From assembly GCA_030429705.1 (NCBI GenBank), contig JAUIES010000001.1:806001-870000 (forward strand): a stretch of DNA of 64,000 nucleotides, read 5' to 3'. The position numbers were made by a program, and so were the translations under genes. Positions 1 through 64,000 of this stretch are shown here, one piece after another (the stretch's first letter is position 1; each line of letters opens with the position of its first letter). This stretch comes from Phycisphaerae bacterium. Lineage in GTDB: Bacteria > Planctomycetota > Phycisphaerae > Phycisphaerales > UBA1924. The notes under the pieces are model-generated. The model was not told the DNA's origin, searched no databases, and was given only the letters and a program-made list of their open reading frames with translations.

Positions 1-1
1 G

Positions 2-1555
2 GATGGTTCAATCCACACCGCTGCAGACGACCTCGAGGTTTCTGTCTATAGCAGCACCGGCAACTTTGCCGGCCCGCTCGTTTTCACTGGCTACTCGATC
101 GTCACCGGCGGGGGGGACTATCTCGGCTTTACCGGGCTCGAAGACTTCCGAGGAAAAGCGGTCATCATGTTCAGCCACGAGCCCATGGACGAACTCGGGC
201 GCAGCCTGTGGTCAGACAATGGCTGGAGTTTCGCCGCTCCCCTGCACAGAAAAATCAATGCCGTTGTGCGGCGCGGGGCTGCAGCGGTTCTCATCGTCGA
301 GCCGCCGGACCTTGACGAAACGCTCACCGGTTCGCCCGATCCACAAGGACTCACGCGTGCAGAGATGCCGCAGTTTGAGGTGCCGATTGTTCATGTGTCT
401 GATGCACTCGCTGCATCGATCCTCAAAGCCGGCGATCCTGAACACCGTTCACTCTACACGCTCTTCAAGAAATCAAACAAGGAAGGAACGGTCATCGATC
501 TCGAAGGTGTCACGATTGCCCTTCAATCCGCAGTTCACATTCGCCCCGCGATGACCGACAATGTCGGAGGCCTGCTCCCCGGACGCGGCCAACTCGCCGA
601 TGAGTACATCGTGATCGGCGCACACTATGACCACCTGGGTGAGATCAACCCTGACGCGACAAACACCGTCGAGCCGGAGATCTATCCTGGTGCAGATGAC
701 AACGCATCTGGAACAGCGGCCATGCTCACCATGGCATCTGACCTCGCCGAGCATTACAACCAAATGCCCGCCAATCAGGACGCACGATCGATCCTGTTTC
801 TTGCATTCAGTGCTGAAGAACTCGGACTCGTCGGAGCCCGTCACTATGTCGAGCATCCGATTATCCCGATCGATGACCATGTGTTCATGGCCAACTTCGA
901 CATGGTCGGACGGTACAGCACCGACGGACTCCAAATCGGAGGATTGCGTTCGTCAGTCGATTTGCCAACGATTGTCGAACCGCAGCTGCTCACTTCGGGT
1001 GTCCGGACTGCACCCTTCGACCCATCGGCTGCGGATCGATCAGACCATGCAGTCTTCGCCGACAAGGGCGTGCCTTTTCTCGTGTTTTTTACCGGGTTTC
1101 ATCCCGAATACCACTCGCCGTACGACACACCTGACCTCGTGGATGCCGCAGGCATCGAGCGAATCGCTGCCTTTGGCACTGAACTGGTCATCGATCTGGC
1201 AACGCGCCCGCAGCGTCTGGCGTTTGATCGAGCCGCGGTGGGCGGCAACCCGACCGACACGCCCGAAGAGAACGAGGCCGATCAACGGGTGCGCGTTGGG
1301 CTCATTCCGGCTGCCCGTTCATCCGGGCAAGGCATGCTGATTGCCCGCGTCAGTGAGGGCTCTTCCGCTGCACTCGGCGGGCTTCGAAAAGGCGATCGAA
1401 TTACAGCCTGGAATGGCACACCTATTTCGGAGGTCGCAGACTGGACTGCCCTGCTCGATGCGCACAAACCCGGCGACAAAGTCACAGTCGAGTACACACG
1501 AGCCGGTGAAACACAAACGACTGAACTCATCCTTCAATCGCAAGGCGACGAGTGA
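2..1555 (+). CDS. M28-family zinc aminopeptidase with PDZ domain (5' truncated)
   Basis: The open frame runs in from the left edge (first full codon at base 2), so the N-terminus is missing. The first ~150 residues look like a PA (protease-associated) insert. The M28 core follows with the expected di-zinc ligand motifs in order: GAHYDHLG, PGADDNASG, FSAEELG, NFDMVG and EYHSPYDTPD. The last ~90 residues form a PDZ domain (SSAALGGLRKGDRITAWNG). Proteins of this build are exported aminopeptidases that trim peptides outside the cytoplasm, so a signal peptide is expected upstream of the window. The stop overlaps the GTG start of the next gene by 4 bp, which suggests translational coupling. The family call is firm; the substrate is unknown. 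Confidence 0.9.
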   Translation, partial: DGSIHTAADDLEVSVYSSTGNFAGPLVFTGYSIVTGGGDYLGFTGLEDFRGKAVIMFSHEPMDELGRSLWSDNGWSFAAPLHRKINAVVRRGAAAVLIVEPPDLDETLTGSPDPQGLTRAEMPQFEVPIVHVSDALAASILKAGDPEHRSLYTLFKKSNKEGTVIDLEGVTIALQSAVHIRPAMTDNVGGLLPGRGQLADEYIVIGAHYDHLGEINPDATNTVEPEIYPGADDNASGTAAMLTMASDLAEHYNQMPANQDARSILFLAFSAEELGLVGARHYVEHPIIPIDDHVFMANFDMVGRYSTDGLQIGGLRSSVDLPTIVEPQLLTSGVRTAPFDPSAADRSDHAVFADKGVPFLVFFTGFHPEYHSPYDTPDLVDAAGIERIAAFGTELVIDLATRPQRLAFDRAAVGGNPTDTPEENEADQRVRVGLIPAARSSGQGMLIARVSEGSSAALGGLRKGDRITAWNGTPISEVADWTALLDAHKPGDKVTVEYTRAGETQTTELILQSQGDE

Positions 1556-2271
1556 ACGAAGCAACCGTGATCGAACTCGGCGCAGACGCATCGTCGCTCA
1601 TCGTGCACATTGATGCGAGTACACCACGCGCGATCAGCCCGGCAATTGAGACACGATGGCTGTCGCTGTGCACAGACAACCCCCGCCTATTTAATGGTCG
1701 AATCCTCGCATTCCTTGATGCTGATCTCGCAGCACCAAGTGTGCGCGTCTGCATTGATCAATACAAACGCATGGCTGCCCAGACCGCGCAGGCCCCGGAG
1801 GTGATTCAATTTGGCGTGACCGGCATTCTGACGGCCCCCCTCGCGGCCGGTGACCCTGAGTCAGAACATGCGGTACTCATTGGTCAACGATCGAACCAGA
1901 CCCATGTGTATCCCAGTCAATGGGAACTCGCTCCTTCCGGCGGTGTCGATGCCCCGCCGGAAGGCACATCCTCGCTCACAGTGCGTGACATCGCTAAACA
2001 GGTCGAAAAAGAACTTGCCGAAGAAACCGGCTTCGACCCAACAGAAACCTCCATCGAACCGATCGCACTGTGCAACGACCCGGTCGCGCCGAGCATGGAT
2101 GTCGTGTTTCGCATTCGCTTGCATGAACCCCCTCCCCAGCATACACGGACCTGGGAATATGACTCGTTGCAATGGGTGCGCATCAACGATCTCGCTGGCC
2201 ACCTGCGCGATCGACGGATCAAGTTGATCCCGCCGAGCGCAGCCGTCACCCGCTGGCTCGGATGGCAATAG
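1552..2271 (+). CDS. NUDIX hydrolase-like protein
   Basis: This 239-residue protein starts at a GTG that overlaps the peptidase stop (GTGA). A NUDIX box is recognisable around residues 125-165: a Gly-Gly start, then KELAEETGF, which fits the REUXEEXGU core with Arg changed to Lys. The loop between the Gly and the core is longer than the consensus. The sequence before the box (IGQRSNQTHVYPSQWELAPSG is the general style, with a WE-x-P-S-GG turn) resembles NUDIX enzymes acting on nucleoside-diphosphate-linked compounds. The substrate cannot be told. The stop directly abuts the stop of the convergent ABC transporter gene. Confidence 0.75.
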   Translation: MNEATVIELGADASSLIVHIDASTPRAISPAIETRWLSLCTDNPRLFNGRILAFLDADLAAPSVRVCIDQYKRMAAQTAQAPEVIQFGVTGILTAPLAAGDPESEHAVLIGQRSNQTHVYPSQWELAPSGGVDAPPEGTSSLTVRDIAKQVEKELAEETGFDPTETSIEPIALCNDPVAPSMDVVFRIRLHEPPPQHTRTWEYDSLQWVRINDLAGHLRDRRIKLIPPSAAVTRWLGWQ

Positions 2272-4095
2272 TCAACTCGATCCAGCGAGTTGATGCTTTG
2301 CCAACATCTGGTACAAATTGCAGCGTTCAAGCAGCGCCGTGTGCGTACCCTTGTCTTCAATCTTGCCAGCATTCATGACCACAATCTGGTCAGCGGCCAC
2401 AACCGTGCTCAAACGATGGGCCACGATCAAGCAGGTTCGCCCGGCAGAAAATCCGGCGATGGCAGCCGCGATGTTCGATTCGCTCTCAGCGTCGATCATG
2501 CTCGTCGCTTCGTCAAGGATCAGAATCGCCGGATCGCGCAAGATCGCCCGCGCAATCGCCAGCCGTTGCTGCTGCCCGCCGGACAGATTCGACCCACGAT
2601 CCCCGAGGATCGTGTCATAGCCTTCGGGTAGTTTCTCAATAAACTCGTGCGCATGTGCGCGTTTGGCGGCCTCAACAACCGCAGCCTCATCGGCATGCCC
2701 TGCGCCATACGCAATGTTTTGCCGAATGGATTGTCGAAACAACACGGTGTCTTGCGTGACCACACCGATCTGCTGCCGCACGCTCCGCAGATTGACGGTC
2801 GCCACATCCACGCCATCAATATATACCGCTCCTTCGTCAGGATCATACAGCCTCGGCAAGAGTGACAGCAGAGTCGTTTTTCCACATCCATTCGGGCCGA
2901 CAAATGCGATCGTTTGCCCGTGTGATATTTCCAGACTCACGCCGTCAATCGCTGGACCGTCTGCCCCTGGGTAGGTCATTGATACCCCTGCAAACCGAAT
3001 TGACTGGGCGTGCCGCCCGAGTTTGGCGTGCGAGTCCCCCCCTTGTTGCTCAGGCTCCTGTGCGAGCATCTCGTTGATTCGGCCCGCCGCTGCTGATGAT
3101 TGCTGAATGTCATTCACCAAACCAGTCAATGGCTTGAGCGAAGCGCCCGCGACACCAAGCGACGCGATCGCCAGAATAAAACTCGTCTTGTCCAGTTGCC
3201 CATCTTGAATCGCCTTGATCGCCACCAGACAGAGGCCTCCCAGCACAAAGATCGAAAGCACCTCCACCACCGGGCTCGCCAGAGCCCGCGCGTAGCGCAC
3301 CTTCAACATCTCCTGCAAAACACGCTTGTTGATCTTGCCAAAACGACCCGCTTCGTATCGCTCGTTCGTGTGCACTTTCACCACGCGTAGCCCTTGCACC
3401 GCTTCTGAAGCGGCGCCATACAGGTCGGCCTGGCTGCGCAACGCCTCGCGCGAGGCGCGCCGAATTCGTTTACCCAGTTTGCGAATCACCGTGTACATGA
3501 CCGGCGCGACGATCAACGCAACCAGTGTCAAACGCCAGTTGATCGCAAGCGCCGCGACGAGCGCAGCCGCACCCTTGGTGACCTGCGCAACCGCTTTCCC
3601 AAGCAACGCGGTCAAACCCGCGCCAAGTTGCTGTGGGTCATTCACAATTCGACTGATTGCATCCGACGAGCCACGCTCGGCGATCGTACGAAGCGGCAGA
3701 TGAATCACGCGAGAAAACAGCGCTCGACGAAGATCCGCGATCGTCCGCTGCACGACGGTCATCGAAAAATACGCATGCAGAAAATTGGCAGTGGCACCAA
3801 GCAGCGTCAAAAGCCCGAGTCCAATCAAAATCCACACAACCGCGACAAACTCGCCAGCCGGCAACCCGTCGATCCAAGTCTGCGGTATCCGACCATCGAT
3901 CAAGTCAGTGGCATTGAGTTCGGAAGCCAGTTCAGGTAGCCCCCGGCCCTCACCCAGCACATTGTCGAGCACCGGGCCGATTCCCACGATCCCGGCACCC
4001 AGACCGGCAGCCGACAGAATCGCCATCGCGATCGATGCCGCGAGTAGCCGGCGATAGTGCAGCATTCGTCGGGCCAAGACCCAAAAGTCATCCAT
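2272..4095 (-). CDS. ABC exporter, fused permease and ATPase (MsbA-like)
   Basis: About 607 residues. The N-terminal half holds the six-helix type I exporter membrane domain. The C-terminal half is the nucleotide-binding domain, with Walker A GPNGCGKTT, signature LSGGQQQR, Walker B ILILDEAT and an H-loop IVAHRLST. I chose the ATG at 4095 (MDDFWVLARRML) over a start 25 codons further out because the extra residues do not resemble the family. It would work as a homodimer in the inner membrane. MsbA-type exporters flip lipid A, lipid-linked sugars or drugs. It is divergent from a UDP-sugar dehydrogenase and next to a glycan locus, so a lipid-linked glycan is a reasonable guess but not shown. Confidence 0.88.
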   Translation of the reverse strand: MDDFWVLARRMLHYRRLLAASIAMAILSAAGLGAGIVGIGPVLDNVLGEGRGLPELASELNATDLIDGRIPQTWIDGLPAGEFVAVVWILIGLGLLTLLGATANFLHAYFSMTVVQRTIADLRRALFSRVIHLPLRTIAERGSSDAISRIVNDPQQLGAGLTALLGKAVAQVTKGAAALVAALAINWRLTLVALIVAPVMYTVIRKLGKRIRRASREALRSQADLYGAASEAVQGLRVVKVHTNERYEAGRFGKINKRVLQEMLKVRYARALASPVVEVLSIFVLGGLCLVAIKAIQDGQLDKTSFILAIASLGVAGASLKPLTGLVNDIQQSSAAAGRINEMLAQEPEQQGGDSHAKLGRHAQSIRFAGVSMTYPGADGPAIDGVSLEISHGQTIAFVGPNGCGKTTLLSLLPRLYDPDEGAVYIDGVDVATVNLRSVRQQIGVVTQDTVLFRQSIRQNIAYGAGHADEAAVVEAAKRAHAHEFIEKLPEGYDTILGDRGSNLSGGQQQRLAIARAILRDPAILILDEATSMIDAESESNIAAAIAGFSAGRTCLIVAHRLSTVVAADQIVVMNAGKIEDKGTHTALLERCNLYQMLAKHQLAGSS

Positions 4096-4201
4096 CCGGT
4101 CGGTTCTCTTCCATCGAAAGCGGCGTGAACTGGGCTCGGATCCTACGCTCCAAACCGGCACGGTCTTCAATCGGCCGGAATGCCCTCAGACGCAGGGGCC
4201 G

Positions 4202-4207
4202 TACAAT
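4202..4207 (+). promoter_or_regulatory. Possible -10 element for the UDP-sugar dehydrogenase gene
   Basis: TACAAT lies 32 bp before the chosen ATG at 4240, in the 144-bp divergent region. No good -35 box is seen at 17 bp (the hexamer there is AATGCC), so this rests on the -10 match only. Confidence 0.25.
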
Positions 4208-4239
4208 AGAAGAGACTTGTGCTCACAGGGGACTTCCGT

Positions 4240-5610
4240 ATGACGCAGATGACCGCGACCGGTTCAGAAATTGAACTCAAAAAGACGCTGGATACATGCA
4301 ATATGATCCAAACGAAACTTGAGAATCGCACCGCATGCATCGGCATCGTCGGCCTCGGATATGTCGGGCTCCCGCTCGTCGAAGCCGTCCACAACGCCGG
4401 ATACAAAGTCGTCGGCTTCGATGTCGATCAAACCAAAATCGACAAACTCAATGCCGGTCAGAGTTACCTCAAGCATCTTGGCGATGATCTCGTCGCCAGC
4501 CTCGTCGATTCCGACCGGTTCAAAGCCACCGCAACCGAAACAGATCTCGCAGAAGCCGATGTCGTCGTTCTGTGTGTACCAACGCCGCTCGGCAAGCACC
4601 GCGAACCAGACCTCAGTTTTGTCGTCAAGAGCACCGAACTCGCTGCGCGCACACTGCGCCGAGGCCAACTCGTCGTCCTCGAATCAACCACCTACCCCGG
4701 CACCACACGCGACGAGATGATGCCCATCCTCGAACGCACCGGGCTCAAATGTGGCGTTGACTTCTTTCTCGCGTACAGCCCTGAGCGTGAAGACCCGGGC
4801 CGAGCCGGCGTCTCGACCAGCCAGATCCCCAAACTCGTCGGCGGCGTCGATGAAAACTCGACTGACCTCGCCATGGCGTTCTACACCAAGGTCATCGAAC
4901 GCGTCCACCGCGTCGAGTCCGCCGAAATCGCAGAAGCCGCCAAACTGCTCGAAAACATCTACCGCGCCGTCAATATCGCACTGGTCAATGAACTCAAGGT
5001 CATCCTCGACCGCCTCGGCATTGACATCTGGAAAGTCGTTGACGCCGCCGCCACCAAGCCGTTCGGGTTTCAGGCGTTCTACCCCGGACCCGGCCTCGGC
5101 GGGCACTGCATCCCGATCGACCCGTTCTATCTCACCTGGAAAGCCAAAGAGACCGGCTATTCGACCAAGTTCATCGAACTCGCTGGCGAGATCAACTCGC
5201 AGATGCCAAGTTATGTCGTCTCGCGCGTGGCCGAAGCGCTGAACCAGGTTGCCAAGCCCATCCGTGGCTCGCGCATCCTCATGCTCGGCATCGCGTACAA
5301 GCCCAATGTCGATGATGTCCGTGAATCGCCCGCTGCCGAGATCATCGAGCAACTCGTGCACCACGGCGCCGAACTGCAATACCACGACCCCCACTGCGCC
5401 ACATTCCCCGAAATGCGCAAGCACCACATCGATCTCAAGAGCGTCGAACTGACCGCCGAAGAAATCGAATCTGCCGATTGCGTACTCATCGTCACCGACC
5501 ATGACCGCGTCAACTACGACCTCGTCGGCCAGCACGCCTCGCTCATCGTCGACACGCGCAACGCCATGGCCAATGTCAAGGGCGTCACCGGCCACATCGT
5601 CAAAGCCTGA
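4240..5610 (+). CDS. wbpA: UDP-N-acetylglucosamine 6-dehydrogenase type (WbpA-like nucleotide-sugar dehydrogenase)
   Basis: This 456-residue protein oxidises C6 of a UDP-N-acetylhexosamine to the uronic acid with two NAD+. It shows the N-terminal Rossmann fingerprint (VGLGYVGLP), the central dimerisation helix with NIYRAVNIALVNE, the catalytic cysteine in PGPGLGGHCIPIDPFYL, and the C-terminal UDP-binding domain (GIAYKPNVDDVRESPA). The PGLGGHCIPIDPFYLTWK form is typical of the WbpA/TviB group rather than UDP-glucose dehydrogenases. The ATG at 4240 is preferred over the GTG at 4219 because AGGGGA lies 7-8 bases before it. It faces the wbpB/D/E-like operon, with 32 bp between the convergent stops. 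The exact substrate (GlcNAc or GalNAc form) is inferred from the neighbours. Confidence 0.9.
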   Translation: MTQMTATGSEIELKKTLDTCNMIQTKLENRTACIGIVGLGYVGLPLVEAVHNAGYKVVGFDVDQTKIDKLNAGQSYLKHLGDDLVASLVDSDRFKATATETDLAEADVVVLCVPTPLGKHREPDLSFVVKSTELAARTLRRGQLVVLESTTYPGTTRDEMMPILERTGLKCGVDFFLAYSPEREDPGRAGVSTSQIPKLVGGVDENSTDLAMAFYTKVIERVHRVESAEIAEAAKLLENIYRAVNIALVNELKVILDRLGIDIWKVVDAAATKPFGFQAFYPGPGLGGHCIPIDPFYLTWKAKETGYSTKFIELAGEINSQMPSYVVSRVAEALNQVAKPIRGSRILMLGIAYKPNVDDVRESPAAEIIEQLVHHGAELQYHDPHCATFPEMRKHHIDLKSVELTAEEIESADCVLIVTDHDRVNYDLVGQHASLIVDTRNAMANVKGVTGHIVKA

Positions 5611-5642
5611 TCAGTCTGAAAAAGCGCAACTCGTCGAGCGAT

Positions 5643-6938
5643 CTACAAACACCGCGTCTGAACACCGACACCAGCCAGATGTTCGCCGATGGCGACCATG
5701 CGGGTCGCTTGATGTTCGCGCGAGTACGCCGCGATCGCGTCATCGTCGCGTGAAAATGTCATCGCGTCTTGCATCGTTTCGGCATCGCGACACTTGATCA
5801 GTCGTTCAAGCGCCGATGTGATGTCAACATCCGTCGGCGTGCTTTGCCCGCGACCGGTTCGCTCGACCAAAGCGCCGACACACCCGTGCTGACCGATCAC
5901 CAGAATCGGAGCCGAAGCCCGCAAATATTCAAAGATCTTGCCGCTAAGCACACCATCGCCCGATCCGACAAACTCGATCGCCAGCAAGGCATTCGCATCG
6001 CGCTGCAGCCGCAGCGACTCTGGACGCGACACCTGCCCACGATGCTCGATCGCACCCGGAACGCCCGCAGCCTTCGCCTGCTCGTGCCAGTACGCCCCCC
6101 CACTGCCGGCCACCACAACCTTGACGCGACGGCCGAGTTCGCCAAGCGCCGCAATCGCCCGGAACACCGGCGATGCATCCTGAGGCCCCGGATAAATCGA
6201 CCCGGTATAAACGAGCCGCGCAACGCCATCTTCAGGAAACACCGGCAAGGGATCAACCGGTTCAGGTTCATGCTCAAAGTACCCGTTATAGATCACATGC
6301 ACGCGCGGCGCCCCGCTCTCCCGCAGCTGCTCACACAATGGCTCACTTACGGTCGTCACCGCGTCGGCCTGCGCCAGGATCCGTCGCTCAAGCGTCCGCT
6401 CGCGCAGTGTAAACGGATACAACCCGCGAAATCGATGATTCTCCGTCCAGAGATCGCGGAAGTCTGCAATCCAGCGCCCACGCATCCCCCCCATGCGCAG
6501 CGCCGTCAAGTGGGCCGTATATGGACCAGACGAACTGACCACCAGATTCCAGGGCCCGCGCTCGCTCGCCCAGGCGGCCGCCGGCTTGACCCATGCATCA
6601 GTCATGTCCGGCATGCGCACCGAACTGAACACGCCCGTCCGCTCCTTCATCGACCGCAGCAACCCGCCGCTCGTCGTGTCACCGGGCGCGTGGACTTCTG
6701 TCTCGTGCGCGTGAGACCTGCGTACATGATCGAGCAACGGCCGCCCCTTGGCGGCAACTTCTGCCACCGCGACCCGCTGGTCAGCCAACCCCAGCCCCTG
6801 TTGATCGGCACGCTTGACAGTGGTCAACACCGTGACCTCATGCCCGGCATCGGCAAACCCCGTCGCAAGTGACCACGCACGCAGCGAACCAACGCTCAAG
6901 AGCGGCGGAAAATAAGGCGAAACAATCAGCACACGCAT
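5643..6938 (-). CDS. Glycosyltransferase family 4 protein
   Basis: This 431-residue protein has the two-Rossmann GT-B layout. It opens with MRVLIVSPYFPPLLSVGS, has a linker segment (IADFRDLWTENHRF) and a C-terminal donor-binding part with VYTGSIYPGPQD and a GVLSGKIFEYLRAS motif, where the acidic residue contacts the nucleotide sugar in GT4 enzymes. It would add a sugar from a nucleotide donor to a lipid-linked glycan on the cytoplasmic side. The start is well supported: GGGAGG sits 6 bases before the ATG, and the reading frame overlaps the end of the upstream GT4 gene by 13 bp. It is the last gene of the five-gene operon. Donor and acceptor are unknown. Confidence 0.85.
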   Translation of the reverse strand: MRVLIVSPYFPPLLSVGSLRAWSLATGFADAGHEVTVLTTVKRADQQGLGLADQRVAVAEVAAKGRPLLDHVRRSHAHETEVHAPGDTTSGGLLRSMKERTGVFSSVRMPDMTDAWVKPAAAWASERGPWNLVVSSSGPYTAHLTALRMGGMRGRWIADFRDLWTENHRFRGLYPFTLRERTLERRILAQADAVTTVSEPLCEQLRESGAPRVHVIYNGYFEHEPEPVDPLPVFPEDGVARLVYTGSIYPGPQDASPVFRAIAALGELGRRVKVVVAGSGGAYWHEQAKAAGVPGAIEHRGQVSRPESLRLQRDANALLAIEFVGSGDGVLSGKIFEYLRASAPILVIGQHGCVGALVERTGRGQSTPTDVDITSALERLIKCRDAETMQDAMTFSRDDDAIAAYSREHQATRMVAIGEHLAGVGVQTRCL

Positions 6939-8122
6939 GGCATGCCTCCCGTCCCGCCAGTATACAACAACTCCAGCCGATCCAAATACTTTTCTATTGA
7001 ACGACTCGCTAGATACGCTGTCGCGTCAATCGTGACCCCCCCACCAAGGTGGGTTTCAATTGCCCGTTCCAAGCCCAAACGCGTGCTCGTGTCATCAAAT
7101 GGGTCGAAAACCAGCCCAACACCCGACTCCTCAACAATTTCTGGCATACCGCCAAGATTGCCAACCAGAAGTCCTGTCCCGCACGCAAGCGCCTCGAACA
7201 TGGACGAAGGAGCATTCTCACTGCAGCGAGATGGCAATACCAGCACATCTGCCCGCGCGATGTGTTCGACAGCCGCTCGCGAACTGACCCGACCATGAAA
7301 CACCACCCGATCGTCAAGCCCGCACGCCGTCACGACCGCCCGAACTCGATCCAACTCGCGGCCATCACCCACCACCGCCAGCGTCCAACCCTCGATCCCG
7401 GCGACAGATTCGACGAACGGTGCCAATCCCTTCTCAGGCTCGACCCGCCCGCAAAACACCAGCCGAAGGTTCGATCGATCCGGCTCGATCGTTCTGGGGG
7501 GGATCACATCCGGAAGCGGATCCGGAATCCGCACACAAGGCACGCCGGTGGCTCGAAGCGACCGTTCAAGGAATGCACTGGCGCAGATCACAGCATCCAG
7601 ACATCGCCAACGCCGGTGCCATTGATAATTCCACGCGTGTTGCGCCGCTTTGAGTACACTGTGCGCCCACGAGCGTTCGTCCCACCGTGTCAGCCACAGC
7701 GCGCGACCCGCAACTAATTTCGCCTGGTCGTGCAAGTGATCGTGCAGCGTTCGCCCGCCTCGCCCATAAACCTGCATCGCTGCGTTCGGACACACAAGGT
7801 GCGCATCCGCACAAGTCATCACAACGCGCGTAGGACGCCCCCGCCTCCAGTCATGCGCTTCTGCAAGCACCGCCGGCGAGAGTTCGTGATACACATTGAA
7901 AAAGTGCACAACATCAGGCTCGATGTCATCCAGTCGTGCCCGAAGCATGCGCCGAGCCCGGCGACTCTCCAGATATCCCAAAGGCCATCGGCGACCACCA
8001 ACATCGTCCCGCGTCAACACCTCGACCCGGTGCCCGCGCGAGCGCAACCCAACCGCTGTGCGGTGCATCACCTGCTCGCACCCGCCGGCCTCTCGATAGT
8101 CATTGACGAGCAGGACGCGCAC
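6926..8122 (-). CDS. Glycosyltransferase family 4 protein
   Basis: This 398-residue GT-B enzyme starts with VRVLLVNDYREAGGCEQV (GTG start, GGAGG 5 bases upstream). The C-terminal half has LVFCGRVEPEKG, VVGDGRELDRV, VLPSRCSENAPSSMFEALACG and a GLVFDP stretch. These match the GT4 donor site, with Glu of the E-x7-E region in SMFEALACG. It lies 17 bp after the aminotransferase gene and overlaps the next GT4 gene by 13 bp, so the three are co-transcribed. It probably transfers one of the sugars of the glycan repeat; linkage and donor are not predictable. Confidence 0.87.
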   Translation of the reverse strand: MRVLLVNDYREAGGCEQVMHRTAVGLRSRGHRVEVLTRDDVGGRRWPLGYLESRRARRMLRARLDDIEPDVVHFFNVYHELSPAVLAEAHDWRRGRPTRVVMTCADAHLVCPNAAMQVYGRGGRTLHDHLHDQAKLVAGRALWLTRWDERSWAHSVLKAAQHAWNYQWHRRWRCLDAVICASAFLERSLRATGVPCVRIPDPLPDVIPPRTIEPDRSNLRLVFCGRVEPEKGLAPFVESVAGIEGWTLAVVGDGRELDRVRAVVTACGLDDRVVFHGRVSSRAAVEHIARADVLVLPSRCSENAPSSMFEALACGTGLLVGNLGGMPEIVEESGVGLVFDPFDDTSTRLGLERAIETHLGGGVTIDATAYLASRSIEKYLDRLELLYTGGTGGMPCVC

Positions 8123-8139
8123 CGGCGCCTCCAGCCGCG

Positions 8140-9336
8140 TCAGGCGGTCACCGGTGAACGCTCGTTCACAAACGCCACCACTGTATTGACCACATGCGCC
8201 TTCTGCTCAGCGTTCAACTCAGGATAGATCGGAAGTGCGATCGTCTCCGCAGCTGCCGACTCGGACTCAGGCAACGAGCCCGGCGCATTCTGGCCGAGAT
8301 ACGCAAAGCACTCCTGCATGTGCAGCGGCACGGGGTAGTAAATCTCCGTCCCGATACCCTGCTCCGTCAAATGTGCACGCAGGTCATCACGCACATCGGC
8401 GGGCACGCGGATGATGTACTGGTTGTACACATGTCGCGCCGGACTCGAAGCCGCGGCCGGTGTCCGCAATTGCAACCCATCGCCACCGAGCGGCGTCGCG
8501 GATGTCTTGGCACCCGCAGCCAAAAACGCATCGTCATAATACTTCGCGTTCTCGGCGCGACCATCGTGCCACGCTTCGAGGTGACGCAGTTTCACGCGAA
8601 GCACAGCAGCCTGCAACGCATCGAGTCGGCTGTTCAAACCAATGACCGAATGGTAATACTTGGGCTTGCCACCATGCAGACGAAGAATGCCGAGTTTGGC
8701 AGCCAACGCGTCATCGTTCGTGGTCATGATGCCGCCGTCGCCAAAGCCGCCGAGGTTCTTCGACGGGAAGAAACTGAAACACCCGATCGTGCCACGGGTG
8801 CCGACCATGGTCCCGGTCGTGTCTTTGGTCCCGATTGCCTGCGCCGCATCTTCAATCACCGGCACGCCGAACTCTTCACCGAGTGCGACATAGGCATCCA
8901 TATCCACCGCCTGACCGTACAAGTGCACGGGCATGATGGCTTTCAAGTTGGTGCACTTCTTCGCCAGTTCACGGACATGGTTCGGATCCATGTTGTAAGT
9001 CACCGGATCGATATCTGCGTAGATCGGCTTCACACTCAGACGAGCGAGTGAACCACCCGTCGCAAAGAAGGTGTACGAAGGGCAAATCACTTCATCGCCC
9101 GGACCGATGTCGAGCGCCATCGCCGCTACAAGAATCGCATCTGAACCAGACGCGCACCCGATGGCATACTTCGCGCCGGTATAGGCAGCGATCTCATCTT
9201 CAAGACCCTTGACCTCCGGACCCATGATGAACCACTGATCTTCGACAACCTTGCGAATCACCGGTTCAATTTCGTCACGCAGCGTTGCATACTGGGCTTT
9301 CAGATCAAGCAACGGCACATTCGTTTTCTGGCTCAT
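8140..9336 (-). CDS. wbpE: DegT/DnrJ/EryC1/StrS aminotransferase (WbpE-like)
   Basis: This 398-residue PLP-dependent sugar aminotransferase has the expected landmarks: SGSDAI phosphate-binding turn, PSYTFFAT, VIEDAAQAIG with the PLP-stacking Asp, and the Schiff-base lysine in FFPSKNLGG. The MSQKTNVP start at 9336 has GGAG six bases upstream; a TTG four codons earlier overlaps that site and is less likely. In the Pseudomonas and Bordetella pathway WbpE aminates the 3-keto intermediate made by WbpB, using glutamate. It lies 34 bp behind the acetyltransferase and 17 bp ahead of a glycosyltransferase. Family is certain; the WbpE role is inferred from neighbours. Confidence 0.9.
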   Translation of the reverse strand: MSQKTNVPLLDLKAQYATLRDEIEPVIRKVVEDQWFIMGPEVKGLEDEIAAYTGAKYAIGCASGSDAILVAAMALDIGPGDEVICPSYTFFATGGSLARLSVKPIYADIDPVTYNMDPNHVRELAKKCTNLKAIMPVHLYGQAVDMDAYVALGEEFGVPVIEDAAQAIGTKDTTGTMVGTRGTIGCFSFFPSKNLGGFGDGGIMTTNDDALAAKLGILRLHGGKPKYYHSVIGLNSRLDALQAAVLRVKLRHLEAWHDGRAENAKYYDDAFLAAGAKTSATPLGGDGLQLRTPAAASSPARHVYNQYIIRVPADVRDDLRAHLTEQGIGTEIYYPVPLHMQECFAYLGQNAPGSLPESESAAAETIALPIYPELNAEQKAHVVNTVVAFVNERSPVTA

Positions 9337-9370
9337 CAGCATCTCCAATCAATCAGCATCAACCGCAGGT

Positions 9371-9994
9371 TCAGCCCGCGATCGTTTCCTGGACTTCACG
9401 CACCGGGGTCAGCGTCTCGCCCGATGCACTGTATTCGTTTCCACATGATGCACACACCGTTCGACTGGTCGCATCAATACGCGGCAGACGGTCGCCACAA
9501 CGACACGCCCAACCAACACGACGAGCGGGAACCCCCACCATCAACGCATAGTCCGGCACAGCCTTCGTCACCACCGCACCGGCAGCGACGAACACATACT
9601 TCCCGATGTCGTGCCCGCACACAATCGTGCAGTTCGCACCAAAGGTCGTGCCGCGCCCCACACGCGTCGGACGATACTCGTCGCGGCGAGCGATCTCACT
9701 GCGCGGGTTGATCACATTCGTGAACACCATCGAAGGCCCACAGAACACAAAGTCCTCGAGCACAACCCCGGTGTACAGCGACACATTGTTCTGAATCTTG
9801 CAGCAGTCGCCGATTGTCACACCCGGAGACACTACTACATTTTGCCCGATATTGCACCGGCGACCGATTTGACAGTCTTTCATCACATGCGTGAAGTGCC
9901 AGATCTTCGTACCAGTCCCGATCGTGCAAGGCTCATCGACATACGCCGATTCATGCACGAACACATCGTCTGCGATCAATGTCTCAGTTGGCAT
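9371..9994 (-). CDS. wbpD: Hexapeptide-repeat N-acetyltransferase (WbpD-like) with C-terminal zinc ribbon
   Basis: This 207-residue protein starts at MPTETLIADDVFV. The ATG at 9994 has GGAG six bases upstream and overlaps the oxidoreductase gene by 11 bp. Left-handed beta-helix hexapeptide repeats run from about residue 20 to 160 (IGTGTKIWHF, CNIGQNVVVSPGVTIG, GANCTIVCGHDIG, VPARRVGW). In the WbpD role it would acetylate the 3-amino group with acetyl-CoA, as a trimer. The last ~45 residues add a C-x-C ... C-x2-C module (WACRCGD and CASCGNEY) that could bind one zinc. The position between WbpB- and WbpE-like genes supports the assignment. Confidence 0.87.
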   Translation of the reverse strand: MPTETLIADDVFVHESAYVDEPCTIGTGTKIWHFTHVMKDCQIGRRCNIGQNVVVSPGVTIGDCCKIQNNVSLYTGVVLEDFVFCGPSMVFTNVINPRSEIARRDEYRPTRVGRGTTFGANCTIVCGHDIGKYVFVAAGAVVTKAVPDYALMVGVPARRVGWACRCGDRLPRIDATSRTVCASCGNEYSASGETLTPVREVQETIAG

Positions 9995-11036
9995 GAGTAA
10001 CTCCGAGGTTCTTGGCTTCGACGATCTGAGCCGCCATCGCACCTGGTGCGTCAAGCGAAAGCGCGTTCGGCTGACCATTCCGCATCAGCGATTCCTGCGC
10101 ACCGTGCAGCACCTGCAACACACGAACACCATTCACGCCATCCGTTCTTGGATTCCGCCGTGTCTTTACACAATCAAGGAAATGTAAACACTCTTCCATC
10201 AACGGCTCGGCGGTCCCAAAGTCAACCTCGGTCCCTTCACCCTTGACCGGAACCGGCTGACCTTCCTTCCAATCCACCCGCTGATCGTGCAACACAAGTT
10301 TCTTGGACACATCGTCAAAACTCGCCATCTTCTTCGAGCCGACCACCACAAGTTTCTGTTCCTTGAACGGATGCAGCCACGACACAAAGACATGACTCCG
10401 GACGCCATCAGCAAACGACAACTGCGTCACCGTCACATCTGCGATATTCGGCGTGACATAGGCGCCGCCGGTCGCGACGACTTCGATGGGCGCAGAATCG
10501 ACAAGCCGCAAAATCACCGCGATGTCATGAGGCGCGAATGACCACAGCGCGTTTTCTTCGGTGCGAATCTTGCCGAGGTTCAAGCGGTTCGAAATCACAT
10601 ACCGCACCTTGCCCAGTTCGCCTTGATCGATCAACTCCTTGAGTTTCAAGATCGCTGGGTGATATTCGAGCAAGTGCCCAACCATCAACACCCGGCCCGC
10701 AGCCCTGGCTCGCTGCACGAGATCACGCGCCTGACCAAGATCAACTGTCAGAGGCTTCTCAACAAACACATCCTTACCTGCAGCAATCGCCCGGCACGCT
10801 TGCTCGTAGTGCGTCTCCGCCGGCGTGGCGATCATCACAGCATCGATATTGGGGTCTTCAAACACCTTGGCAGGATCGGCGTGCACAGGAATGCCCGGCG
10901 CAAGTTCCGCAGCCATCGCACGACCGGCTTCCGATGGATCCACGATCGCCGCAACCGCGTCGATGCGTCCAAGTGTCCGAACGATATTTTTGCCCCAGCC
11001 TCCACAGCCAAGGACCGCAACTCTCGGATTCGTCAT
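9984..11036 (-). CDS. wbpB: Gfo/Idh/MocA-family oxidoreductase (WbpB-like)
   Basis: This 350-residue NAD-dependent sugar dehydrogenase has the Rossmann motif VLGCGGWGKN, the family's AGKDVFVEKPLTVD with catalytic-region Lys, and a C-terminal alpha/beta substrate domain (ENALWSFAPHDIAV). In the WbpABDE pathway WbpB oxidises C3 of the UDP-N-acetyl uronic acid, giving the substrate for the aminotransferase. It is the first gene of the leftward operon; 138 bp of non-coding DNA separates it from the next gene upstream. The role follows from gene order. Within the broad Gfo/Idh/MocA family the sequence alone would not fix the substrate. Confidence 0.87.
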   Translation of the reverse strand: MTNPRVAVLGCGGWGKNIVRTLGRIDAVAAIVDPSEAGRAMAAELAPGIPVHADPAKVFEDPNIDAVMIATPAETHYEQACRAIAAGKDVFVEKPLTVDLGQARDLVQRARAAGRVLMVGHLLEYHPAILKLKELIDQGELGKVRYVISNRLNLGKIRTEENALWSFAPHDIAVILRLVDSAPIEVVATGGAYVTPNIADVTVTQLSFADGVRSHVFVSWLHPFKEQKLVVVGSKKMASFDDVSKKLVLHDQRVDWKEGQPVPVKGEGTEVDFGTAEPLMEECLHFLDCVKTRRNPRTDGVNGVRVLQVLHGAQESLMRNGQPNALSLDAPGAMAAQIVEAKNLGVTHAN

Positions 11037-11174
11037 GTCTATTTCATCTCCAATCGCAACCTGTCAGGATGCGGACCAGGCCTCTGTCTCCTCAGCAGAC
11101 CCGATGGTCGGGATTCTAGCCTCACTCGGCCCGCTTTCTCGACCCCGTCAAAGCAGCATTCTGCGCTCATTTGG

Positions 11175-11669
11175 TTAACGATCCGCCAGCGCACGCTCCA
11201 CGGTCATTTGCACAACTTCCACGCTGTGCAACTTCCCCGTGTTCATGCCAGGGCATCCACGCGAAGCCCGCTCCCACGATTCTGGACTCCGCAGATTCTC
11301 AGGCCAGAACGGCCATGTCCGACACTGACTCGGTCTCGCCTCGTACACGCCACAAATCGCCTTCCCAGGCATCGTCTCGCGATCCAGAAACACACAGTCG
11401 TACCCGTCATCCGCAGATTTTTCGTTCAAACTCAAACCCAAACTGGTTGAATGTGTGTAATCATCCAAAAACGACTGTTCAGAAATACCAAGGTTGGCTG
11501 CCATCGCTCGCCCCTCTTCGGGCGAAAATCGCACATACCCCGGGCCCCCGCTACAACAGTTTCCGCACACCGTACAACTGAATCGAAGCCCGGTTTCGCC
11601 CGTCGCTGTCTGCTGCGTTGGGTCCGGTTTGGCGTACCATCTTGACGATCGGTCAGACGAACTGCTCAT
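11175..11669 (-). CDS. YkgJ-family cysteine cluster protein
   Basis: About 164 residues from the ATG at 11669. Eight cysteines sit in the order expected for the YkgJ (UPF0153) family: FSCTVCGNCCSGGPG near the start, then YDCVFLD, AICGVYEARPSQCRTWPFWP and RGCPGM. The set likely binds a metal, zinc or an iron-sulfur cluster; no enzymatic role is established for the family. An earlier in-frame start would overlap the divergent methyltransferase gene and is rejected. The two starts are 28 bp apart, so the genes must share a compact divergent promoter region. Confidence 0.82.
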   Translation of the reverse strand: MSSSSDRSSRWYAKPDPTQQTATGETGLRFSCTVCGNCCSGGPGYVRFSPEEGRAMAANLGISEQSFLDDYTHSTSLGLSLNEKSADDGYDCVFLDRETMPGKAICGVYEARPSQCRTWPFWPENLRSPESWERASRGCPGMNTGKLHSVEVVQMTVERALADR

Positions 11670-11697
11670 GCCTTCAGCGTACGCCAAGGGAAACACA

Positions 11698-12450
11698 ATG
11701 ACTTCAACACCGTCCTTCATCCGAAACCTCGGCAAGGTCTCCATGACCTACCGCGACTCGGGCATCTACGGCCAGTTCATCAACGCTGCCCGTCTCGATG
11801 CTTGGACCTACGCCCTCAACAAGTTCAACCCGCCACGAGACCAGATCGTCGATGTCGGGTGCGCCTATGGCTCGTGGGCAGAAAACTGGCGCAACCTTGG
11901 TTTCAAACGCGTCGTCGGCATCGACCCCAACCCAGATATCATCGAAGACGCACAAGCAGTTATGGATGAAGTCCAACTCGGGTTCTCATCGGATCTGCCG
12001 ACACACTTTCCAACCAACCAACTCTGTGCCGCCAATGGCGTGATCGTCCACATCCTCGAAGACGAACACTCCATCAACTTCCTCCGCGACATCGCCAGCA
12101 CGCTCACCGAGGACGGGCTCTTCATCTATTCCGTGTTGAATGCGGACTACTACTACAACGCGGGCCGCAAGGAATGGTTTGGACCGAACTCCTGTGTACG
12201 CACGCTCGAGACCCAACGCCGATTCGCTGCTGAAGCCGGGCTCGAGATCCTCGCCGAGATCGGCACCTTCATCGACCCTTGGGCGCTCAAGGAAACCGAG
12301 TTCATCGCCGCGGCTGAAGACCTCCGCAAGGAGCCCGAGACCTATCAGGCGTTCATCGACCTCGCCTCCCTCTGCCGAGGCCGAAGCGAAGCACCGTTTA
12401 GTGAGATGCTGTTTGTGACGCGAACGAATCGTGACCGAATCGACTCTTGA
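11698..12450 (+). CDS. Class I SAM-dependent methyltransferase
   Basis: About 250 residues. The SAM-binding motif I is clear (IVDVGCAYGSWAENW), followed by the acidic ribose-binding residue at the end of strand 2 (VVGIDPNPD) and a motif around NGVIVHILED. The ATG at 11698 has AAGGG eight bases upstream; longer versions of the frame read into the divergent neighbour. It looks like a small-molecule or glycan methyltransferase of the Methyltransf_11/23 type. The nearby polysaccharide locus makes a sugar methyltransferase possible, but it lies outside that operon and the substrate is open. Confidence 0.78.
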   Translation: MTSTPSFIRNLGKVSMTYRDSGIYGQFINAARLDAWTYALNKFNPPRDQIVDVGCAYGSWAENWRNLGFKRVVGIDPNPDIIEDAQAVMDEVQLGFSSDLPTHFPTNQLCAANGVIVHILEDEHSINFLRDIASTLTEDGLFIYSVLNADYYYNAGRKEWFGPNSCVRTLETQRRFAAEAGLEILAEIGTFIDPWALKETEFIAAAEDLRKEPETYQAFIDLASLCRGRSEAPFSEMLFVTRTNRDRIDS

Positions 12451-12462
12451 CCCAGTTGACCG

Positions 12463-13007
12463 ATGATCAAATTCACCGCCAAACTCCTGCAGTCAAATAA
12501 GACCAACGGCACCAAGGCCCCCACCTGGTCCTTCCTCATCTTGCCAGATAGCGCAAGCAAAAACTCCCCGCGCGAGGTCTTGTTTCGGTCGAAGGCACCT
12601 TCAACACGCACCCCTTCCATACCACCCTTCAGCCCGACGGCCAGGGCGGGCATTGGCTGCAGGCCGAACGAAAACTCTGTCAGGATGCAGGGGTTTCCGT
12701 TGGAGACATGGTGAAAATCGAGATCGCACCGATGGCTGAGGAACCAGAGCCCAAAGTCCCGCCGGATGTACGCAAGGCCTTTGCCGCTGCGCCCGACAAA
12801 GCGAAGGCCGTGTGGGCGGACATCACGCCCCTCGCCCGCCGCGACTGGATCCAGTGGATCACCTCCGGCAAGAAGGCTGAGACGCGTACCAAACGCATCG
12901 CAACCGCCTGCGACATGCTCGCCAAAGGCAAGCGGCGCCCATGCTGCTTCGATCGGTCCGGGATGTTCAGCAAGAGCCTGACTCGCCCCGAGGCTGAAGA
13001 CGAGTAA
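12463..13007 (+). pseudogene. DUF1905/OmdA (YdeI-like) protein gene with a frameshift
   Basis: Two open frames together give one recognisable protein. From the ATG at 12463 frame 1 reads the start of a DUF1905 domain (APTWSFLILPDSASKNSPR). From about 12577 the homology moves to frame 3 (GLVSVEGTFNTHPF, then DGQGGHWLQAER). It continues to 13007 with the OmdA half (ARRDWIQWITSGKKAETR and GKRRPCCFDRSGMFSK). One base is missing, or two are extra, near 12571-12577 in a CG-rich stretch. Intact, the product would be about 180 residues. No function is proven for the family. It could be a true pseudogene, a sequencing error or, less likely, programmed slippage. Confidence 0.8.
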
Positions 13008-13052
13008 TAACCCAAATCTCCGTTTGCGAGTGTGTGGGCTGTTCGACGCGCG

Positions 13053-13661
13053 CTATACCGCATTGGACTGCCGCACGACTTGGCAGCGTCTCACCCCTTC
13101 TTCACACGATCGCTTGCATTCCGCCTCAATAACAGCGGCGGCTTCCGCGTCACCAAGAAGCCCCAGGTTGATTCGCACATTCTCCACGGAACACCGCACA
13201 AGACACTCGGCCAGAATGGCTGCAATCCGAAGATCACTCGCCAGCCATGGGTTTGACTTTGGCCCGAGTTCTTCAAACAGTCGCAGCAGATCAATGCCCA
13301 GCGCCATCGTTGCTCGTGGGGGGGCGATCGCGTCACCAGCCGCGTCGGCCACCAACTTTGCCCGCTGAGGATCGTCCTTCGGCCTTTTCATCGCGTCATT
13401 GAGCACGCCGTAGGCCGCAGCATCCGCATCCGCCAGCGTGAGCAGCATCGTTCGCGCTCGTTCAAGTCGTGACTTCGCATCGTGCAGGAATGCCTGATGG
13501 TTGACCAGCGATTTGCGATCGACCGAGTACGAAACCACCATCTGAGCCAGAGCAGCCCCGAGCGCACCGACAATCGGCACGACGCTCCCGCCACCCGGCG
13601 TCGGCGATTTCGACGCTAATGACGCCAGAAACCCGTCGATCGAGTCGGTCGCGAAGCCCAT
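13053..13661 (-). CDS. Cyclodeaminase/cyclohydrolase family protein (FTCD C-domain / FchA-like)
   Basis: This 202-residue, mostly helical protein opens with the family's hallmark SKSPTPGGGSVVPIVGALG glycine-rich loop and keeps the Ala-rich helix pattern to the end. Relatives are the cyclodeaminase domain of formiminotransferase-cyclodeaminase and the methenyl-tetrahydrofolate cyclohydrolase FchA, both acting in one-carbon folate metabolism. No other folate gene is close. The start is 2 bp after the stop of the secreted cyclophilin gene, so the two are co-transcribed even though the products should sit in different compartments. Confidence 0.85.
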   Translation of the reverse strand: MGFATDSIDGFLASLASKSPTPGGGSVVPIVGALGAALAQMVVSYSVDRKSLVNHQAFLHDAKSRLERARTMLLTLADADAAAYGVLNDAMKRPKDDPQRAKLVADAAGDAIAPPRATMALGIDLLRLFEELGPKSNPWLASDLRIAAILAECLVRCSVENVRINLGLLGDAEAAAVIEAECKRSCEEGVRRCQVVRQSNAV

Positions 13662-13663
13662 AC

Positions 13664-14773
13664 TTACCGCCCCACCGGCTCGGCTGCGGGCTCGGTCACC
13701 GGCAATGGCCCGGTCCCGATCGGTGGCGCCGGCACGAGTTTCGCGCTCCGCAAAACAGGTGGGTCTTCCGCGCGCCCCTGGTCGTCAACCGGCGTGGCAG
13801 CCAGCGCGAGCAGCACATCCGTCCCGCCAACCATCTGCCCAAATGCTGTATATCGATTATCCAGATGTTGCGTGCCGGATCGACTCAGACAGATGAAGAT
13901 CTGTGAGCCGTTGGTGTCCGGATCACTCGACCGAGCCATCGAGATGACACCGAAGTCATGCGGCAACCCCGTCGGCTCGAGATCGATCTGATACCCGGCC
14001 CCGCCGCTGCCGCCACCCGTTGGGTCGCCCACCTGCACCACAAACGGCCCGCGCGGAATCATCGGCACGATGCGATGAAAAATGATGTCTTCGTAAAACC
14101 CACCCTCGACCAGATGCCGGAAGTTGAACACCGTGTTCGGAGCTTCATCCGGTCGCATCATCACCGTGATCTCGCCAAGCGTCGTATCGAGGACGATGTG
14201 TCGATCCACATAGGTTCGAAGCCCGCTGAACACGACCTCGCGCTCGGGAGGCACGCGACCCGCTGCACGCAACAATCGGTCTTGCTCGGGCTCGAACATC
14301 GGTCGCCCTTCGCGTGGGTCGAGTGTGATCGTCGGCACGACAATCTGTTGACCGGACTCCGGATCGGCCGTGGTTCGCTCGGCCATCAGGTGCGCCCGCT
14401 GCGGCGTCACCATTGGCTGCAACACAACCGCACTTCCAATGGCATCGGCTCCGACCATCAGTTGTGCATACAACAACTCATGCACATTGCTTGTCCACAG
14501 CACCGGAAACATTGTGGATAAATCGACAGTGCCCTCAGCAGCAGCAGCCTTGGCCACCTCCTCATACACCCCCTCTTCGACCGACTTGGGCCGAAGCAAT
14601 CGAATGCTGAGATCGCCCTGCGAACCTTCCGGACGATCAACCTGCATCGGGATCGATCGCCCGATGCCGTTGTACAAACGGACCGGTTCGAGCTGAGCAT
14701 GAACAAGTGACGAGGCTGCTGTCAAACAGACGGCACCAACGACAAGAGCCGATTTGAGGGTTGAACTAGTCAT
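13664..14773 (-). CDS. Secreted cyclophilin-type peptidyl-prolyl cis-trans isomerase
   Basis: About 369 residues from the ATG at 14773. Residues 1-26 form a signal peptide ending in SSLVHAQ. A ~180-residue N-terminal region of unknown type follows. The cyclophilin fold then begins at TTLGEITVMMRPDEAPNTV, with catalytic-site motifs GGFYEDIIFHRIVP (Arg of FHR), GDPTGGGSGG, DFGVISMARS and GSQIFICL. The usual cyclosporin-contact Trp is not seen, as in many bacterial forms. It should assist folding outside the cytoplasm. The extra N-terminal region is unusual for bacterial cyclophilins (usually 160-190 residues) and may be a client or chaperone domain. Confidence 0.86.
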   Translation of the reverse strand: MTSSTLKSALVVGAVCLTAASSLVHAQLEPVRLYNGIGRSIPMQVDRPEGSQGDLSIRLLRPKSVEEGVYEEVAKAAAAEGTVDLSTMFPVLWTSNVHELLYAQLMVGADAIGSAVVLQPMVTPQRAHLMAERTTADPESGQQIVVPTITLDPREGRPMFEPEQDRLLRAAGRVPPEREVVFSGLRTYVDRHIVLDTTLGEITVMMRPDEAPNTVFNFRHLVEGGFYEDIIFHRIVPMIPRGPFVVQVGDPTGGGSGGAGYQIDLEPTGLPHDFGVISMARSSDPDTNGSQIFICLSRSGTQHLDNRYTAFGQMVGGTDVLLALAATPVDDQGRAEDPPVLRSAKLVPAPPIGTGPLPVTEPAAEPVGR

Positions 14774-14861
14774 GCGCGACTTTAGCGCACGCAACGAGAG
14801 CCGGCCTCATCAGTCAATCAATCCGCAATCTGCATGTGTTGAATAAGCGGCGAGCGATCGC

Positions 14862-15593
14862 TCACTGATCAAGCAATTCCCACGCGTCATCGACAGAACC
14901 ATCCGGGCGATTGCCATCGTCCATGGTCATCATGCTGGTGAGTTGACCGGTGTCGTCATCAAGCCACGCAACATGCCCACCTGCCCGCAGGACATTGGTG
15001 CCCTTGCGATGGTTGTAGTCGTCGGCTTCGCGCATCCCATCCGCTGCGAGAGCAGAACTGCCAGCCATCATGAACAACTTGGTCTGACCTGACCCATCAT
15101 GCCCGCGGAAGTGATAGTTTCCGACGATTTCGCCAAGATCCATACGCCATGCGCTGTCGTATCGTTCCTGCGGATGCTCTCCCCAGTGAGACGGGCAGTA
15201 GTAGATCCCTGGAGTCTTGAGGTAATGCGTCGAATACAGCATCCCCAGTCCATCCCACCCATCACGCGCAACAAGGTTGCGTTCATCAGGGCCGAGTCGA
15301 ACCATCATCATCTCATCCGCCCCACCTCGTGAACTGAGGAACGCGCTCGGCGGAATGCGGCCACGAGCATCGTCAGCATACATCTGGATGCCGAGCCCAA
15401 ATTGACGAAGGTTGGACGAACAGACAACGCGGCGGGATGCTTCTTGCACCTGTCCGAGCGTCGGGCTCAAGATCGCAATCAGGATCGTGATCACAGCAAT
15501 TGCGACCAACACATCGAGCAATGTAAATGCCGCACGATGACGACTTTGCCTCAAAAATGTGTCTGATTTGAACCGCACCACGACATACTCCAC
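14862..15593 (-). CDS. Type II pseudopilin-like protein (prepilin-type N-terminus)
   Basis: This 243-residue protein has a prepilin signal near residue 20: basic leader RHRA, then AFTLLDVLVAIAVITILIA, a hydrophobic helix. The usual Glu at +5 is replaced by Asp, and the residue before the cleavage site is Ala rather than Gly. The C-terminus has the H-X9-DG-like pattern of planctomycete pseudopilins (NHRKGTNVLRAGGHVAWLDD). Such proteins are numerous in planctomycetes and probably form secretion pseudopili or surface fibres. It is divergent from an ECF sigma factor gene across 312 bp. Internal GTG codons near the N-terminus leave the exact start open. Confidence 0.8.
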   Translation of the reverse strand: MEYVVVRFKSDTFLRQSRHRAAFTLLDVLVAIAVITILIAILSPTLGQVQEASRRVVCSSNLRQFGLGIQMYADDARGRIPPSAFLSSRGGADEMMMVRLGPDERNLVARDGWDGLGMLYSTHYLKTPGIYYCPSHWGEHPQERYDSAWRMDLGEIVGNYHFRGHDGSGQTKLFMMAGSSALAADGMREADDYNHRKGTNVLRAGGHVAWLDDDTGQLTSMMTMDDGNRPDGSVDDAWELLDQ

Positions 15594-15905
15594 AAGTCAT
15601 TCGGGACTGATCCCGTTCAGTTCTCGGCCCGAGCGTACCAAGATCGTCGAAAAAGAGCAAGCCCAATACACCAAAGGCGGTGTGTTCGCGACTTGTTATC
15701 GGACAAAGAACAGAATTGTGCAACTATATGGACGATCTTGGCGACCCCTTATTGCGGCATACCCTTCCGGTTGTCATACTGGCGCACATCGTGCCGGGTT
15801 CAAATTGCGAGTGGGGAAGAACCGCCTGCATCCGATCTCCGGCTTCCTGCGTATAGCTCGGCGGAGGCTCGGTTGTCTTGCCTCTGCCGGGGAGATCATT
15901 CTCCG
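15594..15905. other. Divergent intergenic region between pseudopilin and ECF sigma genes
   Basis: This 312-bp stretch has no credible gene. The rightward frame that reads through part of it (from 15693) gives a Cys/Ser/Pro-rich sequence unlike the sigma factor it joins. It must hold the promoters of both genes. One weak sigma-70-like pair on the + strand is TTGCGG (15752-15757) and CATACT (15775-15780), with a 17-bp spacer. I see no clear ECF-type repeat. Confidence 0.4.
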
Positions 15906-16592
15906 GTGACGATAGATATGGCGGAACATAAACCGGAAGGTCAGAACGCAGGTCAGGAACCGCGTGGTGGGCACAATGAGAACGGCCAGGCTGAAAAGCC
16001 GAAACCGACTCGTCGAACACGAGCCACCCATGACGCGGTCCAAGAGGCTGCCGATCTTGACCTGATGACACGGGTGGCTGCGGGCAATGAGACCGCAGTT
16101 GCGGAGTTGTACGAGCGGTTTGGTGCGCTCGTGTATCGAATGGCGTTCGGGTCCATGCCGACCCGGGCAGAAGCAGAGGACGCAGTACAGGAAGTATTTA
16201 TTCGGCTTTGGAAAACAGCAGGTCGGTACGACCCCGAGCGAGCAGCACTTGTCACATGGGTGATGTTGATCACCAGAAGGCACTTGGTCGACAAACTCCG
16301 ACGGACCAGAGCACGGGTCAAGGCAAGCAGTCTGGATGACTCAATGCCATGGAAAACAGCATCAGTCGAGGCTGGCGAGTCTCGCATGGAACAGGACGAA
16401 CGGTACGAGGCACTGTTGAAGCGAATCGACACATTGCCTGAACTGCAAAAAATGGTGGTGACACGGGCCTATCTGGGAGGCCAAACGCTGCGACAAATCG
16501 GTGAAGAACTCGATACGCCGCTGGGCACGATCAAATCGGCCCTGAGCAGAGCGTTGGTTCGACTCCGGGAACGGGCGGGTGAAAAGGTATGA
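15906..16592 (+). CDS. ECF-type RNA polymerase sigma factor
   Basis: About 228 residues from a GTG at 15906; GGGGAG lies 11 bases before it, and an ATG at 15918 is the alternative. After a ~50-residue charged, low-complexity N-terminus come region 2 (RAEAEDAVQEVFIRLWKTAG, the -10 recognition and core-binding helices) and region 4 (LRQIGEELDTPLGTIKSALS, the -35 helix-turn-helix). No ECF C-terminal extension is present. It overlaps the next gene by ATGA. That gene encodes a membrane anti-sigma factor, so the pair should respond to an envelope signal by regulated release of the sigma factor. Confidence 0.93.
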   Translation: MTIDMAEHKPEGQNAGQEPRGGHNENGQAEKPKPTRRTRATHDAVQEAADLDLMTRVAAGNETAVAELYERFGALVYRMAFGSMPTRAEAEDAVQEVFIRLWKTAGRYDPERAALVTWVMLITRRHLVDKLRRTRARVKASSLDDSMPWKTASVEAGESRMEQDERYEALLKRIDTLPELQKMVVTRAYLGGQTLRQIGEELDTPLGTIKSALSRALVRLRERAGEKV

Positions 16593-17398
16593 CGATGCGA
16601 ACAAACGATTTAATAGAACTGGCTGCACTCGATGCACTCGGTCTCCTCGACGAGACTGAATCGGCGGCGTATGAACGCGCCTTCCAGGCGGCATCACCCA
16701 TGGTTCGTCGTCAGGTCCGCGCTGAGCAAGAGCGCGCTGCCGAGTTTGAAGCCGCCCTCCTCCCCTATGTCACGCCGGATGAAGACCTCAAAGCCAAGGT
16801 GCTCGCTCGCCTTGCAGAAGAAAAAGCCCTCGAGTTGGCTTCAGGAACGCGCGCACTCGTGCATCGCCCTGGTCGCGTCGTGCCCAAGGTTCGCGCCAGT
16901 CGGCGCGTGACCCCGCTCTGGCGGGCAGCATCCATCGGACTTTCAGTCGCCGTTGTCGTCCTTGGAGTCATGGCGATCTATCTTCAGGACAGCAACTCAA
17001 AACTTGTCGATGCGTTCGTCGTCAACGACTTCTATGACAAGGTCGGCACGCGCCAACTCCACGACACACTGTTCGATGAAACCACCGAACGCCAGATTCT
17101 GCAAGTCGCAGCCGATGCTCCGGCATCATTCTCCGCCGATGCGGTTCTGCTCGTGAATCCGGACTGGGGCGATACCGCACGGTTCTTCTGCACCGGTCTC
17201 TTTGAACGAGACACGCCGAACAACTACGCATTGTGTGTTGTTGACGAGAATCAGGAAGTCGTCGCGACCATCGAGCAGTTCAAATCGGACGGCAAACTGG
17301 TCAGTTTCGATATATCCACCGCCAGCCTGAGCCAAGGCCGACTCGCGCTCTTCACCAGAACCGCTGACGGCTTGGGCAAACTGCTCATGATTGCCTGA
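16589..17398 (+). CDS. Membrane-anchored anti-sigma factor (RskA-like)
   Basis: This 269-residue protein has a cytoplasmic anti-sigma domain at 1-90 (LIELAALDALGLLDETE is the usual RskA opening). One membrane helix lies at about 112-132, and an extracytoplasmic domain fills the C-terminal half, ending with the RskA-type stretch (GRLALFTRTADGLGKLLMIA). There is no HxxxCxxC zinc motif, so it belongs to the non-zinc RskA type. It would hold the ECF sigma factor at the membrane until proteolysis. The start overlaps the sigma stop (ATGA), and a strong terminator lies about 30 bp downstream, closing a two-gene operon. Confidence 0.88.
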   Translation: MTMRTNDLIELAALDALGLLDETESAAYERAFQAASPMVRRQVRAEQERAAEFEAALLPYVTPDEDLKAKVLARLAEEKALELASGTRALVHRPGRVVPKVRASRRVTPLWRAASIGLSVAVVVLGVMAIYLQDSNSKLVDAFVVNDFYDKVGTRQLHDTLFDETTERQILQVAADAPASFSADAVLLVNPDWGDTARFFCTGLFERDTPNNYALCVVDENQEVVATIEQFKSDGKLVSFDISTASLSQGRLALFTRTADGLGKLLMIA

Positions 17399-17428
17399 TC
17401 AACAACGGGCATCCAAAAAATCGAACCA

Positions 17429-17454
17429 AACCCGCCAATCGTGGCGGGTTTTTT
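17429..17454 (+). terminator. Rho-independent terminator of the sigma/anti-sigma operon
   Basis: A 9-bp perfect stem (AACCCGCCA / TGGCGGGTT) closes an ATCG loop and runs into TTTTTT at 17449-17454. It sits 30 bp after the anti-sigma stop. Confidence 0.92.
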
Positions 17455-17487
17455 CTTGCTGTGAAACATAACGCCATGATCGAGCAG

Positions 17488-19860
17488 TCAGTTCTTGCGT
17501 GGCTTGCGGCGTTGCTTGGCGGGCTTCGCTTCCGGTTCGGCCTCTGCGTCATCCGAAGCACTCTCGGCTTCAAGATCAAACCGAGGGTCCTGCCAACGCG
17601 CTTCGCTGAGCAGAGCCTGCAGCTGCTGATCACTTTCAAAGGTGCTCTTTGCAGTCGCCATACGCCGCCACACAAAGGCACCGAACGACAATGACAACAC
17701 CAATCCGCCGCCGAATATCGCGGCCGCATGGACCAACCGATTGCCATCAATCGGTTCAGGTCCGACCTCGCTGACCTGAGAAACGACGCTCATGGCGCCG
17801 TCTGTCCGTCGGCTTCGCGATTTGTTCGCAGTTCGAGCCATCGCGACCGCAATCGTGTCGAGCACACGCTGCGTCCTGGTCGCACCAATGTCGCGGTATT
17901 CCAAACTGACTTGTCCGTCAGAACCCGAACTGAGTGTCAACTGGTTCGCGAACGCGTCGTGCACCGCAGCCGGCGTGCCGAGTGATGCGATTCCCCGGCC
18001 TTTGAGCATGTCCGCCACGGTTTCAGCAAATCGCGGATCGCCCAGAATCGACTCGTGATATGACTGCCACTCGGATGCGGCGCTCGCCGTCAAGGCGCGC
18101 TCGCCGCTGTCAGCAGAGATCACAGCATGAGCTGCGTATTCGCCGGGTTTCACCTTTTCGGCGACCACCCACGACAAGCCGAACAACACCGCGAGCATAA
18201 CCACAAACGCCAGCATGGCGCCGGCGGCCATGGACCGCGAACGGCGACCGATCGCACGCTCGCGTTGTTCCTGAATGGACTGATGCGCCGCTGCCAACTC
18301 CGCACGCCGCGAAAGCAATGTCTCACACTGGTCAAATCGCTCACTCAGAAGTTCGTTCGCTCGTCTGACCTTGGCTGTCTTCGCGCGAAGCGATTGCCTC
18401 ATCCGACTCAATCGAGCGCGTCGGTTGTCGACAAATGACAAATCGCCATTTTTCCCGCTCGATTCGCCCGACTCATTGTCAGCACGAGATCGCCACGAAT
18501 CGCGCTCAGCACGCATGGTGTCAAGTTCAGACTCCATCGCCCTGATCTGTTCCTGCAGCCTTTCATTCGCCCGCATAACCTCGTCCGACGCTTCATCATT
18601 TCTCGCACCCGACTGTTCCTGCTGCTGCTTGATGAACTCACCGAACTGTTGGATCTTGGAGGTGGCGGTTGCCAATTTTTCCTTCAGCGCTTCGATGAGT
18701 GCATCACGCTCCGCAATCGCATGATCGCGTAGATTGATGCCGTTCGTCAGTTCCGATTCCCGTTCGGTCTGCTCTGCATCAGTGCTCGGCTGCGCGCGAG
18801 CCTGCTCCAGCTCGCTTGCCAAAGCCTGCACCTGAGATTCCAACGCATCGGCCCGCGAACGCTGCTCGTCGATACTTGCTTGTGCCTGCGCACCAGTTTG
18901 CTCGGCTGCAACCAGACTTGCTTCGAGTTGCTCGATCCCCGACTTCGCATCGGTCTCAATACGACGACAGGATTCTTCCGCTTCATCGAGTTCGGCTTGC
19001 TTCGCTTCCAGTTGCTCGCGCAGCGAAGCGACGCATGATTCAAGTTCCGATGCTCGATTCGAGACCTGCTCGACCCGCTCCTCGTGCGACCCAATCTTGC
19101 TCGAAATCTGCTCAGACTCGATCTGCATCGCTTCAAGTGACGCTGTGAGTTCCACAACTGCTTGCTCGGCTTGCAGGCGTCGTTGGTCCGCTTCAGCCAA
19201 TTGAGACTCAGCCCGCTCGGCACGCTCAATTGCATCACGCGTCGAGTCAGTCGCCTCGCGCGCGTTCTCTTCCAGTTCCGCCAAACGGTCTTCGAGGTAC
19301 TTTGCTTGCTCGGCGAGTTTGGCTTCAGCCTGTTCTAGGTCGTGAGCGCGTTGCTCCAACTTTTCGGCGCGTTGACTGGTTTCCGATTGGAGCGACTTGA
19401 GACGATTCGTCGATTCCTCAATCTGCGCTCGCTGATCTGCGAGCGCACTTGCGTCGCGGTCGAGATCGGCGCGTTGTGCGAGCAACTCACGCTCAAGAGC
19501 ATCCGTCCGATCGCGTTGCCGAGCGAGTTCATCCGCAGCTTCCTGACGCTCGATTTCGACGCGCTCGCGCTCTTGCGCAATCACGCTCGCATCGCGTTTG
19601 AGATCCTCAAATCTCGATTCCAAAGTTGCTTCGCGTTCTTTGAGTTCGGATTCTCGGACTTCGGCTTTGGTCCGGATTTCTGTTTCAAGTGCCGTCAAAC
19701 TGAGTTCACGCTCGGCGAGCTGCGCTTCGAGTTCATGGCGCTCCGCAGCCGCCTTTCTCAAACTCGCCAATTGTGATTCAACAGCAGAAATGGCGTTGAG
19801 AACATCGCTCGTCGGCTGTGAAGGGGTCGAATCGCGAGATTGCGTGGGGTGTTCGCTCAT
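17488..19860 (-). CDS. Large coiled-coil protein with Wzz-like two-helix membrane end
   Basis: This 790-residue protein is of no recognised family. Residues ~15-510 are an almost unbroken coiled coil rich in Glu, Gln, Ala and Arg. A basic stretch then leads into a membrane helix at ~545-567. A ~140-residue segment follows (ILGDPRFAETVADML, later VSLEYRDIGATRTQRVLDTI), then a second helix at ~710-732 and a basic tail (AKQRRKPRKN). Two helices around an extracytoplasmic loop with this motif style resemble the Wzz/GumC chain-length or export proteins, but with a giant cytoplasmic coiled coil and no kinase domain. It may tether an envelope glycan exporter or organise membranes. This is inference. 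Confidence 0.7.
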   Translation of the reverse strand: MSEHPTQSRDSTPSQPTSDVLNAISAVESQLASLRKAAAERHELEAQLAERELSLTALETEIRTKAEVRESELKEREATLESRFEDLKRDASVIAQERERVEIERQEAADELARQRDRTDALERELLAQRADLDRDASALADQRAQIEESTNRLKSLQSETSQRAEKLEQRAHDLEQAEAKLAEQAKYLEDRLAELEENAREATDSTRDAIERAERAESQLAEADQRRLQAEQAVVELTASLEAMQIESEQISSKIGSHEERVEQVSNRASELESCVASLREQLEAKQAELDEAEESCRRIETDAKSGIEQLEASLVAAEQTGAQAQASIDEQRSRADALESQVQALASELEQARAQPSTDAEQTERESELTNGINLRDHAIAERDALIEALKEKLATATSKIQQFGEFIKQQQEQSGARNDEASDEVMRANERLQEQIRAMESELDTMRAERDSWRSRADNESGESSGKNGDLSFVDNRRARLSRMRQSLRAKTAKVRRANELLSERFDQCETLLSRRAELAAAHQSIQEQRERAIGRRSRSMAAGAMLAFVVMLAVLFGLSWVVAEKVKPGEYAAHAVISADSGERALTASAASEWQSYHESILGDPRFAETVADMLKGRGIASLGTPAAVHDAFANQLTLSSGSDGQVSLEYRDIGATRTQRVLDTIAVAMARTANKSRSRRTDGAMSVVSQVSEVGPEPIDGNRLVHAAAIFGGGLVLSLSFGAFVWRRMATAKSTFESDQQLQALLSEARWQDPRFDLEAESASDDAEAEPEAKPAKQRRKPRKN

Positions 19861-20004
19861 GGGTACAAATCAGACACCGCGCATCGACTAAGCCCAGCAT
19901 CGTTCCACACATCGGCATGTTGGAAAGGCAACTCAAACCCAGTTCGAAAAGCGAGTTGCGTGATGTCCGATAATCACGCCACGAGTCCGAAGGTTTTTCT
20001 TGGC

Positions 20005-20033
20005 TTGACGAGGAAATCGGAATAGACTTTGAT
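20005..20033 (+). promoter_or_regulatory. Putative sigma-70 promoter of the Ala/Cys-rich protein gene
   Basis: TTGACG (20005-20010) and TTTGAT (20028-20033) are 17 bp apart. Transcription would start near 20040, giving a leader of about 78 nt before the ATG at 20118. The -35 is good and the -10 weak. Confidence 0.4.
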
Positions 20034-20062
20034 ACTCACGCGTTGTCGAGTAATGAACATTG

Positions 20063-20082
20063 CAGGCGCTCTGCCTGTTTTT
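20063..20082 (+). promoter_or_regulatory. Terminator-like hairpin in the leader of the Ala/Cys-rich gene
   Basis: CAGGC, loop GCTCT, GCCTG, then TTTTT at 20078-20082. It lies between the putative promoter and the start codon. The five-base stem is short for an efficient terminator, so it may act as an attenuator or only by chance. A separate AAGGAG ribosome site follows, 9 bases before the ATG. Confidence 0.4.
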
Positions 20083-20117
20083 GAAGAGAACCAACCCGAT
20101 TCAAGGAGACCGTCATC

Positions 20118-20606
20118 ATGGCATGTGGAACAGGATTCTGTGTAGGCAAGATCATCGCTTCAATCGTCGCTGTTGGTGTTGGTGGCTACGCCGCTTACAA
20201 CTACACCACAACCGGGTGTGTGCTCGGATCATGCGATTCAGAATCGGCAATCGTCGAAACCGAAGGAAATGCCCAGGCAGTCTCCGCCACCGGCGAGCTC
20301 GCTGGTGAATGCAGCGCCGCCGAGATGGCCGCCTGCGAAACGGCCTGTGCTGAAGCCACCGCCTGTGAAGATGCCGCCGCTGCATGCGACAAGGCAACCG
20401 ACTGCGCCGAAGCCACAGAATGCACCAAGGACGCAGGCGTGCTCGAAGTCGCTGCAACCGAAGGAAGCGACGAATGTGCACTCAGCTGTGATGCCGAAAA
20501 GATCGCAGCTGCCTCAGACTGCAACTCATGTGCAGAAACCGGCGAGTGTGATGGCGAGTGTGGCGAAATCGCAGCCACCGAAACAGCCGACAACTCAGAC
20601 GGCTGA
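20118..20606 (+). CDS. Ala/Glu/Cys-rich small protein with one N-terminal membrane segment
   Basis: This 162-residue protein has 17 cysteines. Residues ~10-30 are hydrophobic (KIIASIVAVGVGGYAAYNY), followed by TTGCVLGSC, which is reminiscent of the membrane edge in small DUF6132-type proteins. From residue ~55 the sequence is low-complexity Ala/Glu/Asp with Cys every 4-8 residues (ACETACAEATACEDAAAAC). It carries almost no basic residues there. The pattern would suit metal binding or a disulfide-linked acidic coat, but no known family is recognised. It has a good ribosome site, its own putative promoter and leader, and a strong terminator, so it is very likely expressed as a single gene. Confidence 0.75.
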   Translation: MACGTGFCVGKIIASIVAVGVGGYAAYNYTTTGCVLGSCDSESAIVETEGNAQAVSATGELAGECSAAEMAACETACAEATACEDAAAACDKATDCAEATECTKDAGVLEVAATEGSDECALSCDAEKIAAASDCNSCAETGECDGECGEIAATETADNSDG

Positions 20607-20635
20607 GTTTCGTCGCCAAGAAGATCTGTAAATCG

Positions 20636-20665
20636 AACGCCCGCGAGTTCTACTCGCGGGCGTTT
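20636..20665 (+). terminator. Rho-independent terminator after the Ala/Cys-rich gene
   Basis: A perfect 10-bp GC stem (20638-20647 with 20653-20662) with loop TTCTA, flanked by AA/TT and followed by TTTCTTGT. It lies 30 bp after the stop and ends 28 bp before the next start. Confidence 0.88.
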
Positions 20666-20692
20666 CTTGTGCGCCCGGTGTACCGTGTGCAT

Positions 20693-21628
20693 ATGCCACG
20701 GTTTGAAATTCAATCAGATCGAGTTCACGCGCAGATCGACCCTGACCTGGGTGCCGGTTTGAGTGACCTGTCGGTCTGCTCACCATCCGGAGAGTGGACA
20801 CCCCTGCTTCGCCGAGCACCAGGATGGAGCGACGATCCGGAGAGCCTTGGCTGTTTCATCATGGCGCCCTGGACCAATCGAGTGCGCGGGGCTTCGTTGC
20901 ACTGGCGCGGCGTAACACACGCCCTCCACGAAAATGGGCAGGACGGCTCAGCGATTCACGGCGAGATACGCGATAGGCCGTGGCAGATTCGACATCGCAC
21001 GCCACAGTCCGCGGTTCTTCGTTTTGATAGCCGAACACACAACGACATTCGTTTTCCATGGTCGTTCATTGCAGAAGCGCGATATGAAGTCTCGCCATCG
21101 GGACTCATGATCGACCTGCACTTGACCAATACGAGCACCCAACCCGCTCCCTTCGGGATGGGGCTGCACCCATACTTCATGCGTCGACTCTGGGCTGATG
21201 ACGATCAGGTCGAACTGCACCTCCCCACCACCGGGCGATACCCGCTCGATGCGTGTATCCCGAAAGCTGCAGCCCAACCTGATGCGTTGAGTGCACGCTT
21301 CAACGATCGCCAACCGCTTGGAACCACGCGTCTGGATGACCTCTTCACGGTTGATTCGTTTCTCGCTGAAATGGTCTGGCCGTCCAGTGGTGTCTGTGTG
21401 CGAATGCATGCGAGCGAAGCAGCCGATCATGCGGTGCTCTATAGCCCGTCTGTAGAGGACAGCCATGATGCATCAACGCCCTGGTTCTGTATCGAACCGA
21501 TGACCATGGCGACGAATGCTGCGAATAGCGCACATGAGCAACTTGAGAACATTCCAGTGCCCGTACTCGAACCCGGAGCCACGCAGCGCCTTCAGGTAGA
21601 ACTTGTCATATCCTGGACCGATTCGTAA
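20693..21628 (+). CDS. Aldose 1-epimerase (galactose mutarotase) family protein
   Basis: About 311 residues from the ATG at 20693; the longer frame upstream runs through the terminator and is not real. Beta-supersandwich landmarks are present: GCFIMAPWTNRVRG (sugar-binding Asn-Arg), SAIHGEIRDRPW with the proposed catalytic His, and FGMGLHPYFMR with the second His. A late acidic residue (WFCIEPMTMATNA) matches the catalytic-base position. It would interconvert alpha and beta anomers of an aldose in the cytoplasm. It belongs to the broader mutarotase-like group, so the preferred sugar is not clear. Confidence 0.83.
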   Translation: MPRFEIQSDRVHAQIDPDLGAGLSDLSVCSPSGEWTPLLRRAPGWSDDPESLGCFIMAPWTNRVRGASLHWRGVTHALHENGQDGSAIHGEIRDRPWQIRHRTPQSAVLRFDSRTHNDIRFPWSFIAEARYEVSPSGLMIDLHLTNTSTQPAPFGMGLHPYFMRRLWADDDQVELHLPTTGRYPLDACIPKAAAQPDALSARFNDRQPLGTTRLDDLFTVDSFLAEMVWPSSGVCVRMHASEAADHAVLYSPSVEDSHDASTPWFCIEPMTMATNAANSAHEQLENIPVPVLEPGATQRLQVELVISWTDS

Positions 21629-21652
21629 TGGCGTTGGTCGTACACTTCGCCC

Positions 21653-22081
21653 ATGGCGACATTTCTCATCAAGACAGAGCCGGACGACTATTCGTTTGAC
21701 GACCTGTTGCGTGACAAGCGCACCGCGTGGACAGGTGTTCGCAACCCGGCAGCCCAGATGCACATGCGCAGCATCAACAAGGGCGACGAGTGCCTGTTCT
21801 ATCACACCGGCAAAGACAAACGCATCACTGGCCTCGCGCGAGTCGTCCGAGGTGCATACCCCGACCCGGACAACCCCGGCAAGACCGCAGCCGGCGATGA
21901 CAAGTTTGTGCTGTTCGACATCACGCCTGTTCACACAGCACGATCACCTGACGCCACACTTGCCAACATCAAAAAAGACGCTCGGTACGAACAGTTCGAC
22001 CTCGTTCGTCAAAGCCGACTGAGTGTGATGCCGGTGCCATCCGCGATCGATCGAGCATTGCGAAAACTTGCCGGGCTCTGA
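21653..22081 (+). CDS. EVE domain protein
   Basis: This 142-residue protein is essentially one EVE (PUA-like) domain: FLIKTEPDDYSFDDLLRD, then TAWTGVRNPAAQMHMRSI, GDECLFYHTG and the VVRGAYPDP loop. EVE domains bind modified bases in DNA or RNA, and stand-alone versions are widespread in bacteria with unclear cellular role. It follows the mutarotase gene by 24 bp and ends 1 bp before the convergent PPK2 stop. No restriction or modification gene is nearby, so nothing in the context points to phage defence. Confidence 0.9.
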   Translation: MATFLIKTEPDDYSFDDLLRDKRTAWTGVRNPAAQMHMRSINKGDECLFYHTGKDKRITGLARVVRGAYPDPDNPGKTAAGDDKFVLFDITPVHTARSPDATLANIKKDARYEQFDLVRQSRLSVMPVPSAIDRALRKLAGL

Positions 22082-22082
22082 G

Positions 22083-22907
22083 TCATCGGTCGATCGTGAT
22101 CGTCGACGGATCAAAATCAACCTCGGGGACCTGCGGGTTCATCCGTTCGAGCGTTGTGCGCACAATCGTTGACACCACGAAGTTGCGATACCACTTTCGG
22201 TCGGCCGGGACGATGTACCAAGGCGCTGATGCGGTTGAACATCGGGCAATTGCATCGCTGTAGGCCTCCTGATAGGCATCCCAGTGTTTGCGTTCTTCGA
22301 GGTCACCCATGGAGAACTTCCAATTCTTCTCGGGTGTATCGAGCCGCGCCTGAAGCCGTTCCTTCTGTTCCTCCTTTGAGATATGGAGAAAGACCTTGAC
22401 AACCGTGGTTCCTGCTTCGGTCAGCGCTTGCTCGAACGCATTGATCTGGTCAAACCTTTTTGACCAGACCTGCTCTGGCACAAGGTCATGCACCCGAACC
22501 ACACCAACATCTTCGTAGTGAGATCGATTGAACACGCCCACCAATCCATGAGGCGGCGCAACCGCATGCACACGCCACAAGAAGTCGTGTCGCTGTTCCA
22601 AAGCCGTCGGCACCTTGAACCCGTGCACACGAACCCCTTGCGGATTCAACAGCCCAAACACATGGCGGATCGTGCCATCTTTCCCGGCGGTATCCATCCC
22701 CTGCAACACGACGAGGAGCGATTGCTTCTGTTCCGCGAACAACCGTTGCTGCAATGCCTGCATGGCGACGACATTCTCTGCATGTCTTGCTTCAGCCTGC
22801 GAACGCTCGGTGCGTTTGTCACCCGACAGCATGGGCGTATTTCTGGTGTCGATGGCAGCAAGATCAACTTGCGTTCCGGGCTTGATGCGATGGGGCGTGA
22901 GTCTCAT
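22083..22907 (-). CDS. ppk2: Polyphosphate kinase 2 family protein (PPK2)
   Basis: This 274-residue enzyme moves phosphate between polyphosphate and nucleotides. The P-loop-like Walker A is LQGMDTAGKDG, followed by the GFKVPT segment, the Walker B-type VGVFNRSHYEDV, and a lid with KEEQKERLQARL and NWKFSMGDLEERKHWD. The C-terminal WYIVPADRKWYRNF motif is also standard. Length and motifs fit the single-domain PPK2 group that makes NDPs or NTPs from NMP or NDP with polyphosphate. It is a monocistronic-looking gene beside the creatininase-like gene, 37 bp from it. Nucleotide preference is not determinable here. Confidence 0.92.
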   Translation of the reverse strand: MRLTPHRIKPGTQVDLAAIDTRNTPMLSGDKRTERSQAEARHAENVVAMQALQQRLFAEQKQSLLVVLQGMDTAGKDGTIRHVFGLLNPQGVRVHGFKVPTALEQRHDFLWRVHAVAPPHGLVGVFNRSHYEDVGVVRVHDLVPEQVWSKRFDQINAFEQALTEAGTTVVKVFLHISKEEQKERLQARLDTPEKNWKFSMGDLEERKHWDAYQEAYSDAIARCSTASAPWYIVPADRKWYRNFVVSTIVRTTLERMNPQVPEVDFDPSTITIDR

Positions 22908-22943
22908 GCCTGCACTTTACCGCGTTGGCACAACCACGCATTC

Positions 22944-23753
22944 TCAATTTGCATCATCTGCATCTTTTCGCGGGACCATCGGGAACGAGGCATCAATCGC
23001 TGATGCCGACAGTTCGACGAGAAACGAACCGATCCGCTCTGCTAGAATCTGCAACAACCGGTCTCCCTTCTCGCGGGTGGCGAGCCGTGGGTCGCCCGAG
23101 CCCGTACTTGCGGTCAGCGCATGCCATGGTCTCGAAATACGCACCCACCCGCGCTGCACGGCTTCAAATCGGCACGGCTGAACGGCTCCGTCGGCACCCT
23201 CGATCCGCCCCTGATCGTCACGCGAGACCAGATCCGGAAACGCGCTGAGCATCAGCGAGGTCTCCATCTCACCGGCGTGGTCTTCACGATGTTCAAACAG
23301 GTCGTCATAACAATCGGCGACAACCTCGTACCAGTTGCAGACGAACAAATGCACATCGACCTGGTTGTAGAGTTCACGCAGGATGCTCTTTGGTTCGTTC
23401 CCGCCGTGCATATTGAGCAAGAGCACCTTGCGAACGCCGCTACTGCGAAGTGACTCAACAAGATCACGGACGACTGCGATCATGGTCGTTGGATTCAGGT
23501 TCATGGCGAATGGCAGAGCCGACATGTTCGACTCGATCCCATACGGGAGGGTCGGCAAGAGAATGACACGCCCACCGCGATTCTCTGCCCACTCGACCGC
23601 TGCTCGACCCACCGCATCCCCTTCAAACCGGTCGGTCCCATACGGCAAATGAAAGTTGTGAGGCTCGGTCGCGCCCAAAGGCAAGACCGCAACTTCGTAC
23701 GCTTGATCTCGAATCTGGGCATAAGTCGATGTCGCAAGTTCCCACGATGACAT
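22944..23753 (-). CDS. Creatininase family amidohydrolase
   Basis: About 269 residues from the ATG at 23753, which has GGAGG seven bases upstream; an earlier start would sit before this site. Metal ligands appear in order: GATEPHNFHLPYGTDRFEG (Glu, His, Asp), NMHGGNE, and HAGEMETS with the bridging Glu. Members hydrolyse a cyclic amide or N-formyl bond (creatinine, FAPy, mycofactocin precursor). None of the mycofactocin or riboflavin partners is present here, so the substrate is unknown. It lies divergent from the haloperoxidase gene across 243 bp. Confidence 0.87.
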   Translation of the reverse strand: MSSWELATSTYAQIRDQAYEVAVLPLGATEPHNFHLPYGTDRFEGDAVGRAAVEWAENRGGRVILLPTLPYGIESNMSALPFAMNLNPTTMIAVVRDLVESLRSSGVRKVLLLNMHGGNEPKSILRELYNQVDVHLFVCNWYEVVADCYDDLFEHREDHAGEMETSLMLSAFPDLVSRDDQGRIEGADGAVQPCRFEAVQRGWVRISRPWHALTASTGSGDPRLATREKGDRLLQILAERIGSFLVELSASAIDASFPMVPRKDADDAN

Positions 23754-23996
23754 TCTCGGACCTCCAGAAATAATACACGGGCTCACATATTTTGCGTGCC
23801 CGATCTTTCTCCTATCACGACATGGACTGCGTCATACAAACGGAGCAAAGAGCACGACCGCAGCAAGGGTATCCTGAGGAACCAGAAAAACGCTCGAATT
23901 GTGGCCTTGTTGATGTATCCTATCTGAATAGGCCTCGCCACCCGTGGGGGATGGGCGTTATCGCCGACTCGATCAGATCTGAAAGAGAGAGAAGAC

Positions 23997-26120
23997 ATGT
24001 TCACATCAAAGATCCGAATCATGGCACTCGTTGCAGCTGGAACGGCGTTGACCGCTGCTGCTCCGACGGCTTTCGCGCAGGGTGAATGGGTGTTTCGCGA
24101 TGAACAGGGTAACCAGGTCCAACGCGGAGCCGTGCACAGCGTCGCCCGCCAGTGGAACGATGTCCTGCTCGATGGCATTCGTCTCGATTATGCCCGGCCA
24201 ACCATCCACGCACGCAATCTATACCATATCTCAGCAGCGATGTGGGACGCCTGGGCTGCCTATGACGAGCATGCCGATCAGGTCTTCCACATCGAACACG
24301 CCACCGCGAAAGATGTGCAGGCCGCTCGCGAAGAGGCGATCAGTTACGCCAGCATGCGCCTGATTCAATATCGATTCGCAACTTCTCCAGGCGCTGCAAC
24401 AACGATCGCAGCATGCGACGCTCTGATGGGTTCATTCGGCTACGACCCGGGTTTTACTGACACCGATGGTCCGTCGCCCGCGGCGCTCGGCAATCGCATC
24501 GCAGCCACCATCATCGCCCACGGACAGACCGACGGCTCAAATGAAGCCAATGACTACGCGAACCTGGTGTATGCACCCGTCAACCCGGCTCTGCTTGTAC
24601 CTTTCCCCGGCAATCCAGATCTGATCGACCCGAACCGTTGGCAACCACTCGCCCTCGATTTCTATGTTGATCAGGGGGGGAACATCATTCCCGACGGCTA
24701 TCCACCGTTCTTGAGCCCCGAATGGGGACAGGTCGTGCCATTCGCCTTGCGTGAAGAAGACAAAGTCACCTATCAGCGCGATGGTTTCGATTGGGACTTT
24801 TACCACGATCCCGGACCACCGCCATATTACAACGGTGTCGGCGACGACTACTACCGGTGGGGGTTTGAACTCGTCTCCATCTGGAGCGGTCACCTCGACC
24901 ACACAGACGGGGTCGAATGGGATATCTCCCCCAACACCATCGGCAACGCGCCGTTGCCCGATGCCGCAGACTATGCGTCATTTTATAACCTGCTCGAAGG
25001 TGGCGACGGCAGCCTCGGCTACACGGTCAACCCCGCGACAGGCGAGCCGTACCAGACACAGATGGTCCCGCGTGGCGACTACGGACGAATCCTCGCCGAA
25101 TTCTGGGCCGACGGTCCTGATTCAGAGACCCCGCCCGGTCACTGGTTCACCCTGATGAACTATGTCAGTGACCACCCGCTCACGGTGAAAAAACTTGGCG
25201 GCGAGGGCGATGAACTCGACCCGCTCGAGTGGGATGTCAAGGGTTATCTCGCGATGGGTGGTGCCATGCACGATGTCGCGGTCACCGTATGGGGAGCCAA
25301 AGGCTGGTACGACTACATCCGCCCGGTCTCGGCGATTCGATACCTTGCTGACAACGGTCAGCGGACCGACGAAAATCTGCCTTCGTACAACTTGAATGGC
25401 ATCGATCTGGTGCCCGGCGTGATCGAAGTCGTGACCACCGACTCAACAATGCCCGGCGAACGCCATCAACACTTGATCGGATTCGAAGGCAAGATTGCCG
25501 TGTACGCGTGGCGCGGCCCGAACTACATCATTAATCCAGATACGGATGAAGCTGGGGTGGGCTGGATCCTTGCCGAAAACTGGTGGCCGTATCAGAGACC
25601 GTCGTTCGTGAGCCCCCCCTTCGCCGGTTATGTTTCGGGACACAGCACCTTCAGCCGAGCAGCAGCCATCATCATGGAGTTGTTCACCGGCGACGAATAC
25701 TTCCCCGGCGGGCTCGGCGAGTTCTATTGTCCGCAGAACGACTTTCTCGTCTTCGAAGAAGGACCGAGCGTCGATGTGACGCTGCAATGGGCTCGCTATA
25801 TGGACGCATCAGACCAGTGCTCGCTTTCACGCATCTGGGGCGGCATTCACCCGCCGGCAGACGACCTGCCCGGAAGGCACATGGGCAATGTCATCGGGCC
25901 CGATGCCTTCAATCACGCGCTCGCTCTGTTCGAAGGGCGCATCTCATGCCCCGCCGATCTGGCAGCCCCACAAGGCACACTCGACTTTAGTGATGTTCTT
26001 GCTTATCTCGCCGCATTCGGAGAAGGTGACCCCGCAGCCGATCTCGCTGCACCATACGGGGCATTCGATTTCTTTGATCTGCTCGAGTTCTTAGGTGCGT
26101 TCTCGGCTGGGTGTCCATAA
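23997..26120 (+). CDS. Secreted vanadium-dependent haloperoxidase-type protein with GC-type dockerin tail
   Basis: This 707-residue protein has a signal peptide at ~1-28 (ending AAPTAFAQ). The PAP2/vanadium-haloperoxidase active site is complete: Lys435 and Arg442 (KGWYDYIR, the exact spacing of chloroperoxidase K353/R360), Ser547-Gly548-His549 (YVSGHSTFSR), and Arg612 with His618 (RIWGGIH, as R490/H496). The fold would bind vanadate and oxidise halides with peroxide, or act as a phosphatase. Residues 651-707 form a Cys-bounded pair of dockerin-like repeats (GTLDFSDVLAYLAAF and GAFDFFDLLEFLGAF), the GC-type tail of Phycisphaerae secreted proteins. Single gene with its own terminator. Confidence 0.88.
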   Translation: MFTSKIRIMALVAAGTALTAAAPTAFAQGEWVFRDEQGNQVQRGAVHSVARQWNDVLLDGIRLDYARPTIHARNLYHISAAMWDAWAAYDEHADQVFHIEHATAKDVQAAREEAISYASMRLIQYRFATSPGAATTIAACDALMGSFGYDPGFTDTDGPSPAALGNRIAATIIAHGQTDGSNEANDYANLVYAPVNPALLVPFPGNPDLIDPNRWQPLALDFYVDQGGNIIPDGYPPFLSPEWGQVVPFALREEDKVTYQRDGFDWDFYHDPGPPPYYNGVGDDYYRWGFELVSIWSGHLDHTDGVEWDISPNTIGNAPLPDAADYASFYNLLEGGDGSLGYTVNPATGEPYQTQMVPRGDYGRILAEFWADGPDSETPPGHWFTLMNYVSDHPLTVKKLGGEGDELDPLEWDVKGYLAMGGAMHDVAVTVWGAKGWYDYIRPVSAIRYLADNGQRTDENLPSYNLNGIDLVPGVIEVVTTDSTMPGERHQHLIGFEGKIAVYAWRGPNYIINPDTDEAGVGWILAENWWPYQRPSFVSPPFAGYVSGHSTFSRAAAIIMELFTGDEYFPGGLGEFYCPQNDFLVFEEGPSVDVTLQWARYMDASDQCSLSRIWGGIHPPADDLPGRHMGNVIGPDAFNHALALFEGRISCPADLAAPQGTLDFSDVLAYLAAFGEGDPAADLAAPYGAFDFFDLLEFLGAFSAGCP

Positions 26121-26145
26121 GTCCATACGCATTGACTGTTCAGAT

Positions 26146-26180
26146 AAAGGGAGCACAACCATCGGTTGTGCTCCCTTTTT
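26146..26180. terminator. Bidirectional Rho-independent terminator
   Basis: A perfect 12-bp stem (26149-26160 with 26164-26175), a 3-base ATC loop, A-run before and T-run after (TTTTT at 26176-26180). It serves both the haloperoxidase gene from the left and, on the other strand, the phosphofructokinase gene ending at 26211. Confidence 0.9.
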
Positions 26181-26210
26181 CATTTCAGCAAACAACTACA
26201 AGTCGGTGAT

Positions 26211-27461
26211 CTAATCAAGCCGTTCGTAAAGCGGGAGCGCCCCGACCAAAGGCCTGCAATAATCGAGGAAGGCCTGGCTGACATCGCAGTGCCCTTCGAT
26301 GAACGCCTCGGGCATGTGCCTGGTCTTCGCTGCAACCGCACGCAACTCGACACGCTCATATCTGATTGCGTACGGCTGGCCGCTGCCCGGCTCATTCATG
26401 CGTTTGATCGACACCGAACCATCCATGTCACCCGACATCGCAAGTCGGGCTGCATATCGACCCACACCGCGGGCCTCGTGTTGGTCGATACGACTCTGGT
26501 CAGGAAAACACCGCTGCACATACCCAAAGGTGTCAGCACGCACGCGCGGGGGGGTGCCACCTGCGGGTGTCATATTCTCTTTGAGCAGGTTCGCCAACTG
26601 ATCACCCAACGCACCAGAGCCTGACAACTGCACATTGCCGTGCGCATCCGTCTGAGCGTTCTCAATCAGCGTGGCTCCGATCGGTGTCCCCTCTGCATCT
26701 TGAATCCCTTCGCTCACTACGATGTGGCAGCGGCCCGTTTCATCAAATATCCGAGCGACATCTTCGATAAACCGTTCCGTCTTGAAAGCAATTTCAGGAA
26801 GATAGATCAACTGAGGCCCATCGTTCAGGCGGTCATACCCCTCCTCACGACGAGCGAGCGCACTGGCAGCTGTCAGGAACCCCGCGTGACGACCCATGAC
26901 CACATTGATCTTGATGCCCGGGAGTGAAATGTTGTCCAGAAAGTCGGCCATGCACGCCTTGGCGACAAACCGGGCAGCCGAAGGGAATCCCGGCGTGTGG
27001 TCATTTTCGACGAGATCGTTGTCAACCGTCTTGGGAATGTGAAAGCACCGCAGTTCGTACTTGATCTCATTTGCGAGTTCGTTGACGATGCGGCAGGTGT
27101 CCGAACTGTCGTTGCCACCAATGTAAAAGAAATACCGGATGTTGTGCTCGCGGCAGGCTTCGAGAATCCGCTCACAATACGCGTGATTCGGTTTATCCCT
27201 CGTCGAACCAAGCCCCGCAGAAGGGGTCCGCGCGAGAATCTCAAGTCGCTCAGACGGAATATCGGTGAGATCGTGGAACTTCCCTTCGGTCAGCCCGCGC
27301 ACGCCGTGATGCATGCCCAGCACTTTGCGAATCGGATTGCCCGGCAACCCCGCGCCCGCAGCGCGAAGCCCTTGTACGACACCGACCAGGCTTTCGTTGA
27401 TGACAGCTGTCGGGCCGCCCGATTGCCCAATGACCGCATTCCCTGATATGAGTTCACTCAT
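26211..27461 (-). CDS. pfp: 6-phosphofructokinase, probably pyrophosphate-dependent
   Basis: About 416 residues from the ATG at 27461 (GGAG six bases upstream; a TTG four codons earlier is less likely). It phosphorylates fructose 6-phosphate. The nucleotide/PPi site reads YIGGNDSSDT, where Asp replaces the second Gly of ATP enzymes. The catalytic loop is PKTVDNDL with the Lys typical of PPi enzymes rather than PGTIDND. Other motifs are GQSGGPTAVIN at the start, VVMGRHAGF and SEGIQDAEG. The two substitutions together point to the reversible PPi-using form. It ends at a shared bidirectional terminator. Confidence 0.88.
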   Translation of the reverse strand: MSELISGNAVIGQSGGPTAVINESLVGVVQGLRAAGAGLPGNPIRKVLGMHHGVRGLTEGKFHDLTDIPSERLEILARTPSAGLGSTRDKPNHAYCERILEACREHNIRYFFYIGGNDSSDTCRIVNELANEIKYELRCFHIPKTVDNDLVENDHTPGFPSAARFVAKACMADFLDNISLPGIKINVVMGRHAGFLTAASALARREEGYDRLNDGPQLIYLPEIAFKTERFIEDVARIFDETGRCHIVVSEGIQDAEGTPIGATLIENAQTDAHGNVQLSGSGALGDQLANLLKENMTPAGGTPPRVRADTFGYVQRCFPDQSRIDQHEARGVGRYAARLAMSGDMDGSVSIKRMNEPGSGQPYAIRYERVELRAVAAKTRHMPEAFIEGHCDVSQAFLDYCRPLVGALPLYERLD

Positions 27462-27507
27462 CACGCGCTCCAATCTTGAAGTTCTTCCCGCTCATCCTGA
27501 TTCAGCA

Positions 27508-28065
27508 TCAGCGATCCAACACCAGTTCGTCTGCAAGAACTGCTTGCCCGCCGTCCGGTGTCGGCGTGGTCAGCCGGGCGATGATCCGAAATCGACCCGG
27601 CCCTGTTGCACTCTGGTCACCACCCGGCGCCATCTGTTGAACCCACAGGGGTAAGTCGCCGAGGCTGAATCGATAGGTCTGCGTTGCCGGGTCAAAGAAG
27701 ACAGCGTTCTGATTCAGATCGAACAAGCTGATCTCCCATCGAAGAACCTGCTCTTCCTGACCCGCACCCCCGAGACCGGTGGGTTTGTAGAGATAAAACT
27801 GCATGGTGCCAACGCCTTTGCACACATCTGACCACTGATCGCGCAACTGAATATGGGTCAGCAGAAACACCTGGCCCTCAAGATCGCGTTCAAGATGTGT
27901 CAGCGGATGGACCCGCAACGAGGCCGGTGCAAAAGGCCCGACCTTGCCAGCGTAATCAAGCACTTGCACCTCTTGGACAGGCTGATAACGCGGCTGGACG
28001 CAACCAGAGCAGACCAAGCACGCACACAGCAGGACCAAGAGCAGAAAGATACTGCAACGATTCAT
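27508..28065 (-). CDS. Putative lipoprotein of unknown function
   Basis: This 185-residue protein has a type II-like signal peptide (hydrophobic LLLVLLCACLVCSGC, residues 6-22), with Cys22 as the most likely lipidation site. The -3 position is Cys rather than Leu, which is unusual. The remainder is beta-rich, with a conserved-looking core (QVFLLTHIQLRDQW and VLRWEISLFDLNQN). It has no motif that I can assign. Upstream of the phosphofructokinase gene by 46 bp on the same strand, so it may be co-transcribed with it. Confidence 0.6.
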   Translation of the reverse strand: MNRCSIFLLLVLLCACLVCSGCVQPRYQPVQEVQVLDYAGKVGPFAPASLRVHPLTHLERDLEGQVFLLTHIQLRDQWSDVCKGVGTMQFYLYKPTGLGGAGQEEQVLRWEISLFDLNQNAVFFDPATQTYRFSLGDLPLWVQQMAPGGDQSATGPGRFRIIARLTTPTPDGGQAVLADELVLDR

Positions 28066-28237
28066 GTGTGCAGTCTAAGTCTGCATCCACGCCGAAGCGC
28101 TTCATCGATGGAAGCGTCATCATTGTCCGAGAACAGAATTTCACAATTCCCGGTCGAACCGAAGCTAGTGGGCGACAAAATGTTCGCACGAAACCACTGA
28201 AAACGACCAAATCTGCCCGCTGCGTCAACCGATTTCA

Positions 28238-29515
28238 TTGATCGTGCGTGTGTATACCAAAGGAATTCTCTGTGTCGGTCTGCTCGTCGGGGTCATGCTG
28301 AGTGCATCTCGAGGTCTGGCTGCCATTGCTGAAGAGACCGATCCGTTTATCGACATCGCAGCGGTGATGCGCTCGGGCGATCTACCGCGAGCCGACCGGA
28401 TGCTTCGTCGATTGCTTGAGAGCGATACCTATCGCGTTCGCGCGACCCAGACCCTCCGCCGTCTGCACGATCTCGATGAGTATGAACTGCAGCCCGATGA
28501 ACGTGCGATTGAACGGACGCTTGCCCAGGTCGGCACGGTCATGCGCCGATATGAGACGCCGCATTTCGTCACGCTGTCAGATTGCGATGCTGCGTGGACG
28601 CGGACCAAGACCGCACTTCTTGAGCGCACATTCCATCAGTATTACCGTTTCACCGAGCAAGTCGGGCTCGGTGTCGTCCCACCTGAACGCAAATTGTTGT
28701 GCGTCGTGTTTGCTGACCATGAACGCTACCGAAACTTCGCAAAAAGAATCGATGGGGTCGATGCTCCCTGGGCAGGTGGCTACTACGCCACACAGTCAAA
28801 CCGCGTCGTGCTGTTCGATGACCGCGATTCTCCGGCTATTACAGACGCGATGACACAACTCGAAGAGCATCAACGCAGCGCCAGAGAGACACGGGCGCGT
28901 GCGATCACCGCCGCTTCGACCGAGTCACAAGCGATGGCCGACGCGCTCAAACTCGCAGCCGACCGTCTCGACGCACAAGTGGACAGCAATCGGTCGCGCA
29001 TTCTCGACCACGCTGAACAACTTGCCACGAGTAAGACCATTCATGAAGCAATCCATCTGCTCAGTTACAACTCAGGGTTGCAAAGCCTCGGGCGGGTCTA
29101 TCCGTTTTGGGTCAGTGAAGGACTGGCGACCGCATTTGAGACTGATCGTCCAAACTTGCCGTTCGGTCCGACGCGTCCGTACAACCAGCGCGAACGAGGA
29201 TTTGACCGAGTCATCGCCGATGATTGTTTGATCGACATGCACACCGTTGTGACGCTCCCCGCCGGTCTGGAAGGCGCGGACCTACTCGGCGACCCGATTT
29301 ACAGCCAGAGCTATCAACTGTTCACACACCTTTCTCGAACTTCGCCAGGTGCGATGCGCGACTATCTGACCGAACTACAACGCATGCCGAGCGGGTTCTT
29401 CAACGAAGATATTCATCGGTCCATGTTTGAGAAGCATTTCGGTCGACTCGAGGCGATCGAGCGGTCCATGTGCCGCGGGCGCGGTGCGGCGGCACTCGTT
29501 CGAAACGGCGAATAA
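28238..29515 (+). CDS. DUF1570-type secreted protein with HExxH motif
   Basis: About 425 residues. The N-terminus is hydrophobic (LCVGLLVGVMLSASRGLAA), a likely signal peptide. The start is unsure among TTG 28238, GTG 28244 and GTG 28250. The C-terminal half has the DUF1570 pattern: KLLCVVFADHERYRNF, WAGGYYATQSNRVVLFDD, then KTIHEAIHLLSYNSG and PFWVSEGLATAFE. HEAIH plus a downstream Glu (SEGLA) is the layout of a gluzincin metallopeptidase, so zinc binding is likely while peptidase activity is untested for this group. The family is common in planctomycetes. It stands alone between divergent neighbours. Confidence 0.75.
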   Translation: MIVRVYTKGILCVGLLVGVMLSASRGLAAIAEETDPFIDIAAVMRSGDLPRADRMLRRLLESDTYRVRATQTLRRLHDLDEYELQPDERAIERTLAQVGTVMRRYETPHFVTLSDCDAAWTRTKTALLERTFHQYYRFTEQVGLGVVPPERKLLCVVFADHERYRNFAKRIDGVDAPWAGGYYATQSNRVVLFDDRDSPAITDAMTQLEEHQRSARETRARAITAASTESQAMADALKLAADRLDAQVDSNRSRILDHAEQLATSKTIHEAIHLLSYNSGLQSLGRVYPFWVSEGLATAFETDRPNLPFGPTRPYNQRERGFDRVIADDCLIDMHTVVTLPAGLEGADLLGDPIYSQSYQLFTHLSRTSPGAMRDYLTELQRMPSGFFNEDIHRSMFEKHFGRLEAIERSMCRGRGAAALVRNGE

Positions 29516-29624
29516 GCACTCCGGGCGACCCACAGTCCACAATCGACACCCATGCCAACAACGCGACGACCTTGCAGCCGATGGCCCGGGCGGGTAGTGT
29601 TTGCCCAACCACCGGAGAATCGTC

Positions 29625-30548
29625 GTGCCCACAAGAACTCAATGTGCCCTCCTCGCATTCGGCCTGCTGACGGCCCCCGCTCTCGCTCAGGATGCCAGCG
29701 AGTCGGCTGTCGAATCTGAAGCGTCGCCGCCAAAAACCGGGTTCTCACTTCGATTTGATACTGAATGGATCGGTTCGGCAGACCTCGACACCGGTCCGGG
29801 TGATGTCTCGGTGACCCGGCTTGGTGCTTCCTTCGGCATTCGCCACATTGTCAACCCCAGACTCGCACTGCGATTTGGCGCGTCAGTCGAACATTCGCAA
29901 TATGATTTTTCCGGTGCCACAGGACTCGTGGCCGGCACCGCCGACCCTTTTGACGACATCACGATCACAACCGTCAGCGTGGGTGGTGAATATGCCAGTA
30001 GCGAGACTGACGCCTGGATTTTTGGAGTCTTCGTCCGATCGGCTGGTGAAAGCGGCGCCGATTTCGGCGACACCATCGACGGCGGCATCATGCTCGGTTA
30101 TCGACATACCTTCAGCGAAACATTCAGCCTCGGCGCGGCTGTCAATGTCGGGACCGAACTCGAAGACGACATTTACGCCATTCCCATCGTCATCATCGAC
30201 TGGCAGATCAACGATAAATGGCGATTGGCAACGACGGAACAAGCCCGCGTCCAACTCCGATACGAACACGCAGACGCGTGGGCGTTTGGTGTCGAAGGCG
30301 GGTACGAACGGCGAGAGTTTCGGCTCGATCAGTCAGGGCCGCTGCCTCATGGTGTCGTCGATGAACGCCGCATACCCCTCGCAGCATTCGCAACCTACAC
30401 CGCAAGTCCGAACTTCATCATCACCGGACGCATCGGGACTTCGGTCTGGTCTGAGTTCGAGTTCAGCAACAGCCGCGGCAATTTCGTCTCTGAAGACGAA
30501 CTCGCCGCTTCACTCGCTCTGGGTCTATCACTCACGGTGCGATTCTGA
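29625..30548 (+). CDS. Putative outer-membrane beta-barrel protein
   Basis: About 307 residues from the GTG at 29625, which has GGAG seven bases upstream. A signal peptide ends near PALAQ. After that the sequence alternates hydrophobic and polar residues in strand pairs (FGIRHIVNPRLALRFGASV, GYRHTFSETFSLGAAVNVG, FIITGRIGTSVWSEFEF), and the last residue is Phe (SLTVRF), the classic outer-membrane insertion signal. It resembles planctomycete barrels of the DUF6268 kind, though I cannot confirm the family. Transport or structural role unknown. Confidence 0.68.
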   Translation: MPTRTQCALLAFGLLTAPALAQDASESAVESEASPPKTGFSLRFDTEWIGSADLDTGPGDVSVTRLGASFGIRHIVNPRLALRFGASVEHSQYDFSGATGLVAGTADPFDDITITTVSVGGEYASSETDAWIFGVFVRSAGESGADFGDTIDGGIMLGYRHTFSETFSLGAAVNVGTELEDDIYAIPIVIIDWQINDKWRLATTEQARVQLRYEHADAWAFGVEGGYERREFRLDQSGPLPHGVVDERRIPLAAFATYTASPNFIITGRIGTSVWSEFEFSNSRGNFVSEDELAASLALGLSLTVRF

Positions 30549-30557
30549 ATCGTTCGT

Positions 30558-31226
30558 TCATCGAATCGGGGCTTCATCGCACCCGTCGGGCACGAAAGGC
30601 TCCCAACCAGTCTCAACCTCAACCGCGCCCGCAAGCATGGCGCGGTACGCAGACCGCGAGACCTCGACACACCCAAACCGGTCCAGATGCGGGTTCCAGA
30701 ATTGGGTATCCAGCAGTTGATAACCTCGCCGACGAAGATGCCCGACCAGATGCACGAGACACACCTTGCTGGCATCTGTTCCTCCACTAGCCGGTCGACT
30801 GAACATGCTCTCGCCCGCAAACAACCCACCGATGGAAACGCCATAAAGACCGCCCACGAGTACCGGCATGCCCATTTCGTCGTTTCGCCACGCTTCAATA
30901 GAATGGGCAAAACCATGGTCGTGCAAAATGCAATAGGCCTGTATCAAAGGCTCGGAGATCCACTCGCCATCTTCACCGCGTGGCTCGGCACACGCTCGAA
31001 TGACACGCTCGAATGCGACATCTGTCGTGACGGCGAATGCACCGCGACGAACGCACTGACGCAATGACCGGGGAACGACGAACCCACCCGGTTCGAGCGG
31101 GATCACGCCGCGCGGATCCGGGTCGTACCAGCCGATTTGTTGACTCTCCGGATCTCCCATCGGGAAGTACCCTCGCCGATAAGCATCGACTAATCCCCGA
31201 ACAAGTTCTTGATCCGACGCCGACAT
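30558..31226 (-). CDS. aat: Leucyl/phenylalanyl-tRNA--protein transferase
   Basis: This 222-residue enzyme attaches Leu or Phe from aminoacyl-tRNA to proteins with N-terminal Lys or Arg, marking them for ClpS/ClpAP by the N-end rule. Motifs: AYRRGYFPM and IGWYDPDPRGVIPL near the start, then MPVLVGGLYGVSIGGLFAGESMFS and LLDTQFWNPHLDRFG. The open frame extends ~190 codons further upstream, but that part lies antisense to three real small genes; the true start is MSASDQELV at 31226. ClpS and ClpA are not in the window. Confidence 0.93.
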   Translation of the reverse strand: MSASDQELVRGLVDAYRRGYFPMGDPESQQIGWYDPDPRGVIPLEPGGFVVPRSLRQCVRRGAFAVTTDVAFERVIRACAEPRGEDGEWISEPLIQAYCILHDHGFAHSIEAWRNDEMGMPVLVGGLYGVSIGGLFAGESMFSRPASGGTDASKVCLVHLVGHLRRRGYQLLDTQFWNPHLDRFGCVEVSRSAYRAMLAGAVEVETGWEPFVPDGCDEAPIR

Positions 31227-31335
31227 TCTGAGACAATAGCAGAGGAAAAAAGAGGCCCACTGCCAACTGAGCGGCAAGCCCATGAAATCCGGCCTGTCCA
31301 ATTCCGAATGATGCAGACAGCCGGAGGAAACAGGA

Positions 31336-31563
31336 ATGAATATGGATGGCATTGCGAACGAACTGATACGAAACGAAGAGACCTTGTTTATGGTCTTGGT
31401 CGCCACCGCGATCATTGCCTGCTCTTTGTTCAAAGCCGTGACCAACATCGTCACCGGGCTTGCTGGCGAACGGACCAGGCGTGATATCGCTGCGTACATC
31501 GCCGAGGGCACGATGACACCCGAACAAGGCGAACGACTCATCAACGCGAAGCGACGCTCGTAA
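31336..31563 (+). CDS. 75-aa membrane protein with SHOCT-like end, copy 1 of 3
   Basis: First of three tandem paralogues, each exactly 75 residues. A membrane helix at ~17-35 (LFMVLVATAIIACSLFKAV) is followed by the shared C-terminal module RRDIAAYIAEGTMTPEQGERL. That module resembles SHOCT-type short C-terminal domains, which usually oligomerise. GGAGG lies eight bases before the ATG. The predicted topology is a single helix with the module in the cytoplasm. No function is known. Confidence 0.8.
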   Translation: MNMDGIANELIRNEETLFMVLVATAIIACSLFKAVTNIVTGLAGERTRRDIAAYIAEGTMTPEQGERLINAKRRS

Positions 31564-31577
31564 CAGGGGACGAAAGC

Positions 31578-31805
31578 ATGCTCACATTGGGTAACCCGGG
31601 TGAACAGATCTTTGCACTCGCCATCCTTGGCGTGTTCTTCGGTTTGTGGATCATCGTCGCATCGATCAAATCCGTGATCAGTCATGCCATGTTCGAACGC
31701 AGTCGACGCGAGATCGCTGCGTATATTGCGGAAGGCTCGATGAGCCCGGAAGACGGCGAGCGATTGCTCGACAAGAAGTACTACAACGAAGACGAAGACG
31801 AGTAA
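31578..31805 (+). CDS. 75-aa membrane protein with SHOCT-like end, copy 2 of 3
   Basis: Second tandem paralogue, 14 bp after copy 1. Membrane helix at ~11-31 (IFALAILGVFFGLWIIVASI). The C-terminal module RREIAAYIAEGSMSPEDGERL is followed by an acidic tail (NEDEDE) that the other copies lack. The leader CAGGGGACGAAAGC has the same length and layout as the one before copy 3. Confidence 0.8.
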   Translation: MLTLGNPGEQIFALAILGVFFGLWIIVASIKSVISHAMFERSRREIAAYIAEGSMSPEDGERLLDKKYYNEDEDE

Positions 31806-31819
31806 CAAGGAGCAGAACG

Positions 31820-32047
31820 ATGGACAGCGTCAGCGAGTTTCCATTCTTCGATGCCATTCCCATCGTTGCGATTGTGGGGGGGCTTCTCATTGCTGCGATC
31901 GCAATCATTTCTGGGGTCGTGCGCAGCATGTCTCGTCGTCGTCACATCGAAGACTCACGCCGCGAACTTGCTGCGTATGTCGCTGAAGGGTCCATGACGA
32001 CCGATGACGCCGAACGCCTGCTGACCGCAGAACCAAAGAGCGCGTAG
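31820..32047 (+). CDS. 75-aa membrane protein with SHOCT-like end, copy 3 of 3
   Basis: Third tandem paralogue, 14 bp after copy 2, with AAGGAG seven bases before the ATG. Membrane helix at ~12-35 (IPIVAIVGGLLIAAIAIIS), a short basic linker (MSRRRH), then RRELAAYVAEGSMTTDDAERL. It is the most diverged in its helix and keeps the C-terminal module best. The stop is 6 bp from the convergent debranching-enzyme stop. Confidence 0.8.
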   Translation: MDSVSEFPFFDAIPIVAIVGGLLIAAIAIISGVVRSMSRRRHIEDSRRELAAYVAEGSMTTDDAERLLTAEPKSA

Positions 32048-32053
32048 CAACCA

Positions 32054-34027
32054 TCAGTTGAGCGGCGTCCCCGTAACCATCAACCACGCACGAAGCAACT
32101 CGGCGACTGACCACGCCTGCGCCGGGCACCCATCGGGTCGATGAGGCGCATCGCCGTCGCACACTTCACTGAGTTGGCCAACACACCAAGCGTCAAGGCG
32201 ACCGGTCATGGATGCAAGGATCGGCCGCAAATGCGCCCGTGCTGACGCTTGCGACTCGGCTGTTCGCCACACGCCTTCGGCGTACGCACCGAACAACCAA
32301 GGCCACACCGTCCCATTGTGATATGCCCGGTCACGCTCAAACAATGTCCCGATATAGGAACCGATGTAGGCGGGATCAGTCGGAGCGAGCGTGCGCAGCC
32401 CCACCGGTGTCAACAGATGCTCGCGTGTGACTTCAAGGACACTCCGCTTCATACCAGGATCGGCCGGGCTCTCAAGCAAACTGGCTGCAAAGACTTGGTT
32501 TGGACGAATCTCGTCAACCGGCACCCATGTTCCATCGCGCGGCTCGAGTCGATCGAACAACCCACCCTGTGGATTGAAAAACTGCGACCGGAATGAACGC
32601 TGAGCCCGCTCGGCCAAAGCGTTGAGCGTGGATGCCCGATCGGCGTCGTCTCCTTCGATGGCCCGCGCCACTCGAACCAGACCATGGTGCCACAGGGCGT
32701 TGATCTCTACACACTTGCCAAACCTCGGCGTAAAAGTCACGCCGTCACGCTGCGCATCCATCCAGGTCAGTTGCGTTTCGGGCGAACCGGCCGTGATCAA
32801 GCCGTCCTCCTCCATGCAAATGTCGTAGTCGGTCCCATGCTGATACGCCTCGATGATGTCGAGGCACGGCTGTTTGAGATCGGCTATGAATCCAGCGTGA
32901 TCGTCAGCTGTTTCTCGATACGCCGTCGCCGCGTGCAGAAACCAAAGCGACGCATCCACCGTGTTGTAGTGGGCGCCCCCCGCGTAATCGTCAAACCGGT
33001 TTGGAATCAGCCCACGCCGCAATGCCGAGCCGAACACTCGAAGCGTCGCAAACGCCTCAGCAAATCGGCCCGTTTCAAGCAGTAGTCCGGGCAACGAGAT
33101 CATGGTGTCGCGTCCCCAGTCAGAGAACCACGGGTATCCAGCAATGATCGATACACCTTGGTCCGCTTTCGCCCCCCCACGCCTGACAACGAACTGGTCA
33201 GCCGCCGCAACAAGCCGTGCGACCGCTTCGCGAGCCGGTCGATCACCCTCTGGCACCCGCTTCAGTGTGCTTTCGAGACCGGGCAATCCTGTGCTGCAGA
33301 CGAACGCTTGCTGAGCAGGCTGATCTGAAAGGCGAACCTCGACTGTGGTCGTCCCAACCCCGAACGCTGAGACAAACCTGCAAGGCACAATCAGGTCTTC
33401 CGCGCAGTCTTGCCCACGATCACGCTCAAGTGTGTACAGCAGACTCGACCATACCTCAAACTCGTCGACACGATCCTGTGCAGAACTACCAATGTGCACG
33501 CTCATAGACCCAGACCGCGCCGCAACTTCGTCTTCTCGATATTCGATATTGACGGGGTCGCTCCCTGCTGTGCGCAGGTCGTGGAAGTCGCGTAACGCGA
33601 GCAATGGCCGCAGCTCCAGTGAACCCGGTCGCTCGGCTTGAATGCGATAGGTCAATAGAGCCGCCGCGTGCCCAGCGCTGCGCTCGAGCACTTTTTCTAT
33701 CCGCACGCCGTCGCGTTCAAACCGCCAGATGATGCGTTGTCGGTCTTCGAGGAAGGCGCACTCGAACTGGACATTCGTTTCGCTCATCTCGCCTTCGACA
33801 AACCGCATCGGCGATAACCAATGTTCTTGCCCATCGACCACCAGTTTCTCAACGACCTGGCTGACCAGGACCACCCGGTCAACCGGCGGATGCAAGGCTG
33901 CGACCAGAAGCCCGTGGTATCGCCTTGTCAGCGTGCCGGTCGCCGTACCCATGGCGAATCCGCCGAGACCATCGGTGAGCAACCACTCTGTGTCAAGAGG
34001 TGTCCGGGCGGCGCGTGGGTCATTCAT
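32054..34027 (-). CDS. Glycogen debranching enzyme (amylo-alpha-1,6-glucosidase type)
   Basis: This 657-residue protein has two regions. The N-terminal beta-rich domain starts with TEWLLTDGLGGFAMGTATG, TRRYHGLLVAAL. The C-terminal (alpha/alpha)6 barrel has the family signature AGYPWFSDWGRDTMISLPGL, later YNTVDASLWFLHA, and VEINALWHHGL with EEDGLITAGSPETQLTWMDA. The acidic residues in DWGRD and TWMDA are the expected catalytic or sugar-binding positions. It would remove alpha-1,6 branch glucose from glycogen-like polymers in the cytoplasm. No other glycogen gene is in the window. The stop is 6 bp from the last 75-aa gene, convergent. Confidence 0.92.
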   Translation of the reverse strand: MNDPRAARTPLDTEWLLTDGLGGFAMGTATGTLTRRYHGLLVAALHPPVDRVVLVSQVVEKLVVDGQEHWLSPMRFVEGEMSETNVQFECAFLEDRQRIIWRFERDGVRIEKVLERSAGHAAALLTYRIQAERPGSLELRPLLALRDFHDLRTAGSDPVNIEYREDEVAARSGSMSVHIGSSAQDRVDEFEVWSSLLYTLERDRGQDCAEDLIVPCRFVSAFGVGTTTVEVRLSDQPAQQAFVCSTGLPGLESTLKRVPEGDRPAREAVARLVAAADQFVVRRGGAKADQGVSIIAGYPWFSDWGRDTMISLPGLLLETGRFAEAFATLRVFGSALRRGLIPNRFDDYAGGAHYNTVDASLWFLHAATAYRETADDHAGFIADLKQPCLDIIEAYQHGTDYDICMEEDGLITAGSPETQLTWMDAQRDGVTFTPRFGKCVEINALWHHGLVRVARAIEGDDADRASTLNALAERAQRSFRSQFFNPQGGLFDRLEPRDGTWVPVDEIRPNQVFAASLLESPADPGMKRSVLEVTREHLLTPVGLRTLAPTDPAYIGSYIGTLFERDRAYHNGTVWPWLFGAYAEGVWRTAESQASARAHLRPILASMTGRLDAWCVGQLSEVCDGDAPHRPDGCPAQAWSVAELLRAWLMVTGTPLN

Positions 34028-34203
34028 GCGGAAGACTAGGTGTTTGGAGTCGGACTGGTCGTCTAACAGTCATGCACGCAGCCTGAGACTGACTGCCACG
34101 CCGACCGAGCCTCCGGGCAGACCTGACCATGAAATAATCGTGAACCGTTGGTTGTACGCTCAATTTTGCTTGACCCGATCGTCCGCGCTGCCAACGCTAT
34201 CTC

Positions 34204-35763
34204 ATGGGAGCCCTTCCAAAAACAAATACCGGCGTGACTTCATCCGCATCGAGCAAGATTGTCGGCGAAGGCATCACCTTTGACGATGTCCTGCTGCTGC
34301 CTCGGCACAGCAATGTGTTGCCCGCTGATGCTGAGACCGGGTCACTCCTCACCCGCAATATTCGGCTGCGCATTCCGCTGGTGTCAGCGCCCATGGACAC
34401 CGTGACCGAGAGTGCACTCGCGATCGCGCTCGCACAAGAAGGCGGGATGGGCATCATCCACAAGAACATGCCCATCGAGTCGCAGGCCCGCGAGGTCGCC
34501 AAGGTCAAACGCTCAGCCAACGGCATCATCACGGACCCTGTCACCCTCGGCCCGGATGACGCAATCGGGCGAGCGATGGAACTCATGCGAGAGCATCATG
34601 TCTCCGGCTTCCCAGTCACCGAAGATGGTTCATCGAACATTCGAGGCCAGGGCAAAGTCGTCGGCATCCTCACCCGCCGTGACCTGAAGTTTGGAGTCGA
34701 TACCACAACCCGCGTTGGCGATGTCATGACCAGTACAGGGCTCATCACGGGCAGCCCGGAGACCACTCTCCCCGAAGCCGAAGTCATCCTCAACGCCAAC
34801 AAGGTCGAAAAACTTCTGCTCGTCGATGATGCCGGCCAACTCTGCGGGCTCATCACCATGCGTGATATTGAACGCCAGTCCCGCTTCCCCGCGGCTTCGA
34901 CCGACGCACGCGGGCGATTGCTGTGCGGAGCAGCCGTCGGACCAGGGCAACCTGACCGCGTCGAAGCGCTCATCGAAGCCGGTGTTGATGTCCTTGTCGT
35001 CGACACGGCACATGGGCACTCGGGCAATGTGCTTGACGCTGTGCGCGCGATCAAAGCGAAATATCAGATTGATGTCATCGCGGGCAATATCGCGACGGCT
35101 GAAGGTGCGATCGACCTGATCGACGCGGGCGCGGATGCGATTAAAGTCGGCATCGGACCCGGGTCGATCTGTACGACGCGTGTCGTCACCGGCGTGGGCG
35201 TGCCTCAGATCACAGCGATCATGAACGCAGTCGAAGGCGTCGGACGCACTGGTCACCATGTGCCGGTGATCGCAGACGGTGGCATTCGATTGTCGGGCGA
35301 CATTGCCAAAGCCATCGCAGCCGGCGCGAGCACCGTCATGATGGGTTCACTCTTCGCAGGTCTCGACGAGAGCCCCGGCGAACTCGTTATCTCGGGCGGC
35401 CGACGATACAAGTCATATCGAGGCATGGGCTCAGAGGGCGCGATGTCCAAAGGCTCCGCCGACCGGTACCGTCAATCTGACAAGATCGGGGCCGATGGCC
35501 GCATCGCGATGAAGTTCGTGCCCGAAGGTGTCGAAGGACTCGTCCCCTATCGAGGCTCACTCGCCGAGTTTGTCTACCAACTTGTCGGTGGCCTGCGATC
35601 ATCCATGGGATACTGTGGCTGCGCCACGATCGATGAATTCCGCGAAAACACCCAGTTCGTGCGGGTTTCGGCAGCGACACGAGCAGAAAACCACCCGCAC
35701 GACATCAAAATCACCAAGGAATCGCCGAACTATACTTGGGAGCAGTCGTCTGAAGGTGGGTGA
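34204..35763 (+). CDS. guaB: IMP dehydrogenase
   Basis: This 519-residue enzyme converts IMP to XMP with NAD+, the first step to guanine nucleotides. Landmarks: [36 protein letters not shown], two CBS domains (~110-230), the catalytic cysteine loop [18 protein letters not shown], the active-site flap [14 protein letters not shown], and the C-terminal [14 protein letters not shown]. Length matches the usual ~490-residue bacterial enzyme plus ~20 extra N-terminal residues, so the real start may be at or just after 34204; no clear ribosome site is seen. Followed after 44 bp by a Bax-inhibitor-like gene. Confidence 0.95.
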
Positions 35764-35807
35764 ATCATCACCCGCAGCATCGCCTGCTATAGCCGGAGAC
35801 CCATTTC

Positions 35808-36629
35808 ATGCAATCACAAATCATGCGTTCAGGCAACCCAGCAATGTCCGCGTTCCAAAAGCCGGTCAGTTATGCCGACCTCGCTGGAACGCACGACCAA
35901 CCAAGAACAATGACGCTGCAGGGCACGATCAACGCCACAGCGATCCTGCTCGGGTTGTGCGCCAGTGCTGCCCTGGCCGCCGCCAAATTTGTTCCGGGCG
36001 GACTGCTCATGCCGGTCGCGCTCGGCGCCGCCCTGCTCGGGTTCGTGCTCTCGCTTGTGGTGATCTTCAAACCTCAGACATCACCGTTCATGGCGCCAAT
36101 CTATGCACTTGTCGAAGGCGTGTTCCTCGGCGGGATCTCGATGTTCTATGAACAGTGGGCAACCGCTGAGACCGCAGCCTCAGCTGCTGCTCAGAGCGAG
36201 TCGCTCATCGCCAGCATCGGCAACTCGATCGTGTTCCAGGCGGTCCTGCTCACCTTTGGCATCGCGGGCGCCATGTTGCTTGCGTATTCGATGCGGGTGA
36301 TTCGGGTCACGCCGATGTTCATGCGTGTCGTGATGGTCATGACCCTCGGTTATGTCTTCGCTGCGGTGGGCACATTCTTCCTTCGCATGTTCGGCGTTGG
36401 GATTCCGTACCTTCATGAGATGGGTGCGATGGGTATCGGCATTGCCGGCTTCGTGGTCGTACTCGCAGCCGTCAACCTGCTGCTCGACTTCAAGATCATC
36501 GAAGACGGCGTCAATCAGGGCCGACCCAAGTGGATGGAATGGTTCGGCGCGTTTGCACTGATGGTCACGCTGATCTGGCTGTACCTGCGTGTGCTGTACC
36601 TGCTGGCGCTGTTGCGTCGAAGCGATTGA
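35808..36629 (+). CDS. Bax inhibitor-1/YccA-like membrane protein
   Basis: This 273-residue protein has seven hydrophobic segments after a ~45-residue soluble start (MRSGNPAMSAFQ is typical for this bacterial group). The fold is that of the Bax-inhibitor-1 superfamily, which includes pH-sensitive calcium-leak proteins. C-terminal features include LDFKIIEDGVNQGRPKWMEW, the conserved acidic pair near the last helix in this family. Role in bacteria is unsettled, with membrane-protein quality control or ion leak proposed. Possibly co-transcribed with guaB; convergent to the zinc-ribbon membrane gene. Confidence 0.88.
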   Translation: MQSQIMRSGNPAMSAFQKPVSYADLAGTHDQPRTMTLQGTINATAILLGLCASAALAAAKFVPGGLLMPVALGAALLGFVLSLVVIFKPQTSPFMAPIYALVEGVFLGGISMFYEQWATAETAASAAAQSESLIASIGNSIVFQAVLLTFGIAGAMLLAYSMRVIRVTPMFMRVVMVMTLGYVFAAVGTFFLRMFGVGIPYLHEMGAMGIGIAGFVVVLAAVNLLLDFKIIEDGVNQGRPKWMEWFGAFALMVTLIWLYLRVLYLLALLRRSD

Positions 36630-36638
36630 TGACGACCA

Positions 36639-37622
36639 TCACGCCAGAAACGCGGAGAATCGCCAGTCCGAGACAGCGAAGATACAAAACATCAAAAGTG
36701 CTGCCAGCATGAGCAAGAACCAGTGCCGCGTGGCCTGTGGAAGTTTCATGCCAACTTCGAGCGCGAGCCACCACCAGAGCGCCATCCAACTGACAAGCAC
36801 CAAACCGTAAAGCCCGCGATAATCGTGCAGAAAATTGAGTACCGGTCCATCCCAACACAGGGCAATGTTCCAGTCACTGCGCGCGACACCAATGATCGCT
36901 GAAACAAGAAACAGCGACAGGTGCAACATCACCCAACTCTGGCTGAAGACAGCCGCACGAAACACATGACGCTTGCGAATCTTCGCTCGCTGACGAGTCA
37001 CTGGTAGCGCGAGCAGCAATGCCGGAAACAGGATTGCCTGCCCGATGACACCCCAGAACACCGGGCTCCAGTTCAACATGACGAAGTCAATGGAAAGCCG
37101 ATTCAGTCTTGTCGGCCCGGTGTTGGTCATGACCCAGGTCGTCGGTTCTGCGTGCATCATCGGGAAGATGAACGAGTTAGAGAGGTCAATCGCCACCTCT
37201 CGGAACGACAAACCTGTTTGCCGGCCATCGATGTAGTACGCGGCACTGCGAATCACACCGATGAGGAACCACAGCATCGCGATCACCACGATCGGCCAGA
37301 GCACAAGCCGCCGAGGCCTCACCTCATGATGCATCTTGACCTTCGACCAATACACGAAGGGCACGACGACCCACGCAAGTGTTCGCCACGCAGCGACCAC
37401 ACACGCCCACACGCCCTTCGTGTGCTCGAAGTAGCCTGCGAGTAAAAGGCGATCGGGTCGCATGACATCGGACCACGAAAAGGCGTACCCGCATTCCGAG
37501 CACAGCCCTTCGAGTGGGCACTGGTCCGTCCAGGTTGCGATGAGACCACGCTGGTCATAGCCACACCGTGGACAACACGGTTCTGTCACGATTTTGGATC
37601 CCGGTCGCGCGTGTTGAGACAT
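36639..37622 (-). CDS. Polytopic membrane protein with N-terminal zinc ribbon
   Basis: This 327-residue protein has an N-terminal zinc ribbon (CPRCGYDQRGL, then GLCSECGYAFSW, C-x2-C ... C-x2-C) and about six or seven membrane helices spread over residues ~75-325. The combination is common in planctomycete genomes without any assigned function. It is the last gene of the leftward run that includes the metallophosphoesterase and Ser/Thr kinase genes, 73 bp behind the former. Confidence 0.68.
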   Translation of the reverse strand: MSQHARPGSKIVTEPCCPRCGYDQRGLIATWTDQCPLEGLCSECGYAFSWSDVMRPDRLLLAGYFEHTKGVWACVVAAWRTLAWVVVPFVYWSKVKMHHEVRPRRLVLWPIVVIAMLWFLIGVIRSAAYYIDGRQTGLSFREVAIDLSNSFIFPMMHAEPTTWVMTNTGPTRLNRLSIDFVMLNWSPVFWGVIGQAILFPALLLALPVTRQRAKIRKRHVFRAAVFSQSWVMLHLSLFLVSAIIGVARSDWNIALCWDGPVLNFLHDYRGLYGLVLVSWMALWWWLALEVGMKLPQATRHWFLLMLAALLMFCIFAVSDWRFSAFLA

Positions 37623-37695
37623 CTCAGCTCCGGATCGAGTGCCGATGCTATCAACGCTTTACGGGCCGGACGCTGTCAAGTTGCACGGTTCAACG

Positions 37696-38556
37696 CTACG
37701 AACAGTCAATCGGAGGTGCGATCGATCGAGCAAGCCCAAGACAGGCTTCGGGCGAAGGCGGGTCGGCGAGATCAATATCGAGGTAAACCCCCCGCTCGTG
37801 ATCGCTGTTGAGCACAATCGCATTCGGACGCACCAGTTCGATGCCATTCGGAACATGCTGATGCCCGAGAATGAACATCACAACACCCCATCGCTCGACG
37901 AGGTCTTCGAGTTGCTCGGCGTCATAGTCGCGGCCCCAGATCATCAGGTGAGCAGACCCGCGTCGCGGCGCAAGGTCTTCGTCCGTCATTTCGCGTTCAA
38001 GAATCGTGGTGTCAAATCGACCCATCGCAGCCGCCGCCGGCAGGCTGTGCGCACAGAGGATGTCACCGCGCGGTGTGTGGCACCGCAGCGCCAAAGGCAT
38101 CGATCGGACAAACACCTCGATCGCGTCAGTGACGAGATGCGCATCTGAACCAAAAGTGTGGTCGATGCCATCGTTGAATGCCTCGACCACGCGTATCCCG
38201 TTTTTGACAATACCCGACCCGATGATCTGCGCCAATTCGTGATTGGCAAGAAGGACATGGACAAACTCGGGGAAGTCGGCTTTGAGTTGGGCAACCCGCG
38301 TCAGCGCTCGATAACTGAAATCAACCTCGCCGAGCAGTTGATCGGGATGGATGATTTCATGCAGCGTCAGATGAGCAAGGTCACCCTGACCGGTCATGCC
38401 AGCAAGTTCCACGAGTCGCCTAAAGTGAACCGGGTTGTCGTGCAGATCACCGGTCGCGATAAGTCGCCCGGTCTGCCCGACGACATCCGTCGATCCTTCT
38501 CGACACGCAGCGTGACGATTGGCATCCGCTCCATCGAGCAGTGCCTGCCGCACCAC
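37696..38556 (-). CDS. Calcineurin-like metallophosphoesterase
   Basis: About 286 residues. Metal-binding motifs run in order: ATGDLHDN (Asp, His), VLLANHEL (Asn-His-Glu), ILCAHSLP (His) and FILGHQHVPNG (His-x-His). The GDxxDRG motif of true PPP protein phosphatases is not recognisable, so substrate could be a protein, nucleotide or other phosphoester. The start is uncertain: the frame has no stop back to the kinase gene but offers only GTG-GTG at 38556/38553, without a clear ribosome site. It lies 41 bp downstream of a Ser/Thr kinase gene on the same strand. Confidence 0.8.
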   Translation of the reverse strand: MVRQALLDGADANRHAACREGSTDVVGQTGRLIATGDLHDNPVHFRRLVELAGMTGQGDLAHLTLHEIIHPDQLLGEVDFSYRALTRVAQLKADFPEFVHVLLANHELAQIIGSGIVKNGIRVVEAFNDGIDHTFGSDAHLVTDAIEVFVRSMPLALRCHTPRGDILCAHSLPAAAAMGRFDTTILEREMTDEDLAPRRGSAHLMIWGRDYDAEQLEDLVERWGVVMFILGHQHVPNGIELVRPNAIVLNSDHERGVYLDIDLADPPSPEACLGLARSIAPPIDCS

Positions 38557-38597
38557 TTCAGGGTCGCGCAGATCGATGGATAAAAAAGCGCTGATAG

Positions 38598-39500
38598 CTA
38601 CACCTCCGAAGGCGGAGGCATGTCCGTTCCAGACGCATCCCGATCGGCACGCGCAAGCAACATACCCAAAATCAACTCAAGTCGATCGGCGACCAACTCC
38701 ATCGATGCAGGGCGCTTTGCCGGATTCACTTCGACACACTGCATGATGAGGTCGTTGAGTTTTTCGTTAATTCGACCGTTCAACTCGCGCGCCGGCCGAG
38801 GCTTTTCGATGAGATTGTCATCGAGTGACCCGACGAGCGAGTCGCCCTTGGCAAGGGCAGTCGGAATATGAGCCCGGGTCAAGGTCCAGTACATTGTCGC
38901 ACCAAGGTTGTAGACATCGGTCAGCCCGGTGATCTCTCGACGATGCACCTGCTCGGGTGCGATGTAGTCAGGTGTCCCCTGGATGCGTTCTTTGACCGTC
39001 CCGATTTTGCATGATTGCCCGAGGTCGATGATCTTTGCTTCGCCTTCGTCAGACACGACGATGTTGTTGGGTTTCATGTCTGCATGGACGAACCCGCGCG
39101 AGTGCATGTGAGCCAGCGCACGCGCGGTCTGCTTGAAGATGTATACGCCTTCTTCAAACGTCTTGGGCGGATGCAACTCAAGGCTCTGCCCGTCCACCAA
39201 CTCCATCACCAGATACAGTTCGCGGACATTGAGCATCGACCCTTTTTTGATCAACTTGGGGATCGCTCGAATGCCGGGGTGGTTCAACTCTTGCGCGATC
39301 TTGTACTCGCTGACCGCTTGATCGAGGAACCGTTGTTCTTTGGGGTTGGTCTTCTCGACATGCTTCAACGCCCAGACCTGTTTGGACTTGGTGTCTTGCA
39401 CGAGATAAATGATCGACGCGGCTCCGCGTCCGATCTCGGACATGATGCGGAATCCCTCGACGAGATCCCCCTTCTTCTTGGCTGCTGGTCCGTCTGCCAT
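38598..39500 (-). CDS. Hanks-type serine/threonine protein kinase
   Basis: This 300-residue cytosolic kinase has a glycine loop (IGRGAASIIY), the ATP-binding Lys (VWALKHVEK), the catalytic loop VHADMKPNNIV, the metal-binding IIDLGQS and the activation segment GTPDYIAPEQ. All catalytic residues are present, but the Arg of HRD is Ala and the Phe of DFG is Leu. So it is a non-RD kinase and may not need activation-loop phosphorylation. There is no membrane helix or sensor domain. A metallophosphoesterase gene follows 41 bp later, suggesting a kinase/phosphatase pair. Confidence 0.92.
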   Translation of the reverse strand: MADGPAAKKKGDLVEGFRIMSEIGRGAASIIYLVQDTKSKQVWALKHVEKTNPKEQRFLDQAVSEYKIAQELNHPGIRAIPKLIKKGSMLNVRELYLVMELVDGQSLELHPPKTFEEGVYIFKQTARALAHMHSRGFVHADMKPNNIVVSDEGEAKIIDLGQSCKIGTVKERIQGTPDYIAPEQVHRREITGLTDVYNLGATMYWTLTRAHIPTALAKGDSLVGSLDDNLIEKPRPARELNGRINEKLNDLIMQCVEVNPAKRPASMELVADRLELILGMLLARADRDASGTDMPPPSEV

Positions 39501-39707
39501 CGCTTGTTAGCGCTCCGTTGACCCGAGGGCTTTCTCACCCCGCGCGATTCTGTGAAAAAATAACCGCGATTCTCGCTTCATCACACGCAGCACCGCGCGA
39601 TGAGGCGGATAGTAGCGCGCCATACTGGCCGACGGTGCCTCAACAACATCTGTTCGCGTGGGGCTGATAATCAGTATGGGCAGGTCGGAGCGCACCGCAA
39701 GCGCGCT

Positions 39708-40364
39708 CTAGAGCAAGCCGGCGAGGTATTCGCGGAACGCGGCTTCGGGGAAGTAACGACCCGGGCTCGAGGTCTCAGCAAGGTCGCTTTGGAAAAGGAC
39801 CTGATCGGCAGAAAAGCCGAGTTCGCGGGCGAGCGTGGCGACCAACTCGGCCAAGCGCTGCACTTGCAGGTCGCTGAAGGTTCGGCGATTGCCGTCGCCA
39901 ACCAGGCATATGCCGATCGCATGCTCGTTGTACACCGTCGCTTGTGGTCCGATCGCGTGGGCACCGGGCAACTGCTCAAGCCAGCGATACCCGACATGGA
40001 TATCGCCATCACCCATTCCGGATCCGTTGCCAACGATGAAGTGATACCCCATCCCGGTCAGATTCGCCTGACGGTGTTCGGATGCGATCGATACCGGTGA
40101 TCCATACGGCGATGCGCTGTGATGAATCACAATTCCGCGCCAACGATCACGGTCAAGTTCGTTCTCTGTCCGGAAGATGCTCTCGAACGCCGATCCACCG
40201 GACACGCTCGCCATGGGCGGCAGCGTCAGGCCATCGATCGACACACCAGGACCCCCACCAAGCAGGCCCAGCATCGCGCCGACCGCTGTCATTGATGCAG
40301 CGAATGCGCCCCACACAAGGCGGGTTCGCAAGGCTGATCGGTTGGTGCTCTTGGTTCGGGGCAC
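39708..40364 (-). CDS. Amidase_2/PGRP-fold protein lacking two zinc ligands
   Basis: This 218-residue protein starts at GTG and has a membrane anchor or signal at ~14-38. The amidase fold is clear: WRGIVIHHSASPYGSP (His81/82), MGYHFIVGNGSG (Tyr107), IGICLVGDGNRRTF. In active N-acetylmuramoyl-L-alanine amidases the second and third zinc ligands lie in a G-H-R-D ... C-P-G-R motif. Here that reads FQSDLAETSSPGRYFP, with Gln192 for His and Ser200 for Cys. It is therefore probably a peptidoglycan-binding or inhibitory homologue in the periplasm, not a hydrolase. It lies between the kinase gene and a small lipoprotein gene. Confidence 0.85.
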   Translation of the reverse strand: MPRTKSTNRSALRTRLVWGAFAASMTAVGAMLGLLGGGPGVSIDGLTLPPMASVSGGSAFESIFRTENELDRDRWRGIVIHHSASPYGSPVSIASEHRQANLTGMGYHFIVGNGSGMGDGDIHVGYRWLEQLPGAHAIGPQATVYNEHAIGICLVGDGNRRTFSDLQVQRLAELVATLARELGFSADQVLFQSDLAETSSPGRYFPEAAFREYLAGLL

Positions 40365-40599
40365 GATTTGCTCTCGGTTGCACGACGCGTTGACGACGAA
40401 TCATTGCGCTGGCTTCTTACATTTTCGGATGCAAAGCCAAATCTCAACAATAAAAGAACGACAACGGACACTCTACCTATACATTCCAACTGGCATCTTC
40501 GCAACAACGGACCCAAGTCAATGCGCGTGATGCCGATAACCACCACAACATATACGCACAGCACCACAAACGGACGACCGAGAAAAAAAACTTGACCGG

Positions 40600-40794
40600 T
40601 CAATCGCGTGCTTGTAATCGACCCCGCAGATTCGGCCGACGGCGGCCAAACTCGTCCGTGTAAAACGCAGGCTGATCCTGCTCGCGCGCTCGGTCATACC
40701 GCTGAAACTGACTGCGCTCTTCATCCGCGGACAGCAACGACTTCGTGCAGCCTGGCGCAGCAGCAAACCCAATGCTCATGACCGCAAGAATCAT
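40600..40794 (-). CDS. Small lipoprotein of unknown function
   Basis: About 64 residues from the ATG at 40794. A short signal peptide ends at the lipobox-like AAAPGC. The mature part is polar and charged (SQFQRYDRAREQDQP, then DEFGRRRPNLRGRL). A longer start 42 codons upstream gives an implausible N-terminus before the hydrophobic segment. The 235 bp between this gene and the amidase gene downstream hold nothing I can identify. Confidence 0.6.
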   Translation of the reverse strand: MILAVMSIGFAAAPGCTKSLLSADEERSQFQRYDRAREQDQPAFYTDEFGRRRPNLRGRLQARD

Positions 40795-40989
40795 GCATCG
40801 ACCCAGGTTTCGAGTTGGATAGTGCGTCTTCAACAAAAGACAGTGTACCGCCCCGATAGAGAGCGGCACACTGTTGGAGAGAGAAGAAAGAGAATCGCAT
40901 GTTCGTTCGTGTTCACTCATATATACGAATCACCTCTCCAGAAGTTCGGAAATCATGGACGATGTTCGACTGAATTATTCGAGACCACA

Positions 40990-41565
40990 TCACACAACCC
41001 TATCATAATCCAATCGCATATCGTCATTTATGCCTATTTCTTTCCGAACATAGAGTTGCCGAATACCTTCACACACAGCAGCACACACCACGGTCGCGAC
41101 ATTCATCGATCGTTCACCGGTGACTAACGGAAACCCAACCAGTTGCTGAGGCATGTTCTGACGAACATCATCAGGGAGACCAGCGGATTCTTTGCCAAAA
41201 ACAAGATGGTCGCCTCGCAGCATCTCGATATCGAAAATGGACTGTTTTGCTTTGGTCGAAAAGAGCCACACCCGTGAGCCAGGAACAGGGCACGAGGCTC
41301 GGTAGGCGTTCCATGTCGCATGTTCTTTGACCGCCAGTCGAGGCCAATAGTCCAAGCCAGCGCGGCGACAGGCCTTGTCGTTGACATCGAACCCGAGTGG
41401 ATGAATCAGATGCAAATCGCAGCCGGTCGCGACGCAGGTTCGACCAATATTGCCAGTGTTGTTCGGGATCTCCGGCTCATGGAGCACGACATGAAACAAC
41501 GGCCGACCAGTTTGACCGGTCGGCCGCGTATGTGGTGCCCCATCATTCGATGATCGATCGCTCAT
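40990..41565 (-). CDS. trmL: tRNA (cytidine(34)-2'-O)-methyltransferase
   Basis: About 191 residues from the ATG at 41565, whose ATGA overlaps the stop of the thioredoxin-like gene. It 2'-O-methylates the wobble base of tRNA-Leu isoacceptors. SPOUT motifs are present: PEIPNNTGNIGRTCVATG (motif 1), VFGKESAGLPDD (motif 2) and ERSMNVATVVCAA (motif 3), forming the trefoil-knot SAM site of a dimer. Length is slightly above the E. coli enzyme (157), with ~30 extra N-terminal residues of low complexity. Confidence 0.9.
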   Translation of the reverse strand: MSDRSSNDGAPHTRPTGQTGRPLFHVVLHEPEIPNNTGNIGRTCVATGCDLHLIHPLGFDVNDKACRRAGLDYWPRLAVKEHATWNAYRASCPVPGSRVWLFSTKAKQSIFDIEMLRGDHLVFGKESAGLPDDVRQNMPQQLVGFPLVTGERSMNVATVVCAAVCEGIRQLYVRKEIGINDDMRLDYDRVV

Positions 41566-42785
41566 TCCATGTCGCGGCGTGCTTTGGCCCACGGGTCGTT
41601 GGCAATAACTTGTTCAACGACACGCGTGAACTCACCAGCGAGCGGATTGCCCTGCCAGCGGACGACACCATCCGTGCTCAAGACCACGACATGCGGGATA
41701 CCACGGACCTGCAACGAGCGGTAGACCGACTGCGTCGGATCGATGACATGTGAGTACGCCACCTTGTTCTTCTGCATGTACGCACGAATGGCTTGTTCGT
41801 CTTCAGGGTATCGGCTGCCGCGCGATTGGCCCGCGACACCGATGACACGCACATCGTTCATGTACTTCTTCTGCAGGCTGTCCAATTTTGGTGATGCCCG
41901 GATACATGGACCACACCAGGTCGCCCAGAAATCGAGCACGATCACGCGGCTATCAGTCGGTAGTTTGGGCGACAACCACTTCTCCTTCGTCCCGAAAGGA
42001 ACGGGGAGCGGTTTGCCCTGCACATCCTTGGCAGACAGTGATTTCGCGGCTGTGAACTTCGGCCATTGCACGGAGGCATATGCCTCTGACTCGGGCTTGG
42101 GTGGTAGTTTTTCTTCCTTGTCCGGCGTGGCGTTGCGCGCCGCCCGCTTTGCTTCACGCTCAGCATCCGCTTTGGCTTCCGCCTCCGCCTTCTTCGCAGC
42201 AACCTCGCGGCGTTCACCGGCACCAAGCGCCTCGTCCTTCGTTTCACGCATCAACCCACGGACCGCTGTCGGCAGCTGCCTGTGGTCGATATCTGCAAAA
42301 CGCAATTGGCCCGCTCGATCAACCAGGAACACATCCGGCTCATCGTCCGCACCGAGAGACGCAGCGAAAGCCCCCTCCGCATCGTGTGCGGACAGCGTGC
42401 TGATCAGACCCGAATCAATGCGTTGAACTGCATCCGTCCAGCCGTCCGGGCCATGCACACCCAGCGTCACCAAACCGTCGCGAGCGTACGACATATCAAG
42501 TCGCTTCAGGGTCGGCACCATCGCGCGGACTGAGGTCGCGTTGTCATTGTTCCAGAACACGATCGCGAGCACCTTGCCGTCGAGGTCTTCAGCCGTGAGA
42601 CGAGATCCATTTTTCCAGTCGTCAAGTTGGGCAAACAAACTCACATCAAAAGGGGTGAGTTCGACTGCATCGAGAGCCGCGCGATGCTCGCCAGACCCTT
42701 CGCGGGTGATTTGCCGTTCGTCCATCGGTTCGGTACCAAGCGTGACCAATCCCGCGACGACTGCGATAAGTGAAGTTGTCAACAT
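41562..42785 (-). CDS. Secreted double thioredoxin-fold protein, TlpA-like, one active site
   Basis: This 407-residue protein has a signal-like N-terminus, then two thioredoxin-like domains. The first (~50-180) has FWNNDNATSV where the WCxxC active site should be. An Ala/Lys/Glu-rich linker follows (~185-230). The second (~250-400) has a full active site, WATWCGPC at 287-294, and the cis-Pro GIPHVVVL. The C-terminal domain should be a periplasmic thiol oxidoreductase of the TlpA/ResA type; the N-terminal one is a non-catalytic copy. AAGGAG precedes the ATG. The paralogue upstream is 12 bp away, so both are made together. Confidence 0.87.
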   Translation of the reverse strand: MLTTSLIAVVAGLVTLGTEPMDERQITREGSGEHRAALDAVELTPFDVSLFAQLDDWKNGSRLTAEDLDGKVLAIVFWNNDNATSVRAMVPTLKRLDMSYARDGLVTLGVHGPDGWTDAVQRIDSGLISTLSAHDAEGAFAASLGADDEPDVFLVDRAGQLRFADIDHRQLPTAVRGLMRETKDEALGAGERREVAAKKAEAEAKADAEREAKRAARNATPDKEEKLPPKPESEAYASVQWPKFTAAKSLSAKDVQGKPLPVPFGTKEKWLSPKLPTDSRVIVLDFWATWCGPCIRASPKLDSLQKKYMNDVRVIGVAGQSRGSRYPEDEQAIRAYMQKNKVAYSHVIDPTQSVYRSLQVRGIPHVVVLSTDGVVRWQGNPLAGEFTRVVEQVIANDPWAKARRDME

Positions 42786-42797
42786 GCTGTTTTCTCC

Positions 42798-44132
42798 TTA
42801 GCCGCCACGCTGGGTTCGGCGATACATCTCTTCGACGGCTCGACGCGAGTTCACACCTGGGTCAAGTCGGCTTACTTCGTCAAGCATGAACTGGAACCAG
42901 CGTGAATGTGCCGGGCCGTGGAATCGAATCAGACCATCCGAACTGACAACCGCAACATACGGCATCGCACCGGTGGCAAAAACACCGCCATCGTTATTGC
43001 GGCTTCTTTGATTGGCGTTTAACGCCGTAGCAAATGAACCACCGATATCGGAGACAAGCGTGTGCTTCGGTTCGCGCGTTTTGGCAAACGCTGCAAAATC
43101 CTTGGCCCATTGCTCGGGATCGATCTCCGGCGCGTTCCGTCTGGATCGGTTATTCGGGTCGGCCATCGGTGTCATCACACCCATGACGACCGCATCGCGC
43201 CCATATGCCTTTTGCATGCGGTTCGCTTCTTCAAGGTACTGATAACTCTTGTACGCTTTCGGATTGAAGAAATACACGATTGTCATGCGACCCTTGAAGT
43301 TTGGCTTCGCCGGATAGAACACGCCATCGTCAAATGCGGGCATCGAACCCGGTGCCGGGGGTTCTTGGCCGCGGCGACGATTGTTGTCTTCTTCCGTCTC
43401 AAGAATGGTCCACTTCACCGCGGCGTATTCATCAGCAGAAGGCTCTGGGAAAGGCAAGTCAGGAATGTCAGACAGTTGCACTTCTTGACGAATGTCACGC
43501 GTGCGTCCAAACTCTTCATCCGCAGCCGCTTGCTCAGACGCCAGACGATCATTGAGCGTGCGTGCGTCTTCTTCCGATTCACCTATCAAAATCTCGACTG
43601 CTCGACTGAGTGCCGAAGTATCGAGATCAGCGAATCGCATCTGCCCGGCCCGGTCGATCAGATAGAAATCCGGATCCTGATCAACAAGCAACCCGTCTCG
43701 AAACGCACCGGTCTTGTCAAGAGCAATCCTGAACGACCCGCGCCGACGATTCAACTGTGTGCCTGCGTCTTCCCAACCCGTTGCAGGATGCACACCCACA
43801 ATCACCAAGCCCTCGTCACCGAACTGCTTGTCGAGGCGAGAAAGCGTGGAAATCGGTCGCAGCGATGTCGGCAGGTAACTCGTCCAGGTATAGACAAGAA
43901 CAACCTTCCCGCGTGCGCCATCCGAGGTCAGCGCCTCGCCGTTGTTCCATTCGGTCAGTTCGCTCCACAATGAACCGTCAAAGGGCTTGAGTTCCATCGC
44001 GTCAAGATCAGCGCGACGGTCACCCGTGCCTTCGCGTGGCAGGTCTGCTCCGGGCGGCTCGATCGGCCCTGCAGCAGCAAGCGCACCTGTCAACCCCAGT
44101 CCAATAGCAGCCAATGTCCACATGCTTTTCAT
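42798..44132 (-). CDS. Secreted double thioredoxin-fold protein with no active-site cysteines
   Basis: About 444 residues from the ATG at 44132 (GGGAGG seven bases upstream), with a signal peptide ending near GALAAAG. It is a clear paralogue of the next gene: both share the opening GTGDRRADLDAMELKPFD-type motif, GLVIVGVHPATGWEDA and YLIDRAGQMRFADLD. Neither domain has a CxxC (TWTSYLPTS in the first, FFNPKAYKS in the second). A redox role by thiol exchange is therefore excluded; binding or scaffolding is more likely. The second domain keeps the cis-Pro region (GAMPYVAVV), so the fold is intact. Confidence 0.82.
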   Translation of the reverse strand: MKSMWTLAAIGLGLTGALAAAGPIEPPGADLPREGTGDRRADLDAMELKPFDGSLWSELTEWNNGEALTSDGARGKVVLVYTWTSYLPTSLRPISTLSRLDKQFGDEGLVIVGVHPATGWEDAGTQLNRRRGSFRIALDKTGAFRDGLLVDQDPDFYLIDRAGQMRFADLDTSALSRAVEILIGESEEDARTLNDRLASEQAAADEEFGRTRDIRQEVQLSDIPDLPFPEPSADEYAAVKWTILETEEDNNRRRGQEPPAPGSMPAFDDGVFYPAKPNFKGRMTIVYFFNPKAYKSYQYLEEANRMQKAYGRDAVVMGVMTPMADPNNRSRRNAPEIDPEQWAKDFAAFAKTREPKHTLVSDIGGSFATALNANQRSRNNDGGVFATGAMPYVAVVSSDGLIRFHGPAHSRWFQFMLDEVSRLDPGVNSRRAVEEMYRRTQRGG

Positions 44133-44213
44133 ACGACAGCCTCCCTGACTTGCGAATCTCTGAATCATACCGACCATACCTATCCTAACCGGTCCCATAT
44201 GGTCAACGCCAGA

Positions 44214-45089
44214 TCAGACTTGAGCATTCGCGCAAACTGCGTGTAACGACAAGGCCACAGCAACCGTCACATTCAGTGAATCCACCGCTGCATCCATGGG
44301 GATCCTGACACGGGCCGTCGCTCGATTCATCGCCGCCTCGGTCAACCCCGGGCCTTCCGCACCGGCAAGCAGGCAGACCCTGCTCCCCGGACGCAGAGAA
44401 GCAGCAAAATCGTCCAAATTCACCGTTTGAGGCCCGGGCGTGAGGGCAAGCACAGCAAAACCGGCTTCGCGTGCTCGATCCAGACACCCCGGCCAATCGT
44501 CCGCCCACGCCCAAGGCACATGCAGAGCGTGCCCTATCGAAACCCGAAGAGCGCGGCGGTAGAACGGGTCACAGCATCGATTCGAAAGCAAGACTCCAGC
44601 GTTTCGGCCGCCCAGCGCTCGCACACACCGAAAAATCCCCCCCACATTGTCATGGTTCGCCAAATCCTCCGCCGCGATGAGAATCTGGGTGGTTTGCAGC
44701 AGGTCTCGCTCTGTCAGACACGGCTTCGCCCGACCACACGCAAGCAGCCCACGATGCATCCGAAACCCAAGCAGACCCTCCAAAACACTGGTCGACCCGA
44801 CATAAATCGGTGTCTCGCTCGGGAGGCGACTGAGCACAGGTTCAAGCCCATCCACACGATCCGACGCAACCAGAATCGACACAACCCCATGCGGCGATCT
44901 GATCAACTCGTCAACGACGAGTTCACCCTCAGCCATGAACATTCCATCTGCGAGCCCGGTGCCGGTCGCCCCTTCTGGGGAGACCTCAGAATTGTGTCTG
45001 GCGCGCAACCACGCATCTTTCTGGTTGCGGTACGGCTCCAGTTCCGGCAAATCAAGATTGTCAACTGGTATCAATCGCAGGTTGCTCAT
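44214..45089 (-). CDS. SpoU/TrmH-family RNA 2'-O-methyltransferase
   Basis: About 291 residues from the ATG at 45089. The N-terminal part is a substrate-binding domain (MFMAEGELVVDELI), and the C-terminal part has the three SPOUT motifs: NHDNVGGIFRCVRALGG, LLAGAEGPGL and DSLNVTVAVALS. It should 2'-O-methylate a ribose in rRNA or tRNA; the target is not clear from sequence. The start is divergent from the uppP gene across 96 bp. It heads the long leftward run through the thioredoxin-fold genes. Confidence 0.87.
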   Translation of the reverse strand: MSNLRLIPVDNLDLPELEPYRNQKDAWLRARHNSEVSPEGATGTGLADGMFMAEGELVVDELIRSPHGVVSILVASDRVDGLEPVLSRLPSETPIYVGSTSVLEGLLGFRMHRGLLACGRAKPCLTERDLLQTTQILIAAEDLANHDNVGGIFRCVRALGGRNAGVLLSNRCCDPFYRRALRVSIGHALHVPWAWADDWPGCLDRAREAGFAVLALTPGPQTVNLDDFAASLRPGSRVCLLAGAEGPGLTEAAMNRATARVRIPMDAAVDSLNVTVAVALSLHAVCANAQV

Positions 45090-45185
45090 GCCGCGAATGT
45101 CCGATCTACAGTGGACCCCTTCAGTGAACCGATGTGTCCAAAACCCATTGCTGGGTTGCCGCTCTGACAATCACCCGGAGATCGC

Positions 45186-46142
45186 ATGCTCGCAACCGTT
45201 GCTACCGACCCCACTCTCGTCACTTGGTGGCAGGCAGCGATACTGGGTGTCGTTGAAGGCATCACAGAGTATTTACCGGTTAGTTCCACGGGTCACTTGA
45301 TCATTGCATCTGCTCTGATGGGTCTCGACGAGCCGCCAGCTCAAAAAGCCGCGGTCGACGCATTCAATATCGTCATTCAAGGCGGAGCGATTCTTGCCGT
45401 CCTCGGATTGTATCGAAATCGCGTTGCACAAATGATCAGAGGCATCTGCGGACAAGATGCGATCGGATTGCGACTGGCGATCAATCTCGTGATCGCATTC
45501 TTGCCAGCAGCCGTACTCGGCGTCCTGTTCGACGATGCCATCGAAGCACGGTTGTTTCATGCCGGACCGGTGCTTGGTGCGCTCCTCGTCGGTGGCGTCC
45601 TGATGATCGGCATCGACCGGTGGAAGATTCGCCCGCAGCGTCAAGCCGACGACAAAACCGTGGGCGTGGACATTCAGAATCTGACCTGGAAGGCGGCTGT
45701 CTTCATCGGGTTCATGCAGTGCGTCGCGATGTGGCCTGGCACGAGCCGGAGCATGATGACCATCGTCGCCGGTGTGCTCGTGGGGCTCAAGCCCAAACAG
45801 GCAGCCGAGTTCAGTTTCCTCCTCGGCCTGCCCACACTCGGGGGGGCATGTGTTTACAAACTCGGTAAGAACCTGATGAGTGAGGATTCGAACATGTTCG
45901 AACTCATTGGCATCGTACCGATCGTGGTAGGTATCCTCGTGGCAACCGTCGCGGCCGCCCTCGCGGTCAAGTGGCTTGTCGAGTTCCTGACCAAACACGG
46001 GCTCACCGTCTTTGGCATCTATCGCATCGCGCTGGCAATTGTGCTGGGCTTGCTCTGGCAAGCGGGGGTTGTCAACATCACGCCTGATGCAGCGCCTGAG
46101 GATGAGATTCTGGAGAATCAGACACCGGAACAACTGCCATGA
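45186..46142 (+). CDS. uppP: Undecaprenyl-diphosphate phosphatase
   Basis: This 318-residue inner-membrane enzyme recycles undecaprenyl pyrophosphate to the monophosphate carrier used for cell-wall and glycan synthesis. Active-site motifs are intact: EGITEYLPVSSTGHLI near the start and PGTSRSMMTI in the middle. About eight hydrophobic segments are present. It is ~45 residues longer than E. coli UppP (273), mainly in the middle loop and the acidic tail. The stop overlaps the serA start (ATGA), an unexpected but clear coupling. Confidence 0.94.
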   Translation: MLATVATDPTLVTWWQAAILGVVEGITEYLPVSSTGHLIIASALMGLDEPPAQKAAVDAFNIVIQGGAILAVLGLYRNRVAQMIRGICGQDAIGLRLAINLVIAFLPAAVLGVLFDDAIEARLFHAGPVLGALLVGGVLMIGIDRWKIRPQRQADDKTVGVDIQNLTWKAAVFIGFMQCVAMWPGTSRSMMTIVAGVLVGLKPKQAAEFSFLLGLPTLGGACVYKLGKNLMSEDSNMFELIGIVPIVVGILVATVAAALAVKWLVEFLTKHGLTVFGIYRIALAIVLGLLWQAGVVNITPDAAPEDEILENQTPEQLP

Positions 46143-47398
46143 CCGCTGCAACTTCATTTCCGAAAAACCAAATCCGAGCCGTGCTGTGCGAGGGCATCCA
46201 CGAACGCGCGTGCGCCTTGCTCGAAGCAGAAGGTTTTCAGGTCGAGTTGCTCAAGCATGCACCGGATGCAGACGAACTACACGACATCCTTGCCGAGGCC
46301 CATCTCGTCGGCGTGCGATCAAAGACACTTGTGACCGCCGATCATCTGACTCAGGCTCGCCGACTGTTGGCGACGGGTTGCTTTTGCATCGGCACCAATC
46401 AGGTCGATCTCGACGCTGCATCATCGGTCGGAACACCTGTTTTCAATGCGCCCTTCAGCAACACGCGCTCAGTCGCCGAACTCACCATCGCTGAAATGAT
46501 TGCTCTGCATCGCCGCCTCTTTCCGCGTAGCCAGCAGTTGCATGCCGGCGACTGGCACAAGTCGGCGCTCGGTTCACATGAAGTGCGCGGCCGCACGCTC
46601 GGCATCGTCGGCTACGGACACATCGGTACCCAAGTCTCCATCTTGGCGGAAGCACTGGGCATGCGCGTGGTCTACTTTGATGTCGAATCAAAACTCCCAC
46701 TCGGGAACGCTCGCCCGGCTCTATCGCTCAACGAACTCTTGGCAACGAGTCACATTGTCACGCTGCATGTGCCTGCAACCGAAGCAACAGATGGTCTGAT
46801 TGGTGAAACTGAACTGCGTGCGATGCAGCCCGGTTCGTTTCTGATCAACAACGCGCGAGGATCGGTGGTCGATGTCGCGGCGCTTGCTTCGGCGCTGCGC
46901 TCGGGTCATCTGGCTGGAGCTGCGGTTGATGTGTTTCCCATCGAGCCTTCGTCATCGAGTGAACCCTTCGAGAGCGAACTGTGCGGCTTGGATAATGTCA
47001 TACTCAGCCCGCACATCGGGGGCAGCACCGTTGAAGCCCAAGCAAGCATCGCAGAAGATGTTGCTCAAAAACTCATTCGATTTATCAATGTGGGCTCAAC
47101 GACGGGTGCGGTCAATGTGCCTCGCGTCGAGTTGCCCGCCCAGCCGCGTGCCACCGATCTGGATGACGAGGCGGAGAGGCCGCACCGCATCTTGCACTTC
47201 CACCGCAATGTCCCAGGCGTGCTCAGCAAACTGCATCGCGCGATTGCGGATCTTGGTGTCAATGTGACGAGCGAGTATCTGCAAACAAACGAGCAACTTG
47301 GGTATGTCGTGTTCGATGTCTCGCCGACGGATGCGGATGAACTGTTGCGCCAGATTCGCTCCATGCCAGAGACCATCCGAACGCGCATCCTGTGGTAA
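46139..47398 (+). CDS. serA: D-3-phosphoglycerate dehydrogenase
   Basis: This 419-residue enzyme catalyses the first step of serine synthesis with NAD+. The nucleotide-binding motif is GIVGYGHIGTQVS. Catalytic residues are Arg in NNARGSVVD, Glu in FPIEP and His in LSPHIGGST. The C-terminal ACT domain (VPGVLSKLHRAIADLGVNV) senses serine for feedback control. Length and layout match the E. coli type rather than the longer mycobacterial one. It overlaps uppP by 4 bp and is convergent with the MDR gene. Confidence 0.94.
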   Translation: MTAATSFPKNQIRAVLCEGIHERACALLEAEGFQVELLKHAPDADELHDILAEAHLVGVRSKTLVTADHLTQARRLLATGCFCIGTNQVDLDAASSVGTPVFNAPFSNTRSVAELTIAEMIALHRRLFPRSQQLHAGDWHKSALGSHEVRGRTLGIVGYGHIGTQVSILAEALGMRVVYFDVESKLPLGNARPALSLNELLATSHIVTLHVPATEATDGLIGETELRAMQPGSFLINNARGSVVDVAALASALRSGHLAGAAVDVFPIEPSSSSEPFESELCGLDNVILSPHIGGSTVEAQASIAEDVAQKLIRFINVGSTTGAVNVPRVELPAQPRATDLDDEAERPHRILHFHRNVPGVLSKLHRAIADLGVNVTSEYLQTNEQLGYVVFDVSPTDADELLRQIRSMPETIRTRILW

Positions 47399-47443
47399 CC
47401 CACGAAACAGACGCAGGGTTGATTTCGACGGCTATCCGGTTGC

Positions 47444-48430
47444 TCAGGGCTCCAGAAGCACACACAGACCGGTTGGTGATGCGGCGACCGCGATCGCTTC
47501 TCGAGCGTCACGCAGATGCATACGCCGTGAGACCAGTGAATAGACATCGACCGGTTGATGAGCCATGTATGCGAGCGCCTCGCTTGGTGTCCCGCATCGC
47601 GCACCGACGACTTCGAGTTCGTTCATCACGATCGGCATCAATGCCGGACCTTGTGCGCCGGCGTGCGAACTTGGTGTGGGAATCACTTCCTGCTTGAGCA
47701 CGACACGACCACGCGGACGCACCATCCCAAACGCCCGTTCGATGCCGGTCGCCGTGCCGGTGGTTTCGATCACGATGTCCTGATCATGCCGGAGACCGAC
47801 ATCACTGATGGCCCGGTGCTTGACTCCCCACTTCTCACACAGCCCAAACCGCTCAGGTTGTTCGCCGAGCAGCCGAACGGATGCGTTCATGGTCGTCATG
47901 ATCTGTGCGCACAGCAGCGCGACAACGCCATCACCGATGATGGTGACAAACGGCTTCCCTTCAATGCGCGTGATGCGTGAAGCATGGAGCGCTTCAGCGA
48001 CCAGCGAGGTTAACACCGCCTGATCATCGCTGATGTCAGCAGGCACGGCAACAAGATTTGCAGCAGGCAGCGTAAAGCAATCTGCAAAACACCCGTTCCG
48101 TTCATGGAGACCCAGGACCTGTCGATCGGGCGCATGCTGGCCGAGCCCTTTTCGGGCGAGCGGTGCATCAGAACGCACAACATTGACAGACCCGACCACG
48201 CGTTGCCCGACCAGGTGTTCATGCGACTTCGATTCGACAACATCAACCATGCCGACGAAAAGATGGCCCATGGTTCCCTGAAATGATGTCGCGCCGCTTG
48301 CAACCGCGATGTCGCTCGGACCGATGGTGAGCAAGGTCGGACGAATCAGCGCCTCGCCGTTCGCAGCGACCGGAGCCGGAGCATCTTCTACAACACGAAC
48401 AGTCTGTCCATCAAAAATCACAGCGCGCAC
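47444..48430 (-). CDS. Medium-chain dehydrogenase-like protein without zinc ligands
   Basis: This 328-residue MDR-fold protein keeps a nucleotide-binding core, VTIIGDGVVALLCAQ. Its nearest style is a family of planctomycete alcohol dehydrogenases, judged from memory. In that family the catalytic zinc uses a Cys in an I-C-x-T/S-D turn, the Glu of GHEFVG, and a later Glu. Here these read IGPSD (Gly37), GHLFVG (Leu57) and LTSLVAEAL (Ser142). The four structural-zinc cysteines expected around 83-100 are also all absent (NVVRSDAPLARKGLGQHA). It probably binds NAD(P) but cannot be a zinc dehydrogenase. Last gene of a six-gene leftward run. Confidence 0.8.
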   Translation of the reverse strand: MRAVIFDGQTVRVVEDAPAPVAANGEALIRPTLLTIGPSDIAVASGATSFQGTMGHLFVGMVDVVESKSHEHLVGQRVVGSVNVVRSDAPLARKGLGQHAPDRQVLGLHERNGCFADCFTLPAANLVAVPADISDDQAVLTSLVAEALHASRITRIEGKPFVTIIGDGVVALLCAQIMTTMNASVRLLGEQPERFGLCEKWGVKHRAISDVGLRHDQDIVIETTGTATGIERAFGMVRPRGRVVLKQEVIPTPSSHAGAQGPALMPIVMNELEVVGARCGTPSEALAYMAHQPVDVYSLVSRRMHLRDAREAIAVAASPTGLCVLLEP

Positions 48431-48509
48431 AGCAAGCCTCCGAGACTAAGTGTCATATCGGCACATCGCATGCACAACTGCGAACTTCATGGTGATGTAT
48501 TCGCCCAAC

Positions 48510-49352
48510 TCATTCGATCGCTGGCGGAAAACCGACAGGGATCGACGCTTCTTCCACTGGAGGCTGAGGCACAAATGGGAGATACTCGACAATTCGACGC
48601 TCACGCCAAAACGCGGGGTATACATACGCGCTTCGTGCTGCGAACAGATCGTCGTTGCCACGCACCCAGTCCACCCAGGCGCTGATGTCAAGGTCAAAAT
48701 CCTGCCCGGTCAGCGTCCTCAACGATCGACGCGTGGCATCATTCACACCCAGATTTGAATCTGATAGAATCGCGATCAATGCATCGACCACGCGAGGTTC
48801 GGCGTACTGACCCAAAGCATCGGCAGCCTCGGCACGCACCAGTTCAGATTCCTCAACCTCGACACGCTCAGGTTCGGTCTGCTCGACACGCACTTCCTGA
48901 ATCGCAATGAGCAGTGGCTCGATCGCGAGTGGCGAATGAATTCGCTGCAGTGCACGGGCAGAATCGATCCGCACAATCGTGTCCGGGTCCTTGAGCGTTT
49001 CAATGATGAGCGGCACATGCTCTGGTCCGCCATGGAGCGCCAGTCCGCGCACGCCCGCAGATCGAACGCCGGCGTCATCATCGGCAATCGCATCGACATA
49101 CAGCTGCAGGTACTCCGGGCCGCCCCCCCAGGGCTTGGTCGCCAGATACATCGTGCCTCTGTACCGATTGTTCGGATCATACTTGTCAAGCGCCCATTCC
49201 ACTGCTTGCGTCGGGGTCGGACCCTGCGCCAATTGGAGAATGCTCGTCGCGCCGCGGGCCGATTCCAATGTGTCGCACCCCGCGCCAAGAGTGAGCAAAC
49301 CCGCGAGGCTGACGAGGGAGGCGACCGGACGAACGATGCGATAACTCGCCAT
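48510..49352 (-). CDS. HEAT-repeat lipoprotein
   Basis: This 280-residue protein has a lipoprotein signal (LVSLAGLLTLGAGC, Cys26). Residues ~75-215 are tandem HEAT-type helical repeats (DAGVRSAGVRGLALHGGPEH, DTIVRIDSARALQRIHSPLA, LVRAEAADALGQYAEPRVVD). HEAT repeats are docking surfaces for other proteins. The C-terminus is Pro-rich and short. The start overlaps the stop of the Pro/Arg-rich membrane protein gene by one base (TGATG), so the two are coupled and may act together at the membrane. Confidence 0.82.
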   Translation of the reverse strand: MASYRIVRPVASLVSLAGLLTLGAGCDTLESARGATSILQLAQGPTPTQAVEWALDKYDPNNRYRGTMYLATKPWGGGPEYLQLYVDAIADDDAGVRSAGVRGLALHGGPEHVPLIIETLKDPDTIVRIDSARALQRIHSPLAIEPLLIAIQEVRVEQTEPERVEVEESELVRAEAADALGQYAEPRVVDALIAILSDSNLGVNDATRRSLRTLTGQDFDLDISAWVDWVRGNDDLFAARSAYVYPAFWRERRIVEYLPFVPQPPVEEASIPVGFPPAIE

Positions 49353-50074
49353 CAGAATCCACCTTCCTCTGCACGCAGAGCAACGGGCTGATCCAGAATT
49401 TCTTTGAGCACAATCGCACGGCGTAGCGCAGCACGCGTCAATCCGTGTGACCCCGACCTGGTTGTGCCCGTTGACGCAATTGGTGTCGCTTCGATGGGGT
49501 TCACCGGTTGACGCTGGCGTTTGACGACGGGGCGAATCTCTTCGACAACCGGGGGGGGTGCTGGTCTTTGACGGGCTTCATAGGCTCGCCGGCGTGCTTC
49601 CATCATCTCTTGACGACGCTGCGCTGGTGTTTTCGGCTGATTTGGTTGCGTCGCCGTTTGAATCCGCGGACGGGTCGTCTGTCGCTGCGTTGGTTGAGAT
49701 GGCCTTGCAGTAGGAGCGGGTACAGGACGACGAACACCCTGTGGTGGTTGCGGCATCGAACGCGTCGGCGTGGCTCGCGTTTGTGTGCGCTGCGCGTTCC
49801 GCTGTTTCAGTTGCTCAGCCCGCCGGGCAGCGATTTCCGCGAGCCGCTGCTCAGGACTGAGCCGTTGTGGTTTTTGTGGCGTCGCCCTGGCTTCGGTGGT
49901 GTCTATCGTGCGACCGGTCCGTAGCGCTTCCGCCCGCGCCCGCTCACGCATCAGTTGCTGCCGACGAAGGGCGGATTTTTCCTTGATCTGCCGCATGACC
50001 CAGGTCAGCGCGCTAAACCCGAAGAAGCCCGCAATGAGCAACAATTGAAAGTTGTTCTGAATCCAACTCGGCAC
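49352..50074 (-). CDS. Pro/Arg/Gln-rich membrane-anchored protein
   Basis: This 240-residue protein has one N-terminal membrane helix (residues ~8-27, FQLLLIAGFFGFSALTWVM). A basic, charged coil follows (~30-100), then a long Pro/Arg/Gln/Thr low-complexity region (~100-195). The end is a short conserved-looking helix (LTRAALRRAIVLKEIL). It is probably disordered in the cytoplasm, with a C-terminal helix that may be a docking peptide. No family recognised. It lies between the ABC ATPase gene (12 bp) and the HEAT lipoprotein gene (overlap). Confidence 0.62.
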   Translation of the reverse strand: MPSWIQNNFQLLLIAGFFGFSALTWVMRQIKEKSALRRQQLMRERARAEALRTGRTIDTTEARATPQKPQRLSPEQRLAEIAARRAEQLKQRNAQRTQTRATPTRSMPQPPQGVRRPVPAPTARPSQPTQRQTTRPRIQTATQPNQPKTPAQRRQEMMEARRRAYEARQRPAPPPVVEEIRPVVKRQRQPVNPIEATPIASTGTTRSGSHGLTRAALRRAIVLKEILDQPVALRAEEGGF

Positions 50075-50086
50075 GAGGTCATCCTA

Positions 50087-50863
50087 TCAGGCAATTGCAC
50101 TCGGCGCATGAAACGCCATCGGAATGGACCGCCCGTCCTGCTCGACCACACCAAAGGGCGTACCAAACACGCCCTTGAGTTGGTTCGGCGTCAGGACATC
50201 CGAAGCTGCACCCGACGCATGGACCGAACCGGCTGCAGTCAGTAACACCACATCGTCGGCCAGATGACTTGCGGCCGCCACATCGTGCAGCACAACCACA
50301 ATGCCGACACCATCATCGGCTAATTCGCGCAGCATCTGACTCACCTCCGCAACATGCCGAGGGTCAAGGGCGGCTGTCGGTTCGTCAGCAAGCAGAAAGC
50401 GAGACTCACCCGACTCCTCACGCAATTGGGCAAGTGCCCTGGCAATCGACGCGCGCTGGGCCTGCCCGGCGGACAGACTGGCAATGGGTCGATCGGCGAG
50501 TTCGGTGAGCCTGAGTCGCTCAAGCGATTGCTCGACAACGCCCGCTCGAGTTGGTCCGACGACATGGGCAAACGAAACAAACGACCGGACTGAGTATCCG
50601 TACCCAACCTCAGGCCGATGGGGCACATATGCCAGTCTGGATGCGCGCTCAGCCGCCGGCATGGCAAACACCGGGGTGCGATCGAGTCGACAACTGCCTT
50701 GATGAGGCTTGAGCAGCCCGAGCATGAGCCGAAGGAGTGTGGTCTTGCCACAGCCATTCGGGCCGAGGATCGCGGTGACCCGGCCCGGTTCGCACCGAAC
50801 ATCAAGACCGGACAAAACCGGCTTGGAAAACGAGAATCCCACATTGTCCGCCACGAGTGTCAT
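50087..50863 (-). CDS. ABC transporter ATP-binding protein, lone, with His in the Q-loop
   Basis: This 258-residue ATPase has Walker A GPNGCGKTT, signature SLSAGQAQR, Walker B FLLADEPTAALD and H-loop VVLHDVA. The Q-loop position, normally Gln in YVPQ, reads AYVPHRPEV. Overall it resembles the FecE/HmuV group that powers metal-chelate or heme import. No permease or binding protein gene is adjacent, so the partner must be elsewhere or it works without one. It sits 21 bp after pgpA and 12 bp before the Pro/Arg-rich gene, within a tight leftward run. Confidence 0.82.
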   Translation of the reverse strand: MTLVADNVGFSFSKPVLSGLDVRCEPGRVTAILGPNGCGKTTLLRLMLGLLKPHQGSCRLDRTPVFAMPAAERASRLAYVPHRPEVGYGYSVRSFVSFAHVVGPTRAGVVEQSLERLRLTELADRPIASLSAGQAQRASIARALAQLREESGESRFLLADEPTAALDPRHVAEVSQMLRELADDGVGIVVVLHDVAAASHLADDVVLLTAAGSVHASGAASDVLTPNQLKGVFGTPFGVVEQDGRSIPMAFHAPSAIA

Positions 50864-50884
50864 ACGCAGGAAGGATAGGGAGAC

Positions 50885-51397
50885 TTATGACAACAAGATG
50901 AGGCCGAGGACCGCGACGACGATTCCCGCGTACATCCCTGCTGCCCAATCGTCGAGCAGGACGCCCCAGCCGCCCGGCAGACGCTGCAGAGCGTTTGCGG
51001 GTGGCAACTTGCTGATGTCAAACAACCGAAAGGCAAAAAACGCAGCCAGCAAAAGTACAATCGCGATGCGTGGATCGGCAACGGCTCCAGCAGGAAACGC
51101 CAAAAGGGCGATCGACTGTCCGGCTGTCTCGTCGGCGACCACCTCGGAGGGGTCATGTCCCCATTTGGCTTCGGCTTCATCGCCCCAATGGACGCAGGCA
51201 GCTGAGAAGATCACAATCATCACCACCAGAACCGGATAGAACATCCACGGCGCGGTGCCGGGACCAAATCCCAGCGAAAGCATAATGGCAACCACCAATA
51301 TAGGTGGTAACGAACCCCATGTTCCGCTCGCTGGCCGACGGTACCCGAGGCCAAAGGTCGAGAGCAAGTTCCAACTGAGTCCGGATGGACGGTTCAT
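50885..51397 (-). CDS. pgpA: Phosphatidylglycerophosphatase A
   Basis: This 170-residue membrane enzyme dephosphorylates phosphatidylglycerol phosphate. Family motifs: FGLGYRRPASGTWGSLPP, KWGHDPSEVVADETAGQ with the catalytic acidic cluster, and RLFDISKLPPANALQRLPGG, then LLDDWAAGMYAG. Four membrane segments. The ATG overlaps the pgsA stop (ATGA). So the two sequential enzymes of phosphatidylglycerol synthesis are made from one transcript. Confidence 0.93.
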   Translation of the reverse strand: MNRPSGLSWNLLSTFGLGYRRPASGTWGSLPPILVVAIMLSLGFGPGTAPWMFYPVLVVMIVIFSAACVHWGDEAEAKWGHDPSEVVADETAGQSIALLAFPAGAVADPRIAIVLLLAAFFAFRLFDISKLPPANALQRLPGGWGVLLDDWAAGMYAGIVVAVLGLILLS

Positions 51398-52065
51398 GTG
51401 CGTTCGTTCTCCATCGCTGTGCGGGCTTTACCTGCCCGGATGAGGTAGGGCGCGCCCGACCAGATCGTGACGATCACGACCGACCAGGTGATCGCCAGAA
51501 TAGCGTAGCGAGCGGTTGATCCAGAGCCAGCAGGGTCGAACGCGAGTACGACCAGGATCAATGGAACGGCGATCGACTGCAAGATCATTTTGATTTTGCC
51601 CGACGCTGTGGCTGAAAAATCCACACCGGCTCGCTCGTACACACCCCTCAATGTGGTGACAAGCAACTCGCGCGCGAGGATCAAAACCACCATCCAAGGC
51701 TCAAAACCGGCGCGAGCGATGCCGTCCGGCGACACAAAAGCGGGCCCGGCGAGAAACACGAACGAGCCGAGGACCAGTAGTTTGTCTGCGAATGGGTCCA
51801 TCACGCGTCCAAAGAGCGAGACAACCTGCCATCGACGAGCGAAATACCCGTCCAAAGCGTCCGTGATGGCCGCGAGGACGAAGAACCCCGCTGCGAACAG
51901 CAGTGCGCCGGCTTGCGAGGTCGATCCTGCGTCGTCCGTTGGTGGCTCGACGACCACGGTTAAGATGACAAACATGCCGATCGCAAGAAAGACTCGCGCC
52001 AGGGTTAGCGCGTTGGGAATCCTGGCTTTGAGCGTTGAGATTGCAGGCTCTGCTTCTGGTGGCAT
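51394..52065 (-). CDS. pgsA: CDP-diacylglycerol--glycerol-3-phosphate 3-phosphatidyltransferase
   Basis: About 223 residues from the ATG at 52065. It joins CDP-diacylglycerol and glycerol 3-phosphate to give phosphatidylglycerol phosphate. The CDP-alcohol phosphotransferase motif is exact: DALDGYFARR, eight residues, then G-x3-D-x3-D in GRVMDPFAD. It has about six membrane segments. It precedes pgpA with a 4-bp overlap and heads the leftward run that ends with the MDR-like gene. Divergent from nuoJ across ~190 bp. Confidence 0.92.
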   Translation of the reverse strand: MPPEAEPAISTLKARIPNALTLARVFLAIGMFVILTVVVEPPTDDAGSTSQAGALLFAAGFFVLAAITDALDGYFARRWQVVSLFGRVMDPFADKLLVLGSFVFLAGPAFVSPDGIARAGFEPWMVVLILARELLVTTLRGVYERAGVDFSATASGKIKMILQSIAVPLILVVLAFDPAGSGSTARYAILAITWSVVIVTIWSGAPYLIRAGKARTAMENERT

Positions 52066-52253
52066 GAGCAACACTTTAGCGACGGTGCACGCTGACGAAG
52101 TGGCGATGAACGCGAACGAGTCTCGTCAAGTGGTTGAGAGTTGACGCGACGGGCTCTATCCTCACGCCCCTACCTGCTGATGGGGATTCTTCGGTAGAGG
52201 TGTGCGTGAGTGTGTACACTCGCGGCTGCCCAAGACCAATCGGGGTGCCTTGC

Positions 52254-53192
52254 GTGAACGATTTTCTCCTTCCCATCCTGATGTACGGCGCATGTGCAGC
52301 GGGAGCGGTTGGTACAGCGCTCGCGCTTCCTCGGCGTAAGCCTGCTCTGGCGCTCATCGGGGGGTTGGTTGTCGCGAGTGGTATCGGGCTGATGGCGCTG
52401 ATGCTGTTTCTCGCCGCTGGCGATGTAGCGTTGCTTCCCAACTTGTTTTTCTATGTGTTCGCTGGTCTTGCGCTTGGCAGCGGGCTTCGGATGATCACGC
52501 ACCCCACGCCGGTGTACTCAGCGTTGTATTTCATTTTGACCATCATCGCGTCGGCTGGGCTGTATGTGTTGCTGGGCGCCGAGTTCATGGCGTTTGCATT
52601 GATCATCATCTACGCAGGTGCGATTCTGATCACCTACCTGTTCGTCATCATGCTTGCAACGCAGGCCCCGGTCGAAGGCGAAGAAGAAGCCGTGCCCGAT
52701 TACGACGCGGTCGCCCGCGAACCGATCTGGGCAGCAGCCGTCGGGTTTGTCCTGCTGGCGACGCTGACGACGGTGATGTTCCGTGGCGCTGATTCGTTGC
52801 CTGGACCTGAGATCAACAATGATCGCGGGACCGCTCTTGCGTCGATGCCGCTGCGGATTCAACGAGCGTTGCGAGAATCAGGCGCTATTGAAACCTCGGC
52901 GACGGTCGAGACCGTTGATGGTGTCGCGGCATTTGATGCGGTCACCGGCGAAGTGTTGACCAGCGAAGGCCCGAAACCGCTCCCGGAAGGTCTTGAAGCG
53001 AGCAATGTCGAAACACTCGGGTTCAACTTGTTGCGTGATCACCCGATGACGATCGAAATCGCCGGCGTGATCCTGCTGATGGCAATGCTCGGCGCGACGG
53101 TGCTCGCCCGCCGACAGGTCGATCTTGATGAAGATGCCAAGGCCAAGCAAGCCAGACATCTGGCGGTCGGATCGGAGGCGAACGATGCTTGA
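52254..53192 (+). CDS. nuoJ: NADH-quinone oxidoreductase subunit J
   Basis: About 312 residues from the GTG at 52254; an ATG at 52281 is possible, and the frame further upstream is non-family sequence. Helices include the segment ALYFILTIIASAGLYVLLGAE and the pi-bulge-type helix FMAFALIIIYAGAILITYLF. Between the penultimate and last helices lies a ~100-residue soluble insert (~205-285) absent from E. coli NuoJ (184 residues). It is part of the proton-pumping membrane arm of Complex I. First of five nuo genes in the order J-K-L-M-N, overlapping nuoK by 8 bp. Confidence 0.92.
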   Translation: MNDFLLPILMYGACAAGAVGTALALPRRKPALALIGGLVVASGIGLMALMLFLAAGDVALLPNLFFYVFAGLALGSGLRMITHPTPVYSALYFILTIIASAGLYVLLGAEFMAFALIIIYAGAILITYLFVIMLATQAPVEGEEEAVPDYDAVAREPIWAAAVGFVLLATLTTVMFRGADSLPGPEINNDRGTALASMPLRIQRALRESGAIETSATVETVDGVAAFDAVTGEVLTSEGPKPLPEGLEASNVETLGFNLLRDHPMTIEIAGVILLMAMLGATVLARRQVDLDEDAKAKQARHLAVGSEANDA

Positions 53193-53532
53193 AGTGTTGG
53201 CACAAGGCGCTTTCGCTGAACCGATGGCCTCGATTACACTCGCGCACTACCTCGTGCTTTCTGGTGCGATGTTCGTGCTCGGGCTTGTTGGCTTTGTGAC
53301 GCGGCGAAACTTGATCATCATGTTTCTGTGTACCGAGATGATGTTTCAGGCATCGGGCTTGGCGCTCGTAGCGTTTGCACGGTATTCGATGAATCTGGAC
53401 GGGCAGACCTTTGTGATTTTCGTGTTGACGGTCGCCGCCGCCGAAGCAGCCATGGGGCTTGCTCTGGTGGTGCTGTTGTTCCGCAAGCAGGAATCGCTGA
53501 GCGCTGAGGTGTGGAACCAGCTCAAGGGCTGA
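53185..53532 (+). CDS. nuoK: NADH-quinone oxidoreductase subunit K
   Basis: This 115-residue protein has three membrane helices. The ATG at 53185 has GGAGG six bases upstream and lies 8 bp inside nuoJ. The core LSGAMFVLGLVGFVTRRNLI and the Glu in FLCTEMMFQA, plus VAAAEAAMGLALVVLLFR with the second conserved Glu, are the proton-path residues of the family. Slightly longer than usual (~100) at the N-terminus. Confidence 0.95.
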   Translation: MLEVLAQGAFAEPMASITLAHYLVLSGAMFVLGLVGFVTRRNLIIMFLCTEMMFQASGLALVAFARYSMNLDGQTFVIFVLTVAAAEAAMGLALVVLLFRKQESLSAEVWNQLKG

Positions 53533-53550
53533 TGACTGGAGAGAAGTGCG

Positions 53551-55692
53551 GTGCTCGATCTGGCTCCTATTGCAATGACACTCGCTGCTGACTCACCCGC
53601 TGCGGTTGCCTCGGCACCTGCGTGGGTGATGCTCATCCCGGCGATGCCGATGATCGGCGTGGTGTTGTGCACGCTTATGTCCATCATGGGCGTGCGGAGC
53701 AAACTGCCCGCATTCGTGACCGTTGCCTGTCTCGCCGTTTCGTTCCTGCTCACCGTCTTCATGTTCACCGGGCACAGCGAAGGCTGGGCGACTGCAGTCG
53801 GTTGGGAGTGGTTGCACTACTCGTGGGGTGATGGTAACGGGCAGAATTTCACAGCAAACTTCGCGTTCGCAGTCGACGGGCTGACCATCCTGTGGATGCT
53901 GTTCGTCACCGGGCTCGCCACGCTGATCGCCCTGTACGCCAGCGAATACATGGCAACCGATGTCGGGCAGGGGTACAACCGGTTCTTCATCGCGTTCAAC
54001 CTGTTTGTGTTCTCGATGGCGTGTCTTGTCATGGGCTCGAACCTGCTCATGCTGTACCTGGGCTGGGAAGGTGTCGGGCTGTGCTCATATTTGCTCATCG
54101 GGTATTACTACAAGAAGCCCGAAGCGGTGGCGGCGGCAAAGAAGGCCTTCATTGTCAACCGCATCGGCGATGTGGGTTTGGCGCTGGGCGTGTATCTCGC
54201 GTTCGTTCACTTCGGAACGATTGAATACACAGAGTTGTTCGCCAGCGAAAAATTGCAAGGATACTTGCATGATGCTGCTGAGGGGCACTGGTCACACATT
54301 CCTTGGCAGGCAAGCGCGATTCCGCTGTTCCTGATGGTGGGCGCGTTTGGCAAGAGTGCGCAGCTCCCGCTGTATGTCTGGCTCCCCGACGCGATGGAAG
54401 GCCCGACGCCGGTGTCGGCGCTCATCCACGCTGCGACGATGGTGACCGCTGGTGTGTACCTGATCGCGCGGACCTATCCGCTGTTCCAGGTTTCAGAGAT
54501 TGCCCTGCCGATCGTGGCATGGGTCGGCACGCTGACAGCGCTCTTGGCTGCGACGATCGGGATGGCGCAGTTCGATATCAAACGCATCATGGCGTACTCA
54601 ACGGTGAGTCAACTCGGCTACATGTTCGCCGGGCTTGGTGTCATGACCAGCGTCGGCGCCGGGTTCCATGTGTTGACCCACGCATTCTTCAAAGCACTCT
54701 TGTTCCTCGCGTGCGGTGCGGTGATGCACGGGTTCGCGGGGCAACTTGACCTTCGCAAACTCAGCGGCCTGTGGAAGGTGCCGGGATGGCGCATCGTCAC
54801 AATCGGCATGTTCGTCGGCTGCCTCAATCTCGCGGGCTTCCCATTGACCGCTGGTTTTTTCAGCAAGGACATGATCCTTGCTGAAGCGTTTGTCACGCCC
54901 GGCTTCGCGTTGATCGGCTGGATCCTGTTGTTCACCGCCGGTCTGACCGCTTACTACACCTTCCGCGTGTTCTTCCGCGTGTTCGTCGGCCCGGTTGAAT
55001 ACCACGCTGGAGACGATCACCACGGCGATGATCATGCGCACGACGACAGTCATGGCGATGATCACGATGCTGGCCACGGCTTCCATCCGCATGCACCGGG
55101 CTGGGCGATCAACTTTGTTCTGGCGACACTCGCTGTGTGCTCGATCGTTGCAGCCGGACTTTACTTCATCGGTGACCACGGCTGGGTCGCTGGCATGATC
55201 CACGATTCGACCGCTCATATCGATCCCCATGGCGACGAAGCCGGCGGCTCGCACGGCTCGGCTGCCCTCTTTGGCCTCGACCCGCACAAGGCAATGTATT
55301 ACATCTCCAGCGTGGTTGGTATCGTCGGCATCATCTTCGCGTACGCCTTCCATCTGCACGGGCGCAAGTCGGCAGGTGAAGCGCCCGCAGCCGATGCATT
55401 CAAGGCTGCCCTCGGTCCCATCCCGCGCTGGGCAGAAAACAAGTGGTATGTCGACGAGTTGTATCAGTTCTTGTTTCGAGGTCCGTTGCTGGTGTTGTCG
55501 CACATATTCCGGTATGTGGACATGTTGCTGGTCGACGGACTTGTCAACCTGATGGGTTGGTTGCCGTACGCTGTGGGCGGACGACTTCGTCGCGGCCAGG
55601 ACGGTGTGTTGCAGAGTTACGCAGCCAGCATGGCGGGCGGGCTTGCATTGTTCCTTCTCGTCATTCTTCTGCTGGTGAACCAATCGGCATGA
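53551..55692 (+). CDS. nuoL: NADH-quinone oxidoreductase subunit L
   Basis: This 713-residue antiporter-like subunit starts at GTG with GGAGAG upstream. It has ~16 helices, the signature LLMLYLGWEGVGLCSYLLIG with its Glu, LPDAMEGPTPVSALIHAATM, and GYMFAGLGVMTSVGAGFHVLTHAFFKALLF. A cytoplasmic or periplasmic loop near 489-515 is an unusual His/Asp-rich stretch (GDDHHGDDHAHDDSHGDDHD). A smaller His-rich part follows near 550-570. The C-terminal lateral helix region is present (WVAGMI onward). Part of the nuoJKLMN set. Confidence 0.95.
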   Translation: MLDLAPIAMTLAADSPAAVASAPAWVMLIPAMPMIGVVLCTLMSIMGVRSKLPAFVTVACLAVSFLLTVFMFTGHSEGWATAVGWEWLHYSWGDGNGQNFTANFAFAVDGLTILWMLFVTGLATLIALYASEYMATDVGQGYNRFFIAFNLFVFSMACLVMGSNLLMLYLGWEGVGLCSYLLIGYYYKKPEAVAAAKKAFIVNRIGDVGLALGVYLAFVHFGTIEYTELFASEKLQGYLHDAAEGHWSHIPWQASAIPLFLMVGAFGKSAQLPLYVWLPDAMEGPTPVSALIHAATMVTAGVYLIARTYPLFQVSEIALPIVAWVGTLTALLAATIGMAQFDIKRIMAYSTVSQLGYMFAGLGVMTSVGAGFHVLTHAFFKALLFLACGAVMHGFAGQLDLRKLSGLWKVPGWRIVTIGMFVGCLNLAGFPLTAGFFSKDMILAEAFVTPGFALIGWILLFTAGLTAYYTFRVFFRVFVGPVEYHAGDDHHGDDHAHDDSHGDDHDAGHGFHPHAPGWAINFVLATLAVCSIVAAGLYFIGDHGWVAGMIHDSTAHIDPHGDEAGGSHGSAALFGLDPHKAMYYISSVVGIVGIIFAYAFHLHGRKSAGEAPAADAFKAALGPIPRWAENKWYVDELYQFLFRGPLLVLSHIFRYVDMLLVDGLVNLMGWLPYAVGGRLRRGQDGVLQSYAASMAGGLALFLLVILLLVNQSA

Positions 55693-55744
55693 TCTATTCA
55701 ACACCACGATCTCGAATCGCTCGCACCCGACAGGGGGTGACTCG

Positions 55745-57370
55745 ATGAGTCAGATGCTCTTGCCTGGTGCGATTCTGCTTCCACTTGTGTTTGCTGCACT
55801 GGTCGCGCTGCTGCCTCAGGAGCGTGCGCGCAGCCTGGCGCTCGTCGGCATGCTCATCTCGGCGATTCCTGTGCTCGGACTGTTGTTCTCGTTCGACTAT
55901 GCACACGCGGCCGACTTCCAGTTCGCCGGTTCGATGCAGTGGATTGCTGAGTTCGGACTCGAAGTCTCGGTCGGGATCGACGGCGTTTCGCTGCTGCTCA
56001 TCGCACTGACCGGTTTGCTCGGGCCTCTCTGTGTGCTTGGGTCGTGGACCGCGATCAAGGACCGCACGCGATTGTTCTTTACATGGTTGTTGATCCTGCA
56101 GGCTGCCATGATCGGCGTGTTCGCAGCCCGCGACTTACTGGTGTTCTATGTGTGCTTCGAGTTCACGCTCGTCCCCATGTTCATCCTGATCAATGTGTTC
56201 GGCTCGACCAATCGCAAGGCAGCCGCGATCAAGTTCTTTATCTACACCTTTACCGGTTCAATGATCGCGCTGGCAGGTCTTGTGTATCTCGCGATGCACA
56301 CCGCCGACGCGATCGGGCACTGGACCTTCGCGCTTGATGATCTGATGCTGCATGCTTCGACCATGAGCGGGACCGAGCAGGCGTGGGTGATGGCTGCGAT
56401 GCTCGCCGGGTTCGCGGTCAAGGTGCCGCTGTTCCCATTCCACACTTGGTTGCCTCTGGCGCATACCGAAGCCCCCACGGCGGGTTCGGTCATTCTGGCG
56501 GGCGTGCTGCTCAAGCTCGGCACCTATGGCATCTACCGATTTGTGCTCGGATTCGTTCCGTTGGCGGTCGTTGAACACGCGCCGCTTCTGGCGACGCTTT
56601 CGATCATCGGCATCGTGTACGCCGGGTTGATCTGTTGGGTGCAGACCGATGTCAAGAAACTCGTGGCGTACTCGTCCGTCAGTCACCTCGGGTTCTGTGT
56701 GCTCGGGCTCGTCGCGGTAAATACGACCGGGCTGTCAGGCAGTGTGCTGTACATGCTCAACCACGGGCTGAGCACGGGTGCGTTGTTCCTTTTGATCGGC
56801 TTCATGTATGAGCGGTATCACACGCGCGACATGGGGCAGATCGGTGGACTCGCTGCCAAGATGCCGGTCTGGGCTTCGTTCATGGTGTTCTTTACCATGG
56901 CTTCAGTCGGACTGCCCGGACTGAACGGATTCATCAGTGAGTTCTTGTGCCTCCTCGGCACTTTCCAATCGTCGTTTGGTCTTGCAGCCGGCGATGCGAA
57001 CCCGGGTGCAACACCTGGTGCACTCGGACCATGGTTCGCGTTGTTCGCTGCGACCGGCATGGTGATAGCCGCGATCTATCTGCTGTACATGGTCGGCAAG
57101 GTCGTGTGGGGGCCGCTCGTCGAGCCTGAGGGTCATGACGATTCGCATACGGGCTTACCGATTGATCTGTCTGCCCGCGAGATCACCACACTGATGCCGC
57201 TCGCAATCGCGTGTCTCGTCTTCGGGCTCTATCCCAAGCCGCTGATGCAAGCGATCGAAGCGCCGGTCAACAGCGTTGTTGCTTCGTACGAACTCGAAGC
57301 GCCAGCAGCCACGATCGAACATGCTGAGCCTCACGATTCGGGTGCCTCAGAACCGGAGGCCGACCATTGA
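55745..57370 (+). CDS. nuoM: NADH-quinone oxidoreductase subunit M
   Basis: This 541-residue antiporter-like subunit has 14 or so helices. Proton-channel motifs: VCFEFTLVPMFILI (Glu), FPFHTWLPLAHTEAPTAGSV, VKKLVAYSSVSHLGFCVLG and the Lys-bearing helix near GGLAAKMPVW. The C-terminus has a His/Glu-rich tail. A GGGGGTGA ribosome-like site precedes the ATG. The stop overlaps the nuoN start (TTGA). Confidence 0.95.
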   Translation: MSQMLLPGAILLPLVFAALVALLPQERARSLALVGMLISAIPVLGLLFSFDYAHAADFQFAGSMQWIAEFGLEVSVGIDGVSLLLIALTGLLGPLCVLGSWTAIKDRTRLFFTWLLILQAAMIGVFAARDLLVFYVCFEFTLVPMFILINVFGSTNRKAAAIKFFIYTFTGSMIALAGLVYLAMHTADAIGHWTFALDDLMLHASTMSGTEQAWVMAAMLAGFAVKVPLFPFHTWLPLAHTEAPTAGSVILAGVLLKLGTYGIYRFVLGFVPLAVVEHAPLLATLSIIGIVYAGLICWVQTDVKKLVAYSSVSHLGFCVLGLVAVNTTGLSGSVLYMLNHGLSTGALFLLIGFMYERYHTRDMGQIGGLAAKMPVWASFMVFFTMASVGLPGLNGFISEFLCLLGTFQSSFGLAAGDANPGATPGALGPWFALFAATGMVIAAIYLLYMVGKVVWGPLVEPEGHDDSHTGLPIDLSAREITTLMPLAIACLVFGLYPKPLMQAIEAPVNSVVASYELEAPAATIEHAEPHDSGASEPEADH

Positions 57371-58950
57371 CTGACAAGTTGATTTATCTCTGGCCTGAAG
57401 TCACGCTGTTCATCACGACCTGTCTGGTGATGGTGCTCGGACTGAGCCCTCAGGCGGAAGTGCGTCGGTTGTGCGCCTGGGTGTCGGCGGTCGGATTGAC
57501 TGTCGCCGCCGGCCTCGCTGCCAATGGCGAGCCAGACCCCAATGCGCTTCTCCCCAACATCATGCCGTTCGCCAAGGTCGTCATCGCAGCGGTCGGTTTA
57601 TTGCTGCTCATGTTGCTCGCGGGGACGGTTGATCGAGAGTACGAAGCTGACATCGAATCGGGCAAGACGAAGTTCAACCCGCTGCGGTCGAACCGGGCGG
57701 AGTTCTATTCGTTCTTCCTGTTCAGTCTGACCGGTCTCATGCTGTGCGCGAGTGCGGAGAGCCTCATCTGGTTGTTCCTCGCACTCGAACTGACCAGCCT
57801 GCCGACCTACATCATGGTCATCATCTCGACCCGCGGCGCGAAGAGCCAGGAAGCGGGCGTCAAGTACTTCTTCCTCGGGGCGCTCGGAGCAGCATTCTTC
57901 CTGTTCGGGTTCTCGCTCATCTTCGGCGGCACCGGGGCGACACACTTCGACGACATCGCCGACAGCATCGCAGCCAATGGCATCAACCCGATACTGACGC
58001 TCGGCCTGCTGATCTCGATGATCGGGCTGTCGTTCAAGATTGCAGCCGTCCCAATGCACTTCTACACAGCCGATGTGTATCAGGGGGCTGCGTCACCCGT
58101 GTCGGCGATGCTCGCGTTCGTACCCAAGACAGCCGGGTTTATCGCGATCATCACGATCTGTGCAGCCGTCGGATGGAACTATGGCCCGAACCACACGAGT
58201 CTGCCAGAAGGCTTGCGGCTTGTGCTGTGGATCACCGCTGCCCTCACCATGACGGTCGGCAACATGCTCGCGCTGCGGCAGCGCTCGGTCAAAAGAATCC
58301 TTGCGTATTCATCCATCGCCCACTCGGGGTACATGCTCGTCGGCGTGATTGCTGGGCCGGGGCCGGTCGGTGGGTCGTTCACCAGCAACGGTCTCGCTGC
58401 TGTGCTGTTCTACCTGCTGTGCTACGGGTTCATGAATGTCGGCACCTTTGCGGTGCTCGCTTCGCTCAAGCATGCAGACGGTTCTGAGGCTGACGATATC
58501 GATGACATTCGCGGGCTGTGCTCGACGCATCCATTGCTTGGGTGGTCGATGGTGTTGTGTGCGTTGAGTCTGCTTGGCATGCCGCCGCTGCTTGGGTTCG
58601 TCGGCAAACTCGGGCTCTTCACGAGTGCCATCAGCGCGGGCGAGTACGCGATTGTGATTGTCCTCGGTCTCAACTCGGCGATTGCAGCGGTCTATTACCT
58701 GCGGCTGATCGTCACCCCCTACCTCGACAAGCCGGCGGAGCAGGATGTGCTGCGGGTGGAGAAGGTCGGCATCATCACACGGCCAATGGTCGCGGTGATC
58801 TCGGCAGCGTCGGTGATCGGGCTGGTGCTGGTGGCGCAGCCTTTGATCGAGGCATCGTCACGGGCGGGTGTTGCGACTCGGCATGGCGATGTGCATGCGG
58901 TTGAGCAGGCGGCTGCCCTTCGTGACGACATCAACGAGCCGCGGCCGTAA
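57367..58950 (+). CDS. nuoN: NADH-quinone oxidoreductase subunit N
   Basis: This 527-residue subunit starts at TTG, overlapping nuoM by 4 bp. Motifs: LIWLFLALELTSLPTYIMV (Glu), KIAAVPMHFYTADVYQGA, AVKRILAYSSIAHSGYMLVG written here as KRILAYSSIAHSGYMLVG, and LGMPPLLGFVGKLGLF. It is the last gene of the cluster. The stop codon lies in the loop of a strong hairpin (58939-58958). Confidence 0.94.
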   Translation: MTDKLIYLWPEVTLFITTCLVMVLGLSPQAEVRRLCAWVSAVGLTVAAGLAANGEPDPNALLPNIMPFAKVVIAAVGLLLLMLLAGTVDREYEADIESGKTKFNPLRSNRAEFYSFFLFSLTGLMLCASAESLIWLFLALELTSLPTYIMVIISTRGAKSQEAGVKYFFLGALGAAFFLFGFSLIFGGTGATHFDDIADSIAANGINPILTLGLLISMIGLSFKIAAVPMHFYTADVYQGAASPVSAMLAFVPKTAGFIAIITICAAVGWNYGPNHTSLPEGLRLVLWITAALTMTVGNMLALRQRSVKRILAYSSIAHSGYMLVGVIAGPGPVGGSFTSNGLAAVLFYLLCYGFMNVGTFAVLASLKHADGSEADDIDDIRGLCSTHPLLGWSMVLCALSLLGMPPLLGFVGKLGLFTSAISAGEYAIVIVLGLNSAIAAVYYLRLIVTPYLDKPAEQDVLRVEKVGIITRPMVAVISAASVIGLVLVAQPLIEASSRAGVATRHGDVHAVEQAAALRDDINEPRP

Positions 58951-58958
58951 GGCCGCGG
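58939..58958 (+). terminator. GC hairpin enclosing the nuoN stop codon
   Basis: CCGCGGCC, loop GTAA, GGCCGCGG: an 8-bp perfect stem whose loop (a GNRA-type tetraloop in RNA) contains the TAA stop. No T-run follows (TCTAAAAACAC), so intrinsic termination is doubtful. It may protect the nuo mRNA 3' end or mark a processing site. Confidence 0.5.
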
Positions 58959-58995
58959 TCTAAAAACACAGGCCACGACAACGATGTTGACACCG

Positions 58996-59023
58996 AAGTC
59001 CGAAGACGGACTTGCGGTGGCAC
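58996..59023 (+). repeat. Hairpin-plus-GGTGGCAC repeat module, copy 1
   Basis: AAGTCCG, loop AAGA, CGGACTT, then GC and GGTGGCAC. The same build (stem, AAGA loop, stem, GGTGGCAC) recurs at 60852-60875 with a different stem sequence. The stem changes are compensatory, which argues that the structure matters. Confidence 0.7.
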
Positions 59024-59100
59024 GAGTTGATTGAAGTCGGTGCTACCTCACAGAATCTTTGACTCGTTCGCGGTTGCGTGGTCGGGTGTTCATGATCGCA

Positions 59101-59131
59101 CTGCGTGGCCAAGAAAACATGATCAGGGCAC
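59101..59131 (+). repeat. Intergenic 31-bp repeat module, copy 1
   Basis: Bases CTGCGTGGCCAAGAAAACAT onward match 60774-60804 at 25 of 31 positions by eye. Both are preceded by CATG-type sequence and have the same orientation. They bracket the WD40 gene. Confidence 0.65.
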
Positions 59132-59182
59132 TCGAAAATTCACTTCATTGCCATGCCACTCCGTATCGATTCTCGATGACAG

Positions 59183-60469
59183 TCAGGGCAGGCTACCTGG
59201 CTTTTGACCATCGTTGGCCGCAGGGCTTGATGAGTGACGAATCGTCGACAAAGGTGCCCGGTATAGGCGCACGGTTCCGTCGCCTGAACTCGTGACGATG
59301 TGACGGCTGTCGGGGCTAAACGCTGCAGAAGAGACCTGTTCGTACTTGCCTCCCCCAATCACACCAAGCAACTTCCCTTGGTTATCCCAAACACGCGCAG
59401 ACCCATCATCCGCTGAGGTGACGAGGCCGCCGCAGTCAGGACTGAACACCGCAAAGGTACGACCGGTGTGCCCACTGAGTATGGCTAGTGGCATGCCGTT
59501 GTGGTCCCAGAGTCGGGCTGTCCCGTCTTCTGATGTGGTGACGATGCGGCTTCCATCAGGACCGAACCTCGCTTCCAGCACCCCTCCCAAATGGCCCTCC
59601 AGCACAGCCACCTCGATCCCTTCTCTATTCCACAGTCGAGCGGTCCGATCGCGGGCAGCGGTGACGAGACGATCACCGTCAGGACTGAACCGGCCATCAC
59701 GCTTCCATCTCGTGTTGCCTGGAAGTACGGCCAACTGATTTCCGGAGTTGTCCCACAATCGCACGGTGTCGTCGAACGAATCGGTGACGATGCGATTGCC
59801 ATCGGGACTGAAGGCCGCGTAGAACACTCCATCGGTATGGCCGACAAGTACGGCGTGCGACTTACCATCGGAATCCCATAGCCGCACGGTATTGTCGTCT
59901 GAGTATGTAAGGAGGCGGTTGCCTTGGGGGTTAAATGTTGCACCATGGACCCATCTGGAATGACCGTTGAGTTCGGCCACCTCAATGCCTGTGCCATCCC
60001 ACAGTCGCACGGTTCCGTTCCTTGAGGTTGTGATGATGCGTTTTCCGTCGGGGCTCATCTTCGCGCTGTAGAGTTGGTCCGCGCTGGCAAACACGGCCAG
60101 ATCTGTTCCGTCGCTGCCCCACAAGCGTGCGGAATCATCCCAGGCATAGGTAAGAACGCGACTTCCATTGGGAGTCATCCCTCCAAACCGTACTGTGCCC
60201 GTGTGGCCGACCAGCACGGCGATCGGCTCGCCCTCGCCGTCCCACAGGCGTGCGGTCTTGTCGTTCGAGGTGGTGACGATGAGGCGACTATCAGAACGAA
60301 ATGTCACGCTGTGGATTTTGTCAGTGTGACCTACGAGCAAGACAGCCGGAAGTAGTCGGGGTGGTGATTCTGTCTGCTTCAAATCGGTCGCATCTTTCGC
60401 CGACGCGCCGACGAGAAAAGCGAGCAGCGTGACCAAGAGAATCAGGTAGAGTGTTGAAGCATCTCGCAT
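59183..60469 (-). CDS. Exported WD40-repeat protein, nine repeats
   Basis: This 428-residue protein has an N-terminal signal or anchor (YLILLVTLLAFLVGASA). Nine ~41-residue WD40 repeats fill the rest, each ending in a form of DDTVRLWD followed by a short x-G-x-x-x-A turn, and most starting VLxGHT. Nine is more than the usual seven for one propeller, so it may form a larger propeller or leave two blades for pairing. The repeats are alike in length and wording, suggesting recent internal amplification. It lies alone between nuoN and nuoB, with intergenic repeat modules on both sides. Partner unknown. Confidence 0.85.
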   Translation of the reverse strand: MRDASTLYLILLVTLLAFLVGASAKDATDLKQTESPPRLLPAVLLVGHTDKIHSVTFRSDSRLIVTTSNDKTARLWDGEGEPIAVLVGHTGTVRFGGMTPNGSRVLTYAWDDSARLWGSDGTDLAVFASADQLYSAKMSPDGKRIITTSRNGTVRLWDGTGIEVAELNGHSRWVHGATFNPQGNRLLTYSDDNTVRLWDSDGKSHAVLVGHTDGVFYAAFSPDGNRIVTDSFDDTVRLWDNSGNQLAVLPGNTRWKRDGRFSPDGDRLVTAARDRTARLWNREGIEVAVLEGHLGGVLEARFGPDGSRIVTTSEDGTARLWDHNGMPLAILSGHTGRTFAVFSPDCGGLVTSADDGSARVWDNQGKLLGVIGGGKYEQVSSAAFSPDSRHIVTSSGDGTVRLYRAPLSTIRHSSSPAANDGQKPGSLP

Positions 60470-60773
60470 TCTTCTCGCTCCAATTAGGCGAAGTCAGTCG
60501 CGATACACCGCTTGGCTCTACGCGACCGCCGCTGACTTCACGAGAGGTATCTCTGAACAGTGAATTTGCTAACGCTTGACGCCCTTCACCTGTCGAGTGT
60601 ACCGCATACTGCGTCATGACCTGGTCACGGCTGTGTCACACGTTTCTTGGTGGCATGCCTTTAACGACAAGTCATCGCGTGTAATGAACTTGGTGAGTTG
60701 AGTGCGGCGGCGGGTGGCCAGGGTCGTTTCCTATGTGTGCCCGTGGTTCGAGAGGGGTGGCATGGTCATGGCT

Positions 60774-60804
60774 CTGCATGGCCATGAAGACATGACCACG
60801 GCAT
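60774..60804 (+). repeat. Intergenic 31-bp repeat module, copy 2
   Basis: CTGCATGGCCATGAAGACAT onward; 25 of 31 bases match copy 1 at 59101-59131. Confidence 0.65.
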
Positions 60805-60851
60805 CCAGGGCTCGGGTCCGTCATACTCGGTGCCAACCTGCCCGGAGCACT

Positions 60852-60875
60852 GACCTGAAGACAGGTCGGTGGCAC
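60852..60875 (+). repeat. Hairpin-plus-GGTGGCAC repeat module, copy 2
   Basis: GACCTG, loop AAGA, CAGGTC, directly followed by GGTGGCAC. Same loop and tail as 58996-59023. Confidence 0.7.
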
Positions 60876-60885
60876 ATCCATAAAT

Positions 60886-60954
60886 CATGGGCATCCGGCC
60901 GGTGAGATCGTGAATCCAAGAGACAACGCGCACGGGCAGGATGCCCATGCCACC
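60886..60954. repeat. Inverted repeat CATGGGCATCC / GGATGCCCATG
   Basis: A perfect 11-bp inverted repeat (60886-60896 and 60939-60949) with a 42-bp spacer. The right arm continues into TGCCACC (60948-60954), which is GGTGGCA on the opposite strand, so this element also carries the shared tail of the hairpin modules, inverted. Confidence 0.65.
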
Positions 60955-61086
60955 GGGGGAGGGGAGAGCCGGAGGTTGGCGGGACTCGGACGAGGGGGAA
61001 CCCGCTTCCTCACGGGCGCGGCGCGTTGAGATGGGGTGAGTCGTTCAAGAAAGACCGCAGGCTTGCGCCAGCGGCTCGTTTTTGAT

Positions 61087-61656
61087 TTATCGGCTCACGG
61101 TCACGCCGACGGGCTGGGGCCTTGGGGCGTGATTGGGCTGGAGGGCGATGCCGAGGGGGATGCGGCGGCCGTCGGGCCCCTTGGGCGGGATGTTGTCTTC
61201 GTCGATGATGCGCTGGATGGCCATCACGCCTTCGATGAGCATTTCGGGGCGGGGGGGGCAGCCGGGGACATAGACATCGACGGGGATGAACTGGTCGCAG
61301 CCCTGGACGGTGGCGTAGGTATCGAACACGCCGCCGGTCGAGGCGCAGGCTCCCATCGAAATCACCCACTTGGGCTCGGTCATCTGTTCATAGAGGCGTT
61401 GAAGGACGGGGAGGGTCTTGATACTGATGCGTCCTGCGACGATGAGCAGGTCGGACTGGCGCGGGCTGAAGCGCATGACTTCGGCGCCGAAGCGGGCGAG
61501 GTCGTAGCGGCTTGAGGCGGTGGCCATGAGTTCGATCCCGCAGCAGGCGGTGGCGAATGGGAGCGGCCAGAGGGAGGAACGACGCGACCAGTTGATGACG
61601 CGCTGCAGGCTTGTCGTCAGGATGGTGTCTGATGTCAGTGCTGCTTCGATGCCCAT
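61087..61656 (-). CDS. nuoB: NADH-quinone oxidoreductase subunit B (orphan copy)
   Basis: This 189-residue subunit carries the N2 iron-sulfur cluster at the end of the electron path of Complex I. The four ligand cysteines are present in the right order: [11 protein letters not shown] (two adjacent), [10 protein letters not shown] and [12 protein letters not shown]. Also [18 protein letters not shown], typical of NuoB rather than hydrogenase small subunits. It is on the opposite strand from nuoJKLMN and 2.1 kb away, without nuoA, C, D or others beside it. The C-terminal ~25 residues are an extra Pro/Arg-rich tail. Confidence 0.92.
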
Positions 61657-61718
61657 GGGACCGTTCCTCCGCTACTCGAACCAGATGGTATGCCCGCGCC
61701 TCGGCGGGGTTCGGGTTT

Positions 61719-62150
61719 CTATGAGTTGATGTGGTCCGGCCACTCGAGATTGGCGATGGCGTCGGCTGCGGCTGCTGCGTCATCCACCCGCAACACGACC
61801 TGGCTCGGTTGATCGCCGGTGGGCGTGGTCAGATAGACATGCTGGATATTGACGCGGGCATCGGCGAGGCCCACACAGACATCGCGCAATGCGCCAGGCC
61901 GGCGTTCAAATGCGAGCACGGGACTTTCGACGACCGGTCCGACACCGGCTTCGACGAGTGACTCGCACAAGTGTCGGAGCGCCTCCTCGGGTTCACCAAC
62001 GATGCGGACGATGCCCTTGTCTTTGTACTCGGTGACGCACAGGCCGAAGATATTGACCTGAGCGGCAGCGGCGGCTTCGAGCACGCCAGCGAGTTCACCG
62101 GGTCGATGGGCAAGATACAGAGCGAATTCGGTCAGTTTGACGGTTTGCAT
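61719..62150 (-). CDS. Double ACT-domain protein
   Basis: About 143 residues from the ATG at 62150. It consists of two ACT domains: residues ~1-70 (FALYLAHRPGELAGVLEAAA, VNIFGLCVTE) and ~72-143 (RRPGALRDVCVGLADARVNI, HVYLTT). ACT pairs bind amino acids or similar ligands and normally regulate enzymes; stand-alone double-ACT proteins are thought to be sensors. The longer in-frame start gives unrelated residues. It lies 62 bp upstream of nuoB on the same strand; no functional link is evident. Confidence 0.85.
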   Translation of the reverse strand: MQTVKLTEFALYLAHRPGELAGVLEAAAAAQVNIFGLCVTEYKDKGIVRIVGEPEEALRHLCESLVEAGVGPVVESPVLAFERRPGALRDVCVGLADARVNIQHVYLTTPTGDQPSQVVLRVDDAAAAADAIANLEWPDHINS

Positions 62151-62235
62151 AGTGGGTAACGGCGAGTGTAGGCGACTTTTCGAGGACAAGTTCAACCTCG
62201 GTCGCCAACCGGTTGTGTCGTAACCATCGGAGCAA

Positions 62236-62266
62236 AAAGTAAGCCGGGCGGCTTTGAGAGCCGCCC
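62236..62266 (-). terminator. Rho-independent terminator of the PEP-CTERM gene
   Basis: On the minus strand: GGGCGGCT, loop CTCAA, AGCCGCCC, then GGCTTACTTTTTGC. An 8-bp perfect GC stem with a T-run a few bases on. It lies 37 bp after the stop of the gene ending at 62303. Confidence 0.75.
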
Positions 62267-62302
62267 GACCGCGATTCAGCAAGATCTGTAATGCCGTTCG
62301 GA

Positions 62303-62887
62303 TCAGCGACGACGACGCAGGCCAACCAGACCCCCGAGCCCGAGAAGGGCCGCAGCACTAGGCGCGGGGACGAGCGCGACATCGTCGACGAAGAAGTTGG
62401 TTAAGCCGCCATTACCAAAAACTTCGCTGTCGAATGAAACTGTGTGCGCGCCGCCATCGGCGAACGCACTCACATCGACCGAAACGGACTGGTAGCCAAC
62501 AAAAGTTGCGTCACTGCCGAGGGCTGTCCAGAGGACATTGCCATCAACGCTCAAGTTCAGATAGTCGCCGGCATCACCACTCGCGACCGGCAACTCAAAT
62601 ATGAAGGTCAATGTGTTCATGCCACTGGCGAACACGGCTGACTGAGAGACCGAACCGGCTTCGTAGGCGGCAATACCACCGAACCATGACCAGTATGTGC
62701 CTGATCCGGGACCTGTCCCGCCGCCTTGCCCACATGTGGCGATATCACACACCGTCGAGCCAAAGTTGGTTGAGAATTCAGTCCAAGCACCACCAAAGGG
62801 CCCGGCTTCGAAACCACCATCGGCGATCTGTGCATTGGCGGCACCAACTAAAGCGACGACGATTCCCGCTGCAAATACAGTTTTCAT
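62303..62887 (-). CDS. PEP-CTERM-type exported protein
   Basis: About 194 residues from the ATG at 62887 (AAGGAG six bases upstream). A signal peptide ends near GAANAQ. The body is a Gly/Ser/Phe-rich beta domain (DGGFEAGPFGGAWTEFS, later TNFFVDDVALV), in the style of secreted adhesion or carbohydrate-binding folds. The C-terminus is a sorting signal: PAPS, a hydrophobic stretch ALLGLGGLVGL and RRRR. Such proteins are processed by an exosortase and moved to the surface or extracellular polysaccharide. No exosortase gene is in the window. Confidence 0.85.
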   Translation of the reverse strand: MKTVFAAGIVVALVGAANAQIADGGFEAGPFGGAWTEFSTNFGSTVCDIATCGQGGGTGPGSGTYWSWFGGIAAYEAGSVSQSAVFASGMNTLTFIFELPVASGDAGDYLNLSVDGNVLWTALGSDATFVGYQSVSVDVSAFADGGAHTVSFDSEVFGNGGLTNFFVDDVALVPAPSAAALLGLGGLVGLRRRR

Positions 62888-63128
62888 ACCCATCTCCTTC
62901 TCATGGACTTCAGAAAAAATCTGGCAACAGTCGCAACGGATCGGCCTCCTATTCACCAATCCGCCTCTGGCCCAAACGATGGGCATTCTTGCCATGAGGG
63001 ATATTTGAACAGACTCTATCCACTATGTCAATACTAAATATCTAAAATTTGGTTGCCAGAAAGCATGTTCGCATAAGGTTCGTTATGCCAATGAATGACC
63101 AGAATCTCGAAGTGGGCGATCGCCTGAA

Positions 63129-64000
63129 TCAGTCTTCCAGAGCTTGGCGAGGCCCAGACATGATGTCTTGCAGCGATTTTTCGCCAAAGGCATGGTGTCT
63201 CGCGCGGCGAGCTTCAAGCACGGCTGCGGGCGCGTCGTAGGGCACAAGACTGTCGATTGCGCTGATGAGCTCGACGGCTTTCATGCGGTCGGTCGGTTTG
63301 GCCGGGATGAAACTCGGCTCATCGTCATCGTCATCAATGCGACGAACGAATCCGAGCCTCTCAAGGTGTTCGACCATATCGGTGCAAATCGCTTCGGGCA
63401 CGCCACTGTCTTCGGCAATCCCATCCAGCCGAGCTGCGGACCCGCGTTCGAATGGGGCGGCGAGTGCGTTCATGACAGCGAGCACCATTTCGGGTTCGAT
63501 GATGCGAGGCAGATCGTCGCCGCGATCAATGCGCTCTTGATGCATTGAAAATGTCTGTAGTGCGTACGCAACCTGCAACCCAGAGAGCACGATCATCCAG
63601 GTGACATAGATCCAGAGCATGAAGAGCGGGATGAGGGCGAGTGAGCCATACAGACGAGCGTAGTTGGTGCTGAACGAGACATACTGCGTGAACCCCCACT
63701 TGCCCGCTTCCCACAAGACGGCAGCGACGATGGCACCAATGAGCGCTTCGCGGATCTTCACACGCGTGTTCGGAATGCGGGTATACGCGATCGTCAGCAG
63801 GAGCGTGCTGATCGCGGCTGTGGCGACGAACCCAAGGACATTGACGCGAATCCAGCCGAGGACTGACTGCGATGCTTCGACATCGATGACCCACGCATGG
63901 AAACGCTGACCGACGACGAAGGTCGCGCCGAGCAGGATTGTCCCGAGCGTGAGCATGGTCCAGTACAGCGTGATGCGGTTCCACCATCGTCGGCCGACGA
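63129..64000 (-). CDS. YihY/BrkB-family membrane protein with C-terminal winged-helix-like extension (5' truncated)
   Basis: The frame runs off the right edge, and the sequence before the internal ATG at 63956 (RWWNRITLYWT) is family-like, so the true start is outside. Helices and the motifs IPNTRVKIREALIGAIVAAVLWE and YARLYGSLALIPLFMLWIYVTW identify the YihY/BrkB group, formerly annotated as ribonuclease BN. After ~150 residues of membrane domain a ~130-residue soluble tail follows. It includes a possible winged helix (ARLDGIAEDSGVPEAICTDM, EHLERLGFVRRIDDDDDE). Function unknown. Confidence 0.88.
   Translation of the reverse strand, partial: VGRRWWNRITLYWTMLTLGTILLGATFVVGQRFHAWVIDVEASQSVLGWIRVNVLGFVATAAISTLLLTIAYTRIPNTRVKIREALIGAIVAAVLWEAGKWGFTQYVSFSTNYARLYGSLALIPLFMLWIYVTWMIVLSGLQVAYALQTFSMHQERIDRGDDLPRIIEPEMVLAVMNALAAPFERGSAARLDGIAEDSGVPEAICTDMVEHLERLGFVRRIDDDDDEPSFIPAKPTDRMKAVELISAIDSLVPYDAPAAVLEARRARHHAFGEKSLQDIMSGPRQALED

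Follow-up and report, generated by a model that had tools for sequence, protein, structure and literature searches.

The 64,000-nucleotide stretch of a Phycisphaerae genome analysed here (hereafter the window) contains three consecutive short genes, each encoding a 75-residue protein with a hydrophobic segment and a similar C-terminal end, and the question raised by this locus is what a bacterium may do with several small membrane proteins of one kind, encoded side by side and, in this case, exactly equal in length. A first-pass annotation of the sequence had read the triplet as three membrane-inserted versions of one soluble contact surface, made together for a hetero-oligomeric complex, and had taken the equal lengths of the genes as a sign of selection on length. 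The comparisons reported below support this interpretation in part, insofar as one module on several differing membrane segments is a conserved arrangement, and do not support selection on length.

The triplet and its C-terminal module

The three genes (Table 1) are separated by two 14-nt spacers, with 242 nt from start to start, and stand alone between aat and a glycogen debranching enzyme gene, with no further genes in between; these two neighbours are flanks, lying outside the array system. Each protein contains a hydrophobic segment (best 19-residue mean hydropathy 2.36-2.85), and the C-terminal module is encoded within an 85-nt direct repeat, whose second and third copies share 72% and 62% identity with the first. 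The C-termini, which according to the first-pass annotation might prove to lack a significant match to one another, match strongly, with pairwise scores for the three proteins of 92-111 against shuffle maxima of 41-53 (2000 shuffles per pair), while the similarity of the N-terminal halves is not significant (shuffle fractions 0.73, 0.12 and 0.06). Judged by these scores, the modules of the three window genes are clearly homologous and the membrane halves not recognisably so. The initial description of three 75-residue ORFs with 14-nt spacers, one membrane segment each and a common C-terminal module is confirmed; the addition that their exact period is under selection is not.

Table 1. Features of the triplet, its surroundings and the candidate sigma locus (window positions unless a locus is named)
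Feature	Position	Strand	Description
Array gene 1	31336-31563	+	ATG ORF, 75 aa; 'first gene' type (PEQGERL); single-pass membrane protein with SHOCT-like module, N-out/C-in expected
Array gene 2	31578-31805	+	ATG ORF, 75 aa; acidic C-terminal tail
Array gene 3	31820-32047	+	ATG ORF, 75 aa; 'last gene' type (DDAERL)
Module copy 1	31467-31551	+	RRDIAAYIAEGTMTPEQGERL; 85-nt direct repeat; profile E 1.3e-17 (own profile, copy 1 included in it)
Module copy 2	31694-31778	+	RREIAAYIAEGSMSPEDGERL; 85-nt direct repeat; profile E 3.6e-17
Module copy 3	31948-32032	+	RRELAAYVAEGSMTTDDAERL; 85-nt direct repeat; profile E 3.3e-15
Promoter-like motif, bipartite	31283-31308	+	TGAAATCCGGCCTGTCCAATTCCGAA; TGAAA-N15-TCCGAA, 27 nt upstream of first ATG; -35/-10-like, ECF type proposed
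aat, leucyl/phenylalanyl-tRNA--protein transferase	30558-31226	-	divergent neighbour; PF03588 1e-58, NCBIfam TIGR00667; start read from sequence
Glycogen debranching enzyme	32054-34027	-	convergent neighbour, its stop 6 nt past gene 3; PF06202 3.4e-110
Coiled-coil, ECF sigma and membrane Ser/Thr kinase cassette	L329:5118-9578 (own genome, contig C7)		beside a presumed MreB-like gene; homologous cassette in 8 other genomes (L315-L322)

The module spacings are 227 and 254 nt, against 242 nt between starts, and therefore the start period does not mirror a repeated unit. In gene 2 the part before the module is shorter, and the tail longer, than in its siblings, and the AAY of the module begins at residue 52 in gene 1, 47 in gene 2 and 51 in gene 3; since these offsets vary, the equal lengths result from unlike fronts and tails that sum alike by chance. 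Among the relatives, whose start codons were chosen by a script for this comparison, all copies are equal in length in 2 of 36 multi-copy loci (the window and one pair), a set in which the L080 pair, 5.6 kb apart, counts as a two-copy locus. A wider, overlapping set without the window, not deduplicated, has all-equal lengths in 3 of 95 loci, every one a pair, and in none of the 45 loci with at least three copies. The chance of three equal lengths, when drawn from the length distributions of the family, is about 0.001 for a feature that was chosen after the fact. With uneven module spacings and equal lengths that are not conserved among relatives, selection on exact length is rejected: the length and period of the triplet are accidental.

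The predicted anatomy is that of single-pass proteins with a small helical cytoplasmic end. In 231 of 232 proteins lysine and arginine are more numerous C-terminal to the membrane segment than N-terminal to it (a count that includes the first basic residues of the module), and an N-out/C-in topology is therefore expected. The AlphaFold2 model of gene 2 (105 aligned sequences; mean pLDDT 85.1, pTM 0.54) consists of a helix at residues 7-52, a break and two helices at 57-64 and 66-72, the last ten or so residues being of low confidence; in this model the membrane helix runs without interruption into the first module helix. Searches of Pfam, NCBIfam and PDB sequences gave no family over cut-off for the three window proteins and none convincing for the wider family, and a fold search in the PDB returned 47 matches, none at E <= 0.001, which is uninformative because the query fold is a long helix.

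The affinity of the module was pursued by profile comparison. The SHOCT model PF09851 has no match to the three window proteins at E <= 1, and its sole place in the genome of the window (C4:40639, 20.3 bits, under cut-off) lies away from the array. A profile of the module (224 sequences) aligned with 7 members of SHOCT-like_DUF2089-C (PF22746) by hhalign with a probability of 96.9 and a score of 40.2, against at most 17.4 in 200 column-shuffled controls. Individually, the window proteins score 15.0, 12.8 and 12.4 bits with PF22746, under the curated cut-off of 27; 26 of the 51 members of set A1 match it at E <= 0.1 (best 4.3e-4), the best array-type place in the genomes of relatives reaches 22.7 bits, and the array profile (E 2.8e-4) and PF22746 (1.5e-10) both hit one and the same protein of the order, from G041. 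By profile similarity, then, the module is a distant relative of SHOCT-like DUF2089-C that falls under the Pfam cut-off, so that the name SHOCT-like given to it at first holds in the sense of this distant kinship and not in that of a PF09851 match.

The two share a predicted two-helix motif in register (R-x-I ... AEG-x-[IM]-[ST] ... AERLL) and differ in that the array module lies near the C-terminus after a membrane helix and carries the signature AAY[IV]AEG, whereas in the seven PF22746 members examined the domain directly follows the start methionine. PF22746 itself is over cut-off in Bacillus subtilis and Thermotoga maritima. On the sequence evidence, the arrays consist of lineage-specific membrane-anchored SHOCT-like proteins. 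Passages of PMC11237479 discuss SHOCT-like domains, for which a role in bringing activities to the membrane and an interface with phage-shock systems are proposed; among the papers listed by our literature search on SHOCT-like and DUF2089 domains none concerned these arrays, and no paper was found on SHOCT or small membrane proteins of Phycisphaerales.

Two further observations concern the tails that follow the module. Among 232 array-type proteins, cysteine makes up 5.2% of post-module tails, against 0.9% before the module and none inside it; it occurs in 99 of the 232 tails (in 79 of these within the last four residues), on the predicted cytoplasmic side, and in none of the three window proteins. 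Additionally, a second, weaker and degenerate module-like stretch (e.g. AVAWGMLSSKKAEQLLRA) is present in the long tails of proteins from L052, L070, L098, L129, L137, L140, L144 and L147.

Distribution and order of the arrays

With a single protein as query, 47 of 61 genomes gave a match at E <= 1, in part a weak one; when the order was searched with a profile at E <= 1e-5, 133 of 301 genomes were positive. Counting copies per genome (mostly, not always, adjacent), at least two are present in 98 of the 106 positive genomes of the window's family and one in 8 (our count of the table); at least 12 genomes of this family are negative among the negatives listed, in a list ordered by kinship. The first-pass annotation had named as a contrary outcome that homologues be found mostly singly, and this is not the case in the window's family; outside it, 14 of the 27 positive genomes of other families of the order have a single copy and 13 at least two. 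Copies per genome range from 1 to 5, and in family f4 five of the six positive genomes have one. A search of the phylum gave a match at E <= 0.01 in 27 of 392 genomes, and matches better than 1e-12 all fall within the same order.

A contig scan gave 173 relatives, of which the best 80 were used, with nearly all of these 80 labelled Phycisphaerales, Phycisphaeraceae, Phycisphaerae, Phycisphaera or Planctomycetota and three labelled otherwise. The loci L083, L111 and L140, which bear this family under the labels Cyanobacteria, Vicinamibacteraceae and unnamed bacterium, probably come from mislabelled MAGs. The 48 loci with hits (window included) have one copy in 12 cases, two in 23, three in 10 and four in 3. 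The arrays recur in two settings, aat/GDE/IMPDH and Na-H antiporter/queA/murE, and in neither was a recurrent partner gene found within the array unit from which a function might be read. Gene calls in these GC-rich genomes are mechanical and spurious antisense ORFs are frequent in the clustering of neighbours, so neighbour clusters were taken as leads only. Because loci from genome sets and named loci share genomes, proteins or loci with the same last 30 or 45 residues were treated as one in the counts of charge bias, signatures and upstream motifs, a procedure after which near-duplicates remain. By these sequence comparisons the family is conserved as tandem arrays in Phycisphaerales.

The arrays also have an internal order. 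A tree of 207 members of multi-copy loci is poorly resolved, 25 of its 204 inner branches being starred, but 9 changes between the labels 'first' and 'last' suffice on it; when the two labels were swapped at random within the 79 arrays, 500 times, the mean was 53.3 changes and the lowest number 40. First and last genes are, on this tree, separate lineages, and the arrays are old and ordered; PEQGER is favoured among first genes and PEDAER among last genes, and the separation is carried by the module, whose identity is 73.8% between first genes, 64.0% between first and last genes and 62.6% between last genes. The membrane halves are 27-28% identical in every comparison, whether at the same position across genomes (27-28%) or within one array (27%), and being equally unlike throughout they speak against a conserved, tightly packed membrane interface. 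In the window, the five nearest tree rows of gene 1 are all first genes of other arrays and four of the five nearest of gene 3 are last genes, while the nearest relatives of gene 2 are first genes of other arrays, not middle ones.

A promoter-like motif and the genes behind it

In the surroundings of the triplet, Rfam at gathering scores gave 0 matches (30500-32500), a sigma-70 scan found 0 promoter-like sites (31150-32150), and of the 4 terminator-like sites in 31150-32150 none lies 3' of gene 3. In the 120 nt upstream of 103 first genes, a set limited to upstreams of at least 100 nt, the 7-mers TTCCCAA (26) and TGAAATC (22) exceed the maximum of 12 found in 20 base shuffles, a few GC-rich 7-mers reaching 14. 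When GAAA and TCC[C/G]AA were sought together in the 150 nt before the 103 first genes, they were found 15 nt apart in 52 cases and 16 nt apart in 3, with none at spacers of 10-14 or 17-21, and the reversed motif gave 0 at every spacer. The motif precedes 0 of 125 inner genes (120 nt were examined there, against 200 nt for first genes); its distance to the chosen start codon is 24-92 nt for all but one of 56 first matches, and 159 nt for that one. Positions that were not part of the search are conserved as well: a T precedes GAAA in 84%, and an A stands three bases past the second element in 75% of 52 sites.

With the window excluded, the strict motif (spacer 15-16) is present before 54 of 102 first or single genes and the relaxed motif before 75; even the relaxed form is absent from the other 27 arrays or single genes. 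By setting, the relaxed motif is present at 51 of 62 aat/GDE/IMPDH loci, 16 of 19 queA loci and 8 of 21 others; by copy number, it is present at 63 of 77 loci with several copies and 12 of 25 with one. Its presence across settings indicates that it travels with the array, not with one neighbourhood. Among 226 upstreams of neighbouring genes, a control set that was not deduplicated and from which upstreams shorter than 100 nt were left out, it occurs once in strict and twice in relaxed form, both before a Bax-inhibitor-like gene, and it is found in 0 of 51 aat upstreams. Two short elements, a rigid spacing and closeness to the start codon are as in the targets of ECF sigma factors, and we infer from them that TGAAA-N15-TCC[C/G]AA is a promoter of the ECF-sigma type. 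Since the motif precedes the first gene only, the array is apparently one transcription unit. The first-pass picture of one module carried on three differing membrane segments is borne out, and the arrangement is kept.

The motif is not confined to the arrays. In the genome of the window, GAAAN15TCCSAA has 13 matches, against 3 for the reversed control; the three sites with the leading T precede the array, a 125-aa secreted-looking protein and a Band_7_1 protein with a GYF_2 domain, and most of the 10 other sites of the GAAA type lie inside other long ORFs or have no convincing gene. The secreted-looking protein, which has no Pfam match and stands 23 nt behind its strict motif (L238, C7:342172-342197, minus strand), is a possible regulon member. 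Across 22 array-bearing genomes of the family, TGAAAN15TCCSAA has 68 sites, against 6 for the reversed motif, with 3 of the 22 lacking a strict site; 12 of the 68 are upstream of array-type genes and 56 elsewhere. Downstream genes were examined at 63 of the 68 sites, the other 5 being sites before array genes. The families that recur behind the 56 non-array sites are a coiled-coil family with an N-terminal hydrophobic segment (8 sites), DUF4870 (4; two of these members were tested and are Pfam-confirmed, PF09685), Band_7_1 (2), an unnamed secreted-looking family (3) and another unnamed family (2). Single cases are LemA, a Band_7 protein that we take to be HflK-like, a peptidase S49, a DUF4230 protein, an ABC ATPase, an LpoB match and a DUF4097 match below cut-off. 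At 16 of the 56 sites there is no well-placed gene start, and several more precede short doubtful ORFs.

Passages of PMC3581485 describe SHOCT domains as most often joined to Band_7_1 (PF13421), and also to PF09685 proteins, with Planctomycetes among the hosts. Two families that are fused to SHOCT elsewhere therefore share the motif here with a free-standing SHOCT-like protein. Band_7_1 proteins of this type are present in 13 of 37 genomes, two of which have the strict motif before them (both known from the motif search) and two a spacer-14 form found in no array; with so patchy a distribution and so rare a motif, Band_7_1 is not a general partner and at most an optional one. PspA (PF04012) is over cut-off in 1 of 41 genomes (G021) and PspC (PF04024) in 3 of 41, with no match to either in G000, so that neither is supported as a partner of the arrays; the coiled-coil family, considered as a PspA homologue, has no PspA match. 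G021, the sole relative with a clear PspA, has no array, which as a single case gives a hint of replacement.

The coiled-coil gene is present in 9 of 15 loci searched, and in all nine, the genome of the window included, it is divergently adjoined by genes for an ECF sigma factor and a membrane kinase. Eight of these nine loci were found via the motif, whose presence toward the coiled-coil gene is there a matter of selection; in the window's genome a one-mismatch form (TGAAA-N15-TCGGAA, read by eye) lies about 100 nt upstream of it. The sigma factor of L317 matches Sigma70_r2 (3e-10) and Sigma70_ECF (8e-8), that of L318 being similar, and the membrane kinase 3' of sigma matches Pkinase (4e-19; 1e-16 in the window's genome). 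The gene that follows the coiled-coil gene in the latter is, judged from its start, presumably MreB-like, and its family occupies the same place in four of the remaining eight. In none of the 9 genomes compared is the array near the sigma locus. By its adjacency, the divergent ECF factor is the likeliest candidate for the sigma that reads the motif. A motif points toward the sigma gene itself in 2 of the 9 loci, in one of them in relaxed form only, so autoregulation would not be general. At L287/L321 (G014:C34), where two opposed strict motifs separate the coiled-coil gene from the sigma gene, the sigma may regulate itself. For the groups ECF59, 61, 62 and 217, with planctomycete examples, control by phosphorylation has been proposed from kinase neighbours in passages of PMC8999054; passages of the ECF reviews PMC8999054 and PMC8103513 name no target promoter for these groups.

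Proposed role and comparison with known stress systems

A conserved motif common to envelope genes suggests a role in membrane stress, rather than a fixed-length three-part machine. In the mechanism that we propose, the three genes would form one transcription unit of small single-pass inner-membrane proteins, in each of which a long helix continues from the membrane into the cytoplasm and ends in a SHOCT-like module of two short helices. As the gene of a membrane Ser/Thr kinase follows that of the candidate sigma, the likely trigger would be envelope stress sensed by this kinase; the ECF sigma would become active, and the regulon would be transcribed from promoters of the ECF type, including the array and the genes for the membrane-anchored coiled-coil, DUF4870, SPFH/Band_7, LemA and other envelope proteins. 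The array proteins would then display, on the cytoplasmic side of the membrane, several versions of a single docking surface, which may recruit or organise stress-response proteins, as YdjG/YdjH do for YdjI and PspA in Bacillus subtilis, with the Band_7_1 and DUF4870 proteins as first docking candidates. For this reading as a whole, that is, N-out/C-in membrane adaptors within an ECF-type envelope-stress regulon whose sigma, signal and docking partner are deduced, we see about even chances. A bolder version, which we offer as a doubtful conjecture, is that Phycisphaerales have a phosphorylation-controlled ECF envelope-stress regulon that does phage-shock work without PspA, with the diversified single-helix SHOCT-like array as receptor and, as coat, the membrane-anchored coiled-coil protein encoded by the sigma-kinase pair, accompanied in some genomes by the MreB-like gene.

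Three other explanations were weighed. The paralogues may form a constitutive hetero-oligomeric membrane complex, assembling in fixed numbers via predicted contacts of their common modules, as the co-linear genes with their 14-nt spacers, the joint retention of first and last lineages (9 label changes against a mean of 53) and the presence of at least two copies in 98 of 106 positive family genomes would lead one to expect. However, with 1-5 copies per genome and a single one in 5 of 6 f4 genomes, a fixed three-part assembly is not general; the membrane halves, at 27-28% identity throughout, are not conserved by position, which counts against a tight complex, and one SHOCT domain, assayed by the authors who named SHOCT, failed to oligomerise (a passage of PMC3581485). 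We consider such a complex unlikely. The same variation in copy number between related genomes, together with the free drift of the membrane halves and the retention of a single copy in some relatives of the order, would suit redundant paralogues, i.e. an adaptor of one function, duplicated in tandem and retained through dosage effects or drift, whose copies have not specialised; yet the position-specific signatures (PEQGER first, PEDAER last) and the separation of lineages point to long-standing specialisation, and make plain redundancy quite unlikely.

Small helical cytoplasmic domains occur in anti-sigma factors, and the array proteins, membrane proteins with a domain of this kind and apparently under the same type of promoter as the regulon genes, could instead be a small set of membrane-anchored feedback regulators, whose module would bind the ECF sigma or the kinase and shut the response off. 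Against this stand the separation of the arrays from the sigma locus in 9 of 9 genomes compared, the fact that no anti-sigma family of Pfam or NCBIfam matches the three proteins at E <= 1, and the kinase that already adjoins the sigma, phosphorylation control having been proposed for such settings in part of PMC8999054; feedback regulation is the least probable of these explanations, and we regard it as very unlikely.

SHOCT and SHOCT-like domains are widespread and their function is unsettled. In the arrays the module makes up nearly the entire soluble part of the protein, is multiplied in tandem and stands behind a conserved promoter-like motif, which it has in common with Band_7_1, DUF4870 and coiled-coil genes. 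The module is thereby placed in a regulatory setting, and a few candidate partners can be named for it. For a planctomycete ECF sigma that is paired with a Ser/Thr kinase, the motif also supplies a candidate target promoter. What is new here, and deserves further study, is this promoter-like motif together with its regulon.

The first element of promoters recognised by sigma-W of B. subtilis is TGAAAC and the second CGTA; the TGAAA of the array motif resembles the former, and its second element differs from the latter. Sigma-W controls pspA-ydjGHI, yuaF-yuaG (floT), yqeZ-yqfAB, sppA-yteJ and yvlABCD (from passages of PMC3498285), and YdjG/H are integral membrane proteins required to localise YdjI and PspA at the membrane (from passages of PMC8581546). 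The system proposed here is like PspA-YdjG-YdjH-YdjI under sigma-W in outline, with membrane proteins, an SPFH protein, a coiled-coil protein and an envelope-stress sigma, the array proteins being likened to YdjG/YdjH by their proposed role; it is unlike it in that PspA is nearly absent from these genomes and the genes do not form one operon. Because of this near absence, the array system is not the phage-shock system, and the three proteins have no PspB or PspC match in Pfam at E <= 1; the likeness to PspB and PspC lies in the proposed role, that of small membrane proteins acting at the inner membrane under envelope stress. With the planctomycete groups ECF59, 61, 62 and 217, the candidate sigma locus shares its gene order, an ECF sigma gene followed by that of a membrane Ser/Thr kinase (Pkinase).
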